A stretch of 64,000 nt of DNA from the NCBI GenBank assembly GCA_021203065.1, contig JAJQBX010000018.1, positions 62,001-126,000 on the forward strand, written 5' to 3'. Positions within the stretch are counted from its first letter, which is position 1; each line of letters opens with the position of its first letter. A model generated the notes under the pieces. The model was not told the origin of the DNA. It ran no database searches and saw nothing but the letters and a program-made list of their open reading frames with translations. This DNA is from Oscillospiraceae bacterium. GTDB lineage: Bacteria > Bacillota > Clostridia > Oscillospirales > Ruminococcaceae. Position numbers and translations under genes: made by a program. Positions 1-64,000 of this stretch are shown here, in pieces.

Positions 1-2286
1 GCCGTTTTGGGATATGTAGTCGATGTATCTTAAGAAGCCGTTAAGACCGTCCTTTGAGGACTCCTCATAGCTCTTTGCATATTCGAGCATGAGATACAGG
101 TTTGCGCACTTCTTGTCGCCGTCTTCATAGGATGCAGCAAGGCTCATGAGATCTGTTACGTCGTATATCTTCTTTATCAGTCGTGAAAGCGTCATACTCG
201 ACGAATAGAGACGGAGCTTCTTTATGAGGGCGACCGCATAGCGGCATTTGTCCCTCAGGATGGGGTCGGAATTGTCCTTTGAAATATCAAGCATGTTGCG
301 ATAGAGCCTGTGCTTCTTCTGATAAAGCTTGACACGGGCGAGATCGTCATCAGTGAATCCCATTATCGGGGAAAGCATGATGCTTGACATCGGAATGTCC
401 CGCATCGGGCTGACGGTGATTGAGAGAAGATTTATAAGAAGCGAGATTTCACGTGAGCCCAAATAACCGGAAACGCTGGTTGAAGCTATCTTCAAGCCTT
501 CTTTCTCGAAGCACTCAACAGCTAATTCGCCATCGGGATTATTTCTTGACAGAACGCAGAAGTCACCCGCTCTGCATGGTCTCCTGATTCCCCCATCGGT
601 TACGATTACACCATCATTAATCATCCTGCGGATACGTCTGGCGATGGCGGTGTATTCGAGCTCTTCCGTTTCGGCGGAGTTCTTGCCCTCGCAGTCGACC
701 TCTATAATCGTACACGGTTCGTCTTCACCCTGATACTCCGCTCCCGGGACGAGCTCTTCCTCTTTCGTATAATCTACCTCTCCAAGTTCGTTGGTCATAA
801 GGGATGAAAAGATGTAGTTCGAGAAATCGAGGACATTGGCACGGCTTCGGAAGTTACGGGACAGTATGATTTCTCTGACCGGGCTGTCGGGAGACTTGCC
901 CTGAAGCCGGGTATTCATGAAAATCATCGGGTTCGCCTGACGGAAGCGATATATCGCCTGCTTTACGTCGCCGACGGCGAAGACGTTTGAACCGATTTCA
1001 CCCAGATTATCGGTATCCGAAATCGACTTGAAGATGACCTCTTGGAGATTGTTGACATCCTGAAACTCATCGATGAGAATAAGGCTATATCTTCCGCTCT
1101 CACGGATTTCTTCTGAGAGCTTGGTTCTATGAAGCTTGCCGCCGGTATCACATTCAGCAAGCAATCTGACAGTTATAAGCTCGGTGTCGGCGAAATCTAC
1201 GGCGTTTTTCTCGACCTTCATGCGCAGGACTTCGTCCCATAGCTCACCCACAAGCTTAAGAAGCGATTCAAAGCTGTCGGCAGTCAGTGCGGCGTCCTTT
1301 TCGGCGTCTGATTCTGTGCAGAAGTATATATCCGCTATTTCGGCGGCGACCTCTTTCATGCGGTTGTAGCAATCCTTGGCGGACTCGTAGAGGGCGTCTT
1401 CACTGGCTGTACTCTCAGCCTTTTCCGTTTTTGTCTGACGGGCGGACTGCAAGCCTTTCCATGTGACGTCTGAGAAAATCTCCCGGCATTCGTCCCAAGA
1501 ATAGCCATTTGGAATAGTGCAGAGTGAATCGGCTTGGTCGCAGGCATTTATGAAGATTTCTTTTGCGGATTTGTGACACCCGAGGCTTTCGGCAAGACTG
1601 CGGAGTCTCAGGCTGACGGTTCTTAAGTTTTTGCAGAGGTTTATGGCGTCTGCGGTTCTTCCGGCTATGACGCTTTTCACGGACGAGCCGTCTCTGAAAG
1701 AACTGAGGATTTTATCCGTCCAGATGTCCTTGAACGGGAGCGTACGGAGGAAGTCATAGAGCTTCAGAATTATAGTTCTCAGTGATGCGTCGTTTTCCTT
1801 GCAGAAAAGCGAAATGAGGCGTTCTGTCTCTTCGGGACGGTCACGGTAGGCGTTCTCTAAAACTGCGGTCAGTGCTCGCTCGGTCATCATTCCGGACTCG
1901 TTTTCCTCCATTATGCGAACGCCACTCTGGAAATCGGTTTCTTCGAGGTGATTTCTGACCATATCGAAGCAGAAAGAATTGATGGTGCAGATGTCGGCAA
2001 GCTTAAGAAGCGATTGCTGGGTCTGAATCCACGCATTGTCCGGCTCTTCTGTGGCTTTCTTCTCAAGGGCATCGGAGAGCTTTTCCCGCATTTGTGATGC
2101 GGCATCGTTTGTAAAAGTTACGGCAAGGAGCTTATCAGCAGGAATTCGCTTCTTCTCGTCACAGAGGAGGCGGATGGTGCGCTCGACCAAGACTGCGGTC
2201 TTGCCACTGCCGGCTGCAGCTGAGACTATTACCGGCTCATCTATGGCGTTTATCGCTTCAAGCTGTTCATTGGTCCAGTTCGGCAT
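1..2286 (-). CDS. addA: AddA helicase-nuclease subunit, 3' end outside window
   Basis: ATP-dependent helicase/nuclease subunit A; with AddB it processes double-strand breaks for recombination. 762 residues are visible from the ATG at 2286 to the left edge. An N-terminal Walker A (AAAGSGKT) lies near residue 25, the DEFQD Walker B/motif II near residue 400, and a GDVKQAIYRFRQANP motif near residue 440, typical of UvrD/AddA helicases. The C-terminal RecB-type nuclease domain lies outside the window, so its catalytic residues cannot be checked. The start overlaps the end of addB by 20 bp, indicating translational coupling in an addB-addA operon. Family identity is firm. Confidence 0.95.
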   Translation of the reverse strand, partial: MPNWTNEQLEAINAIDEPVIVSAAAGSGKTAVLVERTIRLLCDEKKRIPADKLLAVTFTNDAASQMREKLSDALEKKATEEPDNAWIQTQQSLLKLADICTINSFCFDMVRNHLEETDFQSGVRIMEENESGMMTERALTAVLENAYRDRPEETERLISLFCKENDASLRTIILKLYDFLRTLPFKDIWTDKILSSFRDGSSVKSVIAGRTADAINLCKNLRTVSLRLRSLAESLGCHKSAKEIFINACDQADSLCTIPNGYSWDECREIFSDVTWKGLQSARQTKTEKAESTASEDALYESAKDCYNRMKEVAAEIADIYFCTESDAEKDAALTADSFESLLKLVGELWDEVLRMKVEKNAVDFADTELITVRLLAECDTGGKLHRTKLSEEIRESGRYSLILIDEFQDVNNLQEVIFKSISDTDNLGEIGSNVFAVGDVKQAIYRFRQANPMIFMNTRLQGKSPDSPVREIILSRNFRSRANVLDFSNYIFSSLMTNELGEVDYTKEEELVPGAEYQGEDEPCTIIEVDCEGKNSAETEELEYTAIARRIRRMINDGVIVTDGGIRRPCRAGDFCVLSRNNPDGELAVECFEKEGLKIASTSVSGYLGSREISLLINLLSITVSPMRDIPMSSIMLSPIMGFTDDDLARVKLYQKKHRLYRNMLDISKDNSDPILRDKCRYAVALIKKLRLYSSSMTLSRLIKKIYDVTDLMSLAASYEDGDKKCANLYLMLEYAKSYEESSKDGLNGFLRYIDYISQNG

Positions 2287-5200
2287 CAGATTCACCTCCG
2301 TAGTTAATCTCGGCTTTCAGTTTGTCCCCGTCTTCGGCAGTTACCGGCTTATAGATGTAGCCTGCACGGGCGCAGACCGACTGGTAACCGCAGTTTGAGC
2401 ATCTCACATGCATGGCGTCTGTTCCCGCCGGGAGGGCTTCTATCTTGCCGTTCAGAAGGTCGTTTCCGAACTGCACCGTCTTGCCTTTAGCAAAGTTGCG
2501 GAGAAGCCTGAAGCTCTCTTCCGAAATAAGGCAGGACGCCTTTGCGTAGCTGCCGTCACGCTTCTTTTTGACCGGGACATATTTCCCGGAAATGTTTTCG
2601 TCCATGGCAGCGACAGCTTCGTCACTTTCTAGAATAAGACCGGAGCGTTTCAGCTGTTCAGCACGGCGTTTCAGGCGGTCCTCTGCGCTGTCTGAAAGGG
2701 GCGAATAGTCGTCTGAGCACTCAAGGAATCCTGCTTTCATATAGAAGATTCCTGCAGGGGTGCAGTCACGGAAGCTCTCATCCGTTCCCTCGGTAAGAGC
2801 GACCATGTAGAGAAGAAGCTGGAGGTTGAGACCGTTATAGATGTCCTCAAATTTAAACGCCTTGCTTCCTGTTTTGTAGTCGACTACACGGATGTATTTC
2901 TTTCCGTCATCCGATTCATAGGCGTCGATCCGGTCAACTATGCCACGGATGTTGACTTTCAGGCTCTGATTAATCGGAATTGAAAGGACGCTCTCGCCGT
3001 TTTCACGGGAAAGGTCGTATTCGAAGCGTACAGGGCGAAACCTTGACACCCCGTATTCCTCACGGATGTTGAAAAGTATTTCACAGCATGCGGATGCAAG
3101 GCGGTCATAGTCGGCTTTGAACTTGTAGTTCTTGCCGAAATCTCCGCCTAAATTCTCTTTTTCGTAGATTTTAAGGAGCTCAGCTACTGCGGCTTTTATC
3201 TCGTCGTCGGTTGCCTTGTCGAATTCATTTCCGAAGCGTTCGAGGACGTTTTCAAAGACGAAGTGCATGACCGAGCCACGGTTGGCAGGGTCAATTGTCA
3301 TCGGCTCAACAGGCTCTATTCCCAAGCCGTAGCGGATGAAGTAGCTGAACGGGCAGTGGTTATATGTATCTATCCTACTGGCGGTGACGTTGATGTCGTG
3401 CGAGGCGAAGACTGACTTTGCAACAGAAGGCGACAGGCGATGCCCATGAGAATTTTTTGAATAGTCGAGGCGGTTTAGCCTTTCACGGAATTCTGGCAAG
3501 TTCTGCAACGATTCCCTGACTGCGGCAAGCTCGGCTTCGTCTCTTCCCTCGCCGACGCAGTAGCGATAGAACGCCGCTTCGGGTGCGGAGCAGTAGAACG
3601 GGAGCGGCAAGCTTTCTGCCTTTACAGGCTCAATGCCGAGGCGTTTTATTGCACGGGTCACGGTTATCGACGGACGGAGGTGTCTGCCGGTGGCGTCGGA
3701 GACGGGATAGGAGATGATTTCCAGCTCGCTCGGGCAAGTAAGAACTGTATAGCAGTCGAATCTGCCGCCGGAAAGGCGACGGCTGTCACCCACCTCGAAC
3801 TTAAGCCCTTCCCTCTCCAAAAGCTCGGCGTCACGTCCGCTGAAAATACCGGTTTTCTTCGAATCGTTCGGGAAAATTCCGTCGTTTGCACCCATGGTGA
3901 ACGCAACCTTTGGTGAGGTTATTACGGAGCGTGCAAGGTCGGAGATTACGACACAGGAGAGCTTTTGCGGAGGGTTTGAGATTCCGCTGTCGGACAGTGA
4001 GAGCTTGAGGAGCTCGCCGAATTCCCTGAGGGTGATCCTGTCGTCACCGATAGTACTGTAGATGGCGGCGATGGAGCTCATAAGGGCGTTCCAGAGCTGT
4101 TTGAACTGCCTTGCGGCTTCAAGCTTTTCGTCTTCGTTGTAGTAGCTGTCGATAATGTCACGGGCACGTTTTGTCAGGTGGCTTTCTTCGAGGCAGTCGC
4201 TGAAAGCTACCGCTACGGTCTTTGCGTCGGCAGATTTGCAGGAGTCGTGAAGCTTAGAAAGTGGCTCGATTATCCTCTGGCGAAGAGAATTGAGTAGCGA
4301 AAGCTCCTTTTCTTCGCCTGCTGTAAAATCACTCAGCCACATTTCGCCGTCGACATTCCAGCGGACGGTATAATCCTCGATAAAGGAGGTTTCGAGCTCA
4401 TCGAACTCAGAGAACGGCGAACGGACATATTTCATAATCCTGTCGGTATCAGGCTTACGGGTGGAAGCGGCGTCGATAAGTGCAAAGGCAAAGAGCATTA
4501 CAGACATGTCGGATGCCTTGTGCTTCTGATCCAAGAAGTATGGGATGTCGTACTTTTCGAATGACGCCTCGACTGCGTCCTCATAGGTGGAAATGTCGCT
4601 TGCAATTACGGATATGTCGTTATATGTATACTTTCCGGATGAGACCAGCTCCCTGATGCTTGCAGCGACGAAATCGGCTTCGTCGTAGATTGAGCGGCAG
4701 GAATATATGACTACACTGCCGTCGGGCTCGGAATAAATCCGGTTCTTTCCGGCAACGCAGTCGGAAAGGTCTGTAATGCCCTTTTGCTTTACAGGCATGC
4801 TTCTGCAGTAGGCATAGCGATAGCTCCTGTCAAGGCTTTTGCAGAGATGCACAAGGCTATCCTCAGTTTCGAACGACTGGGTATAGACAGAGGTAGGGGT
4901 GTGCTTCTCGCCATCGGGCAGGGTTACCGAAACGCTGACTTCAAAGGCGTCCCGGATCATACATGTGATCATTGAAAGCTCATCCTGCGAGAAGTTATTG
5001 AAGCGGTCTATGTAGATGTACTTGCCCTTGAAGATTTCTGCTTCATTTGCCTGAACTGCTCCTGCGGAGATTATACTGCTTTCGTCCCGGAGTCCTCGCT
5101 CGGAAAGCTTTCTCTGATACTCTTCATAAATTACGGCAATATCGAAAAGCTTGTCACCTGCTGTGCCCTCGATGTGCTCTGCGCCCTGATAGAGAGCTTC

Positions 5201-5602
5201 TACTGTTGTTTCTGAGCGGATGAGGGATTCAAGGGTCGTTCCGATTTCGGCGATGAATGCGGGCTTATCCAAAAATCTTGTCAGGGCTTTCAGGGTTTTT
5301 CTGCGGCGGACTTCTTTTAGGGTCAGCCAGATTATCGGGATTTTCTCTTCCCTGCGCATGAGCGAGCCGGACTGGGAGCTATGGGAAAGTATATCCTCTG
5401 AAAGTCTGCGGAAGCTCCTGACCTCGACACGATTGAAATTTTTTGCGCCGAGCTCGTTGTAGAGCTGCTTGTCGAACTGGAACGAGAACTGGTCGGGGAT
5501 GACGCATAAGACGTCCTTGCCATCCTGCAATAACGCCCTGATTTCTTTTGCGTACATCTCTATCTTTTCATCCGGGTTTTCGCCGGTTACTATTCTCAGC
5601 AT
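2267..5602 (-). CDS. addB: AddB nuclease subunit with degenerate N-terminal ATP site
   Basis: Second subunit of the AddAB helicase-nuclease, 1111 residues, a usual length for the family. The C-terminal RecB-like nuclease is recognisable by VDYKTGS near residue 908. The Fe-S staple cysteines are visible: one in NHCPFSYF near residue 750 and a CSNCGYQSVC cluster near residue 1067. The N-terminal position that carries a Walker A (GxxGSGKT) in Bacillus AddB reads TGENPDEKIE here, so ATP binding by this subunit is unlikely, as in RexB-type proteins. ATG at 5602 has an AAAGGAG site 9 nt upstream. First gene of addB-addA. Confidence 0.93.
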   Translation of the reverse strand: MLRIVTGENPDEKIEMYAKEIRALLQDGKDVLCVIPDQFSFQFDKQLYNELGAKNFNRVEVRSFRRLSEDILSHSSQSGSLMRREEKIPIIWLTLKEVRRRKTLKALTRFLDKPAFIAEIGTTLESLIRSETTVEALYQGAEHIEGTAGDKLFDIAVIYEEYQRKLSERGLRDESSIISAGAVQANEAEIFKGKYIYIDRFNNFSQDELSMITCMIRDAFEVSVSVTLPDGEKHTPTSVYTQSFETEDSLVHLCKSLDRSYRYAYCRSMPVKQKGITDLSDCVAGKNRIYSEPDGSVVIYSCRSIYDEADFVAASIRELVSSGKYTYNDISVIASDISTYEDAVEASFEKYDIPYFLDQKHKASDMSVMLFAFALIDAASTRKPDTDRIMKYVRSPFSEFDELETSFIEDYTVRWNVDGEMWLSDFTAGEEKELSLLNSLRQRIIEPLSKLHDSCKSADAKTVAVAFSDCLEESHLTKRARDIIDSYYNEDEKLEAARQFKQLWNALMSSIAAIYSTIGDDRITLREFGELLKLSLSDSGISNPPQKLSCVVISDLARSVITSPKVAFTMGANDGIFPNDSKKTGIFSGRDAELLEREGLKFEVGDSRRLSGGRFDCYTVLTCPSELEIISYPVSDATGRHLRPSITVTRAIKRLGIEPVKAESLPLPFYCSAPEAAFYRYCVGEGRDEAELAAVRESLQNLPEFRERLNRLDYSKNSHGHRLSPSVAKSVFASHDINVTASRIDTYNHCPFSYFIRYGLGIEPVEPMTIDPANRGSVMHFVFENVLERFGNEFDKATDDEIKAAVAELLKIYEKENLGGDFGKNYKFKADYDRLASACCEILFNIREEYGVSRFRPVRFEYDLSRENGESVLSIPINQSLKVNIRGIVDRIDAYESDDGKKYIRVVDYKTGSKAFKFEDIYNGLNLQLLLYMVALTEGTDESFRDCTPAGIFYMKAGFLECSDDYSPLSDSAEDRLKRRAEQLKRSGLILESDEAVAAMDENISGKYVPVKKKRDGSYAKASCLISEESFRLLRNFAKGKTVQFGNDLLNGKIEALPAGTDAMHVRCSNCGYQSVCARAGYIYKPVTAEDGDKLKAEINYGGESDAELDQ

Positions 5603-5629
5603 CGCTCTCGCTCCTTTCGTGATACTTAT

Positions 5630-5658
5630 ATTTTACAACGTGTTTTTATGATTGTCAA
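5630..5658 (-). promoter_or_regulatory. SigA-type promoter of addBA
   Basis: On the minus strand TTGACA is followed after 17 nt by TAAAAT, about 30-60 bp upstream of the addB start. A good match to the vegetative consensus. Confidence 0.65.
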
Positions 5659-5716
5659 TGCAATTCGCACTACGTGCGCCCTCTCAGTTGCCTTACGGCG
5701 ACAGCTCCGAGCCAAG

Positions 5717-6313
5717 CTACGATTCTGCCAGAACTTTGCTTTCAGCGAAGAGACTCTTTAATTTCTGCCAGAGTTCGTAGCAGAAGAGCTTGTACTGGAC
5801 CTTTTCGGGGTGCTGGATGATGAGGAGGTCTTCGTCGTCAAGTGCTTCATCTATCGAAATTGCTCCCGAGACGCAGAGGGACGGGTATAGGACACACCAC
5901 CAGTTTTTGCCGCTCGCTTCTCCGATCATGACGCAGAGGGCGTCGTAGTAGCCTGCTGGGAGGGTGAAATCATCGTAGACTCTCTCGTCTACCAGAACGG
6001 TTTCATAGGTGACCAAAACGCTCAGGCTGGTTATCGACTCTGCCACTTCGGTGATTTCTTCTAAGTGAGTGGTTATTATTTCTACCGCTTCGGTCTTCGA
6101 TTCTGCGCCGGTTGTCAGCCCCGAAACGTAGGCTAAAACTGCATCTCTGACTTCGAGCTTTTCCCTCTGGTCTTCCTCGCTGTCGGAGTTGGCGACGACG
6201 TGAAGCCTTATAAGCTTGTCGGTTGTGCTTTCGACTTCTATAGCACCGGTTACTCCTCGGACTATGAGGCTCAGTGCAAGAGCAAGGAATATACTTATCG
6301 TGATTTTCTTCAT
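5717..6313 (-). CDS. spoIIR: Stage II sporulation protein R
   Basis: Secreted forespore signal which, in Bacillus, activates SpoIIGA to process pro-sigma-E in the mother cell. 198 residues with an N-terminal signal/anchor segment (residues 4-24). The family blocks LIRLHVVANSDSEEDQ near residue 34 and LPAGYYDALCVMIGEASGKN near 122 are clear, followed by WWCVLYPSLC. It stands alone between addB and a divergent peptidase gene. A sigma-F promoter is expected from the family, but I could not place one convincingly. Confidence 0.92.
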   Translation of the reverse strand: MKKITISIFLALALSLIVRGVTGAIEVESTTDKLIRLHVVANSDSEEDQREKLEVRDAVLAYVSGLTTGAESKTEAVEIITTHLEEITEVAESITSLSVLVTYETVLVDERVYDDFTLPAGYYDALCVMIGEASGKNWWCVLYPSLCVSGAISIDEALDDEDLLIIQHPEKVQYKLFCYELWQKLKSLFAESKVLAES

Positions 6314-6418
6314 TTTATCCCGCCTTAAAAAAGATTCGGGAGAATTATTGGCAGAAATTGGCGTAGATAATCAGGGTTTTCCGGGTAAGTGAAAATATTC
6401 ACGTTGAACTTCGGAGTA

Positions 6419-6447
6419 TTGACTTGACGCCGGAATTCAGATATAAT
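6419..6447 (+). promoter_or_regulatory. SigA-type promoter of the C39-like peptidase gene
   Basis: TTGACT, 17 nt, TATAAT, ending 29 bp before the ATG; an AGGAGA ribosome site follows. Confidence 0.7.
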
Positions 6448-6476
6448 ATAGGCAACATTACTACAGGAGACTGCGC

Positions 6477-7448
6477 ATGAAAAGGACAATATCCTCACTG
6501 TTGACAATACTCATTCTTCTCCCTGCCTTATTAACGGTTTCCAACGCTTACGATGCTGTTGACACGTCGTTTCTTACGTATACTTCTTCGCTTGAGGATG
6601 GCGATTCTTCAGAATCTTACATAATTACCTGCGTAGCCTCTGACGGACAGGTCACTCTCTCGTGGAAGAATATTACTGCCGACGAGTACACAGTGTATTT
6701 CAAGCGTTCCAACTCCGATGAGTGGAGGCTTTTGAAAACTACTACGAAGCAGGTTCTGATTGTTACAGGGCTGCAAAACGGGCTCCAGTATGACTTCAAA
6801 ATGTGTTTTGACGACGTAGAATCCGAAATTGTTACGGCTGTGCCGCATGCAGATGATGAAATCATGCTCTCTGTGCCGGAATATTGCCAGTATCCGGAGT
6901 ATCCCACCGGGTGTGAATGCTCCGCACTTTACATGCTTCTGCAGTTTTACAGCGTGGATGTGACCATGGAAGAGATTGTTGAGGCTTTGCCGAAAGGCTC
7001 AGTTCCTTATAGTGATGAAGATGGTGTTCTTTACGGGGCTAATCCTGACAAGGAATTTGTGGGTGACCCCCGGGATGTGAATTCTTATGGGGTATATAAC
7101 GAGCCTATCCGTAATACTGCGGAATTGTTTAAAAGCGGTGCTATAAGTCAGAGTGGGGCGACGGTTGGAGACATTCTTAAGATTCTTTCAAGTGGGAATC
7201 CGGTTATCGTATGGTTTACGAGTAACCTTGAGGTGGTTATCGACTATCGGCATGAATGGCTGGATTACAACACCGGTGAAACCATCAGCTGGGCTTCATA
7301 CGAGCATGCGGTGGTGGTTTATGGCATAAGCGATGAGCTCGTCTACTACAATGACCCGCAAACCGGGACGGGTGGAAGTCTCGATCTTGAGACCTTTGCT
7401 GCGGCGTTTGAGTCTTTCGGGGGCAGAATCGTATACTATCTCCAATAA
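6477..7448 (+). CDS. Secreted FN3 plus C39-like cysteine peptidase domain protein
   Basis: 323 residues. A signal peptide spans about 1-24. A fibronectin type III-like domain follows (about 45-125; VTLSWKN, LQNGLQYDFKM). A C39_2-type papain-like domain covers 130-323. The candidate catalytic Cys sits in PTGCECSALYML near residue 144, the His in YEHAVVVYGI near 276, and the Asp/Asn of the active site in YYNDPQ near 290. The family includes bacteriocin-leader-type peptidases and many uncharacterised secreted enzymes; no bacteriocin or ABC exporter lies next to it, so the substrate is unknown. Monocistronic, convergent with mreB. Confidence 0.78.
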   Translation: MKRTISSLLTILILLPALLTVSNAYDAVDTSFLTYTSSLEDGDSSESYIITCVASDGQVTLSWKNITADEYTVYFKRSNSDEWRLLKTTTKQVLIVTGLQNGLQYDFKMCFDDVESEIVTAVPHADDEIMLSVPEYCQYPEYPTGCECSALYMLLQFYSVDVTMEEIVEALPKGSVPYSDEDGVLYGANPDKEFVGDPRDVNSYGVYNEPIRNTAELFKSGAISQSGATVGDILKILSSGNPVIVWFTSNLEVVIDYRHEWLDYNTGETISWASYEHAVVVYGISDELVYYNDPQTGTGGSLDLETFAAAFESFGGRIVYYLQ

Positions 7449-7452
7449 AATC

Positions 7453-7482
7453 AGCCTTGCCGGTGTGGTAAGGCTGTTTTTT
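7453..7482. terminator. Bidirectional terminator between C39 gene and mreB
   Basis: Stem with AGCCTT/AAGGCT ends, followed by six T on the plus strand and flanked by AAAA on the other side, so it can serve both converging genes. Confidence 0.7.
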
Positions 7483-8489
7483 CAGAAAACTGGGACTTTT
7501 TCGAAGCCATTGCGGAGCTTGTCGTGGATCGTGAAGACCCGGTATGTGCCACGAGCGACACACCCGAGGGGATCTTCGGCTATATGGCACTTTACGCCAG
7601 TCTCCCGGGTTATGTAGAGGTCTATGCCTTTTATCAGTGCGCCTCCTCCGGTCAATATAATACCACTCTGCATGATGTCTCCGGCGAGCTCCGGGGGCGT
7701 CTTTTCGAATACGGACATTATCGCTGTAATTATCGTGTCGAGGTTCTCTTGGATTGCTGTCAGGATGTCCTGCTCGCTGACCTTAATCGATGCTGGGAGT
7801 CCGTTTATCAGGCTTCTGCCGGTGACTGTCGCCGCCTCATCATCCGATGACCAGAAAACATTTGCAGTGCTCTTCTTGAGCTCTTCGGCGGTTTTTTCGC
7901 CTATCTGCAGGCGATATTTTTCGGAGATATATTTTGCTATTGACATGTCTATTACATTTCCGGCGCATTTTACCGAGGCAGAGGCAACAACTCCTCCCAT
8001 AGAAGTGACTGCTATATCGGTTGTGCCACCTCCGATGTCCACTACCATCTGACCGTAAGGTCGCAGGATGTCTGCGCCTGCTCCTAAGAGTGCCGCAACC
8101 GGCTCTTCTATGAGATAGACTGTTCTTGCGCCGGCGGAGACTGCGCTTTCAACTACTGCCTTTCGCTCAACCGTCGTGATTCCCGATGGGACGCACATGA
8201 CTATTCTTGGATTTATAAGGCGTCTGCCAATGACTTTCAGGATGCAGAGCCTGATAAGCTCCTGCGCCATGTCGTTATTTGAAATGACGCCGTCTTTGAG
8301 GGGCTTTATAACCGCTATATGCGGAGGGTTTCTCCCTATCATTTTGTAGGCTTCTTTGCCGAATGCGACTACCTCTTCTGTATTGCGGTTAAATGCGATT
8401 ACCGTCGGTTCGTTGAGGACTGCCTTGCCGCCGGTCATGATTATTATATTTGCCGTACCGAGATCTATTCCCAAATCAAGCCTCGACAC
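7482..8489 (-). CDS. mreB: MreB/Mbl actin-like rod-shape protein
   Basis: 335-residue actin-fold ATPase that forms membrane-associated filaments guiding lateral wall synthesis. Phosphate-binding loops are visible: GIDLGTANI at the N-terminus, VVDIGGGTTDIAV near residue 155, and the adenosine motif LTGGGALIKG near 285. Family length. GTG start at 8489 has AGGAGGT 6 nt upstream. Last gene of the recD2-comFC-mreB run, 19 bp after comFC. No mreC, mreD or rodA is adjacent, so it could equally be an Mbl or MreBH paralogue. Confidence 0.9.
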   Translation of the reverse strand: MSRLDLGIDLGTANIIIMTGGKAVLNEPTVIAFNRNTEEVVAFGKEAYKMIGRNPPHIAVIKPLKDGVISNNDMAQELIRLCILKVIGRRLINPRIVMCVPSGITTVERKAVVESAVSAGARTVYLIEEPVAALLGAGADILRPYGQMVVDIGGGTTDIAVTSMGGVVASASVKCAGNVIDMSIAKYISEKYRLQIGEKTAEELKKSTANVFWSSDDEAATVTGRSLINGLPASIKVSEQDILTAIQENLDTIITAIMSVFEKTPPELAGDIMQSGIILTGGGALIKGIDLYITRETGVKCHIAEDPLGCVARGTYRVFTIHDKLRNGFEKVPVF

Positions 8490-8508
8490 TATGACACCTC
8501 CTGATTTA

Positions 8509-9192
8509 TTATTCCGCTAACTGAGCTAAAACTGCGCAGTAGACCTTTTTCGCTCCTCTGTCCCTGAGAACACGAGCGCACTCGGAAAGAGTGCTTCCAC
8601 TGGTGATTATGTCGTCGCAGAGGAGAATTGTTTTTCCGGTTATATCAAATCTGTTTCTTCCACTTCTAAAGACCTTTGATGCGAGTATTCTGCGCTGTTC
8701 AAGCGACTGCTCGTGCTGGGCTTTTCTGGTATGCTTTTTTCTGATGAGATTTTTTGCTACCGGGATTCCAAGCTCTTCTGAGAGAAGCTCAGCTATTATT
8801 TCCGCCTGATTGTAGCCGTATTTGTTCTTGCGGGTGAGGGTCATCGGGACAAAGGTTATTATATCGCACTGAGAGACGACGCCGGAGCGGAAGAGATTGT
8901 CCCTAAGCTCCGGGCAAAGATACTTTGCGGCATTTTCGCCGTTATGGTACTTGAGCTTGAGGACTCCGTCACGGATAGCTCCTTCATAGCTTCCGGCGGC
9001 ACAGCAGCCTGAGAAGTTCACTTCACCGACGCTTAAGTAAAGCGGAAACTGGCTTTTCGAGCGTTCGATTTCCCTGTCGACTCTTTCGGCGCACCCTGCA
9101 CAGACGAGCTTGTCATGCTGGATGACCGCTCCGCAGAAGCCGCACCGGTTGGGGTAAACGAAGCTTATCAGCCTTGAAAGCAATTTATTCAT
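8509..9192 (-). CDS. comFC: ComFC-type phosphoribosyltransferase-fold competence protein
   Basis: 227 residues. An N-terminal four-cysteine zinc ribbon (CGFCG, CAGC) is followed by a PRTase-like domain whose PRPP loop reads LLCDDIITSGST near residue 190. ComFC (ComF/GntX family) is needed for DNA uptake and handling in transformation. The start overlaps the 3' end of recD2 by 8 bp. Pairing with recD2 suggests a DNA-processing operon; no other competence gene is in the window. Confidence 0.9.
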   Translation of the reverse strand: MNKLLSRLISFVYPNRCGFCGAVIQHDKLVCAGCAERVDREIERSKSQFPLYLSVGEVNFSGCCAAGSYEGAIRDGVLKLKYHNGENAAKYLCPELRDNLFRSGVVSQCDIITFVPMTLTRKNKYGYNQAEIIAELLSEELGIPVAKNLIRKKHTRKAQHEQSLEQRRILASKVFRSGRNRFDITGKTILLCDDIITSGSTLSECARVLRDRGAKKVYCAVLAQLAE

Positions 9193-11416
9193 CGGAGCTG
9201 TCCTCTACGCCTTGGAAGCTGTCCTGTCTGAGCATGTCCTCAAGGCAGGTGTAGCGGTTCATTCTTCGGTTGTTATTTATCATGAATTCGAGCCTCTTCG
9301 CTGAGCCGACGATGACAAGAAGCTTTTTTGCACGGGTTACAGCGGTGTAGAGAAGATTTCTGAAATACAGCTGGTCATAGCCGCCCAAGATGGGGATTAT
9401 GACTGCATCGAACTCACAGCCCTGACTTTTATGTACAGTTGCGGCATATGAGAGCTCCAAGTTGTCAAGATTTTTCGTATTATACTTGCAGATTCTGCCG
9501 TCAAAATCTATCTCCATGACGCCCAAAATGCGGTTCAGCTTTGTGATGACGCCGATGTCGCCGTTGAAGATGCCTGAGCCCTCTTCCTTGCCCTTTTTCC
9601 ACTCAAGCTCATAGTCGTTTTTGACCTGCATTACCTTGTCGCCGAGGCGAAAAGTGTATTGCGGCGTTTTTATCTCCGACTTTTCGTAGGATGGCGGGTT
9701 GAGTTCATTCTGGAGGAGCTTGTTTAACTCCACCGTTCCAAGAGGTCCTTTTCTTGTTGGGGTAAGAACCTGAATATCGTCTATAGGCGAGAAGCCATAG
9801 GTTTTCGGAAGCCTGTTGAGGCAGAGGTCGACTGTCAGCTCTGCGCATGACTGGAAATCAAGGCGTTGCATGAAGAAGAAGTCGCTGTTATTACGGCTAA
9901 GGTCGGGCATTTCGCCACGGACTATCTTGTGGGCGTTTGTGACTATCGCACTTTCGCTCGCCTGTCGGAAAATCTCTGTCAGGGAGATTACGGGGACTGT
10001 GCCGCTCCTGATAATATCATGGAAGAGGTTTCCTGCCCCGACACTCGGGAGCTGGTCGCTGTCGCCGACCATTATCAGCTTGCAGTTTATCTTGATCGCC
10101 CGAAGAAGCGATTCGAAGAGGAGTACGTCGACCATTGACATCTCGTCAACAACGAGTGCGTCGCAGTCAAGAAGATTATTTTCATCGTGCTCAAAGCGGA
10201 ACTGGTCGTCGGCGGACGGGATCACGCCTAAAAGCCTGTGGATTGTCATGGCTTCCCTGCCTGTAAGCTCCGATGCTCTCTTTGCAGCTCTTCCTGTCGG
10301 GGCACAGATATAGACCTCCTGACCCTGCTGCTCAAGAAGAGAGATTATAGCATTGAGAGTGGTGGTTTTGCCCGTTCCGGGACCGCCTGTCAGAATCATG
10401 AAGCCCTTTGAGAGGGCTGTGTTGATGGCGAGGCGTTGCTTTTCTTCGTATGTAATATCGAATTCTTCCTCGGCAAGGTCTATTACCTCATCATAATTGA
10501 TTCCGGTGTCGAATGCAAGTGAATTCATGATCGAAAGACGCCTTGAAATATAGTCCTCGGCGGTGAAATACTCTTTCAGCATGACATACTGCTTGCCTTT
10601 TTTTACGTATATGTACAGATATTCGTCTTCAGCTTCGGAGACGATTGTTTTGTTTATGAGCTCCTTATCGCACCTGAGGAAGTCGGATGCAATGCCTATA
10701 AGCTTGTCTTTCGGGAGGCAGGTGTGTCCCGAAAAAGCGTTTTCATTGAGGACATACTTGATTCCGGCTGAAAGTCGAAGATAGTTGTCGGGGGCGATGC
10801 CCTTGTCACGGGCTATCTCCTCGGCAGTCATGAAAGGGAGCTCGACTCCTGTGCCGCAGAGAATGTAAGGATTATGCTCGATGAGGGAGATTGTCTTGTC
10901 GCCATAACGCTTCCAAGCCTTGACGCCGTACACTGTCGGAGTTCCAAGCTTTGAAAAGTAGCCGATTACGTTCCGGAAGCCAACGACCTTCCGGAACTCC
11001 TCCGCATATTTCTTTGCCTTTGCTTCGGTGACGCCGTTTACTTCCGTCAGGCGGTCGGGGTTGTTCTCTAAAATGTCGAGGGTTTCAGCCCCGAACTGCT
11101 TAACGAGGGCTTTCGCCGTCATCGGTCCTATACCCTTGACGACGCCGCTTGCAAGATAACGCTGGATCTGGGAGACTTCAACGGGAAGTGAACGGACACA
11201 GCTTGCCGCCTTGAACTGGTGACCAAACTTCGGGTGCTCCGAAAATGTGCCCGTAAGCTCAAGCTCCTCGCCCTCGTCCACGTTTCCCAGATCTCCGACA
11301 ACCGTCAGAAGTTCATCGCCTAAGTCGAGAGTGATGACGGCAAAGCCGTTGTCGTCGTTGCGATATGTCACGCTGTCAACTGTTCCGGTTACTTTTACTT
11401 CCTCGGGCTTTGCCAT
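9185..11416 (-). CDS. recD2: RecD2-type DNA helicase
   Basis: 743-residue SF1B 5'-3' helicase of the RecBCD-independent YrrC type. N-terminal OB-like segment and helix-hairpin-helix region (IQRYLASGVVKGIGPMTAK near residue 85) precede the helicase core: Walker A TGGPGTGKTTT near 345, DEMSM near 425, and C-terminal YAATVHKSQGCEFD and YTAVTRAKK motifs. It acts in replication-fork and mismatch repair in Bacillus. 15 bp downstream of a small membrane-protein gene and overlapping comFC. Confidence 0.94.
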   Translation of the reverse strand: MAKPEEVKVTGTVDSVTYRNDDNGFAVITLDLGDELLTVVGDLGNVDEGEELELTGTFSEHPKFGHQFKAASCVRSLPVEVSQIQRYLASGVVKGIGPMTAKALVKQFGAETLDILENNPDRLTEVNGVTEAKAKKYAEEFRKVVGFRNVIGYFSKLGTPTVYGVKAWKRYGDKTISLIEHNPYILCGTGVELPFMTAEEIARDKGIAPDNYLRLSAGIKYVLNENAFSGHTCLPKDKLIGIASDFLRCDKELINKTIVSEAEDEYLYIYVKKGKQYVMLKEYFTAEDYISRRLSIMNSLAFDTGINYDEVIDLAEEEFDITYEEKQRLAINTALSKGFMILTGGPGTGKTTTLNAIISLLEQQGQEVYICAPTGRAAKRASELTGREAMTIHRLLGVIPSADDQFRFEHDENNLLDCDALVVDEMSMVDVLLFESLLRAIKINCKLIMVGDSDQLPSVGAGNLFHDIIRSGTVPVISLTEIFRQASESAIVTNAHKIVRGEMPDLSRNNSDFFFMQRLDFQSCAELTVDLCLNRLPKTYGFSPIDDIQVLTPTRKGPLGTVELNKLLQNELNPPSYEKSEIKTPQYTFRLGDKVMQVKNDYELEWKKGKEEGSGIFNGDIGVITKLNRILGVMEIDFDGRICKYNTKNLDNLELSYAATVHKSQGCEFDAVIIPILGGYDQLYFRNLLYTAVTRAKKLLVIVGSAKRLEFMINNNRRMNRYTCLEDMLRQDSFQGVEDSSDE

Positions 11417-11431
11417 CCTATCACTTCCCTA

Positions 11432-11734
11432 TTATTCTATCTCGAATGCGCCGTTCAGCTTCTTCTGCAGGCTTTCAAGCCACTTGCGGGACTCTTCCGT
11501 TCTGACAGAATCCACAACTATCAGACGGGCTTTGCTGTCCCGGACGGCTCTGGACTCCTTGAGCTTCGATAAAAGCCACTCGAAGCATTCACTGTCCTGT
11601 TCGTAGTATATTCTTATCTCTGCCTGCGGCTTGAGGACTTCTTTTTTGCGGCAGTAATGTTCGTTTATCAGCTCTACTGCGAAAAATATGACCAATACAA
11701 ATGCAAGCCCAATTGCAAGTTTTATTAATACCAT
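11432..11734 (-). CDS. Small single-pass membrane protein of unknown function
   Basis: 100 residues: one N-terminal transmembrane helix (about 4-24), then a charged domain with an alternating beta/helix pattern (AEIRIYYEQDSE, ARLIVVDSV) and a terminal amphipathic helix. No family recognised. It ends 15 bp before recD2 and is probably the first gene of that operon; similar small proteins precede recD2 in related genomes only as an inference. Good coding pattern and clean spacing support it as real. Confidence 0.6.
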   Translation of the reverse strand: MVLIKLAIGLAFVLVIFFAVELINEHYCRKKEVLKPQAEIRIYYEQDSECFEWLLSKLKESRAVRDSKARLIVVDSVRTEESRKWLESLQKKLNGAFEIE

Positions 11735-11820
11735 CCTGACTCCTCCAAACAGTATTTTAGTTCAAAATATGCCGGAAGAGCCGTTACTGTGATTATACTA
11801 CTTTCACTCTCACTTTGCAA

Positions 11821-11991
11821 TTACTTTTTGTTGGCGTCGACCTCATCCCTCGCCAGCAGGATGTTCTCCTCGGAGCGATTATAGACCCTGCCGTTTTCGG
11901 CTGTGTAGTTGTCGGTTATCGTGTTCTCTTTGAAGACGGGGATTACCTCACCTCTCGGTTTGTAGATTTTTACTTTGTCCTTATGCTTCAT
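11821..11991 (-). CDS. Small conserved-looking clostridial protein
   Basis: 56 residues. I chose the ATG at 11991 because an in-frame upstream ATG at 12006 overlaps the GGAGGT ribosome site serving this start. Very hydrophilic; the tail (SEENILLARDEVDANKK) resembles the A-x-x-V-D-x-N ending of short clostridial DUF3787/spore-surface-type proteins, but that resemblance is from memory and weak. No signal peptide, no cysteines. Monocistronic and divergent from a membrane-protein gene. Confidence 0.5.
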   Translation of the reverse strand: MKHKDKVKIYKPRGEVIPVFKENTITDNYTAENGRVYNRSEENILLARDEVDANKK

Positions 11992-12054
11992 GATTTCTAC
12001 CTCCATATTTTTTTATATTTTTCCCGAACGGGACAGAAAAATTCTATTTGTGGA

Positions 12055-12083
12055 TTGTACTTTTCCTGAAAATGATATATAAT
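12055..12083 (+). promoter_or_regulatory. SigA-type promoter embedded in a direct repeat
   Basis: TTGTAC, 17 nt, TATAAT. An 18-nt repeat (ACTTTTCCTGARRATGAT) occurs at 12059-12076 inside the spacer and again at 12093-12110 just after the start point, 34 bp apart: a possible operator pair. Confidence 0.6.
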
Positions 12084-12118
12084 GGAGGTACTACTTTTCC
12101 TGAGGATGATGATTCATT

Positions 12119-12685
12119 ATGAATAAACCGAAGCTACTTGTCCAATCGGCACTCTATCTTATCGTGTGTGAGCTTGCCTCGTTTGTAATCGTTATGTTCT
12201 TCCCGATGGCTTATCAGAGCATCGGCGTCGGGATGAGCATTATATTCGGAATATGTTCAACTGGTGCTTGCGTCTGCCTTTACGGCGATTTTGCTTGGAA
12301 AGCGGGAAAGAAAGCCGGAGTGAAAGATGCAAGGCTTGACGGAGTGGACAACTCCTACTTCGGGTTCTTTATGGGACTCGTTCCGACTCTTATAAACTAT
12401 GTCTATGTTCTGCTTGTCTATCTCTCAAAGTTCGGGGTTGTTTCTTACGACTTCTACCCGTGGTACAAGACGCTGACCTTCTACTTTATGCCGTGGACAT
12501 ATCTGTTTGCTCCGAATTCTATAGTTGACGGAGTCAGCACCACTATGGCGGCGGTGGATTTGCCGTGGTACGGACTGCTTATAATCACAATTCTGCCGCT
12601 TACTTTCCTTGCTACCTGCTACATCGCTTTCTATGTAGGGTACAAGAACTACGATATGAAGTCAAAGATAGTATACGGGAAGTAA
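12119..12685 (+). CDS. Polytopic membrane protein of unknown function
   Basis: 188 residues with four predicted transmembrane segments (about 9-30, 36-58, 82-105, 140-170) and a basic cytoplasmic loop (WKAGKKAGVKDARLDG near 62). No catalytic motif seen. Own promoter with a repeated operator-like element; the next gene (cwlD) begins 66 bp downstream after a possible separate promoter. A similar-sized membrane protein of unknown function is encoded at 17742. Confidence 0.55.
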   Translation: MNKPKLLVQSALYLIVCELASFVIVMFFPMAYQSIGVGMSIIFGICSTGACVCLYGDFAWKAGKKAGVKDARLDGVDNSYFGFFMGLVPTLINYVYVLLVYLSKFGVVSYDFYPWYKTLTFYFMPWTYLFAPNSIVDGVSTTMAAVDLPWYGLLIITILPLTFLATCYIAFYVGYKNYDMKSKIVYGK

Positions 12686-12710
12686 CCTGTCCCGGAATAA
12701 TTCATAAGAC

Positions 12711-12746
12711 AACCTCATAAATTTGTAAAAACGAATTTCGGAGGTT
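12711..12746 (+). promoter_or_regulatory. Hairpin covering the cwlD ribosome site
   Basis: AACCTC (12711-12716) pairs with GAGGTT (12741-12746), with AAATT/AATTT able to extend the stem, so the GGAGG ribosome site is in the right arm. Translation may be limited by this fold. A sporulation-like promoter (GAATAATT, 13 nt, CATAAATT at 12695-12723) overlaps it but is weak evidence. Confidence 0.35.
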
Positions 12747-12751
12747 TTCTT

Positions 12752-13489
12752 ATGTTGAAAAAGCTTTGGGCTAACCGGGTTGGCGCGCTGATTGTGATGC
12801 TATGCGCTTTCCTGCTGGTTTTTGGATTTGTGAGTACGGCTGATGAGCCGATTGCAGTTGTTCCGGTGGATGCGGAAACTGAAAGCGTTTATCCTACCAT
12901 AATACTCGATGCCGGGCACGGCGGGATTGACAGCGGGTGCGTCAGCATCAATGGCGTCGAGGAGAAGGACATAAACCTCAGCATCATGCTAAAGCTTCAG
13001 GGAATGCTTGAAGCGGCAGGGTTTGAGACTATTGTCACACGTTCAACCGACACCTCCATCCACGACCCGGGAGTTACGGGGCTCGGAAACCAGAAGAAAT
13101 CGGACATGGAAAACCGGCTCGCTATCATAAATTCTGTCGACAATGCGATTTTTATCTCGATTCACCAGAACACCTACACCGACTCGCAGTATTCCGGGGC
13201 GCAGATGTTCTATACAGCTGAAAGCTCAGAAAGTGCGAAATTGGCGCAGATTCTTCAGGACAGCTTTGTTAAGTATCTGCAGCCGGACAACGAGCGGGAG
13301 ACGAAGCCGGTAGGAAGCGAGATATATCTTCTTCATTTTGCAAATTGCCCTGCCGTTATGGCGGAATGCGGCTTCCTCTCGAATCAGGAGGAAGCGGACA
13401 AATTGGAAACCGACGAATACCAGAGCGAGGTGGCGTTTACGCTCTTCTCCGGTATCTGTGAATATGTTTTCTCGGACTATGGAGTCTGA
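12752..13489 (+). CDS. cwlD: CwlD-like N-acetylmuramoyl-L-alanine amidase
   Basis: 245 residues. N-terminal signal/anchor (10-30), then an Amidase_3 domain: IILDAGHGGIDSG near residue 48 holds the first zinc His, VEEKDIN holds the Glu, SIHQN near 140 holds the second His, and the terminal MAECGFLSN holds the catalytic Glu. Amidase_3 enzymes release stem peptides from peptidoglycan; CwlD makes muramic lactam in the spore cortex. Assignment to CwlD rather than another Amidase_3 enzyme rests on size, single-domain form and the sporulation setting. 21 bp upstream of radA. Confidence 0.75.
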   Translation: MLKKLWANRVGALIVMLCAFLLVFGFVSTADEPIAVVPVDAETESVYPTIILDAGHGGIDSGCVSINGVEEKDINLSIMLKLQGMLEAAGFETIVTRSTDTSIHDPGVTGLGNQKKSDMENRLAIINSVDNAIFISIHQNTYTDSQYSGAQMFYTAESSESAKLAQILQDSFVKYLQPDNERETKPVGSEIYLLHFANCPAVMAECGFLSNQEEADKLETDEYQSEVAFTLFSGICEYVFSDYGV

Positions 13490-13510
13490 GGGCTGAAAGG
13501 AATGTGAAAA

Positions 13511-14887
13511 GTGGCGAAATCAACGACTGCCTATGTCTGCCGTGAATGCGGTGCGGAAACTCCGAAATGGAACGGAAAATGCCCGAACTGCGGGGCGTGG
13601 AACTCTCTTGAAGAGATTACTCTTGCGCCTGCTGTGAAGTCGTCAGGTCTCTCAAAAAGCTCAGGCGGAGTGGATTTGGCTGACAAAATAGTTAACTTAG
13701 GCGATCCCATCGACAGGGAAAACGAAACGAGATACCACACCGGGATTTCGGAGCTCGACAGGGTTCTTGGCGGCGGACTTGTCAAGGGCTCGGTTGTACT
13801 CATAGGAGGCGAACCGGGAATAGGAAAGTCGACACTGCTTCTTCAGATATGCGAATATCTTGGACAGGACAAGGAGATTTTGTACGTTTCGGGTGAGGAG
13901 TCTGTAAGGCAGATAAAGCTGAGGGCTTCGAGGCTCGGGGTTACGACTGAAAATCTCTATCTCTTAGCGGAGTCGGACGCACGGTCCATCTGCGAAACCA
14001 TTTCGAAAAACAAGCCGGAAATCGTTATCATAGATTCGATTCAGACGATGTCGATAAACGACCTGAATTCCTCGGCAGGGTCAATAACTCAGGTGAGGGA
14101 GTGCACTTCCCTATTCATGAGGACAGCCAAGAATGAGGAGATTCCTTTCTTCATCGTCGGGCATGTCAACAAGGACGGTGCGATTGCGGGTCCTAAAGTC
14201 ATGGAGCATATTGTCGATGCTGTACTCTATTTCGAGGGAGAAAGAAATCTTTCCTACAGAATCTTAAGAGCCGCAAAGAACAGATTCGGCTCTACCAACG
14301 AAATCGGAATGTTTGACATGCAGAATTCGGGGCTCGTGGAGGTCAAAAATCCCTCGCAAATGCTTCTTGATGGGCGACCCACAGGCGTTTCAGGATGCTG
14401 TGTTGCATGCGTTATGGAGGGCTCTCGCCCCATCTTGGCGGAGGTTCAGGCTCTTGTAACGAAATCAGGGCTACAGGTGCCGAGGCGTTCAGCATCAGGA
14501 TTTGATTATAACAGAGTATGGCTTATCACTGCGGTTCTTGAAAAGCGGATTGGGTTCTACTTCGGAAATCTCGATATTTATGTCAACATCGTCGGTGGAC
14601 TCAGGATTAATGAGCCTGCGGCGGATTTACCGGTGGCACTGGCACTATACTCATCCCTCAAGGACAAGCCTATCGGCGACGATGTCATCGCATTCGGGGA
14701 AATTGGCTTGGGAGGAGAGCTAAGAAGCGTTTCCCACCTTGACCAGAGAATCAAGGAAGCCGAAAGGCTTGGGTTTGAGAAGTGCATCATCCCGAAAAGC
14801 GGGATGAACGGTATTCAGGGAGGGCACAAAATTCAGATTGTCCCCGTATCTAACCTCAGGCAGGCTTTCAGTGCGGCTTTAGACTGA
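13511..14887 (+). CDS. radA: DNA repair protein RadA/Sms
   Basis: 458 residues, typical length. N-terminal zinc finger CRECG-CPNCG, RecA-like ATPase with Walker A GGEPGIGKST near residue 98, the family-diagnostic KNRFGST near 255, and a C-terminal Lon-protease-like domain (RINEPAADLPVALAL). RadA drives branch migration during recombination. GTG start at 13511 with AAAGGA upstream. It ends only 8 bp from the convergent clpC stop, with no terminator between them. Confidence 0.95.
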   Translation: MAKSTTAYVCRECGAETPKWNGKCPNCGAWNSLEEITLAPAVKSSGLSKSSGGVDLADKIVNLGDPIDRENETRYHTGISELDRVLGGGLVKGSVVLIGGEPGIGKSTLLLQICEYLGQDKEILYVSGEESVRQIKLRASRLGVTTENLYLLAESDARSICETISKNKPEIVIIDSIQTMSINDLNSSAGSITQVRECTSLFMRTAKNEEIPFFIVGHVNKDGAIAGPKVMEHIVDAVLYFEGERNLSYRILRAAKNRFGSTNEIGMFDMQNSGLVEVKNPSQMLLDGRPTGVSGCCVACVMEGSRPILAEVQALVTKSGLQVPRRSASGFDYNRVWLITAVLEKRIGFYFGNLDIYVNIVGGLRINEPAADLPVALALYSSLKDKPIGDDVIAFGEIGLGGELRSVSHLDQRIKEAERLGFEKCIIPKSGMNGIQGGHKIQIVPVSNLRQAFSAALD

Positions 14888-14895
14888 ATATAACT

Positions 14896-17238
14896 TTATG
14901 CAGAAACGGTGAGGCTTCTTCTGAACAGAGCCTTGCCGTTACTTATTTCACACCGAAGCTCTCCCCTCCTGCCGATTGAAAGTTCATAAGCAAGAGGGTT
15001 TTCGATTTCTGAGGCTATTATCCGCTTTATCTCTCGTGCGCCGAATTCGTGAGTGTCCGATTTTGAGAGAATAAAATCCTCTATGCCGTCTGCATAACAG
15101 AGCCTGACACCAGCGGATTGCGCACGCTTGGAAAGCTGCAAAAGTAAGCTCCTTGTCAGTTCTACGCAGGACTCTTCCGAAAGGCGGCTGAAATTGCAGA
15201 TGGCGTCAATGCGGTTGATAAGTTCATCTGAGAACTGTCTTGCAAGACTGCTGCGGTCTGAGCTTTCGCTTGGGACAAAGCCGCAGGAAGCGGATTTTGT
15301 GCTGACTATATTTGTGGTCATAATGACAACGGTGTTCCGGAATGAGATCTTTCTGCCCTGAGAATCGGTGAGGCTGCCGTTGTCGCATATCTGTAGAAGA
15401 ATCGAAATTACATCCCTGTCCGCCTTTTCGAGCTCGTCAAAGAGGACGACGCTATAGGGCGATTTCCGGACTCTCTCGGTCAGCTCGCCGCCGTTTTCAC
15501 TTCCTATATAGCCGGGAGGAGAACCGATGAGGCGGGATAGCGAGTACTTCTCTGAGAATTCGGACATGTCGAGACGGATTAGCTTACTGTCGCTGCCGAA
15601 GAGTGCTTCTGAAACCGCTCTGGCAAGGGAGGTCTTCCCTACTCCCGTAGGTCCTGAGAAGAGAAGAGTTGCAATAGGGCGGGTTTTGTCACGAAGACCG
15701 GAGCCGGAGCGGCGAAGGGCGTTCACCACTTCGTCTATCGCTTCATCCTGACCGATTACACGGGTTCTGAGAACACTTTCGATGTGGGGGATATTTTTCA
15801 CCAGCTCATGCTCGTCGGGAATGGAGGTCTGTAAAGCTATACACCTTGCTATATCAGCTCCAGTGACGGTTGGGGTGCATACTCTGCTGCTCAGTTCGCT
15901 CAGATACCGCTCTGTGAGCCCTGATGCGGTTATTCCGCTTAATTCCGGCTCGAGCTTCTTCATGTTACGGCGTTTTGTAAAGGCATTGAGCTTGACAGAT
16001 GAACAGGCTTCGTCCAGAATATCTATCGCCTTGTCAGGCAAATATCTGTCAGGAATCGAGCGGTTTGAGAGCTCGACTGCCTTTCTTATCGCTTCGTCGG
16101 TGATTCTCAGATTATGGTGGGCTTCGTACTTTGGCTTGAGGCGCATGAGCATTGTGATTGCCGCCTCTTCGTCCGGCTCGTTTATCCGGACAAGAGAAAA
16201 TCTCCGGTCGAGAGCCTTGTCTTTTTCGATTGTCTTGCGGTATTCGTCAAAGGTTGTCGCTCCGATTACTCTGATTTCGCCACGTGCAAGCATCGGCTTC
16301 AAGATATTTGCGGCGTCTATCGCTCCCTCTGCCGCTCCTGCGCCGATGAGCATATGGATTTCATCTATGAAGAGGATTACGCCATCGATGGTTGCGGCTT
16401 CGTCGATGCAGTATTTCAGGCGTTCCTCGAAGTCTCCACGGTACTTGGCACCCGCTAAAAGCTGGGTAAGGCTCAGGGAGTAAATGCGGACATTCAGAAG
16501 CTGTTCGGGGACGTTTCCCTCGGCAATTCTGCCGGCAAGGGCTTCGACTACTGCGGTTTTTCCGACTCCGGCTTCTCCGACGAGGCAGGGGTTGTTTTTC
16601 TGCCGTCTAAGAAGAATTCCGATTATCCTTGAAATCTCCTGTTCTCTCATTGCGCAGGGGTCGAATTCGCCGAGTGAGGCTTTTTTAACCATATCGAAGC
16701 CGAATTTTTCGAGATTCGGGGCTTTTGCCGGAGCTCTGTATGCGGGCTGAATGCGGTTGTCACGCTCGATGAGCCCGGCACACGCGGCGAAGATGCGGGA
16801 GCTGTTGCCGGTGAGGTCTCCCAAAACACAGCCGGCGGTGGAATTCTGCTGACCTAAGATTGCGTACAGGATGTGCTCAGTTCCGGCTTTCGGGACGCCG
16901 TGATCGGTTGCAGTTTTCTTTGCAAATTTAAGGCAACGCTTGGCGGCAGGCGTGAAAGATTCGACATCTAAATTTGTCTTCTTCGAACCCTTTCCGGCAA
17001 GCTCGCATATTTTCCTTAAGACTGATGAATAGCTGACGCCGTATTCAGCCAAAATCTCACCGGCGGCGTGGGCGGGATTGTCTTTCAAAAATGAAAGAAG
17101 AAGGTGCTCAGTGCCGATATAGGTATGACCCAAGTCCATTGCACATTTCATCGCCAGCTTTATCGCCCCGATTGCTTCGTCGGTGTAGTCGGTTGAGGGA
17201 TATATTCTATCTAAGTTGGTCACTGTAAATTGCCTCAC
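14896..17238 (-). CDS. clpC: ClpC-like AAA+ unfoldase with shortened middle domain
   Basis: 780 residues: two N-terminal Clp repeats (about 14-150), AAA-1 with GEAGVGKT near 221, and AAA-2 with GPTGVGKT near 532. Together with ClpP such proteins unfold substrates. The segment between AAA-1 and AAA-2 (about residues 415-460) is roughly 25 residues shorter than in Bacillus ClpC and no UVR motif is visible. The ClpP-contact loop, VGF in ClpC, reads CGF near 645. No ctsR or mcsAB adjoins it. GTG start without an obvious ribosome site. It may be a divergent paralogue with an altered adaptor or ClpP partner. Confidence 0.82.
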   Translation of the reverse strand: MRQFTVTNLDRIYPSTDYTDEAIGAIKLAMKCAMDLGHTYIGTEHLLLSFLKDNPAHAAGEILAEYGVSYSSVLRKICELAGKGSKKTNLDVESFTPAAKRCLKFAKKTATDHGVPKAGTEHILYAILGQQNSTAGCVLGDLTGNSSRIFAACAGLIERDNRIQPAYRAPAKAPNLEKFGFDMVKKASLGEFDPCAMREQEISRIIGILLRRQKNNPCLVGEAGVGKTAVVEALAGRIAEGNVPEQLLNVRIYSLSLTQLLAGAKYRGDFEERLKYCIDEAATIDGVILFIDEIHMLIGAGAAEGAIDAANILKPMLARGEIRVIGATTFDEYRKTIEKDKALDRRFSLVRINEPDEEAAITMLMRLKPKYEAHHNLRITDEAIRKAVELSNRSIPDRYLPDKAIDILDEACSSVKLNAFTKRRNMKKLEPELSGITASGLTERYLSELSSRVCTPTVTGADIARCIALQTSIPDEHELVKNIPHIESVLRTRVIGQDEAIDEVVNALRRSGSGLRDKTRPIATLLFSGPTGVGKTSLARAVSEALFGSDSKLIRLDMSEFSEKYSLSRLIGSPPGYIGSENGGELTERVRKSPYSVVLFDELEKADRDVISILLQICDNGSLTDSQGRKISFRNTVVIMTTNIVSTKSASCGFVPSESSDRSSLARQFSDELINRIDAICNFSRLSEESCVELTRSLLLQLSKRAQSAGVRLCYADGIEDFILSKSDTHEFGAREIKRIIASEIENPLAYELSIGRRGELRCEISNGKALFRRSLTVSA

Positions 17239-17467
17239 TATCGCTATTATTCTATTTCAAGCTTTGACAGTTTTTTCTTCATTATTCATTCGACGTCGGC
17301 GATTCGCAGTGCAAAACTGAACTACGCTGCGAATACAGAACCGACATTTTAATGATATGCCGATGGGACAATTGCTAAAACAGAGTGAGTAACACATTTT
17401 GCGTTCCCGAATACACTGAACTATAAGCAAGACGATTGCTTTAATACTTCTTAAAGGAGACATTCTA

Positions 17468-17605
17468 ATGAACTGCTCATCATGCTTTGGCGGATACTGG
17501 TGGATTATCATCCTCATTCTCATCATCCTCTTTGCCGTTGGTGGTAACTGCGGATGCAATAGCTGCGACAGCTGCAACAGTGGCTGCAACAGTTGTGGTT
17601 GCTGA
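17468..17605 (+). CDS. 45-residue Cys-rich membrane peptide
   Basis: A short gene with AAAGGAGA 7 nt before the ATG and a strong terminator just after it. Translation begins MNCSSCFGGYWW, continues with a hydrophobic helix of about 12 residues, and ends in a tail with eight cysteines spaced by Asn, Ser and Gly (GGNCGCNSCDSCNSGCNSC). The layout recalls YjcZ/spore-coat-type micropeptides (Gly-rich, one short hydrophobic stretch), but the Cys tail is unusual. Metal binding or disulfide cross-linking is inference. Confidence 0.65.
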   Translation: MNCSSCFGGYWWIIILILIILFAVGGNCGCNSCDSCNSGCNSCGC

Positions 17606-17619
17606 CACAGATCAGCATC

Positions 17620-17655
17620 AAAAAACGCCTCGTTTTTCTGAGCGAGGCGTTTTTA
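17620..17655 (+). terminator. Terminator of the Cys-rich peptide gene
   Basis: ACGCCTCG/CGAGGCGT stem with A-rich left flank and TTTT right flank. Confidence 0.8.
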
Positions 17656-17669
17656 CTGTTCAAATTCTC

Positions 17670-17698
17670 TTGACAAATTGCGTGAAATGGACGATAAT
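17670..17698 (+). promoter_or_regulatory. SigA-type promoter
   Basis: TTGACA, 17 nt, GATAAT, 44 bp before the membrane-protein start at 17742. Confidence 0.65.
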
Positions 17699-17741
17699 AT
17701 AAGTAACATAGGTCTTTGGCACTTCAGATGGAGGATGTTTT

Positions 17742-18275
17742 ATGGAAAGAGATTCCGTTAAGGATTTACTATACGTGCTCAGCCGGTTCGGGCTGTTCTG
17801 GGCGATAAACGTTTTTGGGGTTATAATGGGCAAAACCGCAGTTTTGGGCGTTGTCGGAAGCTTCATTCCAAGGCTTCGGCTTTATGACAACGACGAGCTC
17901 TTAAGCTTACTGTCCTGCATTATTCCCGCTATCATGTTTATCCTGCTTTTTGCGGACGATGCAAAAAGGCACACCGCCTACCGGGCTTACAGACCGCTTT
18001 TCGTCAGCTGTGTAATGCTTGGAACAGGAATTATCTACTACATTCCTGCGGTTGTTGCAGGGTATCTGACGGAAGAGCTTGCAGTTGAAGCCATCACTCA
18101 GATCTACTTCACAAGCTACTGGCTCTCGTTTATAAGCGAAAAGCTTGAGGTGTACGCACTCTTGGGGGCTATCTTCTGGGTTGCGCTCTGCATTCTCACC
18201 TACGTTATTGCGAGAAAGATTTATCTTCACAAGTTCGAAAAGGGCGAGTATGCATATGAGGTTGATCCTTACTGA
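17742..18275 (+). CDS. Polytopic membrane protein of unknown function
   Basis: 177 residues, four predicted transmembrane helices (about 12-38, 60-77, 90-110, 140-162) and a charged C-terminus ending EYAYEVDPY. No family recognised. Monocistronic between its own promoter and a bidirectional terminator. Confidence 0.55.
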   Translation: MERDSVKDLLYVLSRFGLFWAINVFGVIMGKTAVLGVVGSFIPRLRLYDNDELLSLLSCIIPAIMFILLFADDAKRHTAYRAYRPLFVSCVMLGTGIIYYIPAVVAGYLTEELAVEAITQIYFTSYWLSFISEKLEVYALLGAIFWVALCILTYVIARKIYLHKFEKGEYAYEVDPY

Positions 18276-18297
18276 AACTTATACTGAGTAAAAATTT

Positions 18298-18326
18298 TCG
18301 TCGGGTTATTAGCCCGACGATTTTTT
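18298..18326. terminator. Bidirectional terminator
   Basis: TCGTCGGG/CCCGACGA stem followed by TTTTTT on the plus strand and preceded by AAAAATTT; shared by the convergent membrane-protein gene and folT. Confidence 0.8.
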
Positions 18327-19104
18327 ATTCCGTTTCGACTGATTTTTCTATCTCAAGAATCTCATAGAGGTAATCAATCTCCTCCTGCTGAGCCTCGACT
18401 GTGTCGCTGAGGTCATCATACTTGTTTTTAAGATACTGTGCGGCGATTCCGGTGCAGCCGATGAGAAGAAGCAGGAGCACCACGACATATGTCATGCCGA
18501 TGATGAAGTTTTCGTCGCTGAAAATGCCCTTGTCCACTATCCGTGCGCCCTTGAATGCGCTTGTATAGGCTTTGAGAACCAAAGGCAGGAAGATTGAAAG
18601 AAGTATTACGTCAACCGGGAACTGCGCCAAGTTCTTTATGATTCTGGCAGGAAGAATCGCCATGAAGCCACTTCCGTAGATGGCGGAGATCGCCCAGTTC
18701 GTCAGAAGCAGATTGCAGATTACGATTACCGTTGCCTTTGCGGAGACGATTCTGACTATAAGCCATTTGTCGTTCTTGGCGTTATATAGGAACAGTCCAT
18801 AGAGAAGTCCGCCCAAGGCTTCTATGAGCGTGAACCGGATGTCGAATGCGCCGTCCGGCTTGATGATATAGCCCAAGATGTCGGTTATCATTCCGGCAGT
18901 GAAGCCGACCGTCGGTCCATAGAGCATGCCTATCGCCGCCATTGCTATGAACGCAAACGAGATGGTCATATAGTTCGAGATTTTGATGCTTATCGTCAGC
19001 TTGAGAACGAGATCCAAAGCTATAAGCATGGCGATTACGCACAGGTTGCGGACACTTTTCAGCTCTTTGGCAGAGCGGACAAACAGATTGATGAATCCTT
19101 TCAT
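18325..19104 (-). CDS. folT: Folate-family ECF transporter S component
   Basis: 259 residues. A six-helix S component (about 20-200) with YMTISFAFIAMAAIGMLYGP near residue 45, characteristic of the folate-type ECF family, captures the vitamin and docks on the shared EcfAAT module (not in this window). After the last helix a 40-residue charged, coiled-coil-like tail (DTVEAQQEEIDYLYEILE) extends beyond the usual end. A tetrahydrofolate riboswitch and a ribosome-site hairpin precede it, which independently supports folate as substrate. AGGAGG site 8 nt before the ATG. Confidence 0.88.
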   Translation of the reverse strand: MKGFINLFVRSAKELKSVRNLCVIAMLIALDLVLKLTISIKISNYMTISFAFIAMAAIGMLYGPTVGFTAGMITDILGYIIKPDGAFDIRFTLIEALGGLLYGLFLYNAKNDKWLIVRIVSAKATVIVICNLLLTNWAISAIYGSGFMAILPARIIKNLAQFPVDVILLSIFLPLVLKAYTSAFKGARIVDKGIFSDENFIIGMTYVVVLLLLLIGCTGIAAQYLKNKYDDLSDTVEAQQEEIDYLYEILEIEKSVETE

Positions 19105-19109
19105 AATAA

Positions 19110-19149
19110 AATCCTCCTACACTCATTAACTTACAAGTGCAGAAGGATT
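19110..19149 (-). promoter_or_regulatory. Hairpin sequestering the folT ribosome site
   Basis: Minus-strand arms 19149-19136 and 19123-19110 pair over 14 bp with two G-U pairs and a 12-nt loop; the right arm contains the AGGAGG of folT. Likely the OFF state of a translational switch working with the upstream aptamer. Confidence 0.6.
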
Positions 19150-19224
19150 ATTTGTATTTGCCAGTCCTCAAGTTCGTTTACGAACTTGTCCAGCTTTGCG
19201 AGCAAATGCGAGCAACGCTGTTGC

Positions 19225-19332
19225 ACAAATAAGCGGGATGCGAAAACCGAACCGCAGACATCCGTCATTTCGTCCGCAGGACAACTCCCCGTTCCTGAGG
19301 CACTATATACGCTCGGTTTCCTACTCTTTTGT
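19225..19332 (-). promoter_or_regulatory. Tetrahydrofolate (THF-I) riboswitch
   Basis: The minus strand matches the THF aptamer layout: GAGTAGG entry, P2 AAACCGA/TCGGTTT, P3 CAGGA/TCCTG capped by ACGGGGAGTTG, the joining GACGAA, and the closing GCATCCCGCTT. P1 can extend through ACAAA/TTTGT. THF riboswitches are known to control folT and folE in Firmicutes. It starts only 12 nt after the pfkA stop codon, with no terminator in between, so it may act inside a pfkA-folT transcript. Confidence 0.82.
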
Positions 19333-19344
19333 AATTGCTGATGG

Positions 19345-20307
19345 TTACAGAGACAAGTCGCTCAACAGATTATGTAAGTGCTCGTCATAGTTCTTTCTCA
19401 TTCCGAGAGCCTCTACTATATCGTAATCGACGAGGTGACCGTTCTTGAGAGCAACGACTCTGTTGGTAAGACCGTTTGCAAGGAGGTCAACGGCATAGCA
19501 GCCCATTCTTGCAGCCATGACTCTGTCGGTGCAGGTAGGGGCTCCGCCTCTCTGGACGTGACCCAAAATTGTTACTCTCGTTTCAATTCCGGTGTGCTCC
19601 TGAATGTAGGCACCGATGTCCTCGGAATGTCCGACGCCCTCGGCTACTACTATCTCGAAGTGACGCTTGCCGGTCTTCTTCTGCTCGAGCATCTTCTGGC
19701 AGGTTTCAGCAAGGTTGAACTCCTTCTCGACAGTGATAACCTCGGTAGCACCGGTTGCTACGCCGACGTTTACGGCGATGTGACCGGCACGTCTGCCCAT
19801 AACCTCGACTACTGAGCAACGGCTGTGGGACATTTCGGTGTCCTTGATCTTGTCGATCATACCGAGTGCGGTGTTGAGAGCGGTGTCGAAGCCGATGGTG
19901 TAGTCGGTGCAGGCGATGTCGTTGTCAATAGTGCCGGGGATTCCGATGCACTTTACGCCCTTCTTTGAGATGTCGAGTGCACCTCTGAAGGTTCCGTCGC
20001 CGCCGATGCAGACAAGACTGTCGATTCCGAACTTATCGCAGTTCTCCTTGGCTATATCAAGACCTTCCTCGGTCATGAACTTCTTGCTTCTTGCAGTATA
20101 GAGGATAGTGCCACCTCTCTGGACGATGTCCGAAACGTCTCTTGCGTTCATTTCGTACATATCACCTTCGATAAGACCCTGATAACCTCTTCTGATGCCT
20201 ACTGCCTTAAAGCCCTTGGCTATTGAAGCTCTTACTACCGCTCTTATTGCGGCGTTCATTCCGGGAGCGTCTCCTCCGCTTGTAAGTATTCCGATTGTTC
20301 TTGACAT
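19345..20307 (-). CDS. pfkA: ATP-dependent 6-phosphofructokinase
   Basis: 320 residues; converts fructose 6-phosphate to fructose 1,6-bisphosphate. TSGGDAPGMNAAIR at the N-terminus, IGGDGTFRGA near 100 (Gly after GGD marks the ATP rather than pyrophosphate type), PGTIDNDI near 123 with the catalytic Asp, and MGRRAGHIA near 168. I chose the ATG at 20307 because GGAGGT lies just upstream and the protein begins at the conserved MSRTIGILTSGG. A leader of about 180 nt precedes it. Probably cotranscribed with folT. Confidence 0.96.
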   Translation of the reverse strand: MSRTIGILTSGGDAPGMNAAIRAVVRASIAKGFKAVGIRRGYQGLIEGDMYEMNARDVSDIVQRGGTILYTARSKKFMTEEGLDIAKENCDKFGIDSLVCIGGDGTFRGALDISKKGVKCIGIPGTIDNDIACTDYTIGFDTALNTALGMIDKIKDTEMSHSRCSVVEVMGRRAGHIAVNVGVATGATEVITVEKEFNLAETCQKMLEQKKTGKRHFEIVVAEGVGHSEDIGAYIQEHTGIETRVTILGHVQRGGAPTCTDRVMAARMGCYAVDLLANGLTNRVVALKNGHLVDYDIVEALGMRKNYDEHLHNLLSDLSL

Positions 20308-20439
20308 ACAAGTACCTCCAAAACAATTCAAAGCAAAATTATATCTGGCACGCAACTGTGCGTTTCGGAAACTGGCGAAAATATTTATATAATCACAACA
20401 TTTTCATGAAATCGTTCCCAAGCCGCATGTCAGCTACCG

Positions 20440-20480
20440 TGCCCATTCACGGTTATGAGTCTTCACAACCGTGCTGTTAC
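20440..20480 (-). other. Hairpin in the pfkA leader
   Basis: CACGGTT and AACCGTG arms within the long 5' leader (near 20447-20473). No U-run follows, so it is not a plain terminator; role unknown. Confidence 0.35.
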
Positions 20481-20485
20481 CTTAT

Positions 20486-20514
20486 AGAATAACATTTTAC
20501 GAGCAAGATGTCAA
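20486..20514 (-). promoter_or_regulatory. Promoter of pfkA
   Basis: Minus strand TTGACA, 17 nt, TATTCT, about 180 bp upstream of the pfkA start. Confidence 0.6.
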
Positions 20515-20525
20515 TCTTTTTACGC

Positions 20526-20555
20526 CAAAATACGCACCAAAAAAAGGTGCGTATT
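20526..20555 (-). terminator. Terminator of the PASTA pseudokinase gene
   Basis: Minus strand TACGCACC, seven T, GGTGCGTA, then TTTTG. Confidence 0.7.
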
Positions 20556-20647
20556 GAGCCGATTATCTGTACAAAATCATATTTCCGGCGAAATTTTGCC
20601 CGCCATCTGTCTGCGATTTCCGGCTACTCTGTCCGAAAATCCTGACG

Positions 20648-22426
20648 CTAACCTGCCGCATCAGCCGTAGGTGAAAATACCGATATGTCAACATAGAGAG
20701 TGTTGCCCTCCTTGACGTTTATCTCGCCGCCGACGCCGTCGCCGGTCTGTGCGCAGTAGACATCCATGACATAGCCGGAAAGCACAAGAGGAGTTTCGAG
20801 ATCACGGCACTCATACTTGATGTTGAGTTCGTCCAAGAGTGCGACATACTCTTCCTTGGTCATTCTTGTGCCGTCCTCGTTCATATAGTCGGGGATTTCG
20901 ACTACTGCAAGGCCCTGACTTACGTAGAGCTTGACTGTTGTGACGGGATAGAGGTCTGTGCCAGCAGGAATATCCTGATCGTAGATGATTCCACGCTCGT
21001 ATTCGTCGGAATAGTCGTAGATAACCTCGAATTCAAGGCGACCCTTCCATGTGTCGCTGTCGGCAACGGATGTATACTTCTTTCCGACCAGATCAGGCAT
21101 TACGAAGAGAGTTCCGCTTGTTGCAGTAGTGGTTTCGGTTTCATCGGAGGAAACGGTTGTGACGTCGGTGGACTCCTCCGTTTCGGTGGTTGCCGCTGTT
21201 GTTACAGGTGCGGCTGTTGTCAGGGATGTTGAAGCGGTTGTGGTCTCGCTGTCGTCCGAGCTTTCGGGAAGAAGCATCGAGATGAGTGCCAGAAACGCCG
21301 CAACGACGATCGCCACAAGAAGTATCGCTCCGATTATCATTGCGATATTTCCGCCATTGCCTTTCTTCTTTTTCTTCTTTTTGCTGCTCTGGGAGGGACG
21401 GCGATCCTTGTTATCCTGAATCGGGATAGTCTGGGTAGCTCCTCTCGGAAGCTGGGTCATGTAGCTCGGCTGATCGAAAAGCTTCGTTACAAAGTCGGTT
21501 ATCGTCTGGATTCGCTGCTCGCAGGAAAGGCGCATAGCCTGAGTTATGACCTTTGAGACGTTGGCAGGGACATGTGGATTTATCTTGTTGGGCTCCATAA
21601 GGGAGTCGTTTCCGATTCTCGACATCGGTTCCGGAGGCATACATCCGGTCAGGAGCCTGTACATAACCGCCGCTACTGCATAGACATCTGTCCATGTGCC
21701 CTCCCACTCGCTCGCTGAGTACTGCTCGGGAGCGGAAAAGCCGTCGTAGAGCTCAGGTGCCAAGTCGGTGTTGACAGTCCTGATTTCAGGGATTGCAAAG
21801 CCGGTGAGCATCAGCTCGTTTTTATCGGTAACAATGATGTTGTCAAGGCAGATTCCCCTGTGCAGAATTCCGGCGTTATGTATGCACGCCAGAGTTGTCA
21901 GAAGCGGAGGGAAAAGCTTTCTGACCTGATCCCAGCTGAGTTCACCTGCATTGTCCTGCAGGTACTGCCGGAGGGTTATTCCCTCAATGTTCGGAAAGAC
22001 TGCATATACTGTGTTATTCGCCGTGAACATGTCAGTAGGTGCAACGATATGGGACATAGTTCTGAGCCTTGCCAGAGACTTATTGAGCTCGGCAAACTCG
22101 GACATATAGTTCTTATATTGAACGACGTAGTTCTGGTCGACGATAAGCTCGCTTCCGCCCTTTGCCCTCTGGCAGAGGACATCCGGCATATATTCCTTTA
22201 TCGTGACCTTCTGGGATTCTGTATTGTCATAGCCGATATAGACGGCTGATTCGCCGTTACTCTTTATGAGCTTTCCTACAATATATCTCGAATCCAAAAC
22301 TGTCTTAGGCTGAAGATAAGAGGGCAGATTCCCGGCGTTTACGCTGAGTCCGCAATTAGGACAGACATCCTGACCCTCCGTCAAAGGCTCCATACAGCCC
22401 ATGCACAGCATCTTATACTCACTCAT
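20648..22426 (-). CDS. Zinc-ribbon, transmembrane PASTA pseudokinase
   Basis: 592 residues. An N-terminal zinc ribbon (CMGC, CPNC) is followed by a Ser/Thr-kinase-fold domain (about 45-325), one transmembrane helix (about 360-385), a Thr/Ser-rich linker and two PASTA-like repeats. The VTIKEY lysine is kept, but the catalytic loop HRDxxxxN reads HRGICLDN near 187 and the DFG motif reads TGF near 206, so both essential aspartates are missing. A signalling or scaffolding role sensing cell-wall fragments through PASTA is inferred. Stands alone with its own terminator. Confidence 0.85.
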   Translation of the reverse strand: MSEYKMLCMGCMEPLTEGQDVCPNCGLSVNAGNLPSYLQPKTVLDSRYIVGKLIKSNGESAVYIGYDNTESQKVTIKEYMPDVLCQRAKGGSELIVDQNYVVQYKNYMSEFAELNKSLARLRTMSHIVAPTDMFTANNTVYAVFPNIEGITLRQYLQDNAGELSWDQVRKLFPPLLTTLACIHNAGILHRGICLDNIIVTDKNELMLTGFAIPEIRTVNTDLAPELYDGFSAPEQYSASEWEGTWTDVYAVAAVMYRLLTGCMPPEPMSRIGNDSLMEPNKINPHVPANVSKVITQAMRLSCEQRIQTITDFVTKLFDQPSYMTQLPRGATQTIPIQDNKDRRPSQSSKKKKKKKGNGGNIAMIIGAILLVAIVVAAFLALISMLLPESSDDSETTTASTSLTTAAPVTTAATTETEESTDVTTVSSDETETTTATSGTLFVMPDLVGKKYTSVADSDTWKGRLEFEVIYDYSDEYERGIIYDQDIPAGTDLYPVTTVKLYVSQGLAVVEIPDYMNEDGTRMTKEEYVALLDELNIKYECRDLETPLVLSGYVMDVYCAQTGDGVGGEINVKEGNTLYVDISVFSPTADAAG

Positions 22427-22601
22427 TAATTGATTCGTTCCTTTCGAGACCGGCAGGTTCTCACCGGTCTACAATGATGCATGATATTATTTTACCAACA
22501 GAAACGCCTCTTGTCAATGAGGTTTTTTAAACTGTCACTCAGTTGTAACCGAGTTGTAACTATTTGAACACAGCCGGGATTAATTGTCCCAATCACAGGG
22601 G

Positions 22602-22630
22602 TTGAAATAAATAATATTTTGGTGTATAAT
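22602..22630 (+). promoter_or_regulatory. SigA-type promoter of cls
   Basis: TTGAAA, 17 nt, TATAAT, 32 bp before the cls ATG. Confidence 0.7.
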
Positions 22631-22662
22631 GATGGGTAAGCTTTTTACAAAGGGGTGAACTC

Positions 22663-24189
22663 ATGCGGAAGTTCGCAAAATTCTTTCAGTCCAAAATAGT
22701 CGTTGCAGGGCTCTTGGTTCTCCTGCAGCTGGCTGTTATTCTCTTCTTCGTCAACTACCTTGCGAATAAGTTTGTATGGTACTATGCGCTGTCCATTGTT
22801 CTGGCAGTTATTGTTGCGCTCGACATCACCAATGCAAATATGAACACTTCATTCAAGTTAGCTTGGACGATAACCGTTCTCATCTTCCCTATCTTCGGAA
22901 CGCCGCTCTATCTCATCTTCTCGAAATCGAAGCAGAACCGCAGAATCGGAAAGCGTTTCAAGAGCTACCGGGAAATGATGAGGCATGCGATGCCGTCGGA
23001 TGAGGACACCATCGCCGAGATTGCCGAGGACGACCCGGAAATCGCAAGAAACCTGAAATACATTGAGACTACGGCTTTTGCTCCGGTCTATAAAAACACA
23101 TCCACCAAGTACTTTTCCGTCGGTGAGGAGTACTATGCCCAGCTTCTTCGGGAGCTGAACCGGGCTGAGAGGTTCATATTCATCGAATACTTCATCATTG
23201 AGCCGGGAAAGATGCTGGATTCTGTTATAGACATTCTGAAAGAAAAGGTCTCCGAGGGCGTCGAGGTCAGGTTCATGTATGACGACTTCGGTGCGGCTTC
23301 GAAGATCCCTAAGGACTATGAGAAGTATCTGCAGTCTCTTGGGTTCAGCGTGTCGGTCTTTAACCGTATAAGACCGTCGCCGGACACCTTCTTAAACTAC
23401 CGTGACCACAGAAAAATTGTCGTCATTGACGGAAACACCGCTTTCACCGGCGGCATCAATCTTGCAGATGAGTATATAAACGAAGTGCAACGCTTCGGGC
23501 ATTGGAAAGACACCGGCATCATGATAAAGGGCGACGCCGTCACCAAGATGACCGAGACGTTCCTGCAGCTCTGGCACTACTCCCGTGGCGAATCGACCGT
23601 CGACTATGCTGACTACCAGAGCACTCAGAAATGTGAATCGGACGGCTATGTCCAGCCGTTTGCGGACGGTCCGTCGTCTGATGACCTGACGGTCGAGCTC
23701 TGCTACATGGGCTTGATCAACACTGCCACGAAGAATCTCTATGTCATGACGCCCTATCTGATTCTTGACGGCGAAATGACAACCGCCCTCTGCCATGCGG
23801 CAAAAAGCGGAGTCGACGTGAGAATCATCACCCCGAAGATTCCCGACAAGAAGCTTGTCTTTGCCGTCACCCGTTCGAACTACCGCACTCTCCTCGATTC
23901 CGGAGTGAGAATTTACGAATACACCCCCGGCTTCATCCATGCCAAAACCGTCTGCGCCGACGGAAAGATGTGCGTTGTGGGAACGGCAAACTTCGACTTC
24001 AGAAGCTTCTATCTCCACTTCGAAAACTGCGTCCTGACCTATAAATCGAGCTGTGTCAAGGACGCCGAAGCGGACTTCATCGAGACGATGAATAAGAGCG
24101 AGGAGGTCACCGTCGAGTGGCTTAATAAGCGTGGTGCACCGTATAGGCTGCTTCAGGCAGTGCTTAAGGTGTTTTCGCCATTAATGTGA
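22663..24189 (+). CDS. cls: Cardiolipin synthase
   Basis: 508 residues. Two N-terminal transmembrane helices (about 12-32, 40-60) precede a phospholipase-D fold with two HKD motifs: HRKIVVIDG near 248 and HAKTVCADG near 425. It condenses two phosphatidylglycerol molecules into cardiolipin at the membrane. Usual family size and layout. A GNAT gene starts 7 bp downstream and is probably cotranscribed. Confidence 0.94.
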   Translation: MRKFAKFFQSKIVVAGLLVLLQLAVILFFVNYLANKFVWYYALSIVLAVIVALDITNANMNTSFKLAWTITVLIFPIFGTPLYLIFSKSKQNRRIGKRFKSYREMMRHAMPSDEDTIAEIAEDDPEIARNLKYIETTAFAPVYKNTSTKYFSVGEEYYAQLLRELNRAERFIFIEYFIIEPGKMLDSVIDILKEKVSEGVEVRFMYDDFGAASKIPKDYEKYLQSLGFSVSVFNRIRPSPDTFLNYRDHRKIVVIDGNTAFTGGINLADEYINEVQRFGHWKDTGIMIKGDAVTKMTETFLQLWHYSRGESTVDYADYQSTQKCESDGYVQPFADGPSSDDLTVELCYMGLINTATKNLYVMTPYLILDGEMTTALCHAAKSGVDVRIITPKIPDKKLVFAVTRSNYRTLLDSGVRIYEYTPGFIHAKTVCADGKMCVVGTANFDFRSFYLHFENCVLTYKSSCVKDAEADFIETMNKSEEVTVEWLNKRGAPYRLLQAVLKVFSPLM

Positions 24190-24196
24190 GGCATAT

Positions 24197-24640
24197 ATGA
24201 ACATTCTTTTCAGAAAAATGGAACGCAGCGACAGAGACGAAGTGCTTTCGATGATGCGGGTGTTTTACCGTTCGGCGGCTGTATATACGGACGGGTCGGA
24301 GGAGATTTTTGCGAACGATTTCGACAACTGTGTCGGCGACTGCCCGTACCTCGATGGCTACATCTTTTTGTCGGACGGAGAAGTCTGCGGTTATTCCATG
24401 ATTGCCAAGAGCTTTTCAACAGAATTCGGCAAGCCGTGCATCTGGGTGGAGGACTTGTACCTCAAAGAAAGCTACAGAGCTCTGGGAATCGGGAGCCGGT
24501 TCTTCGACTATCTTGAAGAGCAGTATGCGAATCAGGATGTCATCTTCCGGCTGGAGGTTGAGAAAGAGAATGAGGCGGCTGTTCACTTGTACAGGAAAAA
24601 GGGGTATGGGGAGTTGCCGTATCTTGAGATGATGAAATAA
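24197..24640 (+). CDS. GNAT-family N-acetyltransferase
   Basis: 147 residues. The acetyl-CoA-binding motif is LGIGSRFFDYLEEQY near residue 95, preceded by WVEDLYLKESYRA and followed by LEVEKENEAAVHLYRKKGY, the classic GNAT B motif. Substrate unknown. 7 bp after cls, so likely translationally coupled to it; followed by the first copy of the recurring GAGCGACC stem-loop. Confidence 0.85.
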   Translation: MNILFRKMERSDRDEVLSMMRVFYRSAAVYTDGSEEIFANDFDNCVGDCPYLDGYIFLSDGEVCGYSMIAKSFSTEFGKPCIWVEDLYLKESYRALGIGSRFFDYLEEQYANQDVIFRLEVEKENEAAVHLYRKKGYGELPYLEMMK

Positions 24641-24643
24641 TGT

Positions 24644-24675
24644 AAGGGCGACCTTTCCAAGGGTCGCTCTTGTTT
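24644..24675. terminator. GAGCGACC stem-loop, copy 1
   Basis: AAGGGCGACC pairs with GGTCGCTCTT (one G-U), loop TTTCCAAG, then TTGTTT. Also lies at the 3' end of the convergent HxlR gene. 27 of 29 nt match copy 4 at 27639. Confidence 0.8.
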
Positions 24676-24997
24676 ACTGTGCATTATACTCTATCGCCCA
24701 CGTTTCGAGGACTTCGAGGACGGGGATGAACTTTTTGCCTATCGGGGTGAGGGAGTATTCTACCCGTGGCGGGACTTCTCGGTAGACTTCTCTGTGAACG
24801 AGACCGTACTCTTCGAGGGCACGGAGCTCTTTTGTCAGGTTTGCCTCGGTTACGTTCGGAAGCCTTCGCTTGAGCTCGCTGAAGCGGAGCGTTTTCTGAC
24901 TCAGAAAATAGATGATAACCATTGTCCATTTGCCATGAACTATCTTCTGAACACCGGCAAGCGGGCAGTTTTCTATTGTTTCGCTGTAATCCTGCAT
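24674..24997 (-). CDS. HxlR-family winged-helix regulator
   Basis: 107 residues. N-terminal Cys in ENCPLAG, then GKWTMVIIYFLS and RFSELKRRLPNVTEANLTKELRALEEYGLV, the HxlR DNA-binding core. Several family members sense electrophiles or redox through such a Cys. Divergent from a flavodoxin-ferredoxin gene, with two overlapping inverted repeats (ACTATC/GATAGT and TTTGATAG/CTATCAAA) just ahead of its start; it probably represses both itself and that gene. Confidence 0.9.
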   Translation of the reverse strand: MQDYSETIENCPLAGVQKIVHGKWTMVIIYFLSQKTLRFSELKRRLPNVTEANLTKELRALEEYGLVHREVYREVPPRVEYSLTPIGKKFIPVLEVLETWAIEYNAQ

Positions 24998-25010
24998 GTA
25001 TGGTCTCCTT

Positions 25011-25039
25011 TACTATCGGATTTGATAGTAGCTATCAAA
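25011..25039. promoter_or_regulatory. Probable HxlR operator
   Basis: Two overlapping palindromes: TACTATC (25011-25017) with GATAGTA (25024-25030), and TTTGATAG (25021-25028) with CTATCAAA (25032-25039). They lie between the divergent starts and abut the -35 of the EFR1 promoter at 25051. Confidence 0.65.
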
Positions 25040-25050
25040 AAATAACGTAC

Positions 25051-25080
25051 TTGCAATATCAGCATTATAGCATGTATAAT
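25051..25080 (+). promoter_or_regulatory. Promoter of EFR1 gene
   Basis: TTGCAA, 18 nt, TATAAT, 43 bp before the ATG at 25123. Confidence 0.6.
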
Positions 25081-25122
25081 AGGATTTGTAAAGGAGATTT
25101 TCTTAGAAAGCGAGGTCAGGTT

Positions 25123-25893
25123 ATGATATTATACTTTTCAGGGACGGGCAACAGCAAGTATTGCGCAGAGAAGATTGCCGAAAAAATCGGCTGTGAACTG
25201 TGTTCCATCAACGATATAATGAAAAATAGCGTGAGCGAGATTGACGTGGAAAGAAGCTCTGTTTTTGGAATTGTGTGCCCCACCTACGATATGGATATGG
25301 CGTATGCGGTTGTGGAATTTCTGGATGGTCTCAGCATAAAAAATCTGAAAGACAACTGCTATGTTTTTGCTGTTTTCACCTGTGGAAAGAGCTGTGGGAC
25401 GGCAGAAGAGACGATGCGGGGCTTGCTGTCCAAGAAAGGCATTACGCTAAGTGCCGCCTACAAGATAGAAATGCCGGATAACTACATCCCGATGTTCCCA
25501 CTGATGGAAATAGACGAGCAGATGAAGATGCTTGAAAGTGCCGATACGACATTGAACGGCGTTATTGGAAGCATTGAGCAGAGAAAGCAAGCCACAATCG
25601 AAGTTCAAAAAATCCCAGCTCCGATGAAGCTCATGATCAAGAAAGTCGCCGTTCCGAATCAAAGGAAAGCTACCAAGAATTTCTGGGTCAACGGAGACTG
25701 CATAGGCTGCGGGCTGTGCGAGGCGATATGTCCCAAAAACCTGATTCAGATGCAGAACAATAAGCCGGTCTGGACTAAGGACGACTGCGCTTGTTGCTTG
25801 GGATGCCTCCACCGCTGCCCAAAGCAGGCGATTCAGTATGGCAAGAAGACGGAGAAGACCGGGAGATATGTTAACCCGAATGTGAAGATGTAA
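25123..25893 (+). CDS. EFR1-family flavodoxin-ferredoxin fusion
   Basis: 256 residues. N-terminal flavodoxin-like domain with the FMN phosphate loop FSGTGNSKYCAEKIA, and a C-terminal bacterial ferredoxin domain with two 4Fe-4S motifs: CIGCGLCEAICP near 198 and CACCLGCLHRCP near 225. Electron carrier of unknown partner. The ATG at 25123 begins exactly at the flavodoxin strand; an in-frame upstream extension would cross the promoter. Divergent from and probably controlled by the HxlR regulator, suggesting an inducible redox or electrophile response. Confidence 0.9.
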   Translation: MILYFSGTGNSKYCAEKIAEKIGCELCSINDIMKNSVSEIDVERSSVFGIVCPTYDMDMAYAVVEFLDGLSIKNLKDNCYVFAVFTCGKSCGTAEETMRGLLSKKGITLSAAYKIEMPDNYIPMFPLMEIDEQMKMLESADTTLNGVIGSIEQRKQATIEVQKIPAPMKLMIKKVAVPNQRKATKNFWVNGDCIGCGLCEAICPKNLIQMQNNKPVWTKDDCACCLGCLHRCPKQAIQYGKKTEKTGRYVNPNVKM

Positions 25894-25897
25894 GTTG

Positions 25898-25930
25898 AAA
25901 AGAGCGACCTTTGGCGGGGCGCTCTTTTTG
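25898..25930 (+). terminator. GAGCGACC stem-loop, copy 2
   Basis: AAAAGAGCG pairs with CGCTCTTTT around ACC/GGG, followed by a T-run. It is followed by a TTGCTT-17-TATACT promoter. Confidence 0.75.
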
Positions 25931-25941
25931 TGGCTGGGTGC

Positions 25942-25970
25942 TTGCTTTTCTTGTTCTGAAATGATATACT
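25942..25970 (+). promoter_or_regulatory. TTGCTT-17-TATACT promoter after stem-loop copy 2
   Basis: Same -35, spacing and -10 as the promoters at 26493 and 56629, each placed just after a GAGCGACC stem-loop. Confidence 0.65.
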
Positions 25971-25998
25971 GTCTCTTGAAAGGGCGTGAAGAGTTGCA

Positions 25999-26454
25999 AT
26001 GGCTGAAATAAGACAGGCAAAGAAAAAGGATGTATCAAGAATTGCGGAAATCCTTGTTTATTCCAAAAGATTGAATTACCTCCCAATTTTTCAGGATGAC
26101 AGCTACTCGTTTGGCGAATTGCAAGTGTTATCTGTTGCAAACGAATATCTTGCAAATAAAAATCCTCTTGAAGAAACGTGGGTGTATGAGGATGGCTTTG
26201 TTAAAGGGCTTATCCAAATCTGCGGTCAAGAGGTTAAAACACTATATGTAGACAGCTTCTTCACAAATGAGGGAATAGGCGGAAAGCTTTTAGATTTTGC
26301 AATAGAAAAATTTGATGTCCGATATTTGTGGGTCTTGGAGAAAAATATGCGAGCGATTGCTTTCTACAGTCGTCACGGCTTTGAACTAACAAACACATGG
26401 CAGTATGAAGAAGGAACAACAGAGCGGCTACTGAGAATGGAACGCCGAGCTTAA
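25999..26454 (+). CDS. GNAT-family N-acetyltransferase
   Basis: 151 residues. Acetyl-CoA loop NEGIGGKLLDFA near 95 and the C-terminal NMRAIAFYSRHGFE block define the fold. Base composition is more A/T-rich than in the surrounding core genes (many AAA, ATT, TTT codons), consistent with acquisition. Lies alone between stem-loop copies 2 and 3, like a cassette. Substrate unknown. Confidence 0.85.
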   Translation: MAEIRQAKKKDVSRIAEILVYSKRLNYLPIFQDDSYSFGELQVLSVANEYLANKNPLEETWVYEDGFVKGLIQICGQEVKTLYVDSFFTNEGIGGKLLDFAIEKFDVRYLWVLEKNMRAIAFYSRHGFELTNTWQYEEGTTERLLRMERRA

Positions 26455-26467
26455 CATAGTAATATCC

Positions 26468-26500
26468 AAGAGCGACCGGGTGAGGGTCGCTCTTGCTTTT
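26468..26500 (+). terminator. GAGCGACC stem-loop, copy 3
   Basis: AAGAGCGACC (26468-26477) pairs perfectly with GGTCGCTCTT (26485-26494), 7-nt loop, then GCTTTT. Confidence 0.8.
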
Positions 26501-26521
26501 ATTGTTCTGATATGGTATACT
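26493..26521 (+). promoter_or_regulatory. TTGCTT-17-TATACT promoter overlapping stem-loop copy 3
   Basis: The -35 starts in the last bases of the terminator stem; TATACT at 26516-26521 precedes the YhcG-like gene. Confidence 0.65.
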
Positions 26522-26540
26522 TAGTACAGAGGTGAACAAA

Positions 26541-27626
26541 ATGGATAGTATTATCGGCATCGGGCAAAATGATGTTATGAATAGCTTTACAAAAACGGAT
26601 GACATTTTAAGTGATATGAAAAAAATCATAGAATCTTCGCAAAAAGAAGCGTATCATGCGGTAAACACAATTCTTGTTCAGCGCAATTGGCTGATTGGAT
26701 ATAGAATTGCAAGCGAAGAGTTAAAAGGCGAAAATCGTGCTGATTACGGTGCGGAAGTAATAAAAAATTTATCATCTGCATTGACAAAAGAATTTGGGAA
26801 GGGATACACAAAGTCGAATCTCTACAGCTTCTATTCTTTCTACAAAGTGTATCCTGACATTTTCCACACAGTGTCTGGAAAATCTGCGCCGTTACTCACT
26901 TGGTCACATTACAGAACATTATTGCAGGTTGAAGATAAGACTGCTCGTGACTGGTACGAAAAAGAAGCGGCAGAGCAAACGTGGAGTGTGCGTACGCTAC
27001 AAAGAAATGTCTCGTCGCAGTATTATTACCGTATGTTGCAAACGCAAAACAAAGAGCTTGTTGAAAATGAAATGAAACAGCTTACGGCTGATTATCAGAC
27101 GGATAAGTTGGAATTCATCAAAAATCCAGTGATTGCTGAATTTTTAGGCTTATCCTCAAATTCCGATTTCACAGAGAGTGAATTGGAGTCGAGTATTCTT
27201 ACCAACCTTCAAAAGTTTTTAATGGAGCTCGGAAAGGGATATGCCTTTGTTGCAAGACAACAACACATTCATACAGAAAAGCAGGATTATTTCATAGACC
27301 TTGTATTTTACAATTACATTCTCAAATGCTTTGTGCTGATTGACCTGAAAACGGAGAAAATCACCCATCAGGATGTTGGACAAATGGATATGTATATCCG
27401 AATGTACGATGAACTCAAACGCAGTGACGGAGATAACCCGACAATTGGAATTGTTCTTTGCTCAGATACTGATGAAGATATAGCAAGGTTTTCTGTTATG
27501 CATGGTAACGAACAGCTTTTTGCTTCAAAGTACAAGTTGTATTTGCCGAGTGAAGAAGAACTGCGTGCGGAAATTGAAACGCAGAAAGCCATGTTCTATT
27601 TGCAACATGAAGAAAATAAGAAATGA
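26541..27626 (+). CDS. YhcG-like (DUF1016) PD-(D/E)XK nuclease
   Basis: 361 residues. N-terminal DUF1016 DNA-binding region (YGAEVIKNLSSALTKEFGKG near 68; TWSHYRTLLQV) and a C-terminal PD-(D/E)XK nuclease domain with DYFIDLVFYN near 244 and LIDLKTEKI near 261. Such proteins occur near restriction-modification loci and mobile elements; here no methylase or other defence gene adjoins it. I chose the ATG at 26541 over an upstream GTG that overlaps the AGAGGTG ribosome site. Markedly A/T-rich relative to neighbours: likely acquired. Confidence 0.85.
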   Translation: MDSIIGIGQNDVMNSFTKTDDILSDMKKIIESSQKEAYHAVNTILVQRNWLIGYRIASEELKGENRADYGAEVIKNLSSALTKEFGKGYTKSNLYSFYSFYKVYPDIFHTVSGKSAPLLTWSHYRTLLQVEDKTARDWYEKEAAEQTWSVRTLQRNVSSQYYYRMLQTQNKELVENEMKQLTADYQTDKLEFIKNPVIAEFLGLSSNSDFTESELESSILTNLQKFLMELGKGYAFVARQQHIHTEKQDYFIDLVFYNYILKCFVLIDLKTEKITHQDVGQMDMYIRMYDELKRSDGDNPTIGIVLCSDTDEDIARFSVMHGNEQLFASKYKLYLPSEEELRAEIETQKAMFYLQHEENKK

Positions 27627-27638
27627 AGAAATAACTAT

Positions 27639-27668
27639 AAGAGCGACCTTTCCTAGGGTCGCTCTTGT
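27639..27668. terminator. GAGCGACC stem-loop, copy 4
   Basis: AAGAGCGACC and GGTCGCTCTT arms, loop TTTCCTAG, then TTGTTA. Nearly identical to copy 1, so the two form direct repeats around the 24.6-27.7 kb block. Confidence 0.8.
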
Positions 27669-27685
27669 TATATCTATATATGTAA

Positions 27686-29467
27686 TCACTCTCTGACATA
27701 ATTCTCCGCTTGTTTTGAGAACATTTCGCAGTAGTGACCGCTCTTTGCCATCAGCTCGTCGTGGGTGCCGGATTCGACTATTTTGCCGTGGTCGAAGACG
27801 TATATCTTGTCGGCATCACGGATGGTCGAGAGGCGGTGGGCGATGATGATTGTCGTCGCCTTGTTGGCGGCACTGAGAATGGCTTCGCTCATCTTGTACT
27901 CGGCAATCGGGTCAAGAGCGGAGGATGGCTCGTCTAAAAGAAGCAGGCTGAAATCACGGCTCATGACTCTGGCAAGGGCGACCTTCTGGGCTTCGCCGCC
28001 GGAGAGGAGGATTCCGTCCTCGTAAAACTCACGGGTGAGCTCGGCGTTATAGTCGGTCTTATTCTTCTTCGTAACCTCGTCAAGCCCAAGCTTTTCGGCG
28101 GTCTCTATCATCGACTTCCCGGAAATATTCCCGTAAAGCGAGATATTTTCGGCAAGGCTCATGGCATAGATATTGGTGTTCTGAAAAGCAACGCCTATCT
28201 GCTGTCTGAGAACGTGGATGTCGTAGTCCTTTATCGGCTTGCCGTTTATGAGGATTTCGCCGTCCTTGACGTCGTAGAGCCTCAGAAGAAGCTTGACAAA
28301 GGTGGACTTTCCCGCTCCGTTTTCGCCGACTATGGCTACCTTTTCGCCGGGATTAATCTTAAGATTCAAGCCGGAAAGCGAGAACTCCGAATTTTCATAG
28401 GAGAAGCCGACGTCTTTGAGTTCCACAGAGAAATTGCCGGTTGCGGGCTTCACTTTTTCATCATCCTGAACCTCTATCTCCGACTTCATATTGAAGAAGT
28501 TGCGGATTTTCTCGACATTCATCGAGAGGACATTGGCATCACTAAGAACGAAAGTGAGGTTGTGGATTCGGGTGTCAAGACGATAGAACGAGAGCATCAG
28601 GGTCATATACATACCGACCTCAGCGATTCTGCCGGAGATGATGCTTTTAACTATATACAGAACAACTATAAGCTCAGTGACGGAGAAAACCAGCTCCTGA
28701 CAGTTATAGAGCATCTCGATTTTCCATGCGTATGAGCCGACAACTTTGACCTTTTTCTCGCCTGTTTTGCAATGTTCGGCGAGTACTTTTTCTCCGAGAG
28801 GTGTTGACTTGACATCGGCGGCATAGTCCTTCATATAGAAGAGCCTGTGGAAATAGCCGAGCCTGCGCTCCACGGGAATAAGTTCGTCCTTCTCACGAAT
28901 CTGCATCTTGTTCGCCAAGACATTGATTCTTGAGATGAGGAACATCTCTAGTATTTCGGCAAGGAGAATCCAAGGTCCAAGCGTTGCGATTATCGAAACA
29001 AGAACTATGAGGCTGAGAACGCACTGGAAGAAGTCGATAAGAAGCTGGCGTGCGGCTTCCATCTGGTTTGAATACTCATTGACCGCCCAAGCATAGTTGT
29101 CGTAATACTCAGGTGAGTCGATATAGCGGTAATCAAGCCTCATCGCCTTGCGATAGATTTCCTGATTTGCCAGAACCTCAACTCCTGCTTTTCTCTTGTT
29201 GAAATAAGCCCTCGCAAGCTTCCTGACGGCATTGTTGAGAAACGACGCCCCGCAGATGAGAGCGGCGACCAGAGCTATAGCCCCGAATGCCCGCCCGGCG
29301 TTCAGCATGTTGATGATAATCTCCGGAAACCAGACATAAATCAGGTCGTCAATCGGCGTGTAGATGGCTGAAATGCAGACCGAAAGGATAATATAGAGCT
29401 TCCCATACTTCCAGAACGGCTTGCAGATCCAGACGATGTTTCCGAGGGTGGATTTAAAATTTTTCAT
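27686..29467 (-). CDS. ABC transporter, fused permease and ATPase
   Basis: 593 residues: a six-helix ABC exporter membrane domain (about 20-320) and an ATPase with Walker A GENGAGKST near 380, signature LSGGEAQKVALAR near 488, Walker B LLLLDEPSSALD near 513 and the switch His in IIAHRLSTI. Acts as a homodimer or with a partner half-transporter; no partner gene is adjacent. Substrate unknown. Own promoter, ends against stem-loop copy 4. Confidence 0.92.
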   Translation of the reverse strand: MKNFKSTLGNIVWICKPFWKYGKLYIILSVCISAIYTPIDDLIYVWFPEIIINMLNAGRAFGAIALVAALICGASFLNNAVRKLARAYFNKRKAGVEVLANQEIYRKAMRLDYRYIDSPEYYDNYAWAVNEYSNQMEAARQLLIDFFQCVLSLIVLVSIIATLGPWILLAEILEMFLISRINVLANKMQIREKDELIPVERRLGYFHRLFYMKDYAADVKSTPLGEKVLAEHCKTGEKKVKVVGSYAWKIEMLYNCQELVFSVTELIVVLYIVKSIISGRIAEVGMYMTLMLSFYRLDTRIHNLTFVLSDANVLSMNVEKIRNFFNMKSEIEVQDDEKVKPATGNFSVELKDVGFSYENSEFSLSGLNLKINPGEKVAIVGENGAGKSTFVKLLLRLYDVKDGEILINGKPIKDYDIHVLRQQIGVAFQNTNIYAMSLAENISLYGNISGKSMIETAEKLGLDEVTKKNKTDYNAELTREFYEDGILLSGGEAQKVALARVMSRDFSLLLLDEPSSALDPIAEYKMSEAILSAANKATTIIIAHRLSTIRDADKIYVFDHGKIVESGTHDELMAKSGHYCEMFSKQAENYVRE

Positions 29468-29496
29468 GAATTTCTCCTTTCCAATACCAACTTTAT

Positions 29497-29525
29497 ATTA
29501 TACTCTTTCATCCTTGAAGTTTCAA
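29497..29525 (-). promoter_or_regulatory. SigA-type promoter of the ABC exporter
   Basis: Minus strand TTGAAA, 17 nt, TATAAT, 30 bp before the gene. Confidence 0.65.
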
Positions 29526-29609
29526 CCCCTCCGCTTTAGTCAAATCCTCTAAAAGATTCCTCAAAAAACGGGGTGATGATGATTTTTTTGAAATTTCTGA
29601 AATCTGGAC

Positions 29610-31030
<1,421 letters not shown>

Positions 31031-31051
31031 TTAAGCTCAACAAAATGCTTG

Positions 31052-31088
31052 AAAAAGGCGGTTTCTGATACAGAGCCGCCTTTTGTGT
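31052..31088 (+). terminator. Terminator of gdhA
   Basis: AAAAGGCGG pairs with CCGCCTTTT, followed by TG and TTT. Confidence 0.8.
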
Positions 31089-31091
31089 TTC

Positions 31092-31120
31092 TTGACTTGC
31101 CTGCCCATTCATGCTATAAT
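31092..31120 (+). promoter_or_regulatory. SigA-type promoter of the SDR gene
   Basis: TTGACT, 17 nt, TATAAT. The 17 bases CCCATTCATGCTATAAT are repeated exactly in the dtd promoter at 32112-32128. Confidence 0.75.
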
Positions 31121-31171
31121 GAGTGCATACAGTTAGCTTTGGCTATCAAATATCAGAAAGAGGTGTCTCTT

Positions 31172-32011
31172 ATGAGCAATGTATATGTAATCACCGGCGG
31201 CGGAAGCGGAATGGGTCTTGAGACCGCAAAGATTGTCGGTAAAAACGGAAAAGTAATTCTTGTCGGACGCACAGTCTCGAAGCTCGAAAATGCGATTCAG
31301 GAGCTGAAGACTTTGGGAATCGACGCAGAGGCATATCCCGCAGATGCGGGAAACCGTGAGTCGGTAAAGGCATTGGCAGAATACGCCAAGACCTTGGGCA
31401 CTGTCAAAGCTGTCATCCACTCCGCAGGCGTTTCGCCGCATATGGCTGACGGCAAGAAGATTTTTGAAATCAACGCATGCGGCACAATCAATATCGACGA
31501 GGAAATGGCTGAGGTTATGGAAGCAGGCAGTTGTATTCTTAATGTATCGTCCATGTCGGGATACATGCTTCCTGCTGACAGAACACCCTATCAGCTTTAT
31601 CAGCTCAGTCTTTCAAGCGAGGACGCTTTCAAGGCTGCCGCAAATCAGATGATTGATTCCATTCCTGAACAGCAGCAGTCCGGAATGGGCTATACCGTTT
31701 CGAAGAACTTTGTACAGTGGTATACAAAGAAGATGGCTCTCCGCTACGGCAAGAAAGGAATCCGTGTCGTTTCCATCTCTCCCGGAACATTCAAGACTCC
31801 GATGGGCGATGTTGAGGGCGAGGAAGCCGCTTCGTTTGCAAAAGCCGGAGCTATGGGAAGACTCGGCGAGCCGGAAGAAATCGCCAAGATGATGGCTTTC
31901 ATGGTCAGCGATGAGTGCAGCTATCTCGATGGCGTGGACATCCTCTATGACGGAGGAGCAATCTGCGCTTTCGAAGAGATGATGGCACAGCGTGCACAAG
32001 CTGGAAAGTAA
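31172..32011 (+). CDS. Short-chain dehydrogenase/reductase
   Basis: 279 residues. Rossmann motif TGGGSGMGLETA at the N-terminus, a Ser in NVSSMSGYML near 132, and the active-site YTVSK near 178. Substrate not predictable. The ATG at 31172 begins right at the Rossmann strand, with AAAGAGG upstream. Monocistronic. Confidence 0.88.
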   Translation: MSNVYVITGGGSGMGLETAKIVGKNGKVILVGRTVSKLENAIQELKTLGIDAEAYPADAGNRESVKALAEYAKTLGTVKAVIHSAGVSPHMADGKKIFEINACGTINIDEEMAEVMEAGSCILNVSSMSGYMLPADRTPYQLYQLSLSSEDAFKAAANQMIDSIPEQQQSGMGYTVSKNFVQWYTKKMALRYGKKGIRVVSISPGTFKTPMGDVEGEEAASFAKAGAMGRLGEPEEIAKMMAFMVSDECSYLDGVDILYDGGAICAFEEMMAQRAQAGK

Positions 32012-32059
32012 TGACTATCTGTGCAGACAGCATGGCATCTTGATTGAATCTTAAATGCT

Positions 32060-32096
32060 AAAAGGCAGTTCCGGAGCGGGGCTGCCTTTTTATATT
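32060..32096 (+). terminator. Terminator of the SDR gene
   Basis: AAAAGGCAG pairs with CTGCCTTTT. Confidence 0.8.
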
Positions 32097-32098
32097 CC

Positions 32099-32128
32099 TT
32101 GACTTCCCCACCCCATTCATGCTATAAT
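32099..32128 (+). promoter_or_regulatory. SigA-type promoter of dtd
   Basis: TTGACT, 18 nt, TATAAT; the downstream 17 bases match the SDR promoter exactly. Confidence 0.7.
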
Positions 32129-32155
32129 CTTCTCAGCAAATCGGGAGGAAGTACT

Positions 32156-32587
32156 ATGAAAACTGTTATACAAAGGGTCAACCGGGCTTCGGTGACGGTT
32201 GAGGGAGAAGTTAAGGGAAGTATCGGGAAAGGATTTCTCATTCTTTTCGGGGCTGAGCCTGCTGATACGGATGAAGATTGCTCTAAGCTGGCAGAGAAAA
32301 TCTCTAAACTCCGGATTTTTGAGGATGAGAACGGGAAGACGAATCTTTCTATCAAGGATGTCGGAGGAGATATTCTTTCCGTTTCGCAGTTTACGCTTTT
32401 GGCGGACTGCTCCCACGGGAACAGACCAAGCTTTATCGGGGCGGCAAAGCCGGATGAGGCGAACAGGCTTTACGAAAAGTTCAATTCTGAGCTCCGGGCT
32501 CGGGGACTCAGAGTTGAAACTGGCGTTTTCGGGGCGCATATGGTTGTTGACCTCGAAAACGACGGTCCATTCACAATAGTTTTATAG
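32156..32587 (+). CDS. dtd: D-aminoacyl-tRNA deacylase
   Basis: 143 residues. Hydrolyses D-aminoacyl-tRNAs (and glycyl-tRNA-Ala) to protect translation. It begins [18 protein letters not shown], has [10 protein letters not shown] near 78, the HGNRPSF block near 90 and the C-terminal NDGPFT motif; the usual Val of GPVT is Phe here. ATG at 32156 with GGAGGAAG upstream. 12 bp before the ArsC-like gene. Confidence 0.94.
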
Positions 32588-32599
32588 GACGGTGACAGC

Positions 32600-32941
32600 A
32601 TGAATATTCAGATTTTTTACAAGTCCAAGTGCTTTGACTCGAAAAAAGCGGAGCGATGGTTCAAGGAGCGTGGAATCAAAGCGCAGATGATTGACCTGAA
32701 TCAAAAGGGCATGAGCAGAGGAGAGTTCACAAACGTGCTCAAAGCTGTCGGGTCGCTCGACGCTCTTATCGACGACAAGAATAAGTCGCAGGATGCAGTG
32801 CTTCTTAAGTACCTCGCTCGGGATGAGGACAAGATTGAGAAGATTCTCGAAAATCCAAGCCTCATAAAAAGTCCCGTTGTGAGAAACGGGAAACTGGCGA
32901 CGGTTGGGTATCAGCCGGAGGTCTGGGCGAAGTGGGAATAA
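32600..32941 (+). CDS. ArsC/Spx-family thioredoxin-fold protein
   Basis: 113 residues. ArsC-like fold with a single N-terminal Cys in YKSKCFDSKKAERWF, and SPVVRNGKLATVGYQPEVW near the C-terminus. The single Cys argues against a classical CxxC Spx; these proteins are usually annotated arsenate reductase family with no proven function. Cotranscribed with dtd. Confidence 0.82.
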   Translation: MNIQIFYKSKCFDSKKAERWFKERGIKAQMIDLNQKGMSRGEFTNVLKAVGSLDALIDDKNKSQDAVLLKYLARDEDKIEKILENPSLIKSPVVRNGKLATVGYQPEVWAKWE

Positions 32942-32961
32942 TGTACAATGTACAATGAATG

Positions 32962-32986
32962 TGTCGGCTTACGCCGACATTTTTTA
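32962..32986. terminator. Terminator between ArsC-like and DUF2752 genes
   Basis: TGTCGGC/GCCGACA stem then TTTTTT; a TGTACAA tandem repeat lies just before it. Confidence 0.8.
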
Positions 32987-33406
32987 TGCTACCCAAACGC
33001 CGTTGTAAATCAGGATATTCTTGACTATGAAATTTCCAAGAATCAATGCTATTGAAATATAGAAGTATATCGGGCGGAGCTTGAAGTAGGCGATTTTGCC
33101 TTTTGAGATGAGGGAGATAGTGTAGGTTACGATAAATATTGCAGCAATTATTGCTACGTATGGGACAAAGGGGTGATAGATGAAGCTCTGGATGAGGTTC
33201 AGGTGGAGGAGGCTTATTATTGCCCTTGTGCCGCCACAGCCGGGGCAATAGTAGCCGGTGAGCCGGTTGAAGAGGCAGGGACGGATGAAATCGGTGGGGC
33301 TCACTCCGAGAAAATAGCAAACTAAACATACTGCCGCAGACAGCAGAAGTGCCGCCAGCGACAGGATGTAAAAAATCTTCTGATACTTAGGGGCGAACGG
33401 GGTCAT
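32984..33406 (-). CDS. DUF2752 membrane protein
   Basis: 140 residues, three to four transmembrane helices and the family signature YYCPGCGGTRAIISL near residue 66, whose paired cysteines suggest metal or disulfide chemistry. Start set at the ATG at 33406, two bases after the upstream stop. Function of the family is unknown; the preceding gene is a zinc-ribbon membrane protein, a common pairing. Confidence 0.82.
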   Translation of the reverse strand: MTPFAPKYQKIFYILSLAALLLSAAVCLVCYFLGVSPTDFIRPCLFNRLTGYYCPGCGGTRAIISLLHLNLIQSFIYHPFVPYVAIIAAIFIVTYTISLISKGKIAYFKLRPIYFYISIALILGNFIVKNILIYNGVWVA

Positions 33407-33408
33407 CT

Positions 33409-33837
33409 TCAGTACCAGTAATAGCCATAACCATAGAAATAGCTGATGATGCCGCCGATAATCGAACATACGATTGCAACCAGAATTGCAACCGCAGAAC
33501 AGGCAATTCCTGCAATTGCCATTCCTCGACTGCCCTTATTCTTGGCAAGAACGTAAACGCCCAACGCACAGCCTACTATTGCCAGAATAAACGAAAGCTC
33601 CGGAACACAGCAGGACAAAACAAGCGAGCAGATGCCGGTTACCATTGAAGCAATAGCCAAGCCGTTGCCAGCTCCGAGCATGTCGTTTACCGGAGAATTC
33701 TGACGATAGCCGCCGTTACCTCCCTGATTCTTTGGCTCTTCATCCTGAACGACATATTCATTGTGAACTTTTTCGCCGCAAGCAGAGCAGAAAGCCGCTC
33801 CCTCGGGGATTTCGTTGCCGCAATTTGTACATTTCAT
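33409..33837 (-). CDS. Zinc-ribbon DUF4190-type membrane protein
   Basis: 142 residues. N-terminal zinc ribbon CTNC-CSAC, a short linker, then a two-helix membrane unit (about 58-85, 100-130) with Gly-rich turns, and a Tyr/Gly-rich tail. Forms a two-gene operon with the DUF2752 gene. No enzymatic motif. Confidence 0.8.
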   Translation of the reverse strand: MKCTNCGNEIPEGAAFCSACGEKVHNEYVVQDEEPKNQGGNGGYRQNSPVNDMLGAGNGLAIASMVTGICSLVLSCCVPELSFILAIVGCALGVYVLAKNKGSRGMAIAGIACSAVAILVAIVCSIIGGIISYFYGYGYYWY

Positions 33838-33948
33838 AAGCCTATATCTCCTTTATCGTAAATTAAGACGTAAATTCTGCTTTTTGTTTATTATACCCTT
33901 AAATCAGGTTTCTGTCAATACTCATAAAACTGTTTTTGTGATATGGTT

Positions 33949-33986
33949 CACCCTCCGGCTTGTGGAAGGGCTTTTGCCGGAGGGTG
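33949..33986. other. 11-bp perfect hairpin in an intergenic region
   Basis: CACCCTCCGGC pairs with GCCGGAGGGTG around a 16-nt loop. No T-run on either side, so not a standard terminator. The remainder of the 33838-34297 gap holds only a possible coding remnant (34028-34174). Confidence 0.4.
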
Positions 33987-34027
33987 CACACACTATGTAT
34001 AGATATTTCTCCTTCTGTCTTACGTTA

Positions 34028-34174
34028 TTACTCGACCGTGGCTGTGACTACTTCCGAATCCTGACCGAGGATTACTACCTTGAAGTCGTAGCTGACGCCA
34101 TCCTCGATTTTGGCGGTTTTGAACTGCTCTATCTCTAATACACATTGGGAGCGGCAATTATTGCACTCCTCCAA
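34028..34174 (-). pseudogene. Possible gene remnant
   Basis: A minus-strand frame of about 48 residues reads with natural protein character (LEIEQFKTAKIEDGVSYDF, then a beta-rich end) after a Cys-rich start (ECNNCRSQC). It lacks a good start: only TTG without a ribosome site, and a stop lies 30 nt upstream. Probably the 3' end of a decayed gene; could also be chance. Confidence 0.3.
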
Positions 34175-34297
34175 AAAAATTTCTGAGAAATTTCCTTAGT
34201 GGCATGAAATGAGGGCAAGCTGAATATGATATAGCAAACGTACAAGGTACGCACTTTGCAACATGCGGGCTGTTCGCTGCCCGCTCAGGAGGAGATT

Positions 34298-35827
34298 ATG
34301 GACTATAAAGTTATAAAAGAGAACTTCACCGTGCCGAGTCGATTGGGTGGCGGGGTCAGCCAGCAGTCGGTGGAGCTTGACTACATACTGCCGGACTATT
34401 ACCCCGAAATATTCAAGGTCTTAAATGTCAGAATACTGCCGAGCATTTCAGCAAGAACACTTTCTGGCACAAAGCTTGAGTATGAGATGACGGCAAAGAT
34501 AAGGCTCAACTACGTTTCAGAATCAGGAGAGATATGTGCGGCTGAGCAGGTGCTCACTTATAACCGCTCAGCGGAGCTTACTTCATCGGCAAAGTCACCG
34601 AAGATAAGCATTACTCCCTATACCGAAAGCGCAAGCTGCAGGGTTTCGGGGAAACGCAGAGCGGACATAAGAGGAATAATTTCCGTTTCAGCAACGGCTA
34701 CCGCCGACGAGGCACGGCAGGCGGTTTCGGAGGCTTCGGGAGACGGACTGCAGCTAAAGAAGACTCTCGTCACTTACCCATCGAAGAGAATCGCAGTCAC
34801 CAAGAGAATCACGGTTGTTGACGAAGTCGAGCTTGGAGCTTCGAAGCCGGCTGTCAGGACTGTCATCAGGGCTGATGCCGCTGTCATCACGGCTGATAAG
34901 AAGATACTTTCCGGAAAACTCTTAACAAAGGGCGAAGCGGAGGTCTCGCTTCTGTATGTACCGGAAGACGGCACAAGCAAGGCGGAAAATATACGGTTTG
35001 CAGTGCCGTTCTCGCAGATTTCGGACGTTGAAGGGCTTGATGAGAGATACGACGTGATGATTTCGGCGAGCGTCTCAGATTGCGAGATCAAGCCGTCCGG
35101 GAAGAACGGCAACAACTCGCTGAGCTGTGAGCTGAATATCGAGATAAACTGCCTTGCGATGAGGTTCGAAAGCGTCCTGATTGCAACAGATGCCTATTCG
35201 ACGATGTATGAGTCGAGCCTCGAGATGAGCGAGGAGGACATTGAATGCGTGCCGCAGGAAATTTCGGAGAGCTGTAAGACAAAGGCATCGCTGACATATT
35301 ACGACGGTGAGATTGTTTCGGTCATGTGCGCAGGGGCTGAGGTCGGTAGGATTGATGTGATGAATTCTGCTGACGGGGTTTCAATCCGGGGGAGAATCAC
35401 ATATTTTGCCTATGCGGAAAACGAGTCGGGAAAGCCGATTTATCTTGAGGGAACTGACGAATTCGAGAAGAAGCTCCCGGATGGGGCAACAAATTGCTCT
35501 ATCGACGCCCATGCGACGGTTGCACAGTCGGCTTACAAGCTGACATCCTCGAATGCGATGGAGATTTCAGCTGATATAAGAATCAAGGGCTATCTCTTCG
35601 GGTGTAAATCCTCTAGATTCATCAGTGGAATCACCGTTGACGAGGCGAGCCCGCTTGACAAAGACTGCGACATTGCGATGAAGCTCTACTATGCCGAAAA
35701 GGGCGAAGAGCCTTGGGACATTGCAAAGAGAACGCACACATCGCTCTTGGCTATCACAGACGAGAACAACCTTACAGAAGAAGCCCTGAGCGAGCCGAAG
35801 ATGATACTCATACCGATTGTAGATTAG
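34298..35827 (+). CDS. sipL: SipL, SpoIVA-interacting protein with SPOCS and LysM domains
   Basis: 509 residues. DUF3794/SPOCS repeats (for example LDYILPDYYPEIFKVLNVRI near 28 and a later block near 270-450) and a C-terminal LysM (YYAEKGEEPWDIAKRTHTS near 466). In Clostridioides difficile SipL binds SpoIVA through its LysM domain to anchor the coat basement layer. The next gene, 6 bp on, is spoIVA, which makes this assignment strong. ATG at 34298 with AGGAGGAG upstream. Confidence 0.93.
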   Translation: MDYKVIKENFTVPSRLGGGVSQQSVELDYILPDYYPEIFKVLNVRILPSISARTLSGTKLEYEMTAKIRLNYVSESGEICAAEQVLTYNRSAELTSSAKSPKISITPYTESASCRVSGKRRADIRGIISVSATATADEARQAVSEASGDGLQLKKTLVTYPSKRIAVTKRITVVDEVELGASKPAVRTVIRADAAVITADKKILSGKLLTKGEAEVSLLYVPEDGTSKAENIRFAVPFSQISDVEGLDERYDVMISASVSDCEIKPSGKNGNNSLSCELNIEINCLAMRFESVLIATDAYSTMYESSLEMSEEDIECVPQEISESCKTKASLTYYDGEIVSVMCAGAEVGRIDVMNSADGVSIRGRITYFAYAENESGKPIYLEGTDEFEKKLPDGATNCSIDAHATVAQSAYKLTSSNAMEISADIRIKGYLFGCKSSRFISGITVDEASPLDKDCDIAMKLYYAEKGEEPWDIAKRTHTSLLAITDENNLTEEALSEPKMILIPIVD

Positions 35828-35833
35828 GAGAAT

Positions 35834-37315
35834 ATGATGACTACCGATAAACTTTATCAAAGTATGGCAGAGAGAACGAACGGTGACATCTACATCGGTG
35901 TCGTCGGACCTGTGAGAAGTGGAAAATCGACGTTCATTCGGAGGTTTATGGAGAGCTTGGTTATTCCCAATATAAAGGAGGGATACCTGAAAGACAGAAC
36001 TGTCGACGAGCTCCCTCAGGCTTCGGCAGGGAAAATGATTATGACCACTGAGCCGAAATTCATTCCGGAGGAGGCTGTACAGATAGCTTTAGGCGACGTA
36101 GCAAGCGTGAGTCTTCGGATGATCGACTGCGTCGGATATGTGATTCCGAGCTCACTGGGGTATATCGAGAACGATTCTCCACGGATGGTCAGAACACCTT
36201 GGTTTGAGTCGGAAATACCTTTCAACATGGCGGCGGAAATAGGGACACAGAAAGTAATTACTGAACACTCAACCGTAGGGATTGTCATCACATCGGATGG
36301 CAGTGTTACAGAACTTCCAAGGGACGAATATGAAGAGTGTGAGGAGAGGGTTATAAGCGAGCTATGTGACCTTGGAAAGCCGTTCGTGGTTCTTATGAAC
36401 ACTCAGAACGAGGCAAGTGAGGAGGCTACTTCCCTATGCTCAGAGATGAGCGGGAAGTATGGCGTGCCGGTTATGCCGATAAATGCACTGACGATGACTA
36501 AGGAGGACATCGAAAGCATTCTTACCGAGCTTCTCTATGCTTTTCCGGTCAAGGAAATCAATGTCGTCATGCCGAAGTGGGTCAGCTCTCTTAAGAAAGG
36601 GCACTGGCTCAAGACGGAGCTTTACGACTCGATAAGAAAAGCCGCTCCGGAGCTCAAGTATATCAGGGATATAAAGAAGCTTTCGGAGGCGGTCGGGTGC
36701 TGTGAGGATGTACTTAGCTCTGATATTACCCGGGTTGACCTTGGCAACGGCACTGCCCGGCTTGGGGTGACGCTCGACAACAGGCTGTTCTATCAGATTC
36801 TGAGCGAAGAAACGGGCTTGGAGCTCAGCTCTGAGGATGAACTGATGCCGAAAATACTGGAGCTTGTGAACTTCAGGCAGAGGCTTGAGAAGTTCTCGGA
36901 GGCTCTTACTCAGGTTGAGCAGACGGGATATGGAATCGTGATGCCGACTGAGAGCGAGCTTACCGCCTTTGAGCCGGAGATTATCAGGCAGGGCGGAAAA
37001 TATGGAGTCAGGTTCACTGCAAGTGCGCCGTCCATTCACCTCATCAAGGCGGACATTGCCGCCGAGGTTGCACCGATTGTCGGGACGGAAAAGCAGTCGG
37101 AGGAGCTCATAAGCTACCTCATGACCGACTATGAGACCGATCCCCTTAAGATATGGGAGACGAATATATTCGGAAAGTCGGTTTCTGAGCTGGTTGAAGA
37201 GGGCTTGGAGCAGAAGCTTGCAAGGCTTCCCGACGACGCGAGAGAAAAGCTGAGGGAGGCGGTTGAACGGATTGTAAACGAGGGATGCTCGGGACTTATC
37301 TGCTTGCTTGTATAA
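35834..37315 (+). CDS. spoIVA: Stage IV sporulation protein A
   Basis: 493 residues, full family length. Walker A GPVRSGKSTFIRR near residue 25; ATP hydrolysis drives polymerisation into the basement layer of the spore coat. The central region and the conserved C-terminal end (GCSGLICLLV) are intact. Two adjacent ATG codons; the second could also be used. Operon partner of sipL. Confidence 0.96.
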   Translation: MMTTDKLYQSMAERTNGDIYIGVVGPVRSGKSTFIRRFMESLVIPNIKEGYLKDRTVDELPQASAGKMIMTTEPKFIPEEAVQIALGDVASVSLRMIDCVGYVIPSSLGYIENDSPRMVRTPWFESEIPFNMAAEIGTQKVITEHSTVGIVITSDGSVTELPRDEYEECEERVISELCDLGKPFVVLMNTQNEASEEATSLCSEMSGKYGVPVMPINALTMTKEDIESILTELLYAFPVKEINVVMPKWVSSLKKGHWLKTELYDSIRKAAPELKYIRDIKKLSEAVGCCEDVLSSDITRVDLGNGTARLGVTLDNRLFYQILSEETGLELSSEDELMPKILELVNFRQRLEKFSEALTQVEQTGYGIVMPTESELTAFEPEIIRQGGKYGVRFTASAPSIHLIKADIAAEVAPIVGTEKQSEELISYLMTDYETDPLKIWETNIFGKSVSELVEEGLEQKLARLPDDAREKLREAVERIVNEGCSGLICLLV

Positions 37316-37320
37316 AAATT

Positions 37321-37352
37321 ACCCACCGATTTTTGTCGGTGGGTTTGCTTTT
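37321..37352. terminator. Terminator after spoIVA
   Basis: ACCCACCGA/TCGGTGGGT stem; T-rich on the plus side, preceded by AAAAATT for the opposing gene. Confidence 0.8.
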
Positions 37353-38577
37353 ATTCCTCGATTATTACGTTACTGCTATAGCCCATCAGTTCAATGGCAT
37401 CCAGAAGATCATCGGTTATCTCGCAGCCGGTTATCTTGGGGATTACGGTTATTCCTGTGCCGTCGAGGGCTTCCTCAACGAGATTGAATACGGTTCTGAA
37501 CAGGTAAGCTGTATTCAAGCCCTCAAAAGAGACCTCTGTGCCGTCGGAACGGGTTAAACGAGTGCCGATATTGTCGGGGGTGAAGTTGACGTACACGACG
37601 CTTGTGCAGAGGGACTCTGTGTCGGTGAGGATTTCTGCGTCGCCGGTGATGATGTCCTCAGCGTCGACCTCGATATAGAATTCCTTTGCAGAGCCGAAGC
37701 TGTTGTAGACCGTCTCAGCGAACGAGATGAGCGTTTCATAACGGGTGTCGGATGCTACATCTGAGCCGGAGAAGTAGTTCCGGATGTCGGAATTTCTGAA
37801 AGGCGGAAATTCAATCTCGCCGGCAATGAGCCCGACAAAGCCGGCATCGGAAATCTCTGATACAAGGCTTTCGATGTATTCGGTGGCGGTTGTGCTGTAG
37901 GGAGAAATCCACGGCTTGCCGCCGTTGGCGGTGTTGTCGTCATACCAGCGGGTGTCAGTGCCGTTTATCATGTAGGCAAGGGTTTTGTCGTAGGTTGATG
38001 CGATGTTGTCTGTCAGTGTTGAGATACGGGCATAGGCGGAAAGCCCAAGGTCGTTGATCGTTGAAACAAGATCGCTTAAGTCTGAAATACTTCCGGCTAT
38101 TACTGCGCCCGATTCTGTTGCGGTGGTATTTGCAGAGGCATAGGTTATCGTTCCGCCCTCTGCGATAAGCTCGACGCAGACGCCGCTGTATCCGTTTGAG
38201 GCGGCATACTCAACCATCGAATAGACGTAGCTTTCAAAATCAGCTGTATCACTTGAATAGGAAATATAGTATATGTTACTGCCGGTTACGGCTGTAGGCT
38301 CGGGCTCAGCGGTTGTGGCTTCGGTTGTTTCGGAGGTTGCGGCGGTTGTCGCCTCGGTTTCGGGAGTCTCGGAGGTCGAGGCTTCTGTTGTGGCTGTAGG
38401 GGAGCTTCTCTCTCCCGAGAAAAACTCGACAATCGGCTTCCCGACACTGTAGCCGACGAAGACGAGTGCCGCAAGAAGTATTATCATGAAGATTATTCCT
38501 AAAACCGAATTACCCTTTTTGCGCTTTTGCTTGAACATCGGCTTGGATTTATGCTTTACCTTGTATTTTCTTGCCAT
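37351..38577 (-). CDS. Membrane-anchored glycosidase-like (DUF4015-type) protein
   Basis: 408 residues. Very basic N-terminus, one transmembrane helix (about 24-46), a Thr/Glu/Ala-rich linker (about 58-95) and an extracellular barrel-like domain. YSGVCVELIAEGGTITYAS near 130 and GFVGLIAGEIEFPPF near 250 resemble the DUF4015 putative glycoside hydrolase strands; the usual Asp of the FDYIRFP end strand is Glu here. Lies 9 bp after the rnfA-like gene, last in that operon. Wall-directed activity is inference. Confidence 0.65.
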   Translation of the reverse strand: MARKYKVKHKSKPMFKQKRKKGNSVLGIIFMIILLAALVFVGYSVGKPIVEFFSGERSSPTATTEASTSETPETEATTAATSETTEATTAEPEPTAVTGSNIYYISYSSDTADFESYVYSMVEYAASNGYSGVCVELIAEGGTITYASANTTATESGAVIAGSISDLSDLVSTINDLGLSAYARISTLTDNIASTYDKTLAYMINGTDTRWYDDNTANGGKPWISPYSTTATEYIESLVSEISDAGFVGLIAGEIEFPPFRNSDIRNYFSGSDVASDTRYETLISFAETVYNSFGSAKEFYIEVDAEDIITGDAEILTDTESLCTSVVYVNFTPDNIGTRLTRSDGTEVSFEGLNTAYLFRTVFNLVEEALDGTGITVIPKITGCEITDDLLDAIELMGYSSNVIIEE

Positions 38578-38586
38578 TGGATTCTC

Positions 38587-39177
38587 CTACCTTCCCAGTG
38601 CGTAAACCACCATGGAGACAATACCTATATACAGTACATAGATCGGAAAGCCCGTGAATGAGGCAGGAACCTCATCGGAGTTGAGCTTTTCGTAGTTGAC
38701 AGAAAGAATATATGCGGCGAGTGTGAAGCCTAAGCCCACTTCGAGTCCGAAAAGGACTCTCTCACCCAGTGTGCCGCCGGTTAATGTGTTATTGAAAAGC
38801 ACGCTTAAAACGGTGCAGTTGAATGCCGACAGGTGAATGTATCTTTTGAATCTCTTGAACGCCTTTTTTGAGGCGAACCAGATGACGAGTAGCGTTGCGA
38901 TATAAACCAGCCCAAGAGATATTATATACACAGTCGGCATGAATCTTGCCGAAATATCGCTTTTAAGCATAAATCCTTCAAAAGCGTATGCTATGATGCT
39001 TGAAAGAACCGAGAATTCGGTTATGAAAAGTCCGCAGAAGAAAATCTGACCGTCACGTTTGGAAAGGCTGATTAATGTGCTCGTTCCGAACGCAGTTGTA
39101 AATATTACGTTTTCGACGATAATGGCGAGCATTGCAGCTCCGATTGTCTCCAAGAACAAAGCCATTAATACGCACAT
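38587..39177 (-). CDS. RnfA-like membrane subunit lacking one Fe-ligand Cys
   Basis: 196 residues, six transmembrane helices, RnfA/NqrE fold. The inverted-repeat half-helices are recognisable: VENVIFTTAFGTSTLISLSK (RnfA has NNFVLVKFLGLCP) and SAFNCTVLSVLFNN (TNCAVLGVALLN). The first Fe-ligand Cys is replaced by Ser; the second is kept. A second in-frame ATG at 39165 is an equally good start. Role in a cofactor-poor Rnf-like complex unknown. Confidence 0.85.
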   Translation of the reverse strand: MCVLMALFLETIGAAMLAIIVENVIFTTAFGTSTLISLSKRDGQIFFCGLFITEFSVLSSIIAYAFEGFMLKSDISARFMPTVYIISLGLVYIATLLVIWFASKKAFKRFKRYIHLSAFNCTVLSVLFNNTLTGGTLGERVLFGLEVGLGFTLAAYILSVNYEKLNSDEVPASFTGFPIYVLYIGIVSMVVYALGR

Positions 39178-39193
39178 CCCTTTCTTTTATGAT

Positions 39194-39871
39194 TTATGAT
39201 TTCGCTCGGCTTTTGCTTAATATCCATCTGAATGTTGCAGACGTGAGTGCCAGTAGAATAAATCCGCCGTAGACGGTGCTGGCTGACGGAATGCTGAGCG
39301 GCAGGAACTGGACTCCGAAAAGACCGCCGTTTGTGAGAAGCTCACGCATAAAGCCGAAGAATAGAAGTGCCAGATCGTAGCCAACGATATAGAAACCGCA
39401 GAGCTCAGCCATGAAGCCACGCTTGAGGCGATAGAATTTCGATTCGGTCTTCATTGTGATGAACGAGTTTGTTATGAGAAGCGGAGCATAGATGCCGAGT
39501 GCTGAAAACTGAGCCGGCATTATATTCTCCATCAGTATTGCGACGGGGACATAAACGAGAGACGCCACAAATGTATAGATAATTATTCTGACTGTGTAGA
39601 CGAGCTTTCTCGGGACGAATGAACAGATGAGAACTGTCAGGAAAGTCACTATGCTGAAAACTATGCAGAGTGCCAGTGCACTCTGGAAGCTGGTTGCGAC
39701 CACTACTGCGGGAGCTATTATTGAGCCGCTTGAGAGAAGTGCATTCGACGTTAAGACCGCTTCCCTGCCCGCTATGCTCGCCTGAGACGGAACGAGACCA
39801 TGGAGCTCGTTTATGTCGGAGACGGATTCAGGGGTTTTACGCTCGGGAAGCCTGAAGCCTTTAATCTTCAC
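39194..39871 (-). CDS. RnfE-like membrane subunit lacking both Fe-ligand Cys
   Basis: 225 residues. RnfE/NqrD fold: REAVLTSNALLSSGSIIAPAV aligns with the RnfE NNxALVQLLGLCPLLAV helix and PLLITNSFITMKTES with LIVTNCIVVGRAE, so both conserved cysteines that hold the intramembrane Fe centre are absent. FMRELLTNGGLFG near 180 matches the RnfE LREIIGNGTLF block. GTG start at 39871 overlaps the end of rnfD by 11 bp. rnfG, normally between D and E, is missing. Confidence 0.85.
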   Translation of the reverse strand: MKIKGFRLPERKTPESVSDINELHGLVPSQASIAGREAVLTSNALLSSGSIIAPAVVVATSFQSALALCIVFSIVTFLTVLICSFVPRKLVYTVRIIIYTFVASLVYVPVAILMENIMPAQFSALGIYAPLLITNSFITMKTESKFYRLKRGFMAELCGFYIVGYDLALLFFGFMRELLTNGGLFGVQFLPLSIPSASTVYGGFILLALTSATFRWILSKSRAKS

Positions 39872-40979
39872 CGCTATCACCGTCCTTTTCTTTATCCTCT
39901 TCGGCAGTTTCGGACTGCTCTTCTTCTGGCTGCTCTGCCTCGGGGCGCACAATATCGGGGAGGTCTTCATACTTTTTGAACCTGCGATAAATCTGACGCT
40001 CACGGATTGTTGTTACTGTGTAGTCTCTGAAACGGTCGAGATTATCAATAACGAAGATTGCGAAGCGATCGAATTCTGTCGAGAAGATGGATACTACCAT
40101 AAGAGCCAAGACAGAGCTGTCCTCATAGCCGGAGAACTTTCTGAGAAGAAATGCTGTCAAGGCATATGCAAAGCCATAAAGCACCTGTCCGAAGCTGTTT
40201 GACGGTGCAAAATACGGGTCGCAGACCATGAACGCAAGAACATACATGAACGAACCGGTCACTATTGAATAGAGTGCCGCCTGCCAACCGGTTGCGGAAA
40301 TCGGGAAGCAGATGAATAAAAGCACCTCGGTTGCAACTGCAGAGAAAAGAACCGGCGACGGGATGTCACGGAAGCAGTAGAGTGCGACTGTGACTATGAG
40401 AATCAGGACGACACAGCTTGTGCCCATAGGTCCTGCAAGTCTGCCCCAGAGAATGTCAAGCCAGCTTGAGGAGCTCAGGGAAACATCTACGTAGTGGGTA
40501 AACGAACGGTCTAATGCGTCCGTTAAACTCGACGAGAGGGAAAGATTTCCGAATATCGATGGCGTCGGGTATCTTAAGACGCTTGAGGGCCAGCAGAGTG
40601 CCGACAGAAGATATGCGGTCGCCACAGGATGGAAGATTCTGTTGTGATGCCCGCCGAAAGCATACTTCATGACTGACGACATGAATGCGCTTGCGAAAAT
40701 CATCACTCCATAGGGGACGGATGCAGGCATGAGAAGTGCAAGCATTATTCCGTTCGCCACAGGTGACGGGTCACGCCAGTCGTATTTTCTGCGCAATAAA
40801 ACTGTGCAGCATATATATTCAGCCAAAGCGCTCGTTGCAACCGAAATGGCAACAACAATCAAAGCCCTCAGCCCATAATAGTAATAGGGCAGAACGCAAA
40901 GTGCAAGTAAAAAGCAACAGAGACGCCCGTATCTGTTCCGCTCAGTTTTTCCTATTGATGTTACTGCTACGTCTGAAAT
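39861..40979 (-). CDS. RnfD-like membrane subunit with an apparent ATT start
   Basis: 372 residues if started at ATT (40979); the first usable standard start is TTG at 40862, which would delete conserved helix 1 (GRLCCFLLALCVLPYYYYGL). RnfD/NqrB features: DPSPVANGIMLALLMP near 70, GGHHNRIFHPVATAYLL, and a late VCDPYFAPSNSFGQVLYG. The flavinylation motif SxAT of RnfD is not clearly present (SSLT at the equivalent place). An acidic 30-residue tail is added. 25 bp after rpe, so operon rpe-rnfD-rnfE-rnfA. Confidence 0.8.
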   Translation of the reverse strand: MSDVAVTSIGKTERNRYGRLCCFLLALCVLPYYYYGLRALIVVAISVATSALAEYICCTVLLRRKYDWRDPSPVANGIMLALLMPASVPYGVMIFASAFMSSVMKYAFGGHHNRIFHPVATAYLLSALCWPSSVLRYPTPSIFGNLSLSSSLTDALDRSFTHYVDVSLSSSSWLDILWGRLAGPMGTSCVVLILIVTVALYCFRDIPSPVLFSAVATEVLLFICFPISATGWQAALYSIVTGSFMYVLAFMVCDPYFAPSNSFGQVLYGFAYALTAFLLRKFSGYEDSSVLALMVVSIFSTEFDRFAIFVIDNLDRFRDYTVTTIRERQIYRRFKKYEDLPDIVRPEAEQPEEEQSETAEEDKEKDGDSGED

Positions 40980-41004
40980 GGTGGTATACCGTCCTTATTT
41001 ATGA

Positions 41005-41652
41005 TTAATTTTTAAGAAGCCTGCAATTGGTTGCCATGTCGGCGGCTCTGAATAAGTATGAGCCGGAAACGAGCACGTTTGCACCCGCTTCTTTAACAGC
41101 ATGCGCCGTTTTGTCGGAGATTCCGCCGTCGACCTCTATGTCGAGAGCTATATTCTTGGAGGCGGCGTATTCTCTTAAGGATTTTACTTTATCCAAGGTT
41201 TCAGGGATAAAGCCCTGACCGCCGAAGCCGGGCTCAACTGTCATGATTAAAGCCATGTCCATGATTCCGAGAAGCGGGTAAAGCAAGCTCACATCGGTTT
41301 TTGGCTTTACTGAAACGCCGGCTCTGAGTCCCAATGAATGGATCTTGTCGATGATTACAACCGGGTTTGCCGTCGCTTCGAGGTGGAATGTGATTCCGTC
41401 TGCGCCGGCATTGGCAAACGGCTCTATATATGAACTTGGATCGCTTATCATGAGATGAACGTCGAACGGCAAACGGGAATACTTTCTTATCGATTTCAGA
41501 ACCGGAACACCATAGCTGATGTTCGGGACAAAGTGACCGTCCATGACGTCGAAGTGTATCATATCGCAACCGGATTTTTCTGCCCTCGAAAGCTCGTCCG
41601 AAAGGTGACCGAAATCCGCTGAAAGAATTGATGCTGAGACTAAAGTTTTCAT
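41005..41652 (-). CDS. rpe: Ribulose-phosphate 3-epimerase
   Basis: 215 residues, TIM barrel. SASILSADFGHL at the start, HFDVMDGHFVPN near 34 with metal-binding His/Asp, DVHLMISDP, MTVEPGFGGQGF near 140 and DIEVDGGI near 172. Interconverts ribulose 5-phosphate and xylulose 5-phosphate. I chose the ATG at 41652 because the ATG four codons upstream overlaps the GGAGGG ribosome site. First gene of the operon with the Rnf-like trio. Confidence 0.95.
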   Translation of the reverse strand: MKTLVSASILSADFGHLSDELSRAEKSGCDMIHFDVMDGHFVPNISYGVPVLKSIRKYSRLPFDVHLMISDPSSYIEPFANAGADGITFHLEATANPVVIIDKIHSLGLRAGVSVKPKTDVSLLYPLLGIMDMALIMTVEPGFGGQGFIPETLDKVKSLREYAASKNIALDIEVDGGISDKTAHAVKEAGANVLVSGSYLFRAADMATNCRLLKN

Positions 41653-41688
41653 TTTTCCCTCCATAAGACTACCTGCCTATCCACCATC

Positions 41689-41718
41689 ATTATACCGCAT
41701 GTGCATGTCAGTTGTCAA
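41689..41718 (-). promoter_or_regulatory. Promoter of rpe and the Rnf-like genes
   Basis: Minus strand TTGACA, 18 nt, TATAAT, 37 bp before the rpe ATG. Confidence 0.65.
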
Positions 41719-41760
41719 ACAATCTTTGGTTACAAAACGGTTACTAAAAATTAAAATATT

Positions 41761-41885
41761 ACCGACCATTCAAAGCGGTTGTCGGTAAAAATGCCGAACC
41801 CGAAAAGCCGCCATTTCCGGCGGCTGGTATATAAAAACGGCTGGAATTATCGGTTCTTCTCCCCTTTTTGAACCGTCCTGCCGTT
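41761..41885 (-). other. Run of stable hairpins between the large RNA and rpe
   Basis: Minus strand, in order: a two-tier stem AACGGC-GGTTC/GAACC-GCCGTT (41885-41836) followed by TTTTT; GCCGCC/GGCGGC (41824-41807) followed by TTTT; and ACCGAC/GTCGGT (41786-41761) followed by an A/T-rich tract. They look like successive terminators or a small structured RNA; no ORF is present. Confidence 0.45.
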
Positions 41886-41928
41886 AATCTATACTATTCA
41901 TAAGTCGTCCCCGGTGTTACTGCAAACC

Positions 41929-41955
41929 AAAAAGGGAGCGGACGAACCGCTCCCT
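41929..41955 (-). terminator. Terminator of the large non-coding RNA
   Basis: Minus strand AGGGAGCGG, 5-nt loop, CCGCTCCCT, then TTTTT. Very stable. Confidence 0.85.
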
Positions 41956-42180
41956 CACTATATCAATTTATCACCATATGCTACAGAACCTATTTGGTTC
42001 AATGTTACTTGGTATCAGGTTTTAACTTAGCTTACTTCATCACGCTTGTGGCTACAGCCTCACGGGCTATAGCCCTTGGCTTCAAAATTAACCGGCGTAT
42101 GAAACATGTTATCGTCAAAGCTTGGTATCACTGAGTGTAACGTTGTAGCTCAATTTAAAGTCTTTGTTGGACTCACCCTC

Positions 42181-42222
42181 TCACTGCTGAATTCTGATTT
42201 CGACTTTGTAAGACAGTTTCAT
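42181..42222 (-). CDS. 13-codon micro-ORF 2 inside the large RNA
   Basis: AAAGGA lies 10 nt before the ATG; reads MKLSYKVEIRIQQ then TGA, directly followed by GAGGGTGAGTCCAACAA. Same length as micro-ORF 1; could be coincidental. Confidence 0.25.
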   Translation of the reverse strand: MKLSYKVEIRIQQ

Positions 42223-42524
42223 GGTGCATCAAATCCTTTCGGGCTTTAAACCTTTTTGATTTGGATTTTCTTGATTTCGTGGGCAAGATATTTTCTTGCT
42301 AAGCAAGTTTACACTTGCTGTCAGTAACTTTGAGTTACTCTTCTATCGTTATTTCAGATAGGTTACAGAATCAATTTCATGCTCTTATCTTCGATCTTGA
42401 GAAATTGGTTTCGTACCTAAGAGAACATCTCGTAATGTGTCAAGTCTGAAGATTGCTTTACTTTTGAATCTGTGAGTCGAGAAAGTTATGCATAGATTGC
42501 TGGACTCACCTCTTTCGGTTTATT

Positions 42525-42566
42525 TCAGTTGCAAGTTCCGTTTCTTGCTTTTGCCAATACTTTCAT
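42525..42566 (-). CDS. 13-codon micro-ORF 1 inside the large RNA
   Basis: AAAGGAG lies 8 nt before the ATG; reads MKVLAKARNGTCN then TGA, followed by GAGGTGAGTCCAGCAA. The ribosome site is good; no family. Confidence 0.3.
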   Translation of the reverse strand: MKVLAKARNGTCN

Positions 42567-42793
42567 AACAATCGCTCCTTTACTTTCTTAAGACGCGGTG
42601 TTATTTTCCTTTGGTTGGTTTCTGATAGCTCCCTCAGTTCTTGCTTTGCAGATTGCTTACTTGTTTTACAAGTATTGTTTCACAAGTGCCGCCTCGCTTT
42701 AGAAGTTATCTGAGGTTTTCTTACCTCTTCATCGGAACCCTCTCCCTTTTAGTTTTCAGTGACTTTTTTTATTTATCTCTCTTCTGTGATTGT

Positions 42794-42822
42794 ATTATAA
42801 CACACCCGATTTGAAATGTCAA
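42794..42822 (-). promoter_or_regulatory. Consensus promoter of the large RNA
   Basis: Minus strand TTGACA, exactly 17 nt, TATAAT: one of the best promoter matches in the window, with no protein gene behind it. Confidence 0.8.
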
Positions 42823-42923
42823 TAGGTTTTTCAAACTTTTTTCAAATTTTTTTGTGTATTTTTTCAGGAGCCTTTGTGTTGTATTATGAACATGAATGTG
42901 AATTCATTCTACACAAAATACCA

Positions 42924-42952
42924 TTGACAAACGGAGCAGTTTTCACTATAAT
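42924..42952 (+). promoter_or_regulatory. Consensus promoter of the DUF1292 gene
   Basis: TTGACA, 17 nt, TATAAT, 34 bp before the ATG. Confidence 0.8.
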
Positions 42953-42986
42953 ATAAGCATACCTATTTTAAAAGGAGATTACCATC

Positions 42987-43343
42987 ATGGATGAAATGGA
43001 ATATACACCCGATTTGCTCACCCTCGTCGATGAGGACGGCAAGGAGGAGACCTTTGAACTTATTGACACCTACGAGGAGGGCGACCAGAAGTACTTCGCC
43101 ATGGTTCCCTACTTCGAGGACCCGGATGAACTGATCCAGAACGACGGCGAGCTTATTATCCTCATGTCAGACCCCAGTGGCGACGAGGAGAACCTTGTCA
43201 GCATCGACGACGACGCCGAGTATGACCGCATCGGAAAGATTTTCCTTGAGAGAATCGAGAAGATGTTCGAGGAGTGCGACTGCGAAGACGATGAGTGCGA
43301 CTGTGACGACGAGGACTGCCAGTGTCATCATCACGAGGAGTAA
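42987..43343 (+). CDS. DUF1292 protein with Cys/Asp/His tail
   Basis: 118 residues. The DUF1292 core (LLTLVDEDGKEETFELIDTY, MVPYFEDPDEL, IGKIFLERIEKMF) is normal; after it come about 20 residues made almost only of Cys, Asp, Glu and His (CDCEDDECDCDDEDC then CHHHEE), a likely metal-binding appendage. AAAGGAG 9 nt upstream. The family is small, cytoplasmic and of unknown function, often near yqgF/ruvX, which is found 1.5 kb away here on the other strand. Confidence 0.85.
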   Translation: MDEMEYTPDLLTLVDEDGKEETFELIDTYEEGDQKYFAMVPYFEDPDELIQNDGELIILMSDPSGDEENLVSIDDDAEYDRIGKIFLERIEKMFEECDCEDDECDCDDEDCQCHHHEE

Positions 43344-43395
43344 AAACTTCGCATAGAATAGCTCGTGAGGGCTATACTAAGTAAGAAATTCATTC

Positions 43396-43600
43396 TGCCT
43401 TGCTCGATTAAGCATGGTTTTTATAATCCAACACATATTATAAGGGAATCTCGCTCCGGGTGCGGGGATGCAGACCTCCCGAGGTACGCACGGTTGCTGC
43501 CCCCAGCTTCCCTGTTTCAAGTACCGAGGACGAAGGGAGCACGAAACATCAGGGCTGATACCCACCTGCTTCGTGCGGGTTTTATGTATCATGTGGCGAC
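43396..43600 (+). ncRNA. Candidate small structured RNA
   Basis: TTGCTC, 16 nt, TATAAT (about 43401-43428) precedes a G/C-rich non-coding stretch, in contrast to the A/T-rich flanks. Stems: AGGGAA/TTCCCT (outer), GTGCG/CGCAC enclosing ACCT/AGGT, and GCACGAA/TTCGTGC (near 43541-43577) followed by GGGTTTT as a possible terminator. Not recognised as SRP, 6S or a riboswitch by eye. Could belong to a known housekeeping RNA family that I cannot recall. Confidence 0.4.
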
Positions 43601-43611
43601 AAGGCGGATGC

Positions 43612-43655
43612 CCCCAAAAATTCAACGGCTGATACTTTGATGGTATCAGCCGTTT
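43612..43655 (-). terminator. Terminator of the ECF S component operon
   Basis: 12-bp perfect stem AACGGCTGATAC/GTATCAGCCGTT; on the minus strand followed by GAATTTTTGG. Confidence 0.8.
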
Positions 43656-43674
43656 CGTTATGCGTGTTCTTAAA

Positions 43675-44247
43675 TTACTCCGCCGTCCGGGTCTTATTCG
43701 CCTTTTTCGTGAACCTGACAAGCTTTGCCCGATCAAGGGCGACCATGATGGCGGGTATCAGAATAAGCTGGATGATGATGCCGGGGATGGCTTCAAGGAA
43801 AGCATCGGCGATGAAAGCACTCCATGTATATGCGCTTCCTTTGATTCCGAGAAGAATCATCTTGACTGCTCCGAAAACAAGTCTGCCGGCAATCATTGCG
43901 CCAATCAGACTGCGATAGAGAGAAACTATGCACTTCCAATTGGAGATGGCATAGAGGATGCCGACTACTGCGCCATAGGTTGCAAGCTCGAAAGCCATCG
44001 CAATTGCCGTAGGATAGAGCGGCGGTGCGCCGAACCAAAAGCTTCGCAGAAGCGGAGTTATGAATCCCACAGCGAGCCCATGCTTCCAGCCGCAGATAAG
44101 CCCGCAGAGAAGCACCGGGATGTGCATTGGGAGGAGCATGCTACCGATCTGCGGGATCTGCCCGGTCAGGAACGGCAGGACAAGACCAATGGCGAGAAAC
44201 ATCGCCGAGAGGGTCAGATTGATTAAGCTTTTTCGATACTTTGTCAT
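43675..44247 (-). CDS. ECF transporter S component, substrate unknown
   Basis: 190 residues, about six transmembrane helices. GSMLLPMHIPVLLCGLICGW near 35 and LPTAIAMAFELATYG-like block near 75 are typical of an ECF S-component subfamily of unassigned vitamin. Start at ATG 44247, two bases after the preceding stop, with GGAG upstream. No riboswitch seen. Distinct from folT at 18325. Confidence 0.82.
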   Translation of the reverse strand: MTKYRKSLINLTLSAMFLAIGLVLPFLTGQIPQIGSMLLPMHIPVLLCGLICGWKHGLAVGFITPLLRSFWFGAPPLYPTAIAMAFELATYGAVVGILYAISNWKCIVSLYRSLIGAMIAGRLVFGAVKMILLGIKGSAYTWSAFIADAFLEAIPGIIIQLILIPAIMVALDRAKLVRFTKKANKTRTAE

Positions 44248-44249
44248 AA

Positions 44250-44777
44250 TTATTCTCCTGTCTGAAAGTGCAAATCGCATCTTTCTTTGATATTGTATGT
44301 TTTGATATATAGCTCTTCAAGCGGAATCCATTTTTCCTTGAATACTTCCACCGCCTGCTCGCCGTTTCTTCGTGCGATGCGCTTTAGCTGTTCATCTTTC
44401 TCAATATCAAGGAAGATGCGGAGGTCGTAAAAATCCCAAAATTCCGGATGACAGCTGTAGGAGCCCTCGATGACGGCAACTTCACAAGGCTCAACCGGTA
44501 CAGGTTCTTTGAGCGTTTGCAGCTTACAATCGTATGGACGATATGAAAACGGCTTTCCTGCTTTCAGGGGCTTCATGACCTCGCTGAGAAACCGCTCATA
44601 ATCGATGTTGCCGCCGGGTTCAAGATACCGCTCAGGTGTTCTCTGCTCCGGGCGGAGAAAGAAGTCGTCCATATGGATGACGGTGCAATCAAGCTTCTCA
44701 CGGAGCTTTGCAGCAAGGGTGGTTTTGCCGGAGCAACAGCGTCCGTCGATGGCAATGAGAAGGGGCTTTCGGGTCAC
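44250..44777 (-). CDS. Uridine kinase-like P-loop kinase
   Basis: 175 residues. Walker A IDGRCCSGKTTLA at the N-terminus, HMDDFFL near 35 (substrate Asp), and RIFLDIEKDEQLKRIARRNG near 120 as the lid. Fold matches the uridine kinase/phosphoribulokinase group, but many such proteins phosphorylate other small molecules. Overlaps the end of ruvX by 4 bp and sits directly before the ECF S component, hinting at a vitamin or nucleoside substrate (inference). Confidence 0.8.
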   Translation of the reverse strand: MTRKPLLIAIDGRCCSGKTTLAAKLREKLDCTVIHMDDFFLRPEQRTPERYLEPGGNIDYERFLSEVMKPLKAGKPFSYRPYDCKLQTLKEPVPVEPCEVAVIEGSYSCHPEFWDFYDLRIFLDIEKDEQLKRIARRNGEQAVEVFKEKWIPLEELYIKTYNIKERCDLHFQTGE

Positions 44778-45202
44778 TTCACCATCCCTTTCTTCTTCCT
44801 GTACTCAAGATAATTCTCAAGTATCAGAGTGGCGGCGACGGTGTCGATGACGGCTTTGCGTTTTTTGCCACGGACGTTGGTTTCGTTTAAGATGCCGATG
44901 GCTTCAACGGTAGTGATGCGCTCGTCCCAGAGGGTGGTTTCGATGCCGGAGACTTCCGAAAGCTCCCGGGCGAATTCACGGCACTTATCGGCTCTCTCCC
45001 CCTCTGAGCCGTTCATATTTTTCGGGAGACCGACGACTATCAGCTCTGTGCCGAGTTCATGCGCTTTGTCAGCTATTTTCTGAAGCAAACGCTCACGGTT
45101 CCATTCTGAGATAGTTCCGACGGGAGAGGCTATTGATTCGCTTTTGTCGCAGGAGGCAAGACCGGTTCTTGAGTCTCCGTAGTCAACGGCGAGAATTTTC
45201 AT
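44774..45202 (-). CDS. ruvX: RuvX/YqgF Holliday-junction resolvase-like nuclease
   Basis: 142 residues. RNase H-like fold: ILAVDYGDSRTGLA at the N-terminus, LIVVGLPKNMNGSEG near 54, LWDERITTVEA near 93 and the last acidic residue in AVIDTVAATLILENYL. Known roles are pre-16S rRNA 5' maturation and possible junction resolution. Part of the pepF-glcK-ruvX run. Confidence 0.94.
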   Translation of the reverse strand: MKILAVDYGDSRTGLASCDKSESIASPVGTISEWNRERLLQKIADKAHELGTELIVVGLPKNMNGSEGERADKCREFARELSEVSGIETTLWDERITTVEAIGILNETNVRGKKRKAVIDTVAATLILENYLEYRKKKGMVK

Positions 45203-45210
45203 GAGGTTTC

Positions 45211-46161
45211 CTACTTTCTGCTTCTGCCGAGGAATGCCGCACCGATGATTCCGGCGTCGTTTCCTAAAGATGCACGGACTATCTGAGTATTTTTTGAGCC
45301 ACGCTTGGTATAGACTTCGTTCGCTACTCTCTCCTTGAGAGGAACTAAGAGTGCGTCGCCCTCGTTGCAGACTCCTCCGCCGATGCAGAGGACCTCCGGC
45401 TGGAAGATGTTGATGACGTTGGCGATACCGGTTGCAAGATACTTGATATACTTGTCGACGACCTCTTTTGCCGCTTCGTCGCCCGCTCTCATGGCGTTGA
45501 AAGCAAGGCGTCCGGAAACATGGTCGCCCATCATTTCGTGCATTTTCGACTCAGGATGCTCAGCCATCGCCTCTTTCGTCATGCGGATAAGACCTGTTGC
45601 GGAGGAATAGACCTCAAAGCAGCCATGTCTGCCGCAGGTGCAAAGCGGTCCGTCGACCTCGATGACCGTGTGACCAAGCTCAGCTCCGGCATAGTTGAAG
45701 CCGGAATATATCTTTCCGTCAATGATAACTCCGCCGCCTACGCCTGTTCCAAGAGTGATACATACTGCGCTGTTGGCGTTCTTGGCACTTCCGGCAACAT
45801 ATTCGCCGTATGCCGCAGCATTGGCGTCGTTTTCGGCATAGATAGGCTTTCCGAGCTCTTTATAGAGAAGCTCGCCTACCGGGATGTCATAGAAATCGAG
45901 ATTGTTTGAATACTCGATATATCCCCTGTCACTGTCTATCGTTCCGGGAGAGCCCAAGCCAACCGACTCGATGTCGTCCATCGTAAGACCGGCATTTTCG
46001 ACTGCCTCACGGGAAACCTTCGCCATGTCCATGATGATTTCCTCGGCAGGGCGAGGGCAGTTAGTGCGGGTGGTGGCTCTTGCAATTATTTCATAATTTT
46101 CGTTGACGACTCCGGCGACAATGTTGGTGCCGCCGAGGTCGATTCCAATATAATATTTCAT
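45211..46161 (-). CDS. glcK: ROK-family glucokinase
   Basis: 316 residues. Phosphate loop GIDLGGTNIVAGVV, the catalytic Asp in YAENDANAAAYGEY near 104, GTGVGGGVIIDGK near 130 and the zinc-binding CTCGRHGCFE near 165. Phosphorylates glucose with ATP. I chose the ATG at 46161 because the protein then begins exactly at the conserved MKYYIGIDLGG, with AGGAG upstream. 25 bp after pepF. Confidence 0.92.
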   Translation of the reverse strand: MKYYIGIDLGGTNIVAGVVNENYEIIARATTRTNCPRPAEEIIMDMAKVSREAVENAGLTMDDIESVGLGSPGTIDSDRGYIEYSNNLDFYDIPVGELLYKELGKPIYAENDANAAAYGEYVAGSAKNANSAVCITLGTGVGGGVIIDGKIYSGFNYAGAELGHTVIEVDGPLCTCGRHGCFEVYSSATGLIRMTKEAMAEHPESKMHEMMGDHVSGRLAFNAMRAGDEAAKEVVDKYIKYLATGIANVINIFQPEVLCIGGGVCNEGDALLVPLKERVANEVYTKRGSKNTQIVRASLGNDAGIIGAAFLGRSRK

Positions 46162-46186
46162 TCTTAGATTGCTCCTGTTAAAATAG

Positions 46187-47989
46187 TTATCCCAAAAGCT
46201 CATCGAGCTCGTCGATAAGTCCGCCAAACATCTTGAGAGCCTCATTAATCGGCTCGGGAGAATTCATGTCGACTCCGGCGATTTTGAGGAGACTTATCGG
46301 GTCGGTTATCGAACCGCTTGAGAGGAACTTGAGATAGTTCTTCACTGCAGGCTCGCCCTCCTTGATAATCTTCTGCGAAAGAGCGATTGCGGCGGAGAAG
46401 CCGGTTGCGTACTGATAGACATAATAGTTATAGTAGAAGTGAGGGATTCTCTCCCACTCAAAGGCGATTTCGGGATCGACGGTGATGTCGTCACCGTAGT
46501 ACTGCTGGTTGAGCTTGTAGTAGAGGTCGCAGAGGTAATCGGCGTTGAGGGTTTCGCCACGCTCGGCGGCTTCTTTCGTCAGTAGCTCAAACTCGGCGAA
46601 CATTGTCTGGCGGTAAAGGGTGGTTCTGAACTGCTCGAGGAAGTAGTTTATGAGGTAAGCCCGCTCTTTCTTGTCGGTCGTCTTCGAGAGAAGATACTGC
46701 ATGAGAAGTGCTTCGTTACAGGTGGAGGCGACCTCAGCTACAAAGATGACATAGTCGCTGTAGCAGACGGGCTGATTCTTCTGGGAGAGATAAGAGTGAA
46801 GGGAGTGCCCCATCTCATGAACTAAGGTAAACTCACTGTCGAGATTGTCTTTATGGTTCATGAGGACATAAGGATGAGGTCTTGCTCCGGCGGAATATGC
46901 TCCGGAACGCTTGCCCTCGTTCTCATAGACGTCGATCCAGCGGTTGTCGAAGCCTTCCTTGAGCATTGAAACGTAATCGTCGCCCAAAATCTGCATTGCG
47001 TCGAGAATATCCTTCTTTGCGTCCTCAAAAGTGACTTTTGCGTCGGCGTCGGGGACAAGAGTGGTGTAGAGGTCGTACATATGGAGCTCGTCTACTCCCA
47101 TAAGCTTCTTGCGGAGGCTCATGTACTTGTGCATATAGCCCATGTTGGAGTGGACGGCGTCGATGAGATTATGATAGACTGATGTCGGGACTTCATTACG
47201 GGCTAAAGCCATCTCAAGGGTAGAGTTGTACTTTTTCGCCCGGCACATGAACATCGACTGCTTGACTTCGCCGAAGTAGAGGGACGAGAAGGTGTTTTTG
47301 AACTGCGCATAGGTGCCATAGAGCTTCTTGAAAGCGTCACACCGGAGCTCCCTGTCGGGGTTCTCGACAAGTGCGACATATGAGCCGTTTGTGAGCGGAT
47401 GCTCGTTGCCCTCACTGTCAACAGCATTCGGGAATTTCAAATCTGTGCTCTCGAGAGTGCCATAAACGTCATCTGGGACGCCTCTTACCTGCTGGCTCAT
47501 CGCAAGAATTGCCTCTTCGGATGCAGAGAGAACATGATCTTTCTCGATTCTGATTCTGTTGATAGAGATTCTATAGAGCTCGAGGTCGGGGGTTGTCTTG
47601 TAGAAGCCGTCAAGGGTCTCATCCGGGATTGAGATAATCTCAGGAACTGCATATGCACAGGAGGCGGCGATGTCCTGATAGAGCATCATTATCCTTGAAT
47701 AGAAGTCCTGATACTTCGGCTCGGCAGTGTCCTGATCGTACTTGCGCATTGCGTAGTTGGCAAGACGGTTGAGCTCGAGAGTTATCTCGTCGTCAAGCCT
47801 GAAATACTCCAAAAGCTTTTCTGCGCTCTGAGAGATTTTGCCCTCGTATGAGGCTAACTTTTCGGGGATGGATTTTGCTTCCTCCAAAGCCTCAAGCCAC
47901 TTGTCGTCGGTTTCGTATAAATCGCAGAGATTCCATGTGAACTGCTCTGGAACTTCGCTTCTTTTCGGCACGCTTCTTACTTCTGCCAT
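46187..47989 (-). CDS. pepF: Oligoendopeptidase F
   Basis: 600 residues, M3B metallopeptidase of full length. Zinc motif HEMGHSLHSYL near 391 with the downstream Glu in FVAEVASTCNEALL. Degrades oligopeptides of roughly 7-17 residues in the cytoplasm. GGAGG 7 nt upstream. First gene of the minus-strand operon pepF-glcK-ruvX-kinase-ECF S. Confidence 0.95.
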   Translation of the reverse strand: MAEVRSVPKRSEVPEQFTWNLCDLYETDDKWLEALEEAKSIPEKLASYEGKISQSAEKLLEYFRLDDEITLELNRLANYAMRKYDQDTAEPKYQDFYSRIMMLYQDIAASCAYAVPEIISIPDETLDGFYKTTPDLELYRISINRIRIEKDHVLSASEEAILAMSQQVRGVPDDVYGTLESTDLKFPNAVDSEGNEHPLTNGSYVALVENPDRELRCDAFKKLYGTYAQFKNTFSSLYFGEVKQSMFMCRAKKYNSTLEMALARNEVPTSVYHNLIDAVHSNMGYMHKYMSLRKKLMGVDELHMYDLYTTLVPDADAKVTFEDAKKDILDAMQILGDDYVSMLKEGFDNRWIDVYENEGKRSGAYSAGARPHPYVLMNHKDNLDSEFTLVHEMGHSLHSYLSQKNQPVCYSDYVIFVAEVASTCNEALLMQYLLSKTTDKKERAYLINYFLEQFRTTLYRQTMFAEFELLTKEAAERGETLNADYLCDLYYKLNQQYYGDDITVDPEIAFEWERIPHFYYNYYVYQYATGFSAAIALSQKIIKEGEPAVKNYLKFLSSGSITDPISLLKIAGVDMNSPEPINEALKMFGGLIDELDELLG

Positions 47990-48047
47990 GGTGTTATCCT
48001 CCTGAATAATATAAATTTCGCCGGTTGGCGGTTAATGTCCGGAAACT

Positions 48048-48076
48048 ATTTTATCACAACTGAATGGAAAAATCAA
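48048..48076 (-). promoter_or_regulatory. Promoter of the pepF operon
   Basis: Minus strand TTGATT, 17 nt, TAAAAT. Confidence 0.5.
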
Positions 48077-48194
48077 CTGGTTTGAACGGGGCTCGCGAAA
48101 AATGAAATGAAAATCGAGAATTGAAGAAAAAACGAAAGAAATCAAGAGAAATCGAAAGAAAACGGGATATATTTAAAAAAGTTTTCAAAAGGGC

Positions 48195-48223
48195 TTGACA
48201 ACCGGATTTTTGCGTATTATAAT
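48195..48223 (+). promoter_or_regulatory. Consensus promoter of rplM-rpsI
   Basis: TTGACA, 17 nt, TATAAT. Confidence 0.85.
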
Positions 48224-48232
48224 AGCGAACGT

Positions 48233-48271
48233 CGCTTGAAAAGCAAAGCTTTGTGGCTTGATTTCAAGGCG
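48233..48271 (+). promoter_or_regulatory. Possible ribosomal-protein leader (L13-type)
   Basis: CGCTTGAAA pairs with TTTCAAGGCG (one bulge), enclosing an AAGC/GCTT helix with a CAAAGCTTTG loop. Placed in the 75-nt leader of rplM, where Firmicutes carry an autoregulatory L13 leader. Sequence match to the known motif not verified. Confidence 0.45.
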
Positions 48272-48304
48272 CAAAGTCAAATAATTCTCACAGGAGGAAA
48301 TTAA

Positions 48305-48733
48305 ATGTCAACATTTATGGAAAAACCGCAGAATGTTGAGCGCAAGTGGTATGTAATCGATGCCGCAGGCAAGCCTCTCGGAAGAGTTGCCGCTGCAGCC
48401 GCTACTATTCTTAATGGTAAGAATAAGCCCACCTATACGCCCCATGTTGATTGCGGAGACCACGTTATCATCATCAACTGCGCCGAGGCAGTTCTCACAG
48501 GAAACAAGATCAACAAGAAGGTCTTAAGATGGCACACCGGTTGGATCGGACACCTCAAGGAATACAAGTATTCCGACATGATGGAGAAAGAGCCGGAGAG
48601 AGCTATGAAGATAGCTGTTGAGGGTATGCTTCCCCACAACACCATCGGTGCAAATTCCGCCAAGAGACTTCGTGTTTACAAGGGTTCGGAGCATCCTCAT
48701 GCAGCTCAGCAGCCCGAAACCATCGAGCTTTAA
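48305..48733 (+). CDS. rplM: 50S ribosomal protein L13
   Basis: 142 residues. Begins MSTFMEKPQNVERKWYVIDA, contains PLGRVAAAAATILNGKNKP and the GMLPHN motif near 104. Large-subunit protein needed early in 50S assembly. AGGAGG site just upstream. Operon with rpsI. Confidence 0.98.
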   Translation: MSTFMEKPQNVERKWYVIDAAGKPLGRVAAAAATILNGKNKPTYTPHVDCGDHVIIINCAEAVLTGNKINKKVLRWHTGWIGHLKEYKYSDMMEKEPERAMKIAVEGMLPHNTIGANSAKRLRVYKGSEHPHAAQQPETIEL

Positions 48734-48749
48734 AGAAGGAGGATGAAAC

Positions 48750-49151
48750 ATGTACGAATCTAAATCAGCTTATTTCTACGGAACTGGCAGAAGAAAGAGT
48801 TCCGTTGCAAGAGTAAGACTTTATCAGGGTACCGGCAAGGTAACCATCAATAACAGAGACATTGACGATTACTTCGGTCTCGAGACCCTTAAGCTCATCG
48901 TCCGTCAGCCTCTCAAGCTCGTCGGAGCAGAGGGCAATTTCGACGTTGTATGCACCGTTTCCGGCGGTGGAGTCACCGGTCAGGCAGGTGCCATCAGACA
49001 CGGCATCTCAAGAGCTTTGCTCCAGTACAGCCCGGAGCTCCGTCCCCAGCTCAAGGCAGCCGGCTTCCTCACGAGAGACCCTCGTATGAAGGAAAGAAAG
49101 AAGTACGGTCTCAAAGCTGCAAGAAGAGCACCGCAGTTCTCGAAGCGTTGA
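48750..49151 (+). CDS. rpsI: 30S ribosomal protein S9
   Basis: 133 residues. [16 protein letters not shown] at the start and the conserved basic C-terminus ending APQFSKR, whose last Arg contacts P-site tRNA. AAGGAGG upstream. Always paired with rplM. Confidence 0.98.
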
Positions 49152-49181
49152 GCTTTCTTACAAAAGTTTCAAAGCAATTCA

Positions 49182-49214
49182 AATCCCGCAACCGTTTTGG
49201 ATGCGGGATTTTGT
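49182..49214 (+). terminator. Terminator of rplM-rpsI
   Basis: AATCCCGCA/TGCGGGATT stem then TTTG. Confidence 0.8.
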
Positions 49215-49236
49215 TATTTGTATCTTTTCTTCCTCA

Positions 49237-51180
49237 CTACTCCCCATCTGTCCAGATCTGGTTGAAGACGGCTTCGGTTATTGCTTTATAGGGGTTGCCG
49301 GTTTCATCAAAGAGGGCTTCGTTGTAGCAGGCACTGCCTTGGGCTTCGGTTATGTTTGAATTTGCAAGGTCATATTCGGCGGCGGGGGTGTTTATCCAGC
49401 CGGAGCCTTCGCTTGACCATGTGTCGGATGACGTAAGAATCCATGCCGGTTCCCAATAGAACGTTCCGATGCAGTTATCAATCTGCGCTGCAGCCTCGTT
49501 CAGAACGGTTATTGCCTGAACCTGACCGTCCTCGCTTGGAGTTCCGAAAACGTCCTCAACCTCGTCACCATAAGCTCCGCTTGTGCCGTAGGAATACTCC
49601 GCAATCATCGTGAGCTTTCCGAAAGACTGCGCAACAGCATTGAGCGATTCGGTCAGATTTTCAAGAGTTCCATGCCAGAACGGATAGTAGGATGATGCGA
49701 AAATGTCGTAATCCGCACCTGCCGCCGCAAGCATATTTGCATAGCCATAATAGGTTGTCGGGTCGGGGTTTGTGAAGTGGACGGCGATGAGAATGCTGTC
49801 GTCAAACTCCCTTACAGCCTGACAGCCTGCCGCTATGAGTTGTGAAATGCTGTCCATTCCGCTTTCGCCGGCGAGATATGTGTTGGTCTCGTTTCCTATT
49901 GAGACGATGCCAATCTCCACTCCGGTTGCGGCTATCTGTTCAAGTGCTTCGGTTGTGAATTCTGCAAGAGCCACTTTCTTTTCTTCGAGAGAATAGTCTG
50001 CCCACTCCTTAGGAGAATAGGACCTGCTCGGGTCGCTCCAGAAATCGGAATAGTGGAAGTCGACATAGAGAGTCAGTCCAAGCTCTGCACATCTTTCGGC
50101 AATCTCACAGGTATACTCAAGGTCGCAGACTCCGCCGCCGTAGCTGTTTTCGGGAGTCTTTTCCTCGCCCTCAGCATATGGGTCGTTCCACACTCTCACA
50201 CGGACATAGTTTACTCCAGCGTCCTTAAGAATTGCGAGAAGATCCTCTTCCTCACCGTCAGCATTGTAATAGACTACTCCGCTATTTTCGAGAGAAATAA
50301 GCGACGAGACGTCGACGCCCTTAATCCAGTTCCCGTCGTTAATGACCGTTCCGTTGTAGGTGATGCCGCTATAGTCTATCGAGCCAGAGCCGGTTGCGCC
50401 AGCTTGCTGAATATCCCAGTTCGCTTCTTCGGCAGAGACGCCGTAATCCTCAGATGCACCGCCCAGAATATCGCCACTTGATGAGTCGGAGGCAGTCGCT
50501 TCACCGCTTACACCGGCGTTATTTTCTTCTATTGAATCTGATTCACTTGCGCTTACGAAAACCACGTTGTCAATATCTCCCCAGTCGTCAGCCTTGAGAT
50601 CTCCCGAAATCTGAATTGTGACGGCGTCGCCGGCTTCAACGCCGATTTCGTCAGTGATAGCTGTTGTCCAGACGTCCCAGTCAAGAGTTGGCGTGATGTC
50701 GAGAGAGGCTACCTCTTCGCCGTTTACGAGTATGCTGAAAATCAGTGAGCCCTCAAAGGTGTTAGAGCCCTCGTAGTAGATGCCCCCGACATAAGTTCCG
50801 GCTTCTTCAATCAGAAGATACTGAGAAAGAGTGAAAGAGCCACCCGAATAAGAGTACATTTTTACAAAATACGAGGTGTTGACCGTCGCCCAGTCGTCCG
50901 TCTGCACATAGATAACGCCGCTCGAAGATTCCTCAACCGTCCAGCCCTCAAAGTCCTGAGTTTCAAAGTCGCCGTTTATCAGCTCCGAATGGTATTCGAT
51001 AACTTCTTCAACCGTCTCTGCGGTAGTTTCTGCGGTCGTTTCAACGGCTGTTTCCACGTCGGATTCCACGGCTGTTACAGCATCGTCACTGCTTTCACTG
51101 ACGCCTGAGCCACAGCCCGTCAATGTAAATACAAGCACAACTGACAGCATAATTGCTACAAGCTTTTTTACATTTTTCAT
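49237..51180 (-). CDS. GH53 endo-beta-1,4-galactanase lipoprotein with N-terminal CBM-like domain
   Basis: 647 residues. Lipoprotein signal with lipobox LTGC near residue 20, a Thr/Glu/Val-rich linker, a jelly-roll carbohydrate-binding-like domain (about 65-205; NGDFETQDFEGW), a second Ser/Gly linker, then a GH53 barrel. The acid/base Glu is in SIGNETN near 429 and the nucleophile Glu in MIAEYSYGTSG near 526. It should cleave pectic arabinogalactan type I at the cell surface. The binding domain may be CBM61-like, which often accompanies GH53. ATG at 51180 with AGGAGGAG upstream. No transporter or other galactan genes adjoin. Confidence 0.9.
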   Translation of the reverse strand: MKNVKKLVAIMLSVVLVFTLTGCGSGVSESSDDAVTAVESDVETAVETTAETTAETVEEVIEYHSELINGDFETQDFEGWTVEESSSGVIYVQTDDWATVNTSYFVKMYSYSGGSFTLSQYLLIEEAGTYVGGIYYEGSNTFEGSLIFSILVNGEEVASLDITPTLDWDVWTTAITDEIGVEAGDAVTIQISGDLKADDWGDIDNVVFVSASESDSIEENNAGVSGEATASDSSSGDILGGASEDYGVSAEEANWDIQQAGATGSGSIDYSGITYNGTVINDGNWIKGVDVSSLISLENSGVVYYNADGEEEDLLAILKDAGVNYVRVRVWNDPYAEGEEKTPENSYGGGVCDLEYTCEIAERCAELGLTLYVDFHYSDFWSDPSRSYSPKEWADYSLEEKKVALAEFTTEALEQIAATGVEIGIVSIGNETNTYLAGESGMDSISQLIAAGCQAVREFDDSILIAVHFTNPDPTTYYGYANMLAAAGADYDIFASSYYPFWHGTLENLTESLNAVAQSFGKLTMIAEYSYGTSGAYGDEVEDVFGTPSEDGQVQAITVLNEAAAQIDNCIGTFYWEPAWILTSSDTWSSEGSGWINTPAAEYDLANSNITEAQGSACYNEALFDETGNPYKAITEAVFNQIWTDGE

Positions 51181-51222
51181 GTTCAAAAATCTCCTCCTGT
51201 TTTGGATTTTTCTGATAAATTT

Positions 51223-51252
51223 ATTATACACCCTTACATGAATAAAAGTCAA
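51223..51252 (-). promoter_or_regulatory. Promoter of the GH53 gene
   Basis: Minus strand TTGACT, 18 nt, TATAAT. Confidence 0.65.
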
Positions 51253-51269
51253 GTCCATAATTTTCGGTC

Positions 51270-51298
51270 TTGCAGTTCCCACAAAAAAGTGCTATTAT
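51270..51298 (+). promoter_or_regulatory. Promoter of the HAD gene
   Basis: TTGCAG, 17 nt, TATTAT; divergent from the GH53 promoter 18 bp away. Confidence 0.55.
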
Positions 51299-51334
51299 AG
51301 GATGTACAATACTAAGATTCAGGAGATACTTAAG

Positions 51335-52243
51335 ATGGCTAATGTTATAGCGGTTATATGGGATTTTGACAAGACGCTTGTGAGCGAGTATATGCAGACG
51401 CCGATTTTTGAGGACAATGGAGTTGACGGGAGCGAGTTCTGGCGGGAGGTTGACAGCTTTGCCGAAGATATTAAGAAGACCGGGGTTCGGGTCAATGCGG
51501 ACACCTGCTACTTAAACTTTCTTATAAAATATGCCCAAGACGGGAGATTCAAGGATTTATCTAACGCCAAGCTCCGGGAGTATGGAAAAAGGCTTCGGTT
51601 CTACAACGGCGTACCGGAGATTTTCGACAATATAAAGAACGTCGTCGCCAATGAGCCGAAATATCAGGAATACGGCATCAAGGTTGAGCACTATATCGTC
51701 AGCACCGGAACTGCAGAGACCATCCGTGGTTCGGTTGTGAACGACTATGTCGAGGACATCTGGGGCTGTGAGCTCTTGGAGTCGACGAACGCTGAGGGAA
51801 AGCCGGTTATCAGCGAGATTATCTGCGCTCTTGACAACACTTCGAAAACCCGGGCTTTGTTTGAGATAAACAAGGGCGTCGGGAAGCAGGACGGCGTTGA
51901 TGTCAACAGCACACTTGCGGAAGAATACCGCAGAGTGAAGTTCAGGAACATGATTTACATTGCTGACGGTCCGAGCGACATTCCGGCGTTCTCGGTCGTA
52001 AACAAGAACGGCGGCTCGACCTTCGCTATTTATCCGAAAGGCAACATCACCGCTTTCAATCAGGTCGAAAAGATGCGCCACGACGGCAGAATCAACATGT
52101 ACGCCGAGGCGGACTATTCGGAGGGCACGACGGCTTATATGTGGATCTGCAATAAGGTCAGGGAGTACGCCGACAGAATCTATCTTGAAGAAAAGGAGCA
52201 TATCGGCAAGCAGGTTTCAGCCGCACCGAAGCACTTGGATTAA
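51335..52243 (+). CDS. HAD-superfamily hydrolase
   Basis: 302 residues. Nucleophile motif VIWDFDKTL at the N-terminus, STGTAETIRGS near 128 (motif II), and IADGPSDIPAF near 207 (motif IV acidic residues). A large alpha-helical cap lies between motif I and II. Phosphatase of unknown substrate. I chose the ATG at 51335 with AGGAGA 8 nt upstream over an ATG 33 nt earlier lacking a site. Confidence 0.85.
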   Translation: MANVIAVIWDFDKTLVSEYMQTPIFEDNGVDGSEFWREVDSFAEDIKKTGVRVNADTCYLNFLIKYAQDGRFKDLSNAKLREYGKRLRFYNGVPEIFDNIKNVVANEPKYQEYGIKVEHYIVSTGTAETIRGSVVNDYVEDIWGCELLESTNAEGKPVISEIICALDNTSKTRALFEINKGVGKQDGVDVNSTLAEEYRRVKFRNMIYIADGPSDIPAFSVVNKNGGSTFAIYPKGNITAFNQVEKMRHDGRINMYAEADYSEGTTAYMWICNKVREYADRIYLEEKEHIGKQVSAAPKHLD

Positions 52244-52278
52244 AAAATTTCCCGTAGAGAGGTCTACGGGATTTTTTA
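52243..52278. terminator. Bidirectional terminator
   Basis: CCCGTAGA/TCTACGGG stem flanked by AAAAAATT and ATTTTTT; shared by the HAD and Nudix genes. Confidence 0.85.
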
Positions 52279-52860
52279 TGCTGTGAGCTTCCTGATTGCA
52301 TCGGCGATTATTGCGGTGTGGTCGAACGCAAGACCCTGCGATTCTATGATTTCAGTGGGCATGCCGTCTTCGGAATACTTTACTGAGCCGGAAAGCTTGT
52401 CTTCTCCGTTTGTGAGGGTGAATGTACAGGTGTCGGCTTCAAGCTTATACTTGAGCGAGAAGAGTTTTGCATCTGATGCATCGTCTCCGGCGGTGGGACT
52501 GACTCCGCTCTCCAAGTAAGCATAAAATGCGGTGGAGACCACCCAAGTTCTTGGGTCTCTGCCCGGCTTGCTGTATACTCCCACGAGGGACATCTTTGGT
52601 TCATCAAGTCCGGTTTCTTCCATGAGTTCACGCCTTGCCGCCTGCTCCACCGTTTCTTTCGGGTTCACGAAGCCGCCGGGAAGTGCATAGCAGCCAAGGT
52701 ACGGGTGTCCTCCCCTCTTTATGAGAAGAAGCTTTAAGTTGTCCTTGTCGCCGGTGAAGATGACTGCGTCGGCAGTCAGTGACGGACGGGGATAGTTTTT
52801 CGGACTGTAGCTGGCAAGAAATTCTGCTTCGGTCAAGCCGTTTTTGTCTCTTAGCTCCAT
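52276..52860 (-). CDS. Nudix hydrolase
   Basis: 194 residues. Nudix box GGFVNPKETVEQAARRELME followed by ETGL near residue 62, preceded by GCYALPGG. A second small domain at the C-terminus is typical of ADP-ribose/NrtR-like or YjhB-like Nudix proteins; substrate unassigned. 95 bp after the iron alcohol dehydrogenase gene on the same strand. Confidence 0.9.
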   Translation of the reverse strand: MELRDKNGLTEAEFLASYSPKNYPRPSLTADAVIFTGDKDNLKLLLIKRGGHPYLGCYALPGGFVNPKETVEQAARRELMEETGLDEPKMSLVGVYSKPGRDPRTWVVSTAFYAYLESGVSPTAGDDASDAKLFSLKYKLEADTCTFTLTNGEDKLSGSVKYSEDGMPTEIIESQGLAFDHTAIIADAIRKLTA

Positions 52861-52901
52861 AGTTGGTTCTCTCCTTTTATCTTAAAATCTCCCTAAATGG
52901 C

Positions 52902-52931
52902 TCAACACAGACCGAAGCCTGTGCTGAGCAA
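52902..52931 (-). other. Hairpin downstream of the alcohol dehydrogenase gene
   Basis: GCTCAGCACAG pairs with CTGTGTTGAGC on the minus strand but no T-run follows; a weak terminator or mRNA-end stabiliser. Confidence 0.4.
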
Positions 52932-52955
52932 AAGGAGTCAAATGGAATTTTCGGA

Positions 52956-54173
52956 TCAGAAGTCGACTTCGGTGTCGTAGTAGCAGCACTTGAGGAGCTT
53001 CTCCATCTCTTCCTGAGTAGGAATACGAGGATTGGAGCCGGTGCAAGCGTCGCCAATAGCGTTCTTTGCGATTTCGGGGAGTCTCTCAAGGAATACTTCC
53101 TCGGGAACGAAGCCCTGCTCGCAAGGATAGCTGTCAGCACCATAATGTCCGATGCAGTGAGGAATGTTGAGCTGGTCGTTCATGTCACGGAGATAGTCGA
53201 TGAGGAGCTTGACCTTTTCGTCATCATTCGAACCACCAAGTCCCATGTAGTCAACGATTACGCCATAACGCTTCTTGGCGGTAGGATCCTTTGCATTATA
53301 AGCGATAACCTTGGGAAGATACATAGCGTTTGCGGCACCGTGGATGATATGTGCGCCATAGTCAGCAAAAGCAGCTCCGGTCTTGTGAGCCATTGAATGT
53401 ACGATACCCAAGAGTGCATTTGAGAATGCCATACCAGCGAGGCACTGAGCATTGTGCATCTTAGCTCTTGCATCCATATCGCCGTTGTAGGACGGGATGA
53501 GCTCATTCATGATCATTTCGATTGCATGAATAGCAAGCGGATCGGTGTAGTCGCAGTTAGCGGTGGAGACATAAGCCTCGACAGCATGGGTCATAGCGTC
53601 CATACCGGTGTGAGCAACGAGCTTCTTGGGCATGGTCTCAGCCAAATCAGGGTCTACGATAGCGACATCGGGAGTGATCTCGAAGTCAGCGATAGGATAC
53701 TTGATGCCCTTGTCATAGTCGGTGATGATGGAGAATGCGGTTACCTCGGTTGCAGTTCCTGAAGTAGAGGGAATAGCGCAGAAGTGAGCTTTCTTTCTGA
53801 GCTCGGGAATGCCGAAGACCTTGCACATATCCTCGAAGGTGCACTCGGGATACTCATACTTGATCCACATAGCCTTTGCAGCGTCGATAGGAGAACCGCC
53901 GCCCATTGCTACGATCCAGTCAGGCTCGAAGTCGAGCATAACCTGTGCGCCGTTCATAACGGTGGTGACAGAAGGATCGGGCTCAACGCCCTCTAAGATC
54001 TTGACTTCCATTCCTGCTTCCTTGAGGTAATCCTCAGCTCTCTGCAAGAAGCCATTACGTTTCATTGCGCCGCCGCCGACAACAATGATTGCTTTCTTGC
54101 CCTTGAGGGTCTTAAGGGTTTCGAGCGAGCCTTTTCCGTGATACAAGTCACGGGGTAAAGTAAATCTTGCCAT
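52956..54173 (-). CDS. Iron-containing alcohol dehydrogenase
   Basis: 405 residues, group III Fe-ADH (butanol dehydrogenase type). NAD(P) loop MGGGSPIDAAKAMW near 95, STSGTATEVTAFSII near 135, and metal ligands in GMDAMTHAVEAYVS near 190, SMAHKTGAAF near 262 and IIHGAANAMYLP near 278. Reduces aldehydes to alcohols in fermentation. ATG at 54173 after a GGAGG site. Strongly biased codons suggest high expression. Confidence 0.94.
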   Translation of the reverse strand: MARFTLPRDLYHGKGSLETLKTLKGKKAIIVVGGGAMKRNGFLQRAEDYLKEAGMEVKILEGVEPDPSVTTVMNGAQVMLDFEPDWIVAMGGGSPIDAAKAMWIKYEYPECTFEDMCKVFGIPELRKKAHFCAIPSTSGTATEVTAFSIITDYDKGIKYPIADFEITPDVAIVDPDLAETMPKKLVAHTGMDAMTHAVEAYVSTANCDYTDPLAIHAIEMIMNELIPSYNGDMDARAKMHNAQCLAGMAFSNALLGIVHSMAHKTGAAFADYGAHIIHGAANAMYLPKVIAYNAKDPTAKKRYGVIVDYMGLGGSNDDEKVKLLIDYLRDMNDQLNIPHCIGHYGADSYPCEQGFVPEEVFLERLPEIAKNAIGDACTGSNPRIPTQEEMEKLLKCCYYDTEVDF

Positions 54174-54317
54174 TATATTAAACCTCCATAGTGTATAGTA
54201 ATAAGTTCTCGGGTTCATCGGGGATGAACCTTTTGAACCACGCTTATTTTACCATAAAGGAGGCTTGTTGTAAATAGAAATAAGATGCAATTTCAGTGAG
54301 CATTTCATGCATTTTGG

Positions 54318-54360
54318 GGAAGAAAATTGCATATCCCTACTGATTTAGTGGGGATATGCA
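54318..54360 (-). terminator. Terminator of dpaAB
   Basis: 10-bp stem TGCATATCCC/GGGATATGCA; minus strand continues ATTTTCTT. Confidence 0.8.
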
Positions 54361-54951
54361 TTACTTTTCTATGCGGTTTTCTATCATTGGCTGGAGCTGT
54401 ATCTCAGAAAGCGCAAGCTCAATTGTCCTCTGCATCTTTGAGAAGTCGGCGACCATCGAGAACGGCTTTAAGATATAGTCGTCCTGACGGTAGGGGACGA
54501 AGTAGTAGTGCTTCATGCTTTCAAGAATTCCGATATTCTTGGCGGCGTTTGACAGGGCGTCGTTGGTCGAGACGGCTATTACTACCGGTCTTTGATTGCG
54601 GAGGTGGCTTTTCACCGCCATCGTCACTGGGGTGTCGTTTATGCCGTTAGATAGCTTCGCAATAGTGTTTGAAGTGCATGGACAGATGACTATCAGGTCG
54701 AAAAGCCTTTTCGGTCCTATCGGCTCTGCGGATTCTATAGTGTGGATGATTTCCTTGCCGGTGATGGTCTCAAGCTTCGCCCGGTTCTCCTCTGCAGTTC
54801 CAAAACGGGTCGAGAGGTTATAGGCGTTGAAAGACATTATCGGTGTCAGGTTGTAGCCGGCACTAACAAGTGCCTCGGCTGCCTCAAAAGCCGGTCTGAA
54901 AGTGCAGAACGAGCCGGTCATTGCAAAGCCTATTCTCGGGTTATCGCTCAC
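54361..54951 (-). CDS. dpaB: Dipicolinate synthase subunit B
   Basis: 196 residues, flavoprotein fold (RIGFAMTGSFCTF at the start, VICPCTSNTIAKLSNGINDTP near 90, VVIAVSTNDALS). With DpaA it oxidises dihydrodipicolinate to dipicolinic acid in the mother cell for spore heat resistance. GTG start overlaps the dpaA stop by one base (TAGTG). No asd/dapG follow, unlike Bacillus spoVF. Confidence 0.95.
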   Translation of the reverse strand: MSDNPRIGFAMTGSFCTFRPAFEAAEALVSAGYNLTPIMSFNAYNLSTRFGTAEENRAKLETITGKEIIHTIESAEPIGPKRLFDLIVICPCTSNTIAKLSNGINDTPVTMAVKSHLRNQRPVVIAVSTNDALSNAAKNIGILESMKHYYFVPYRQDDYILKPFSMVADFSKMQRTIELALSEIQLQPMIENRIEK

Positions 54952-55778
54952 TATTCATCGCCTTCTTTCAGATGCCAAAGAACCGACTCGGCAAGTGCTC
55001 TTCCGGCTTCCTCGGGAGTGTATTTTCCGGGAACTCCGGAGGCTAATATCGCAGGAATTCCGAGCTCTCTCGCCTTTTCAAAGTCGATTCCATACGGCTT
55101 TGAGGCGAGCTCCAATATAAATGCGCCCTTTCTGACATGTTTAAGCTCATCTTCGCCAAAAACCTGCGCAGGAATGGTGTTCACTATCACGTCGGCTTCG
55201 GAGATTTTACTTGGGTCGATGAAGCCGGCATAGGTGTAGATGCAGTCGGTGAGGGTTTCACGGCGTCTTGCGGCTATTGAGAGATCTGCGCCCATCCTCC
55301 CAAAGAGTCCTGCACAGGCTTTTGCAACTCTTCCCCACCCTAAGATGAGGATTTCTGAGCCGCTCACTCCTCCCGGGGCATTCTTTGTGATAATCTGGGA
55401 AGCTCCCTCAGCGGTGAGTCTGGCGTTTTCAAGAGTGAGTGCTTTGTCAGAAAACCAGTTGTGGACGGCGATTTTTCTCACTTCAAGAGAATTTATAATT
55501 TCGTCGTCCATCTTTCCCGCAAAGACCGCTCCGCCATCTTTCACGAGGCTCAGGGCTTCTTTAAAATAAACCTCCTCGCCGTTTTCTCCCGAAGTGCCGG
55601 CAATAGTCTCTCCCTGAATCGGCTTATACGGCAGGAGGAGAAGGTCGCACGGAGCGGTCTCTCCCAAAAAATCCTCCGTTCCGAGAGCCGAACGGCAAAC
55701 ATCAAAACCGGGCTCAAGTGAAAGCCTCCCGGCACAATATATCTGACGGGCATCCCCGCCCATTATCAAAATGTTCAA
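54951..55778 (-). CDS. dpaA: Dipicolinate synthase subunit A
   Basis: 275 residues with a TTG start at 55778, chosen because AAAGGA lies 10 nt upstream and the protein begins at the conserved NILIMGGDARQ. N-terminal Rossmann half, central PYKPIQGETIAG near 52, and a second nucleotide fold ILILGWGRVAKACA near 145, as in SpoVFA. NAD(P)-binding partner of DpaB. Gene order dpaA-dpaB. Confidence 0.93.
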   Translation of the reverse strand: MNILIMGGDARQIYCAGRLSLEPGFDVCRSALGTEDFLGETAPCDLLLLPYKPIQGETIAGTSGENGEEVYFKEALSLVKDGGAVFAGKMDDEIINSLEVRKIAVHNWFSDKALTLENARLTAEGASQIITKNAPGGVSGSEILILGWGRVAKACAGLFGRMGADLSIAARRRETLTDCIYTYAGFIDPSKISEADVIVNTIPAQVFGEDELKHVRKGAFILELASKPYGIDFEKARELGIPAILASGVPGKYTPEEAGRALAESVLWHLKEGDE

Positions 55779-55877
55779 TATAAGACAGTCCTTTCGTACA
55801 GCTTTTGCTGTTACTTGGTTTGATACCTGTTGCAGTATATGAAGATTTTGGGGGTTGGGTGAATGCTGAATATGGGG

Positions 55878-55906
55878 TTGTAAATGTGGGCTGAATATTG
55901 TATAAT
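55878..55906 (+). promoter_or_regulatory. Promoter of the MmcQ/YjbR gene
   Basis: TTGTAA, 17 nt, TATAAT. Confidence 0.6.
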
Positions 55907-55943
55907 CGGAGAAGAGATTCAGATTCTTGAGGGTGAAGCATCT

Positions 55944-56606
55944 ATGTTTGAAGAAATATTCCGGCGCAAAAAGGTAGTTCCCGAAAAGCTTTTGGGTTAC
56001 GGCTTTGAGGAAAACGGCGGCAGCTATCTTTATCACACAAGCATTATGGGCGGCGAATTCTCGCTTTGTGTAACCGTTGACAAAATCGGGAATGTGGACA
56101 CCAGCCTGATCGAAACGGACAGTGGCGAGGAGTTCACCCTCTACAAAACCAATGCGACGGGTGCATATCTCGGGGATGTCAGGAGTGCAATTTCTGATGT
56201 TCTTACCGATATTTCCGGAAAATGCTACCGTCCGTCTGTTTTCAGAAACACCCAGACGCTTCGGCTTATCGAGCATGTCTCAGAAACATATGGCGATGAG
56301 CTTGAATTCCTCTGGGAAAAATTTGACGACAACGCCATCTTGAGGAGAAAAGACACCGGGAAATGGTACGCCGTTATCATGACGGTCCAAAAAAGCAAGC
56401 TCGGTCTTGATTCGGGCGATGCGGCTGAAATCATCGACCTCAGGATTCAGCCGGAGAAGATGATTGATCTCCTTGAAAAAGGACACCGCTACCCCGGCTG
56501 GCACATGAACAAGAAAAGCTGGTATACCGTCATCTTGGAGGATGAGATTTCTGATGAAGAGCTGTTCGCAGGTGTCAGGGAGAGCTATAGGCTGGCGGTG
56601 AAATAA
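55944..56606 (+). CDS. MmcQ/YjbR-family protein with N-terminal extension
   Basis: 220 residues. The C-terminal half (about 105-218) is a YjbR-type double-wing domain (WEKFDDNAILRRKDTGKW, KIIDL-like RIQPEKM, GWHMNKKSWYTVILED). The N-terminal half (about 1-100) is a separate beta-rich domain also seen in longer YjbR proteins. Function unknown; proposed DNA or small-molecule binding. Ends one base from stem-loop copy 5. Confidence 0.82.
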   Translation: MFEEIFRRKKVVPEKLLGYGFEENGGSYLYHTSIMGGEFSLCVTVDKIGNVDTSLIETDSGEEFTLYKTNATGAYLGDVRSAISDVLTDISGKCYRPSVFRNTQTLRLIEHVSETYGDELEFLWEKFDDNAILRRKDTGKWYAVIMTVQKSKLGLDSGDAAEIIDLRIQPEKMIDLLEKGHRYPGWHMNKKSWYTVILEDEISDEELFAGVRESYRLAVK

Positions 56607-56634
56607 AGGAGCGACTTTGGGGTCGCTCTTGCTT
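56606..56634 (+). terminator. GAGCGACC stem-loop, copy 5
   Basis: AAGGAGCGAC pairs with GTCGCTCTT (one bulge), followed by GCTTTTG. Confidence 0.75.
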
Positions 56635-56657
56635 TTGTTTTGGGAGTATGGTATACT
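56629..56657 (+). promoter_or_regulatory. TTGCTT-17-TATACT promoter after copy 5
   Basis: Identical boxes and spacing to 25942 and 26493; overlaps the terminator stem. Confidence 0.65.
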
Positions 56658-56685
56658 GAGTCAAAATGAGTTCGGATGTGATTGG

Positions 56686-56775
56686 ATGGAACTTGTAAAG
56701 CCTGAAACCAAAGATTTGTGGTTCAGAAAAGAGCTCTTGGCGGATGAGTTTGTTATGGTGGGGAAAGAATTGTAA
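56686..56775 (+). pseudogene. Truncated GNAT-like fragment
   Basis: 29 codons, MELVKPETKDLWFRKELLAD and then FVMVGKEL. It looks like the beginning of an acetyltransferase (xLWFRExLLAD) cut off early. It lies between the promoter and the intact two-domain GNAT gene. May instead be a short leader ORF. Confidence 0.3.
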
Positions 56776-56788
56776 GGGGCGATAATTG

Positions 56789-57598
56789 GTGATAAAGCAG
56801 GTTTTCGATTTGGATGAATATCTCGGATTTTGCGAGTCTTTCAAAGCAGATTCGGAGTACTCCGATCCGCATTTTACCTATTCGCCGGATACTTTGTACT
56901 CAGCTTTCAGTCGAAGCGACCGCAGTGTTTACGCCGTTTTTGATGAAGACAGAGTTATCGGGCTGTTTGTTTTGCTCATTCTCCCCGAGGACAACTATGC
57001 CGAAATGCTGATTGGGTTCTCAAGAGAAGAGAAAGCTTATTGCGAACTGGTCGGGATGATGAAAGAGAAATATGCCGGGTTTGCGATGGATTTTGTTTTC
57101 AATCCGGCAAACCGGGCAATCAAAGAAGTTCTTGGGAAGAATAACGCTGTGTTCTATCCTGAGCAGGTCAGAATGCTGGCAAAAGTTCCGTCGCCATATC
57201 GGGCAAAGCACAAAGTGGAATTGCTCTCGGATAAGTACGAAGAACAGTACCGTAGGATGCACACAAAAGATACATACTGGACAGCAGAAAGAGTGCTGTC
57301 CGCCAAAGACAGGTTTCGGGTATATGTGGCACTTTCGGGCGACGAGGTTGTCGGGTATCTCGATGTGACATACTGCTTCCCGGAAAATGAGCCATATGAT
57401 TTTAAGGCGAAAGAGTCCCACGAAAACGAGATGATCGAGGCGGATTTGTTGTCCTATGCCCTCAGGCATAATCTTCCGAACAGGATGATGTGCCTCGTGG
57501 ATGCAGACAACGAAGCGGAAATTGCGGTTCTGGAAGCTGTGGGATTTCAACGGGTCGAAAGGCAGAACAGTGTGACGGGGACGATTGAGAGGTTGTGA
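56789..57598 (+). CDS. Two-domain GNAT-like acetyltransferase
   Basis: 269 residues with GTG start (AAGGGG upstream). The N-terminal domain (YAVFDEDRVIGLFVLLI, AYCELVGMMKEKYAGF) and C-terminal domain (RVYVALSGDEVVGYLDVTY, AEIAVLEAVGFQRVERQ) both show the GNAT strand pattern; only the second keeps a recognisable acceptor end. Substrate unknown. In the block bounded by stem-loop copies 5 and 6. Confidence 0.75.
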   Translation: MIKQVFDLDEYLGFCESFKADSEYSDPHFTYSPDTLYSAFSRSDRSVYAVFDEDRVIGLFVLLILPEDNYAEMLIGFSREEKAYCELVGMMKEKYAGFAMDFVFNPANRAIKEVLGKNNAVFYPEQVRMLAKVPSPYRAKHKVELLSDKYEEQYRRMHTKDTYWTAERVLSAKDRFRVYVALSGDEVVGYLDVTYCFPENEPYDFKAKESHENEMIEADLLSYALRHNLPNRMMCLVDADNEAEIAVLEAVGFQRVERQNSVTGTIERL

Positions 57599-57659
57599 GG
57601 TTTCCGGCAAATCTCTTTCCAAAATAATCGCATAAAGCTGAAAAGGATTCGTAAAAACT

Positions 57660-58325
57660 ATGATTAACATTTTACTTGAGGGCTACGACATTGCCGTGCC
57701 GTGGCTGTATAATGAATTGAAAGCATATATCAAGCCGAACCACAAGATTGCGGTTGTCGCCCTTGCTTACCGGGATAACCGTGTGAAAAGCCTTGAGGAT
57801 TGGAATGTTCTTTACGACAAGGACAACGGTAAATATTACAACGGTATCGTTGATGGCTTGACTGCATATGGTATTTCCGAGGATAACATCGAGTTCATAA
57901 ACTATTTTACCGACAGTAAAGAGACGGCAAAAAGAAAAATCGAAGACGCCGATATTCTGTACTTCCCCGGTGGCTTGCCGGACAGAATGTTTGAACGAAT
58001 CAAGGAACTTGACTTATATGATACGATTGTAAACCATAAAGGCATCATTATGGGATATAGTGCCGGCGCTCTGATTCAGCTTTCGGAGTATCACCTTTCT
58101 CCCGATGATGATTACCCCGAATTCTCCTACCACGAGGGTCTTGGCTATCTCGATGACTTTTATCTGGAAGTCCACTATGAAAGCACATATATACAAGATA
58201 CTTCTATCCGCAGAGTAATAAAAGAGCGTGGCAAAACAGTGTATGCTACACATCTGGGCAAAGGCGCAATCGTTGTTGATAACGGGAATATAAAAGCGAT
58301 TGGGAGGGTTGGAATATATAATTAA
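57660..58325 (+). CDS. Peptidase S51/type 1 glutamine amidotransferase-like protein
   Basis: 221 residues. Nucleophile elbow IMGYSAGALIQL near 133 with Ser in place of Cys, as in dipeptidase E; YFPGGLPDRM near 103 forms the oxyanion region, HYESTYI near 172 supplies a possible His. Likely an Asp-dipeptidase-like or related hydrolase. No clear promoter of its own; follows the GNAT gene by 61 bp. Confidence 0.82.
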   Translation: MINILLEGYDIAVPWLYNELKAYIKPNHKIAVVALAYRDNRVKSLEDWNVLYDKDNGKYYNGIVDGLTAYGISEDNIEFINYFTDSKETAKRKIEDADILYFPGGLPDRMFERIKELDLYDTIVNHKGIIMGYSAGALIQLSEYHLSPDDDYPEFSYHEGLGYLDDFYLEVHYESTYIQDTSIRRVIKERGKTVYATHLGKGAIVVDNGNIKAIGRVGIYN

Positions 58326-58419
58326 AATTCCATTTGCAACCGGCAGTTGCGGAAATGCTTATCCGGATGTATAGAGTTCTACCCTGCTTGATGGTATGCT
58401 TAGGGTGAAAGGAGGAAAT

Positions 58420-58887
58420 ATGGCTTTATCGGAAAAACTATATACGCTTCGTAAAAAGAGCGGTCTTTCACAGGAGCAGCTTGCGGAGGAACTCAATGTA
58501 TCCCGGCAAGCGATTTCAAAATGGGAGTCGGGCAACTCAATCCCCGAAAGCGATAAGCTCGTCGCCATCAGCAATTATTTCAATGTTTCGCTGGATTACT
58601 TATTGAAGGACGATGAACCATCAGGCGTTGCTTCGCCAACAGACGAAGAGTCAGATTCTCGGGAGACGAACCATACCCGATGGATTCTGGGAATTGTAGC
58701 TTGCATAGGCGGGGTTATCTGTCTGATTGTATGGGGATTGTTGTCGATACTCAGCCCGACTGCGTCGAATCGGATTAGCGAATCGTCAACGATTTCTATA
58801 GACGGGAATGGGGCTCTCTTGATTGCTTGTATAGCCGCCATTGTTGTCGGCGCAACACTGCTCCTTAAAGGCTCGAAGCGGAAATGA
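58420..58887 (+). CDS. XRE-family regulator with membrane tail
   Basis: 155 residues. Canonical helix-turn-helix ([20 protein letters not shown] then QAISKWESG), an acidic linker, then two transmembrane helices (about 88-110, 130-150). Membrane-tethered XRE proteins of this type are common beside small membrane or transporter genes. Start at ATG 58420 with AAAGGAGG upstream. The next small gene begins 15 bp later. Confidence 0.88.
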
Positions 58888-58901
58888 AGGGAGTAATTCG
58901 C

Positions 58902-59123
58902 ATGAAAAAATTGTCTGTAATCTTTGGAATCTTGGCGGTTATTCTGTCCGACATCATGTGCGCCGTCGTGGCGTACAACTACTGTGCCCTGCGCCGGGGA
59001 ATGGTGTATGCAGGATATAGCGCACCGCCAAGCACGGCGTTTTTATATGCTGTTCCGTATGGGATTGGGATTGCCACTTGTGTGGGTCTGGCGGTTGTTT
59101 TCAAAAAGCAAGAGCGACTGTGA
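58902..59123 (+). CDS. Small two-helix membrane protein
   Basis: 73 residues, transmembrane helices near 4-25 and 45-66, ending KKQERL. The last codons lie inside the left arm of stem-loop copy 6. Start chosen at 58902 with AAGGGAG 9 nt upstream. Cotranscribed with the XRE regulator; function unknown. Confidence 0.65.
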   Translation: MKKLSVIFGILAVILSDIMCAVVAYNYCALRRGMVYAGYSAPPSTAFLYAVPYGIGIATCVGLAVVFKKQERL

Positions 59124-59136
59124 GGGTCGCTCTTTT
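59110..59136 (+). terminator. GAGCGACC stem-loop, copy 6
   Basis: AAGAGCGAC (59110-59118) pairs with GTCGCTCTT (59126-59134), then TTT. Its left arm encodes the last residues of the upstream gene. Confidence 0.8.
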
Positions 59137-59219
59137 TGTCATGTGCCCACTCTTTCCCGCCGAAGCCTTCCCCCCGCAAATCCCTTCCCCAAAAAATCGC
59201 AAAAAACTGAAATTAGGGC

Positions 59220-59248
59220 TTGCTTTTTCATTTCAGGTGTGATATAAT
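59220..59248 (+). promoter_or_regulatory. Promoter of tRNA-Pro
   Basis: TTGCTT, 17 nt, TATAAT. Confidence 0.7.
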
Positions 59249-59264
59249 ATCAAGCGTTGTGAAT

Positions 59265-59341
59265 CTGGGTGTAGCTCAGCTTGGTAGAGCGCTACCTTGG
59301 GGTGGTAGAGGCCGTGGGTTCAAGTCCCGTCACTCAGACCA
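59265..59341 (+). tRNA. tRNA-Pro(GGG)
   Basis: Acceptor arms CTGGGTG/CACTCAG with discriminator A and encoded CCA; anticodon stem CTACC/GGTAG around loop TTGGGGT gives anticodon GGG; T-loop GTTCAAG present. 77 nt. Confidence 0.95.
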
Positions 59342-59349
59342 ATTAAATG

Positions 59350-59386
59350 AAGCCTCGCAAATGGCTTGTTTGCGGGGCTTGTCTTA
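59350..59386 (+). terminator. Terminator of tRNA-Pro
   Basis: AAGCCTCGCAAA/TTTGCGGGGCTT stem (G-U pair), followed by GTCTTAT. Confidence 0.65.
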
Positions 59387-59454
59387 TATCTGATTTGTTT
59401 TGGATATTGTTTATTTATAGCTGGATTTGTGGGCTCTACCACAATTGAGGTATG

Positions 59455-59479
59455 AAAAAGGCTCGCAGCGAGCCTTTTT
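59455..59479. terminator. Bidirectional terminator
   Basis: AAAAAGGCTCG/CGAGCCTTTTT; serves the minus-strand sigma/anti-sigma operon. Confidence 0.85.
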
Positions 59480-59499
59480 ATATTGGGGTCTTTCTATTA

Positions 59500-60498
59500 T
59501 CAGTGCTGAACCGTGATGGTGGTGTCGCCGATTCTCAGGGAGGCGACCTCGTCGAGGTTGACGGGGACTGTCCAGTAGTAGTTCATTGCGACGGTGCTTT
59601 CGTCGTCGCTGAGCTCTTCAATATATAAGTTCGCCTGAACTTCACTTCCACTGTTCATGTTTACGTAGACATCGCACACGTCAGTATATGTTCCGTAGGG
59701 AACGGAGGCGGTGGTGTTGTCACAGATAAACGACACTCCGAACTCGGTCAGAACGATGTCAGTGATGGCGACGGTCACGTCCACTGAAACGGGATTGTAA
59801 TAGGTTTCATAATCCCGCTGTTCCGTCGTAACAGTTATGATTTCTCCGTCTTCGGTAAGTGCTATATGACTGTTTTCATTCCTGATGAGGGTGAATTCAA
59901 ACACCCACATGACATTTACATCACCATTATTATTCATGTCGCCGACCCGGAGAGTACAAAGCATTTCGTCATCACCCTCTTCGCCGATATAATCATAATG
60001 ACAATCGAGCAGATAGAGTGTTGCTCCACTTTCATCCTGTCCGTAAAAGCTGGATCCACCGGCAGTAAAGCCGATGCTGTCCGATGTGAGATAAGAGTAA
60101 AAACAATCGGTGAGAAGACTGTCAAGATCGCCATCAATCTTAAGAAGCAAATAAATTCTGTTCTCCGAAACCGCCGCAGAATCGACGGTTACTGTTACGT
60201 CTTCGCAGGTTTCGCTGAGCCCTATCTCCTGACTGAAGCTTTCGACAAGTGCCAAGTGCTCCTCGGTTATTGTTTCCCCTGTCGTCATCTCCCAACGTGC
60301 GCTGAACCATCCGGAAATTCCGCCGTTTGCTACAAGAAATCCTGCACCCATAAGAAGTATTGTAGCTACTGCCGCAACTGCGACTGCAATAACTCTCTTG
60401 TGTCTGTGCTTGCCGGCTACGGGCTTATAATCTGCCGCCTGCTCGACATAGGTGGGATTTATGTCGGTGATTGCTTCTGAGATAATATTTTTCTTCAT
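59500..60498 (-). CDS. DUF4179-type anti-sigma factor
   Basis: 332 residues. A short cytoplasmic N-terminus (1-38), one transmembrane helix (about 39-60), and a large beta-rich extracellular domain typical of DUF4179/RsiV-like sensors. The ATG overlaps the sigma-factor stop by 4 bp, a standard sigma/anti-sigma arrangement. Signal unknown; cell-envelope stress is the usual theme. Confidence 0.83.
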   Translation of the reverse strand: MKKNIISEAITDINPTYVEQAADYKPVAGKHRHKRVIAVAVAAVATILLMGAGFLVANGGISGWFSARWEMTTGETITEEHLALVESFSQEIGLSETCEDVTVTVDSAAVSENRIYLLLKIDGDLDSLLTDCFYSYLTSDSIGFTAGGSSFYGQDESGATLYLLDCHYDYIGEEGDDEMLCTLRVGDMNNNGDVNVMWVFEFTLIRNENSHIALTEDGEIITVTTEQRDYETYYNPVSVDVTVAITDIVLTEFGVSFICDNTTASVPYGTYTDVCDVYVNMNSGSEVQANLYIEELSDDESTVAMNYYWTVPVNLDEVASLRIGDTTITVQH

Positions 60499-61055
60499 AT
60501 CTTATATCCTTCTTTCTGTAAGTATTTTTTCAGTTTGCTCCGTATGCGTGAAAGACGCACTGACAGGTTGTTCTGACTCGTTCCGAAACGCTCTGCTAAG
60601 TCTTTGACGCTGTCAGAGTACCAATATCTTCGGACGAAGAGCATTCTCGAATCTTCATCCAACGTCGCCAAGAACCGGTCAATCAGGGTGGATAACTCAC
60701 GTGCTGTTATCTCCTGCTCGACTGTCCCTGCTCCCGCAAGGCACTCCTCAAGCTCGTCAAGAGCCACGTCGTAGAAGCTGTTTCGCTTCCCAGCGGTGTT
60801 CGAATGGTACTTCGCTATCGAGATATTCCGGACGACCCGGAAGAGATACGCCCGAAGTGGCTCAGGCTTCTCAGGAGGAATTCTCTGCCACAGTGCCAAG
60901 AGCGCATCGCTCAGACATTCCTCGGCGTCGAGGGTGCTTCCCAAGATGTTTCGGGAAATAGTCAGACAAGCCGCACCGTATTTCTCCCTCGTCTCAGAAA
61001 TCGCCTGCTCCGAGCGGGAGTTAAATAGCCCGATAATCTCGTTGTCCTCAAGCAT
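60495..61055 (-). CDS. ECF-type RNA polymerase sigma factor
   Basis: 186 residues. Region 2 (DAEECLSDALLALWQRIPPE near 45, RAYLFRVVRNISIAKYHS) and region 4 (RRYWYSDSVKDLAERFGTSQ near 145). Start at ATG 61055 with GAAAGGAG upstream. Pairs with the DUF4179 anti-sigma; probably autoregulated. Confidence 0.9.
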   Translation of the reverse strand: MLEDNEIIGLFNSRSEQAISETREKYGAACLTISRNILGSTLDAEECLSDALLALWQRIPPEKPEPLRAYLFRVVRNISIAKYHSNTAGKRNSFYDVALDELEECLAGAGTVEQEITARELSTLIDRFLATLDEDSRMLFVRRYWYSDSVKDLAERFGTSQNNLSVRLSRIRSKLKKYLQKEGYKI

Positions 61056-61175
61056 TGTATCAGCTCCTTTCACCTATACACTATGGTTTTGGGGTGGAAT
61101 CTTACAGAAAGGCAGGAAAAATTTTTTGGAAAAGAAGACAGCAGTCCGGGTGAGACTGCTGTGGATGAAATTCTG

Positions 61176-61388
61176 TTATCGGTTTGTCTCCTTGCTGTCC
61201 GTCCTGCCAAGAATGTAATCGGTGGAGACGTTGTGGAAGTCAGCAAGTTTGATCAGAATATCAGTGGGAATGTCCAAGTCTCCCCGCTCATAGTTGCTGT
61301 ATACCCGCTGACTGCAATTTAATATTTTCGCAATTTCCGTCTGCGTCATGTCGGCATCTTCCCTTAAATTTCTTATCCGGCTGTACAT
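61176..61388 (-). CDS. Small XRE-family repressor
   Basis: 70 residues, nearly all helix-turn-helix: IRNLREDADMTQTEIAKILN, CSQRVYSNYERGDLDIP, then LADFHNVSTDYILGRTD. Divergent from the Imm-patatin locus. A palindrome AGCGGAT-T-ATCCGCT inside the opposite promoter is the obvious operator. Confidence 0.88.
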   Translation of the reverse strand: MYSRIRNLREDADMTQTEIAKILNCSQRVYSNYERGDLDIPTDILIKLADFHNVSTDYILGRTDSKETNR

Positions 61389-61451
61389 TCCCAGCCCTCC
61401 TCTCGTAGCAATGTCGCCCTAAATTATTATACAATTTCTTCGATTTTACTA

Positions 61452-61480
61452 TTGACTTTTAGCGGATTATCCGCTATAAT
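61452..61480 (+). promoter_or_regulatory. Promoter with palindromic operator in its spacer
   Basis: TTGACT, 17 nt, TATAAT; the palindrome AGCGGAT-T-ATCCGCT (61461-61475) fills the spacer and its last base begins the -10. A half-site AGCGGAT recurs at 61524-61530 in the leader. Confidence 0.75.
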
Positions 61481-61558
61481 GTATTCAGACTCGTTGTAGG
61501 CGAGTGAAATTTTGCAGAATCTTAGCGGATTTTGCACTAAGGAAAGGATGCTGATTGT

Positions 61559-61768
61559 ATGTCAGATGCAGCTATTCTCGGAGGACTCGGAGTATTCGGT
61601 CTTATTCTGGTGCTCATTGGATTGGTAGTTTACTTCATCCCGACAATTGTTGCCGTCAAGAGAGATCACCCGAACAAGGTAGCGATAATTTGCGTGGACA
61701 TTTTCCTCGGATGGTCGTTCTTGGGTTGGGTTGTCGCCCTCGTCTGGGCTCTGAAAAATCCGGAATAA
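61559..61768 (+). CDS. Superinfection-immunity (Imm)-family membrane protein
   Basis: 69 residues, two transmembrane helices joined by the family motif YFIPTIVAVKRDHPNK, then IFLGWSFLGWVVALVWAL. Named for phage T4 Imm, which blocks DNA entry of superinfecting phage; most bacterial members are untested. First gene after the XRE-controlled promoter; a paralogue lies at 62790. Confidence 0.88.
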   Translation: MSDAAILGGLGVFGLILVLIGLVVYFIPTIVAVKRDHPNKVAIICVDIFLGWSFLGWVVALVWALKNPE

Positions 61769-61795
61769 ACATCGGGACAGTACAGGTGCAAAAAA

Positions 61796-62626
61796 GTGAG
61801 GCTTAAAACAGGAATTGTTTTTTCGGGCGGGTTCGCAAAAGGCGCATATCAGGTAGGCGTGTGCAAGGCTATAAAAGCTCATCCACGATTTGAGATAGAC
61901 GCAGTATCTGCCGCTTCAGTTGGTATGCTGAACGCCTATGCTCTGCTCAGCGGTAAGCTTGACTCAGCAGTCAGACTTTGGAAGTCCATAAATGCAAAAA
62001 GCTACAGGGATTTCTTCGGGAATATTCTATGCAAGGGCGGTATATACGACCGCATAGATAATTTCTGCTGTGAAGATGACATGCTTGCCGCTCCTCTTTT
62101 TTGTGTTCTTCGGAACGTATCAACCGATACAACCGACTACCTGAGAATGGACAGCTTTCCGATATGCGAGAGAAAAGCACTCCTGAAAGCAGGGATTTCT
62201 GTTCCATACCTGATGAGCCCGATAGCTATCAACAACTCATACTATTGCGACGGAGCGATTATAGACAATGTGCCTATTTCTCCGTTAAGGCAAGTACCCT
62301 TGGATCTGATTATCGTCATCCAGTTCGATAATTATGTCGATTCTCGTGAAGAAAGCAGATTTTCCTGCCCGATAATCTATCTGAACCTACAGCGTGACAA
62401 CATAAGGCTCAACAGCTTTTCGATGGATTCAGGCAGTATTGACGAAATGATAAGCTATGGCGAGCAATCGGCAGATGTCATCATTTCGTATATTGAAAAC
62501 CACAGCACGACTTTTCCGGACGATTTATCAAATCTTGCCGGTAAAATCAACTGCGGCATGAAGCAAGGCAGACCAAGCGGTGATGCCCTGATGCGAAGAA
62601 TCAATCATTTATCAAGACTATTCTGA
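61796..62626 (+). CDS. Patatin-like phospholipase with altered nucleophile elbow
   Basis: 276 residues with GTG start. Oxyanion loop FSGGFAKGAYQVGV near 8, nucleophile Ser in AASVGMLNA near 40 (Ala replaces the first Gly of GxSxG), and catalytic Asp in YCDGAIIDNVP near 150. Cytoplasmic, no signal peptide. Patatins are effectors in some anti-phage systems, but no cyclase or other sensor is present here. Between two Imm paralogues; 27 bp after the first. Confidence 0.85.
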   Translation: MRLKTGIVFSGGFAKGAYQVGVCKAIKAHPRFEIDAVSAASVGMLNAYALLSGKLDSAVRLWKSINAKSYRDFFGNILCKGGIYDRIDNFCCEDDMLAAPLFCVLRNVSTDTTDYLRMDSFPICERKALLKAGISVPYLMSPIAINNSYYCDGAIIDNVPISPLRQVPLDLIIVIQFDNYVDSREESRFSCPIIYLNLQRDNIRLNSFSMDSGSIDEMISYGEQSADVIISYIENHSTTFPDDLSNLAGKINCGMKQGRPSGDALMRRINHLSRLF

Positions 62627-62642
62627 GAGGAGTATATGCAAA

Positions 62643-62771
62643 ATGAAAAAGATACTAGCAATAATAATCTCTGTCATCTTGCTTCTTGCGGCTACAACCG
62701 CTTCAGCATGTGCTATTGCAAAAATAGTATCAAACAGGAAGCTTATAGAATGTGAAGACGACAACTGCTGA
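62643..62771 (+). CDS. 42-residue secreted or lipidated peptide
   Basis: AGGAG about 10 nt before the ATG. Signal peptide MKKILAIIISVILLLAATTA and then SACAIAK; the Cys could be a weak lipobox. The mature end is short with two more Cys (IECEDDNC). An overlapping frame exists but has no signal-like pattern. 19 bp from the second Imm gene; role unknown. Confidence 0.55.
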   Translation: MKKILAIIISVILLLAATTASACAIAKIVSNRKLIECEDDNC

Positions 62772-62789
62772 TAAGTAAGGAGAACGATT

Positions 62790-63014
62790 ATGGAAGAAGC
62801 TATAGGGGCACTGATACTGATCATATTATTGATAGCACTTATTGCGGCTTGCATTGCGCTGTACTTTTTACCTACAATTATAGCCGTAAAAAATAACCAC
62901 TCAAGCAAATCAACCATCATTCTTATAAACATATTCTTGGGATGGACTTTCGCCGGATGGGTAGCCACTTTCGTATGGGCTCTCGACGGCTCGACGTATC
63001 AGCGAAATGGATAA
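62790..63014 (+). CDS. Second superinfection-immunity (Imm)-family protein
   Basis: 74 residues, paralogue of the protein at 61559: YFLPTIIAVKNNHSSKST and NIFLGWTFAGWVATFVWAL, with a longer first helix. AAGGAG upstream. Last gene before a strong terminator. Confidence 0.85.
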   Translation: MEEAIGALILIILLIALIAACIALYFLPTIIAVKNNHSSKSTIILINIFLGWTFAGWVATFVWALDGSTYQRNG

Positions 63015-63060
63015 ATTGTCGTAAAAGCAGTAAGTTACAATTTTCATGACATAGAGTAAG

Positions 63061-63103
63061 AACCAAGCCGTAGCAAAATTAATTGTTACGGCTTGGCTCT
63101 TTG
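63061..63103 (+). terminator. Terminator of the Imm-patatin locus
   Basis: AACCAAGCCGTA/TACGGCTTGG stem, then CTCTTTG. Confidence 0.75.
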
Positions 63104-63124
63104 TACTTAAATATGGGTGTGTGT

Positions 63125-63511
63125 TTAGTTTTCTGTCAATCCCTGATATTCCCCATCCACCCGCAAAATTGCGGCATAATAAGTGCCATCAATCTCTACA
63201 AGATAGACGTTCTCCGTCTCCTGCGGAGCATAAGCATACATCGGCATATCGGTCTCAGAGTAAACAACTTCATAAGTATTGTTGCCGGTGGATTCAAGGA
63301 AACCAATGAAGTCTCCGCAGAGGTCGGCGGTGAGCTCACTGGGAAGCCCGCAGGCTTCAAGCACACTCCCCTCACCCGTTTCTCCCGCTCCGCAAATCCA
63401 GTATTCGTTGCCGTTGTAGTAGAGCTTCTGGGCAGTGTCGCCGGTGGTGCAGGCGGTGAAGCAGAGGGTTGCTGTTACGATTGCTAAAACTATAGATAAT
63501 ATTTTTCTCAT
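63125..63511 (-). CDS. Small lipoprotein of unknown function
   Basis: 128 residues. Lipobox FTAC near residue 21 after a hydrophobic signal, then a beta-rich domain with two Cys (WICGAG, EACGLP, DLCGDF region). No family recognised. Followed on the same strand side by the truncated membrane-protein gene upstream. Confidence 0.65.
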   Translation of the reverse strand: MRKILSIVLAIVTATLCFTACTTGDTAQKLYYNGNEYWICGAGETGEGSVLEACGLPSELTADLCGDFIGFLESTGNNTYEVVYSETDMPMYAYAPQETENVYLVEIDGTYYAAILRVDGEYQGLTEN

Positions 63512-63587
63512 GGTGATGCCTCCTTAAATCGTTCTCTATAAGTAATACAATTTGGGAGGCGGGATTATTGCATCTGAGAAAAATTTT

Positions 63588-64000
63588 TTACTTTTTCACT
63601 GCTGAGAGGATAGTGCGGAGGGCGGCGAATAGGGCGGCGGCGATGGGGAAGATGATCCACGAGATTCCCCAATTCAGGGCACCGGTGAAGCTGACTGCAA
63701 GATATATTGTGACGACTATCAGCCAGTAGGCTTTGGTGAATACTTCAAGGCGCTTTTCCTCCTGCTTATTCTCAACCGTAAAATCTCCCTGCTGTAGGAG
63801 GGTGTCATAGCCTTCCTTGCGGTTGGCGACACGGACAATCATGTACACACCGAGGGCGATAAGTGCAAGCATAAGGGCACACGCAAAGCCATCAATGCCT
63901 TCAATTACAGCGGTAATAACCACAAACGGCACGACTGAAATCACGCAGAGTGCCACTCCGAAAGCGATTCCTCTATAGAAAATCGGGCGATACTCTTTCA
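63588..64000 (-). CDS. Membrane protein, 5' end outside window
   Basis: The frame is open to the right edge (KEYRPIFYRGIAFGVALC at its visible start), so the N-terminus is missing. About 136 visible residues with four hydrophobic segments and a charged loop (QGDFTVENKQEEKRLEV). The pattern fits the membrane half of HTH-membrane fusion proteins common in Firmicutes, but the HTH would be outside. Confidence 0.6.
   Translation of the reverse strand, partial: KEYRPIFYRGIAFGVALCVISVVPFVVITAVIEGIDGFACALMLALIALGVYMIVRVANRKEGYDTLLQQGDFTVENKQEEKRLEVFTKAYWLIVVTIYLAVSFTGALNWGISWIIFPIAAALFAALRTILSAVKK

Follow-up and report, generated by a model that had tools for sequence, protein, structure and literature searches.

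Short ORFs lie amid structured RNA in the arrest leader peptides ErmCL and TnaC, and the microcin C type of heptapeptide gene adjoins a peptide-modifying enzyme. In insects, the tarsal-less/polished rice/mille-pattes transcript was first taken for non-coding. Bacteria have two-codon minigenes, for instance in the axe-txe operon: an AUG-codon-stop ORF with its own Shine-Dalgarno (SD) sequence, which is reported to be translated and to act in cis (PMC8708949). The locus that we describe here lies in a window of 64,000 nucleotides (the whole stretch of DNA analysed) and bears a likeness to several described systems. Like the insect transcript, whose peptides have about 11 residues, it strings several very short ORFs together; that transcript, however, is eukaryotic and unrelated, whereas the array is bacterial, has an SD element for each ORF, and has many ORFs of only two codons. 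Like ErmCL, TnaC, and the mgtCBR leader, it has short ORFs in structured RNA, but it has no constant regulated gene and carries several different ORFs in series. OLE, ROOL, and GOLLD are likewise long structured bacterial RNAs, but the array differs from them in its lack of an Rfam match, its modular, variable length, and its micro-ORFs. The axe-txe minigene, finally, is single and precedes a protein gene, whereas relatives of our locus carry tandem two-codon ORFs, with no long ORF before the terminator.

No earlier description of the array family was found in the literature searched. None of the papers retrieved joined DUF1292, the domain encoded by its constant neighbour, with noncoding RNA, and the titles and abstract openings of the DUF1292 papers retrieved showed nothing on such an array. 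By title, nothing alike appeared among the matches listed for polycistronic small ORFs, minigenes, tal/pri, and large ornate RNAs, or among all those for tandem short ORFs.

A sequence-only reading of the window had proposed, on the minus strand, a large non-coding RNA of about 0.86 kb with its own promoter and terminator. Both signals are present. The promoter, TTGACA-N17-TATAAT at 42822-42794, has 12 of 12 consensus bases and a TG before the -10 hexamer, and is of the same type as in relatives; the terminator (41929-41956), also found in homologues, is a 10-pair stem (41956-41932) followed by a T tail that reaches 41929. With its start predicted from the promoter, and supported by aligned homologues, the transcript would span 42788-41929 (about 0.86 kb). 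As proposed, it holds no long ORF: none of at least 40 aa lies on the minus strand within 42822-41929, and the longest on the plus strand within 41929-42822 has 57 aa (list of ORFs of at least 40 aa). The terminator indeed stands ahead of rpe (PF00834 by Pfam), the next gene on the array strand, which has a separate promoter at 41718-41689 (minus). Neighbours in the window were named by Pfam (five proteins); the divergent DUF1292 gene (PF06949) at 42987-43343 (plus) is the constant one.

Nor could the locus be assigned to a known RNA family. No Rfam release 15 family (OLE, ROOL, and GOLLD included) matched the array locus at the gathering threshold when the whole 64-kb window was searched, and in E-value mode the locus gave three matches, every one far under the gathering score. 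In the same mode, 38 relative loci returned neighbouring 6S RNA and, all below threshold, one T-box (L123) and some other matches. Nearby in the window, another perfect TTGACA-17-TATAAT stands ahead of the DUF1292 gene (42924-42952, plus), and a probable 6S RNA lies directly downstream of that gene (43389-43613, plus), its 40.6 bits falling short of the gathering score of 46.4. Beside the array, 6S RNA exceeds that score at 13 of 18 genus loci scanned and at 5 of 20 from other genera. The Rfam search of the window also returned a THF riboswitch (19229-19330, minus, 73.8 bits).

What the sequence-only reading missed are repeated ribosome-binding elements and micro-ORFs. All parts that follow are on the minus strand, and peptides are written without the stop that ends each frame. 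We refer to a strong-SD basic ORF of 7 to 16 codons as X and to the element that often follows it, which has a two-codon ORF or no start, as Y. The first SD element, GGGAGAGGGTTCC (42734-42746), is invariant in 11 aligned sequences, and downstream of it lies micro-ORF 1, ATGAAGAGGTAA (42721-42732; MKR), with the counterparts MKN, MYR, MKM, MRN, or a seven-codon MKRxxxx in relatives. Micro-ORF 2, MKVLAKARNGTCN (42525-42566), has the SD sequence AAGGAG at 42575-42580, and its position is occupied in relatives by MKLARSWI, MKLARSGTGDSK, or MRAARSGIC. After it comes the Y element GAAAGAGGTGAGTCC (42502-42516), which by sequence and alignment has no AUG at the usual spacing. The GTGAGTC of this element (42509-42503) is complementary to GACTCAC at 42472-42478, and these pairs do not vary in 11 sequences and are therefore uninformative by covariation. 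Micro-ORF 4, MKLSYKVEIRIQQ (42181-42222; MKLFHKKEIKI in relatives), preceded by the SD sequence AAAGGA (42234-42239), and a second start-less Y element, GGGTGAGTCCAACAAAGACTTT (42157-42178; invariant in 11 sequences), complete the series. Left uncounted were the frames MHNFLDSQIQK, whose AUG is absent from 4 of 11 aligned sequences, MHHETV..., which overlaps micro-ORF 4, and MK. None of the elements in the window bears a two-codon ORF, MKR being the shortest element ORF, and much of the conserved sequence in the window clade falls outside any ORF.

The repeated module is an extended SD element of about AAAGGAGTGAGTCC. We counted the pattern GGN(1-4)[TCG]GA[GTA][TA]CC over 71 deduplicated loci (72.8 kb), each ended at the first AUG ORF of at least 60 codons, with identical post-promoter stretches dropped. 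The transcript strand holds 212 elements and the other strand 8, counts that are not independent since many of the loci come from genera g1 and g92 and are related; in 100 dinucleotide shuffles the mean was 9.9 and the maximum 16. One to two nucleotides past the element, 104 of the 212 have an AUG, 4 a GUG, and 1 a UUG, compared with an AUG at none of the 8 other-strand elements and at a mean of 0.43 (maximum, 2) in shuffles. At the remaining 103, the expected position lacks a start codon. The median SD energy of the element AUGs is -10.7, against -10.2 for the best start of 47 long window ORFs, both calculated with an anti-SD sequence that we assume, because the expected 16S 3'-end string was found in none of the 31 genus genomes. 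That the element is unique to the array locus was ruled out: a related pattern had 96 matches in the 31 genus genomes, about 28 of them in the array locus, against 14 for a reversed control. Elements such as AAGGGAATGAATCCRATG recur elsewhere before AUG in genomes G017, G018, G021, G023, and G027, and perhaps belong to ordinary genes with an extended SD or to a second array.

The ORFs on these elements cluster in length. Among 108 complete ones, 40 have two codons, 16 have seven, 9 have nine, and 16 have 21 or 22, and the longest in the 71 loci has 30. As a control, other AUGs of the same loci give two-codon ORFs in 121 of 1,279 cases. The minigene layout (SD, AUG, one codon, stop) is thus found in 40 of 108 element ORFs, many of them from genus g92; 34 of 39 two-codon AUG ORFs encode Met-Ala, and TAA, TAG, and TGA stops are all used. 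Several complete, very short ORFs stand in series with no long ORF. As for spacing, 127 of 222 strong-SD ORFs of 7 to 16 codons have an element at most 57 nt past the stop, 60 of the 127 at 6 to 7 nt, compared with 49 of 237 weak-SD control ORFs. Lys and Arg make up 22.9% of the residues of these 222 ORFs and Asp and Glu 6.5%. Four longer array peptides had no match in NCBIfam.

Within the genus, BLASTN against 31 genomes found a full-length match, or two pieces covering most of the locus, in 11 (the window's included) and short matches in the others. The conservation to be looked for under the sequence-only reading was seen: the 10 closest homologues are 73 to 84% identical and keep promoter and terminator, for which reason we regard the locus as more than chance, and five of the 10 match in two pieces. 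A strict pattern finds the terminator in 10 of 11 window-clade sequences and a looser one in all 11. When the loci were read, the array was recognisable in 30 of the 31 genomes, and it was not located in G017. By tblastn, 28 of 30 genus loci have the DUF1292 gene in divergent orientation; the sequence of L039 stops short of it, and in L051 nothing matches DUF1292 at E 1e-5. Of two test genes sought downstream, the first found is rpe in 15 loci and a SipL-like gene in 12, and the other 3 show neither of them within the stretch retrieved, the Pfam identity having been checked for the window, L038, L042, and L044.

The size of about 0.86 kb does not hold for the family, in which length varies by gain and loss of whole modules. 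Arrays range from about 0.4 kb in compact loci (e.g., L042 and L044) upwards, and L038 has at least 1.6 kb of modules and 2.8 kb from promoter to rpe. Compact homologues repeat an extended SD, an AUG, and a tiny ORF; L044, for instance, reads MKRHREQ, MKLARSWI, an AUG-less element, MNVISENKHKIL, and MNRRMTA. The unit of ORF1 and ORF2 stands in tandem three times in L041 and twice in L045. When named species genomes were scanned with a pattern, the 24 stretches hit belonged without exception to MAGs bearing the title Oscillospiraceae, Ruminococcus sp., or uncultured Clostridia; from the isolate names we take the sources to be guts, those of rabbit and roe deer among them.

DUF1292 is present in 115 of 128 genomes of the family, and the divergent flank was read in 60 of these 115. 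Within 1.5 kb of DUF1292, at least two elements lie on the divergent strand in only 26 of the 60 and on the opposite strand in 2; outside the window's genus, repeated elements thereby reveal an array in 24 of the 58 genomes sampled. In the 700 nt beside DUF1292, the divergent strand bears a promoter-like site in 30 of the 60 genomes and the opposite strand in 17. In genus g92, 19 of 21 genomes have DUF1292, and all 18 loci with an unbroken flank have a promoter and 3 to 10 elements by a looser pattern, with 0 to 2 on the other strand. Printed relatives outside the genus mostly begin with a longer first ORF (16 to 30 codons, acidic start), followed by alternating X and Y modules. At the level of the order, DUF1292 occurs in 131 of 157 genomes. 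Among 22 loci read from seven other families, 3 of 5 from family f24 (L183, L188, and L197) have a promoter and an element; the rest have a promoter without elements (e.g., L193) or at most one element. At L117 (genome G043) a divergent array begins with the element GGGTGATACC, which has the matching partner GGTATTCCC, and MC, MY, MK, and M frames lie downstream of SD-like elements. A phage origin was rejected: one pattern gave no matches, and an 18-base pattern matched in four contigs, which we take for chance.

The RNA is also structured, as the sequence-only reading had held. Its 860 nt have a minimum free energy of -211.7, against -179.7 +/- 7.6 in 20 shuffles (z, -4.19), and ten pairs of the 3' domain covary. 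Helix P1 joins GCTAC (42145-42149) with GTAGC (41980-41984), and P2 joins GTTAC (42137-42141) with GTAAC (42004-42008), all on the minus strand (GCUAC/GUAGC and GUUAC/GUAAC in the RNA). In each helix, 55 of 55 cells are paired across the 11 window-clade sequences, and 5 of the 10 pairs show double changes (three in P1, two in P2), the strands having been picked by eye with patterns that admitted both letters at variable sites. A further four-base stretch outside the 10 pairs, P2b, was scored in a shifted, non-pairing register. On the whole alignment, RNAalifold predicts 154 pairs, of which 8 show a double change; the covariation term is small (-1.08). In relatives, the first element can pair within its own ORF, with 31 of 32 best sites at offset 27 to 43 of the searched stretch; the partner is altered in L117, and the support from shuffles comes mainly from g92. 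Of 32 ORFs of at least 15 codons, 47% have a shuffle rank of at most 0.05 (mean z, -1.21), but 17 of them are from g92, where the pair hardly varies, and among the 15 others four have z of at most -1.5 and five have z above 0. A hairpin for every element was rejected, such pairing being seen only in ORFs of at least 15 codons, with 3%, 4%, and 8% of the others at the same rank.

Start codons of strong-SD ORFs are kept more often than those of controls. ORFs of 5 to 16 codons were chosen with no criterion but SD and length, in 15 pairs of relatives (of 17 planned, two having been lost to locus deduplication). The AUG was kept in 45 of 52 strong-SD ORFs and the ORF intact in 37, against 25 and 27 of 54 weak-SD controls. 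Of six g92 ORFs, four retain the AUG in all of 18 loci, one in 16 of 18, and one in 14 of 14 alignable loci. Pooled pN/pS shows no coding bias (0.62 in the 52 strong-SD ORFs versus 0.56 in the controls). Silent substitutions were further assessed by position with a permutation that holds the kind of base change. The MKLARSWI ORF is present in every one of 13 compact loci, and all 6 of its substitutions are silent (2.4 expected; p, 0.004); in the MNVNKHKIL ORF of the compact subclade 7 of 12 are silent (2.9 expected; p, 0.007). In the window clade there is no excess, with 4 of 14 silent in ORF2 (3.5 expected) and 3 of 9 in ORF4 (2.9 expected). Six g92 ORFs gave p of 0.12 to 0.66, summing to 69 of 238 silent versus 57.9 expected, and among the six the HDLN ORF gave 10 of 29 (7.2 expected; p, 0.13). 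The synonymous bias that the sequence-only reading had named as speaking against a non-coding RNA is therefore found in two ORFs of the compact subclade, and is absent from the two window-clade ORFs and from the pooled comparison.

Classes picked by peptide pattern are biased by that choice. With this bias, the HDLN (YHDLN-type) peptide (17 loci, five genera) has a pS of 0.653 and a pN of 0.246, the KEIKI class 0.264 and 0.103, the ARSG class over its full length 0.418 and 0.309, and MNVNKHKIL 0.53 and 0.056, while MKLARSWI occurs in 8 silent versions. The ARS core, likewise pattern-picked, is spelled with interchangeable Arg (AGA/AGG/CGT/CGC) and Ser (AGC/AGT/TCN) codons. Coding bias is absent from the VxxKI class (pS, 0.300; pN, 0.282), the SKLKI class (0.124 and 0.222), the MKR/MNR heptapeptides (0.48 and 0.43), and ORF1' of g92 (0.213 and 0.204); the KEYF class, caught at 2 loci, was left out. 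ORF1' ends in a conserved VRSDSF, which we discarded as a sign that proves a peptide, since pN equals pS there and the nucleotides pair with the SD element. General selection on peptides was likewise not upheld once ORFs were taken by position. Judged from these alignments, conservation of the start codons and amino acid-level selection for two ORFs of one compact subclade are supported; peptide-level selection outside those two is unproven.

We believe that the locus is probably a member of a transcript family of gut bacteria, in which a structured micro-ORF array acts by being translated. Of the original claim, the large, structured RNA without an Rfam relative stands, but it is not simply non-coding, being a chain of SD elements of which about half carry an AUG and an ORF of 2 to 30 codons, with the AUGs kept. 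The sequence itself shows elements that favour one strand, AUGs that are placed at them and retained, clustered ORF lengths, modules gained and lost, a silent excess in two ORFs of the compact subclade, and a 3' domain that covaries; we infer translation of the ORFs, handover of ribosomes from X to Y or their holding there, and action via ribosome traffic. In such a scheme, each transcript would have its own promoter and an array of SD elements within locally structured RNA, and the X ORFs would be translated from strong SDs. Y, lying close to or within the usual footprint of the ribosome that ends X, might then permit re-initiation or hold the ribosome there. The transcript may act through this ribosome traffic, and for some ORFs the peptide sequence may matter as well; two peptides of the compact subclade would additionally be under selection for their sequence. 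Action through ribosome traffic, to which we give somewhat less than an even chance, is put ahead of the peptides as the product, which we consider rather unlikely. The latter formerly came first, at somewhat less than even; the position-based tests, which showed no general selection on peptides, lowered it. The same tests took the overall reading from fairly confident to probable, and raised an untranslated RNA from very improbable to improbable.

If the peptides were the product, free or as nascent chains, the transcript would be a polycistronic micropeptide mRNA for basic peptides of 7 to 16 residues. The purely silent changes in MKLARSWI and the position-picked silent excess in MNVNKHKIL argue for this, as do, with the bias of pattern picking, the spread of the YHDLN-type peptide over five genera (17 loci) and the ARS core in varied codons. 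Pooled coding bias is absent, however, none is seen in the window clade, that in g92 is weak or nil, and the ARSG class over its full length has a pN not far below pS. It is conceivable, though doubtful, that the arrays would represent the first bacterial micropeptide-array family: an RNA beside DUF1292 for up to about six basic peptides of 7 to 16 residues, lineage-specific, shaped by module duplication and diversification, and every one linked to an element at which ribosomes re-initiate or are held. A large structured non-coding RNA of the OLE, ROOL, or GOLLD kind, in which SD-like repeats bind protein or RNA and stay untranslated, would explain the low fold energy, the covarying 3' helices, elements that are invariant outside ORFs, and the missing pooled coding bias. 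AUG placement and retention, ORF-length clustering, the silent excess in two ORFs, and a size that varies by whole modules speak against it, and we regard it as improbable.

Far less likely still is a leader or attenuator controlling the downstream gene, here rpe. Short ORFs and hairpins do look alike in such leaders, and rpe is the first of the two test genes downstream in half of the genus loci. Yet a terminator and a separate rpe promoter intervene, and the downstream gene is inconstant (SipL-like in 12 of 30, neither in 3), the steady neighbour being the divergent DUF1292 gene, in 28 of 30 loci; lacking a constant downstream gene to regulate, the rpe attenuator was rejected. The many GGA motifs, some of which resemble the CsrA consensus, would suit a sponge for CsrA, a regulator that binds such motifs, but CsrA (PF02599) is absent from the window's genome, which is scored as 100% complete, in a search that found a match in 3 of 14 control genomes. 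This rules the sponge out for that genome unless the gene is missing from the assembly, and we give it almost no credence. The translated micro-ORF array remains the reading that we prefer, although the lack of pooled coding bias, the 103 start-less elements, the conserved window-clade sequence outside ORFs, the small covariation term, and the presence of two or more elements in only 26 of 60 family genomes weigh against it.

One lesson is of caution: candidate large non-coding RNAs should be screened for SD arrays. With the array, termination-reinitiation and minigene translation also gain a concrete example for testing. Reading frames of 2 to 14 codons escape gene finders and most small-protein surveys, and this family, composed almost wholly of them and standing behind a consensus promoter, spans many genera of gut anaerobes. 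If our reading is true, bacteria can organise units this short, duplicate them, and retain them, be it for their peptides or for ribosome traffic.
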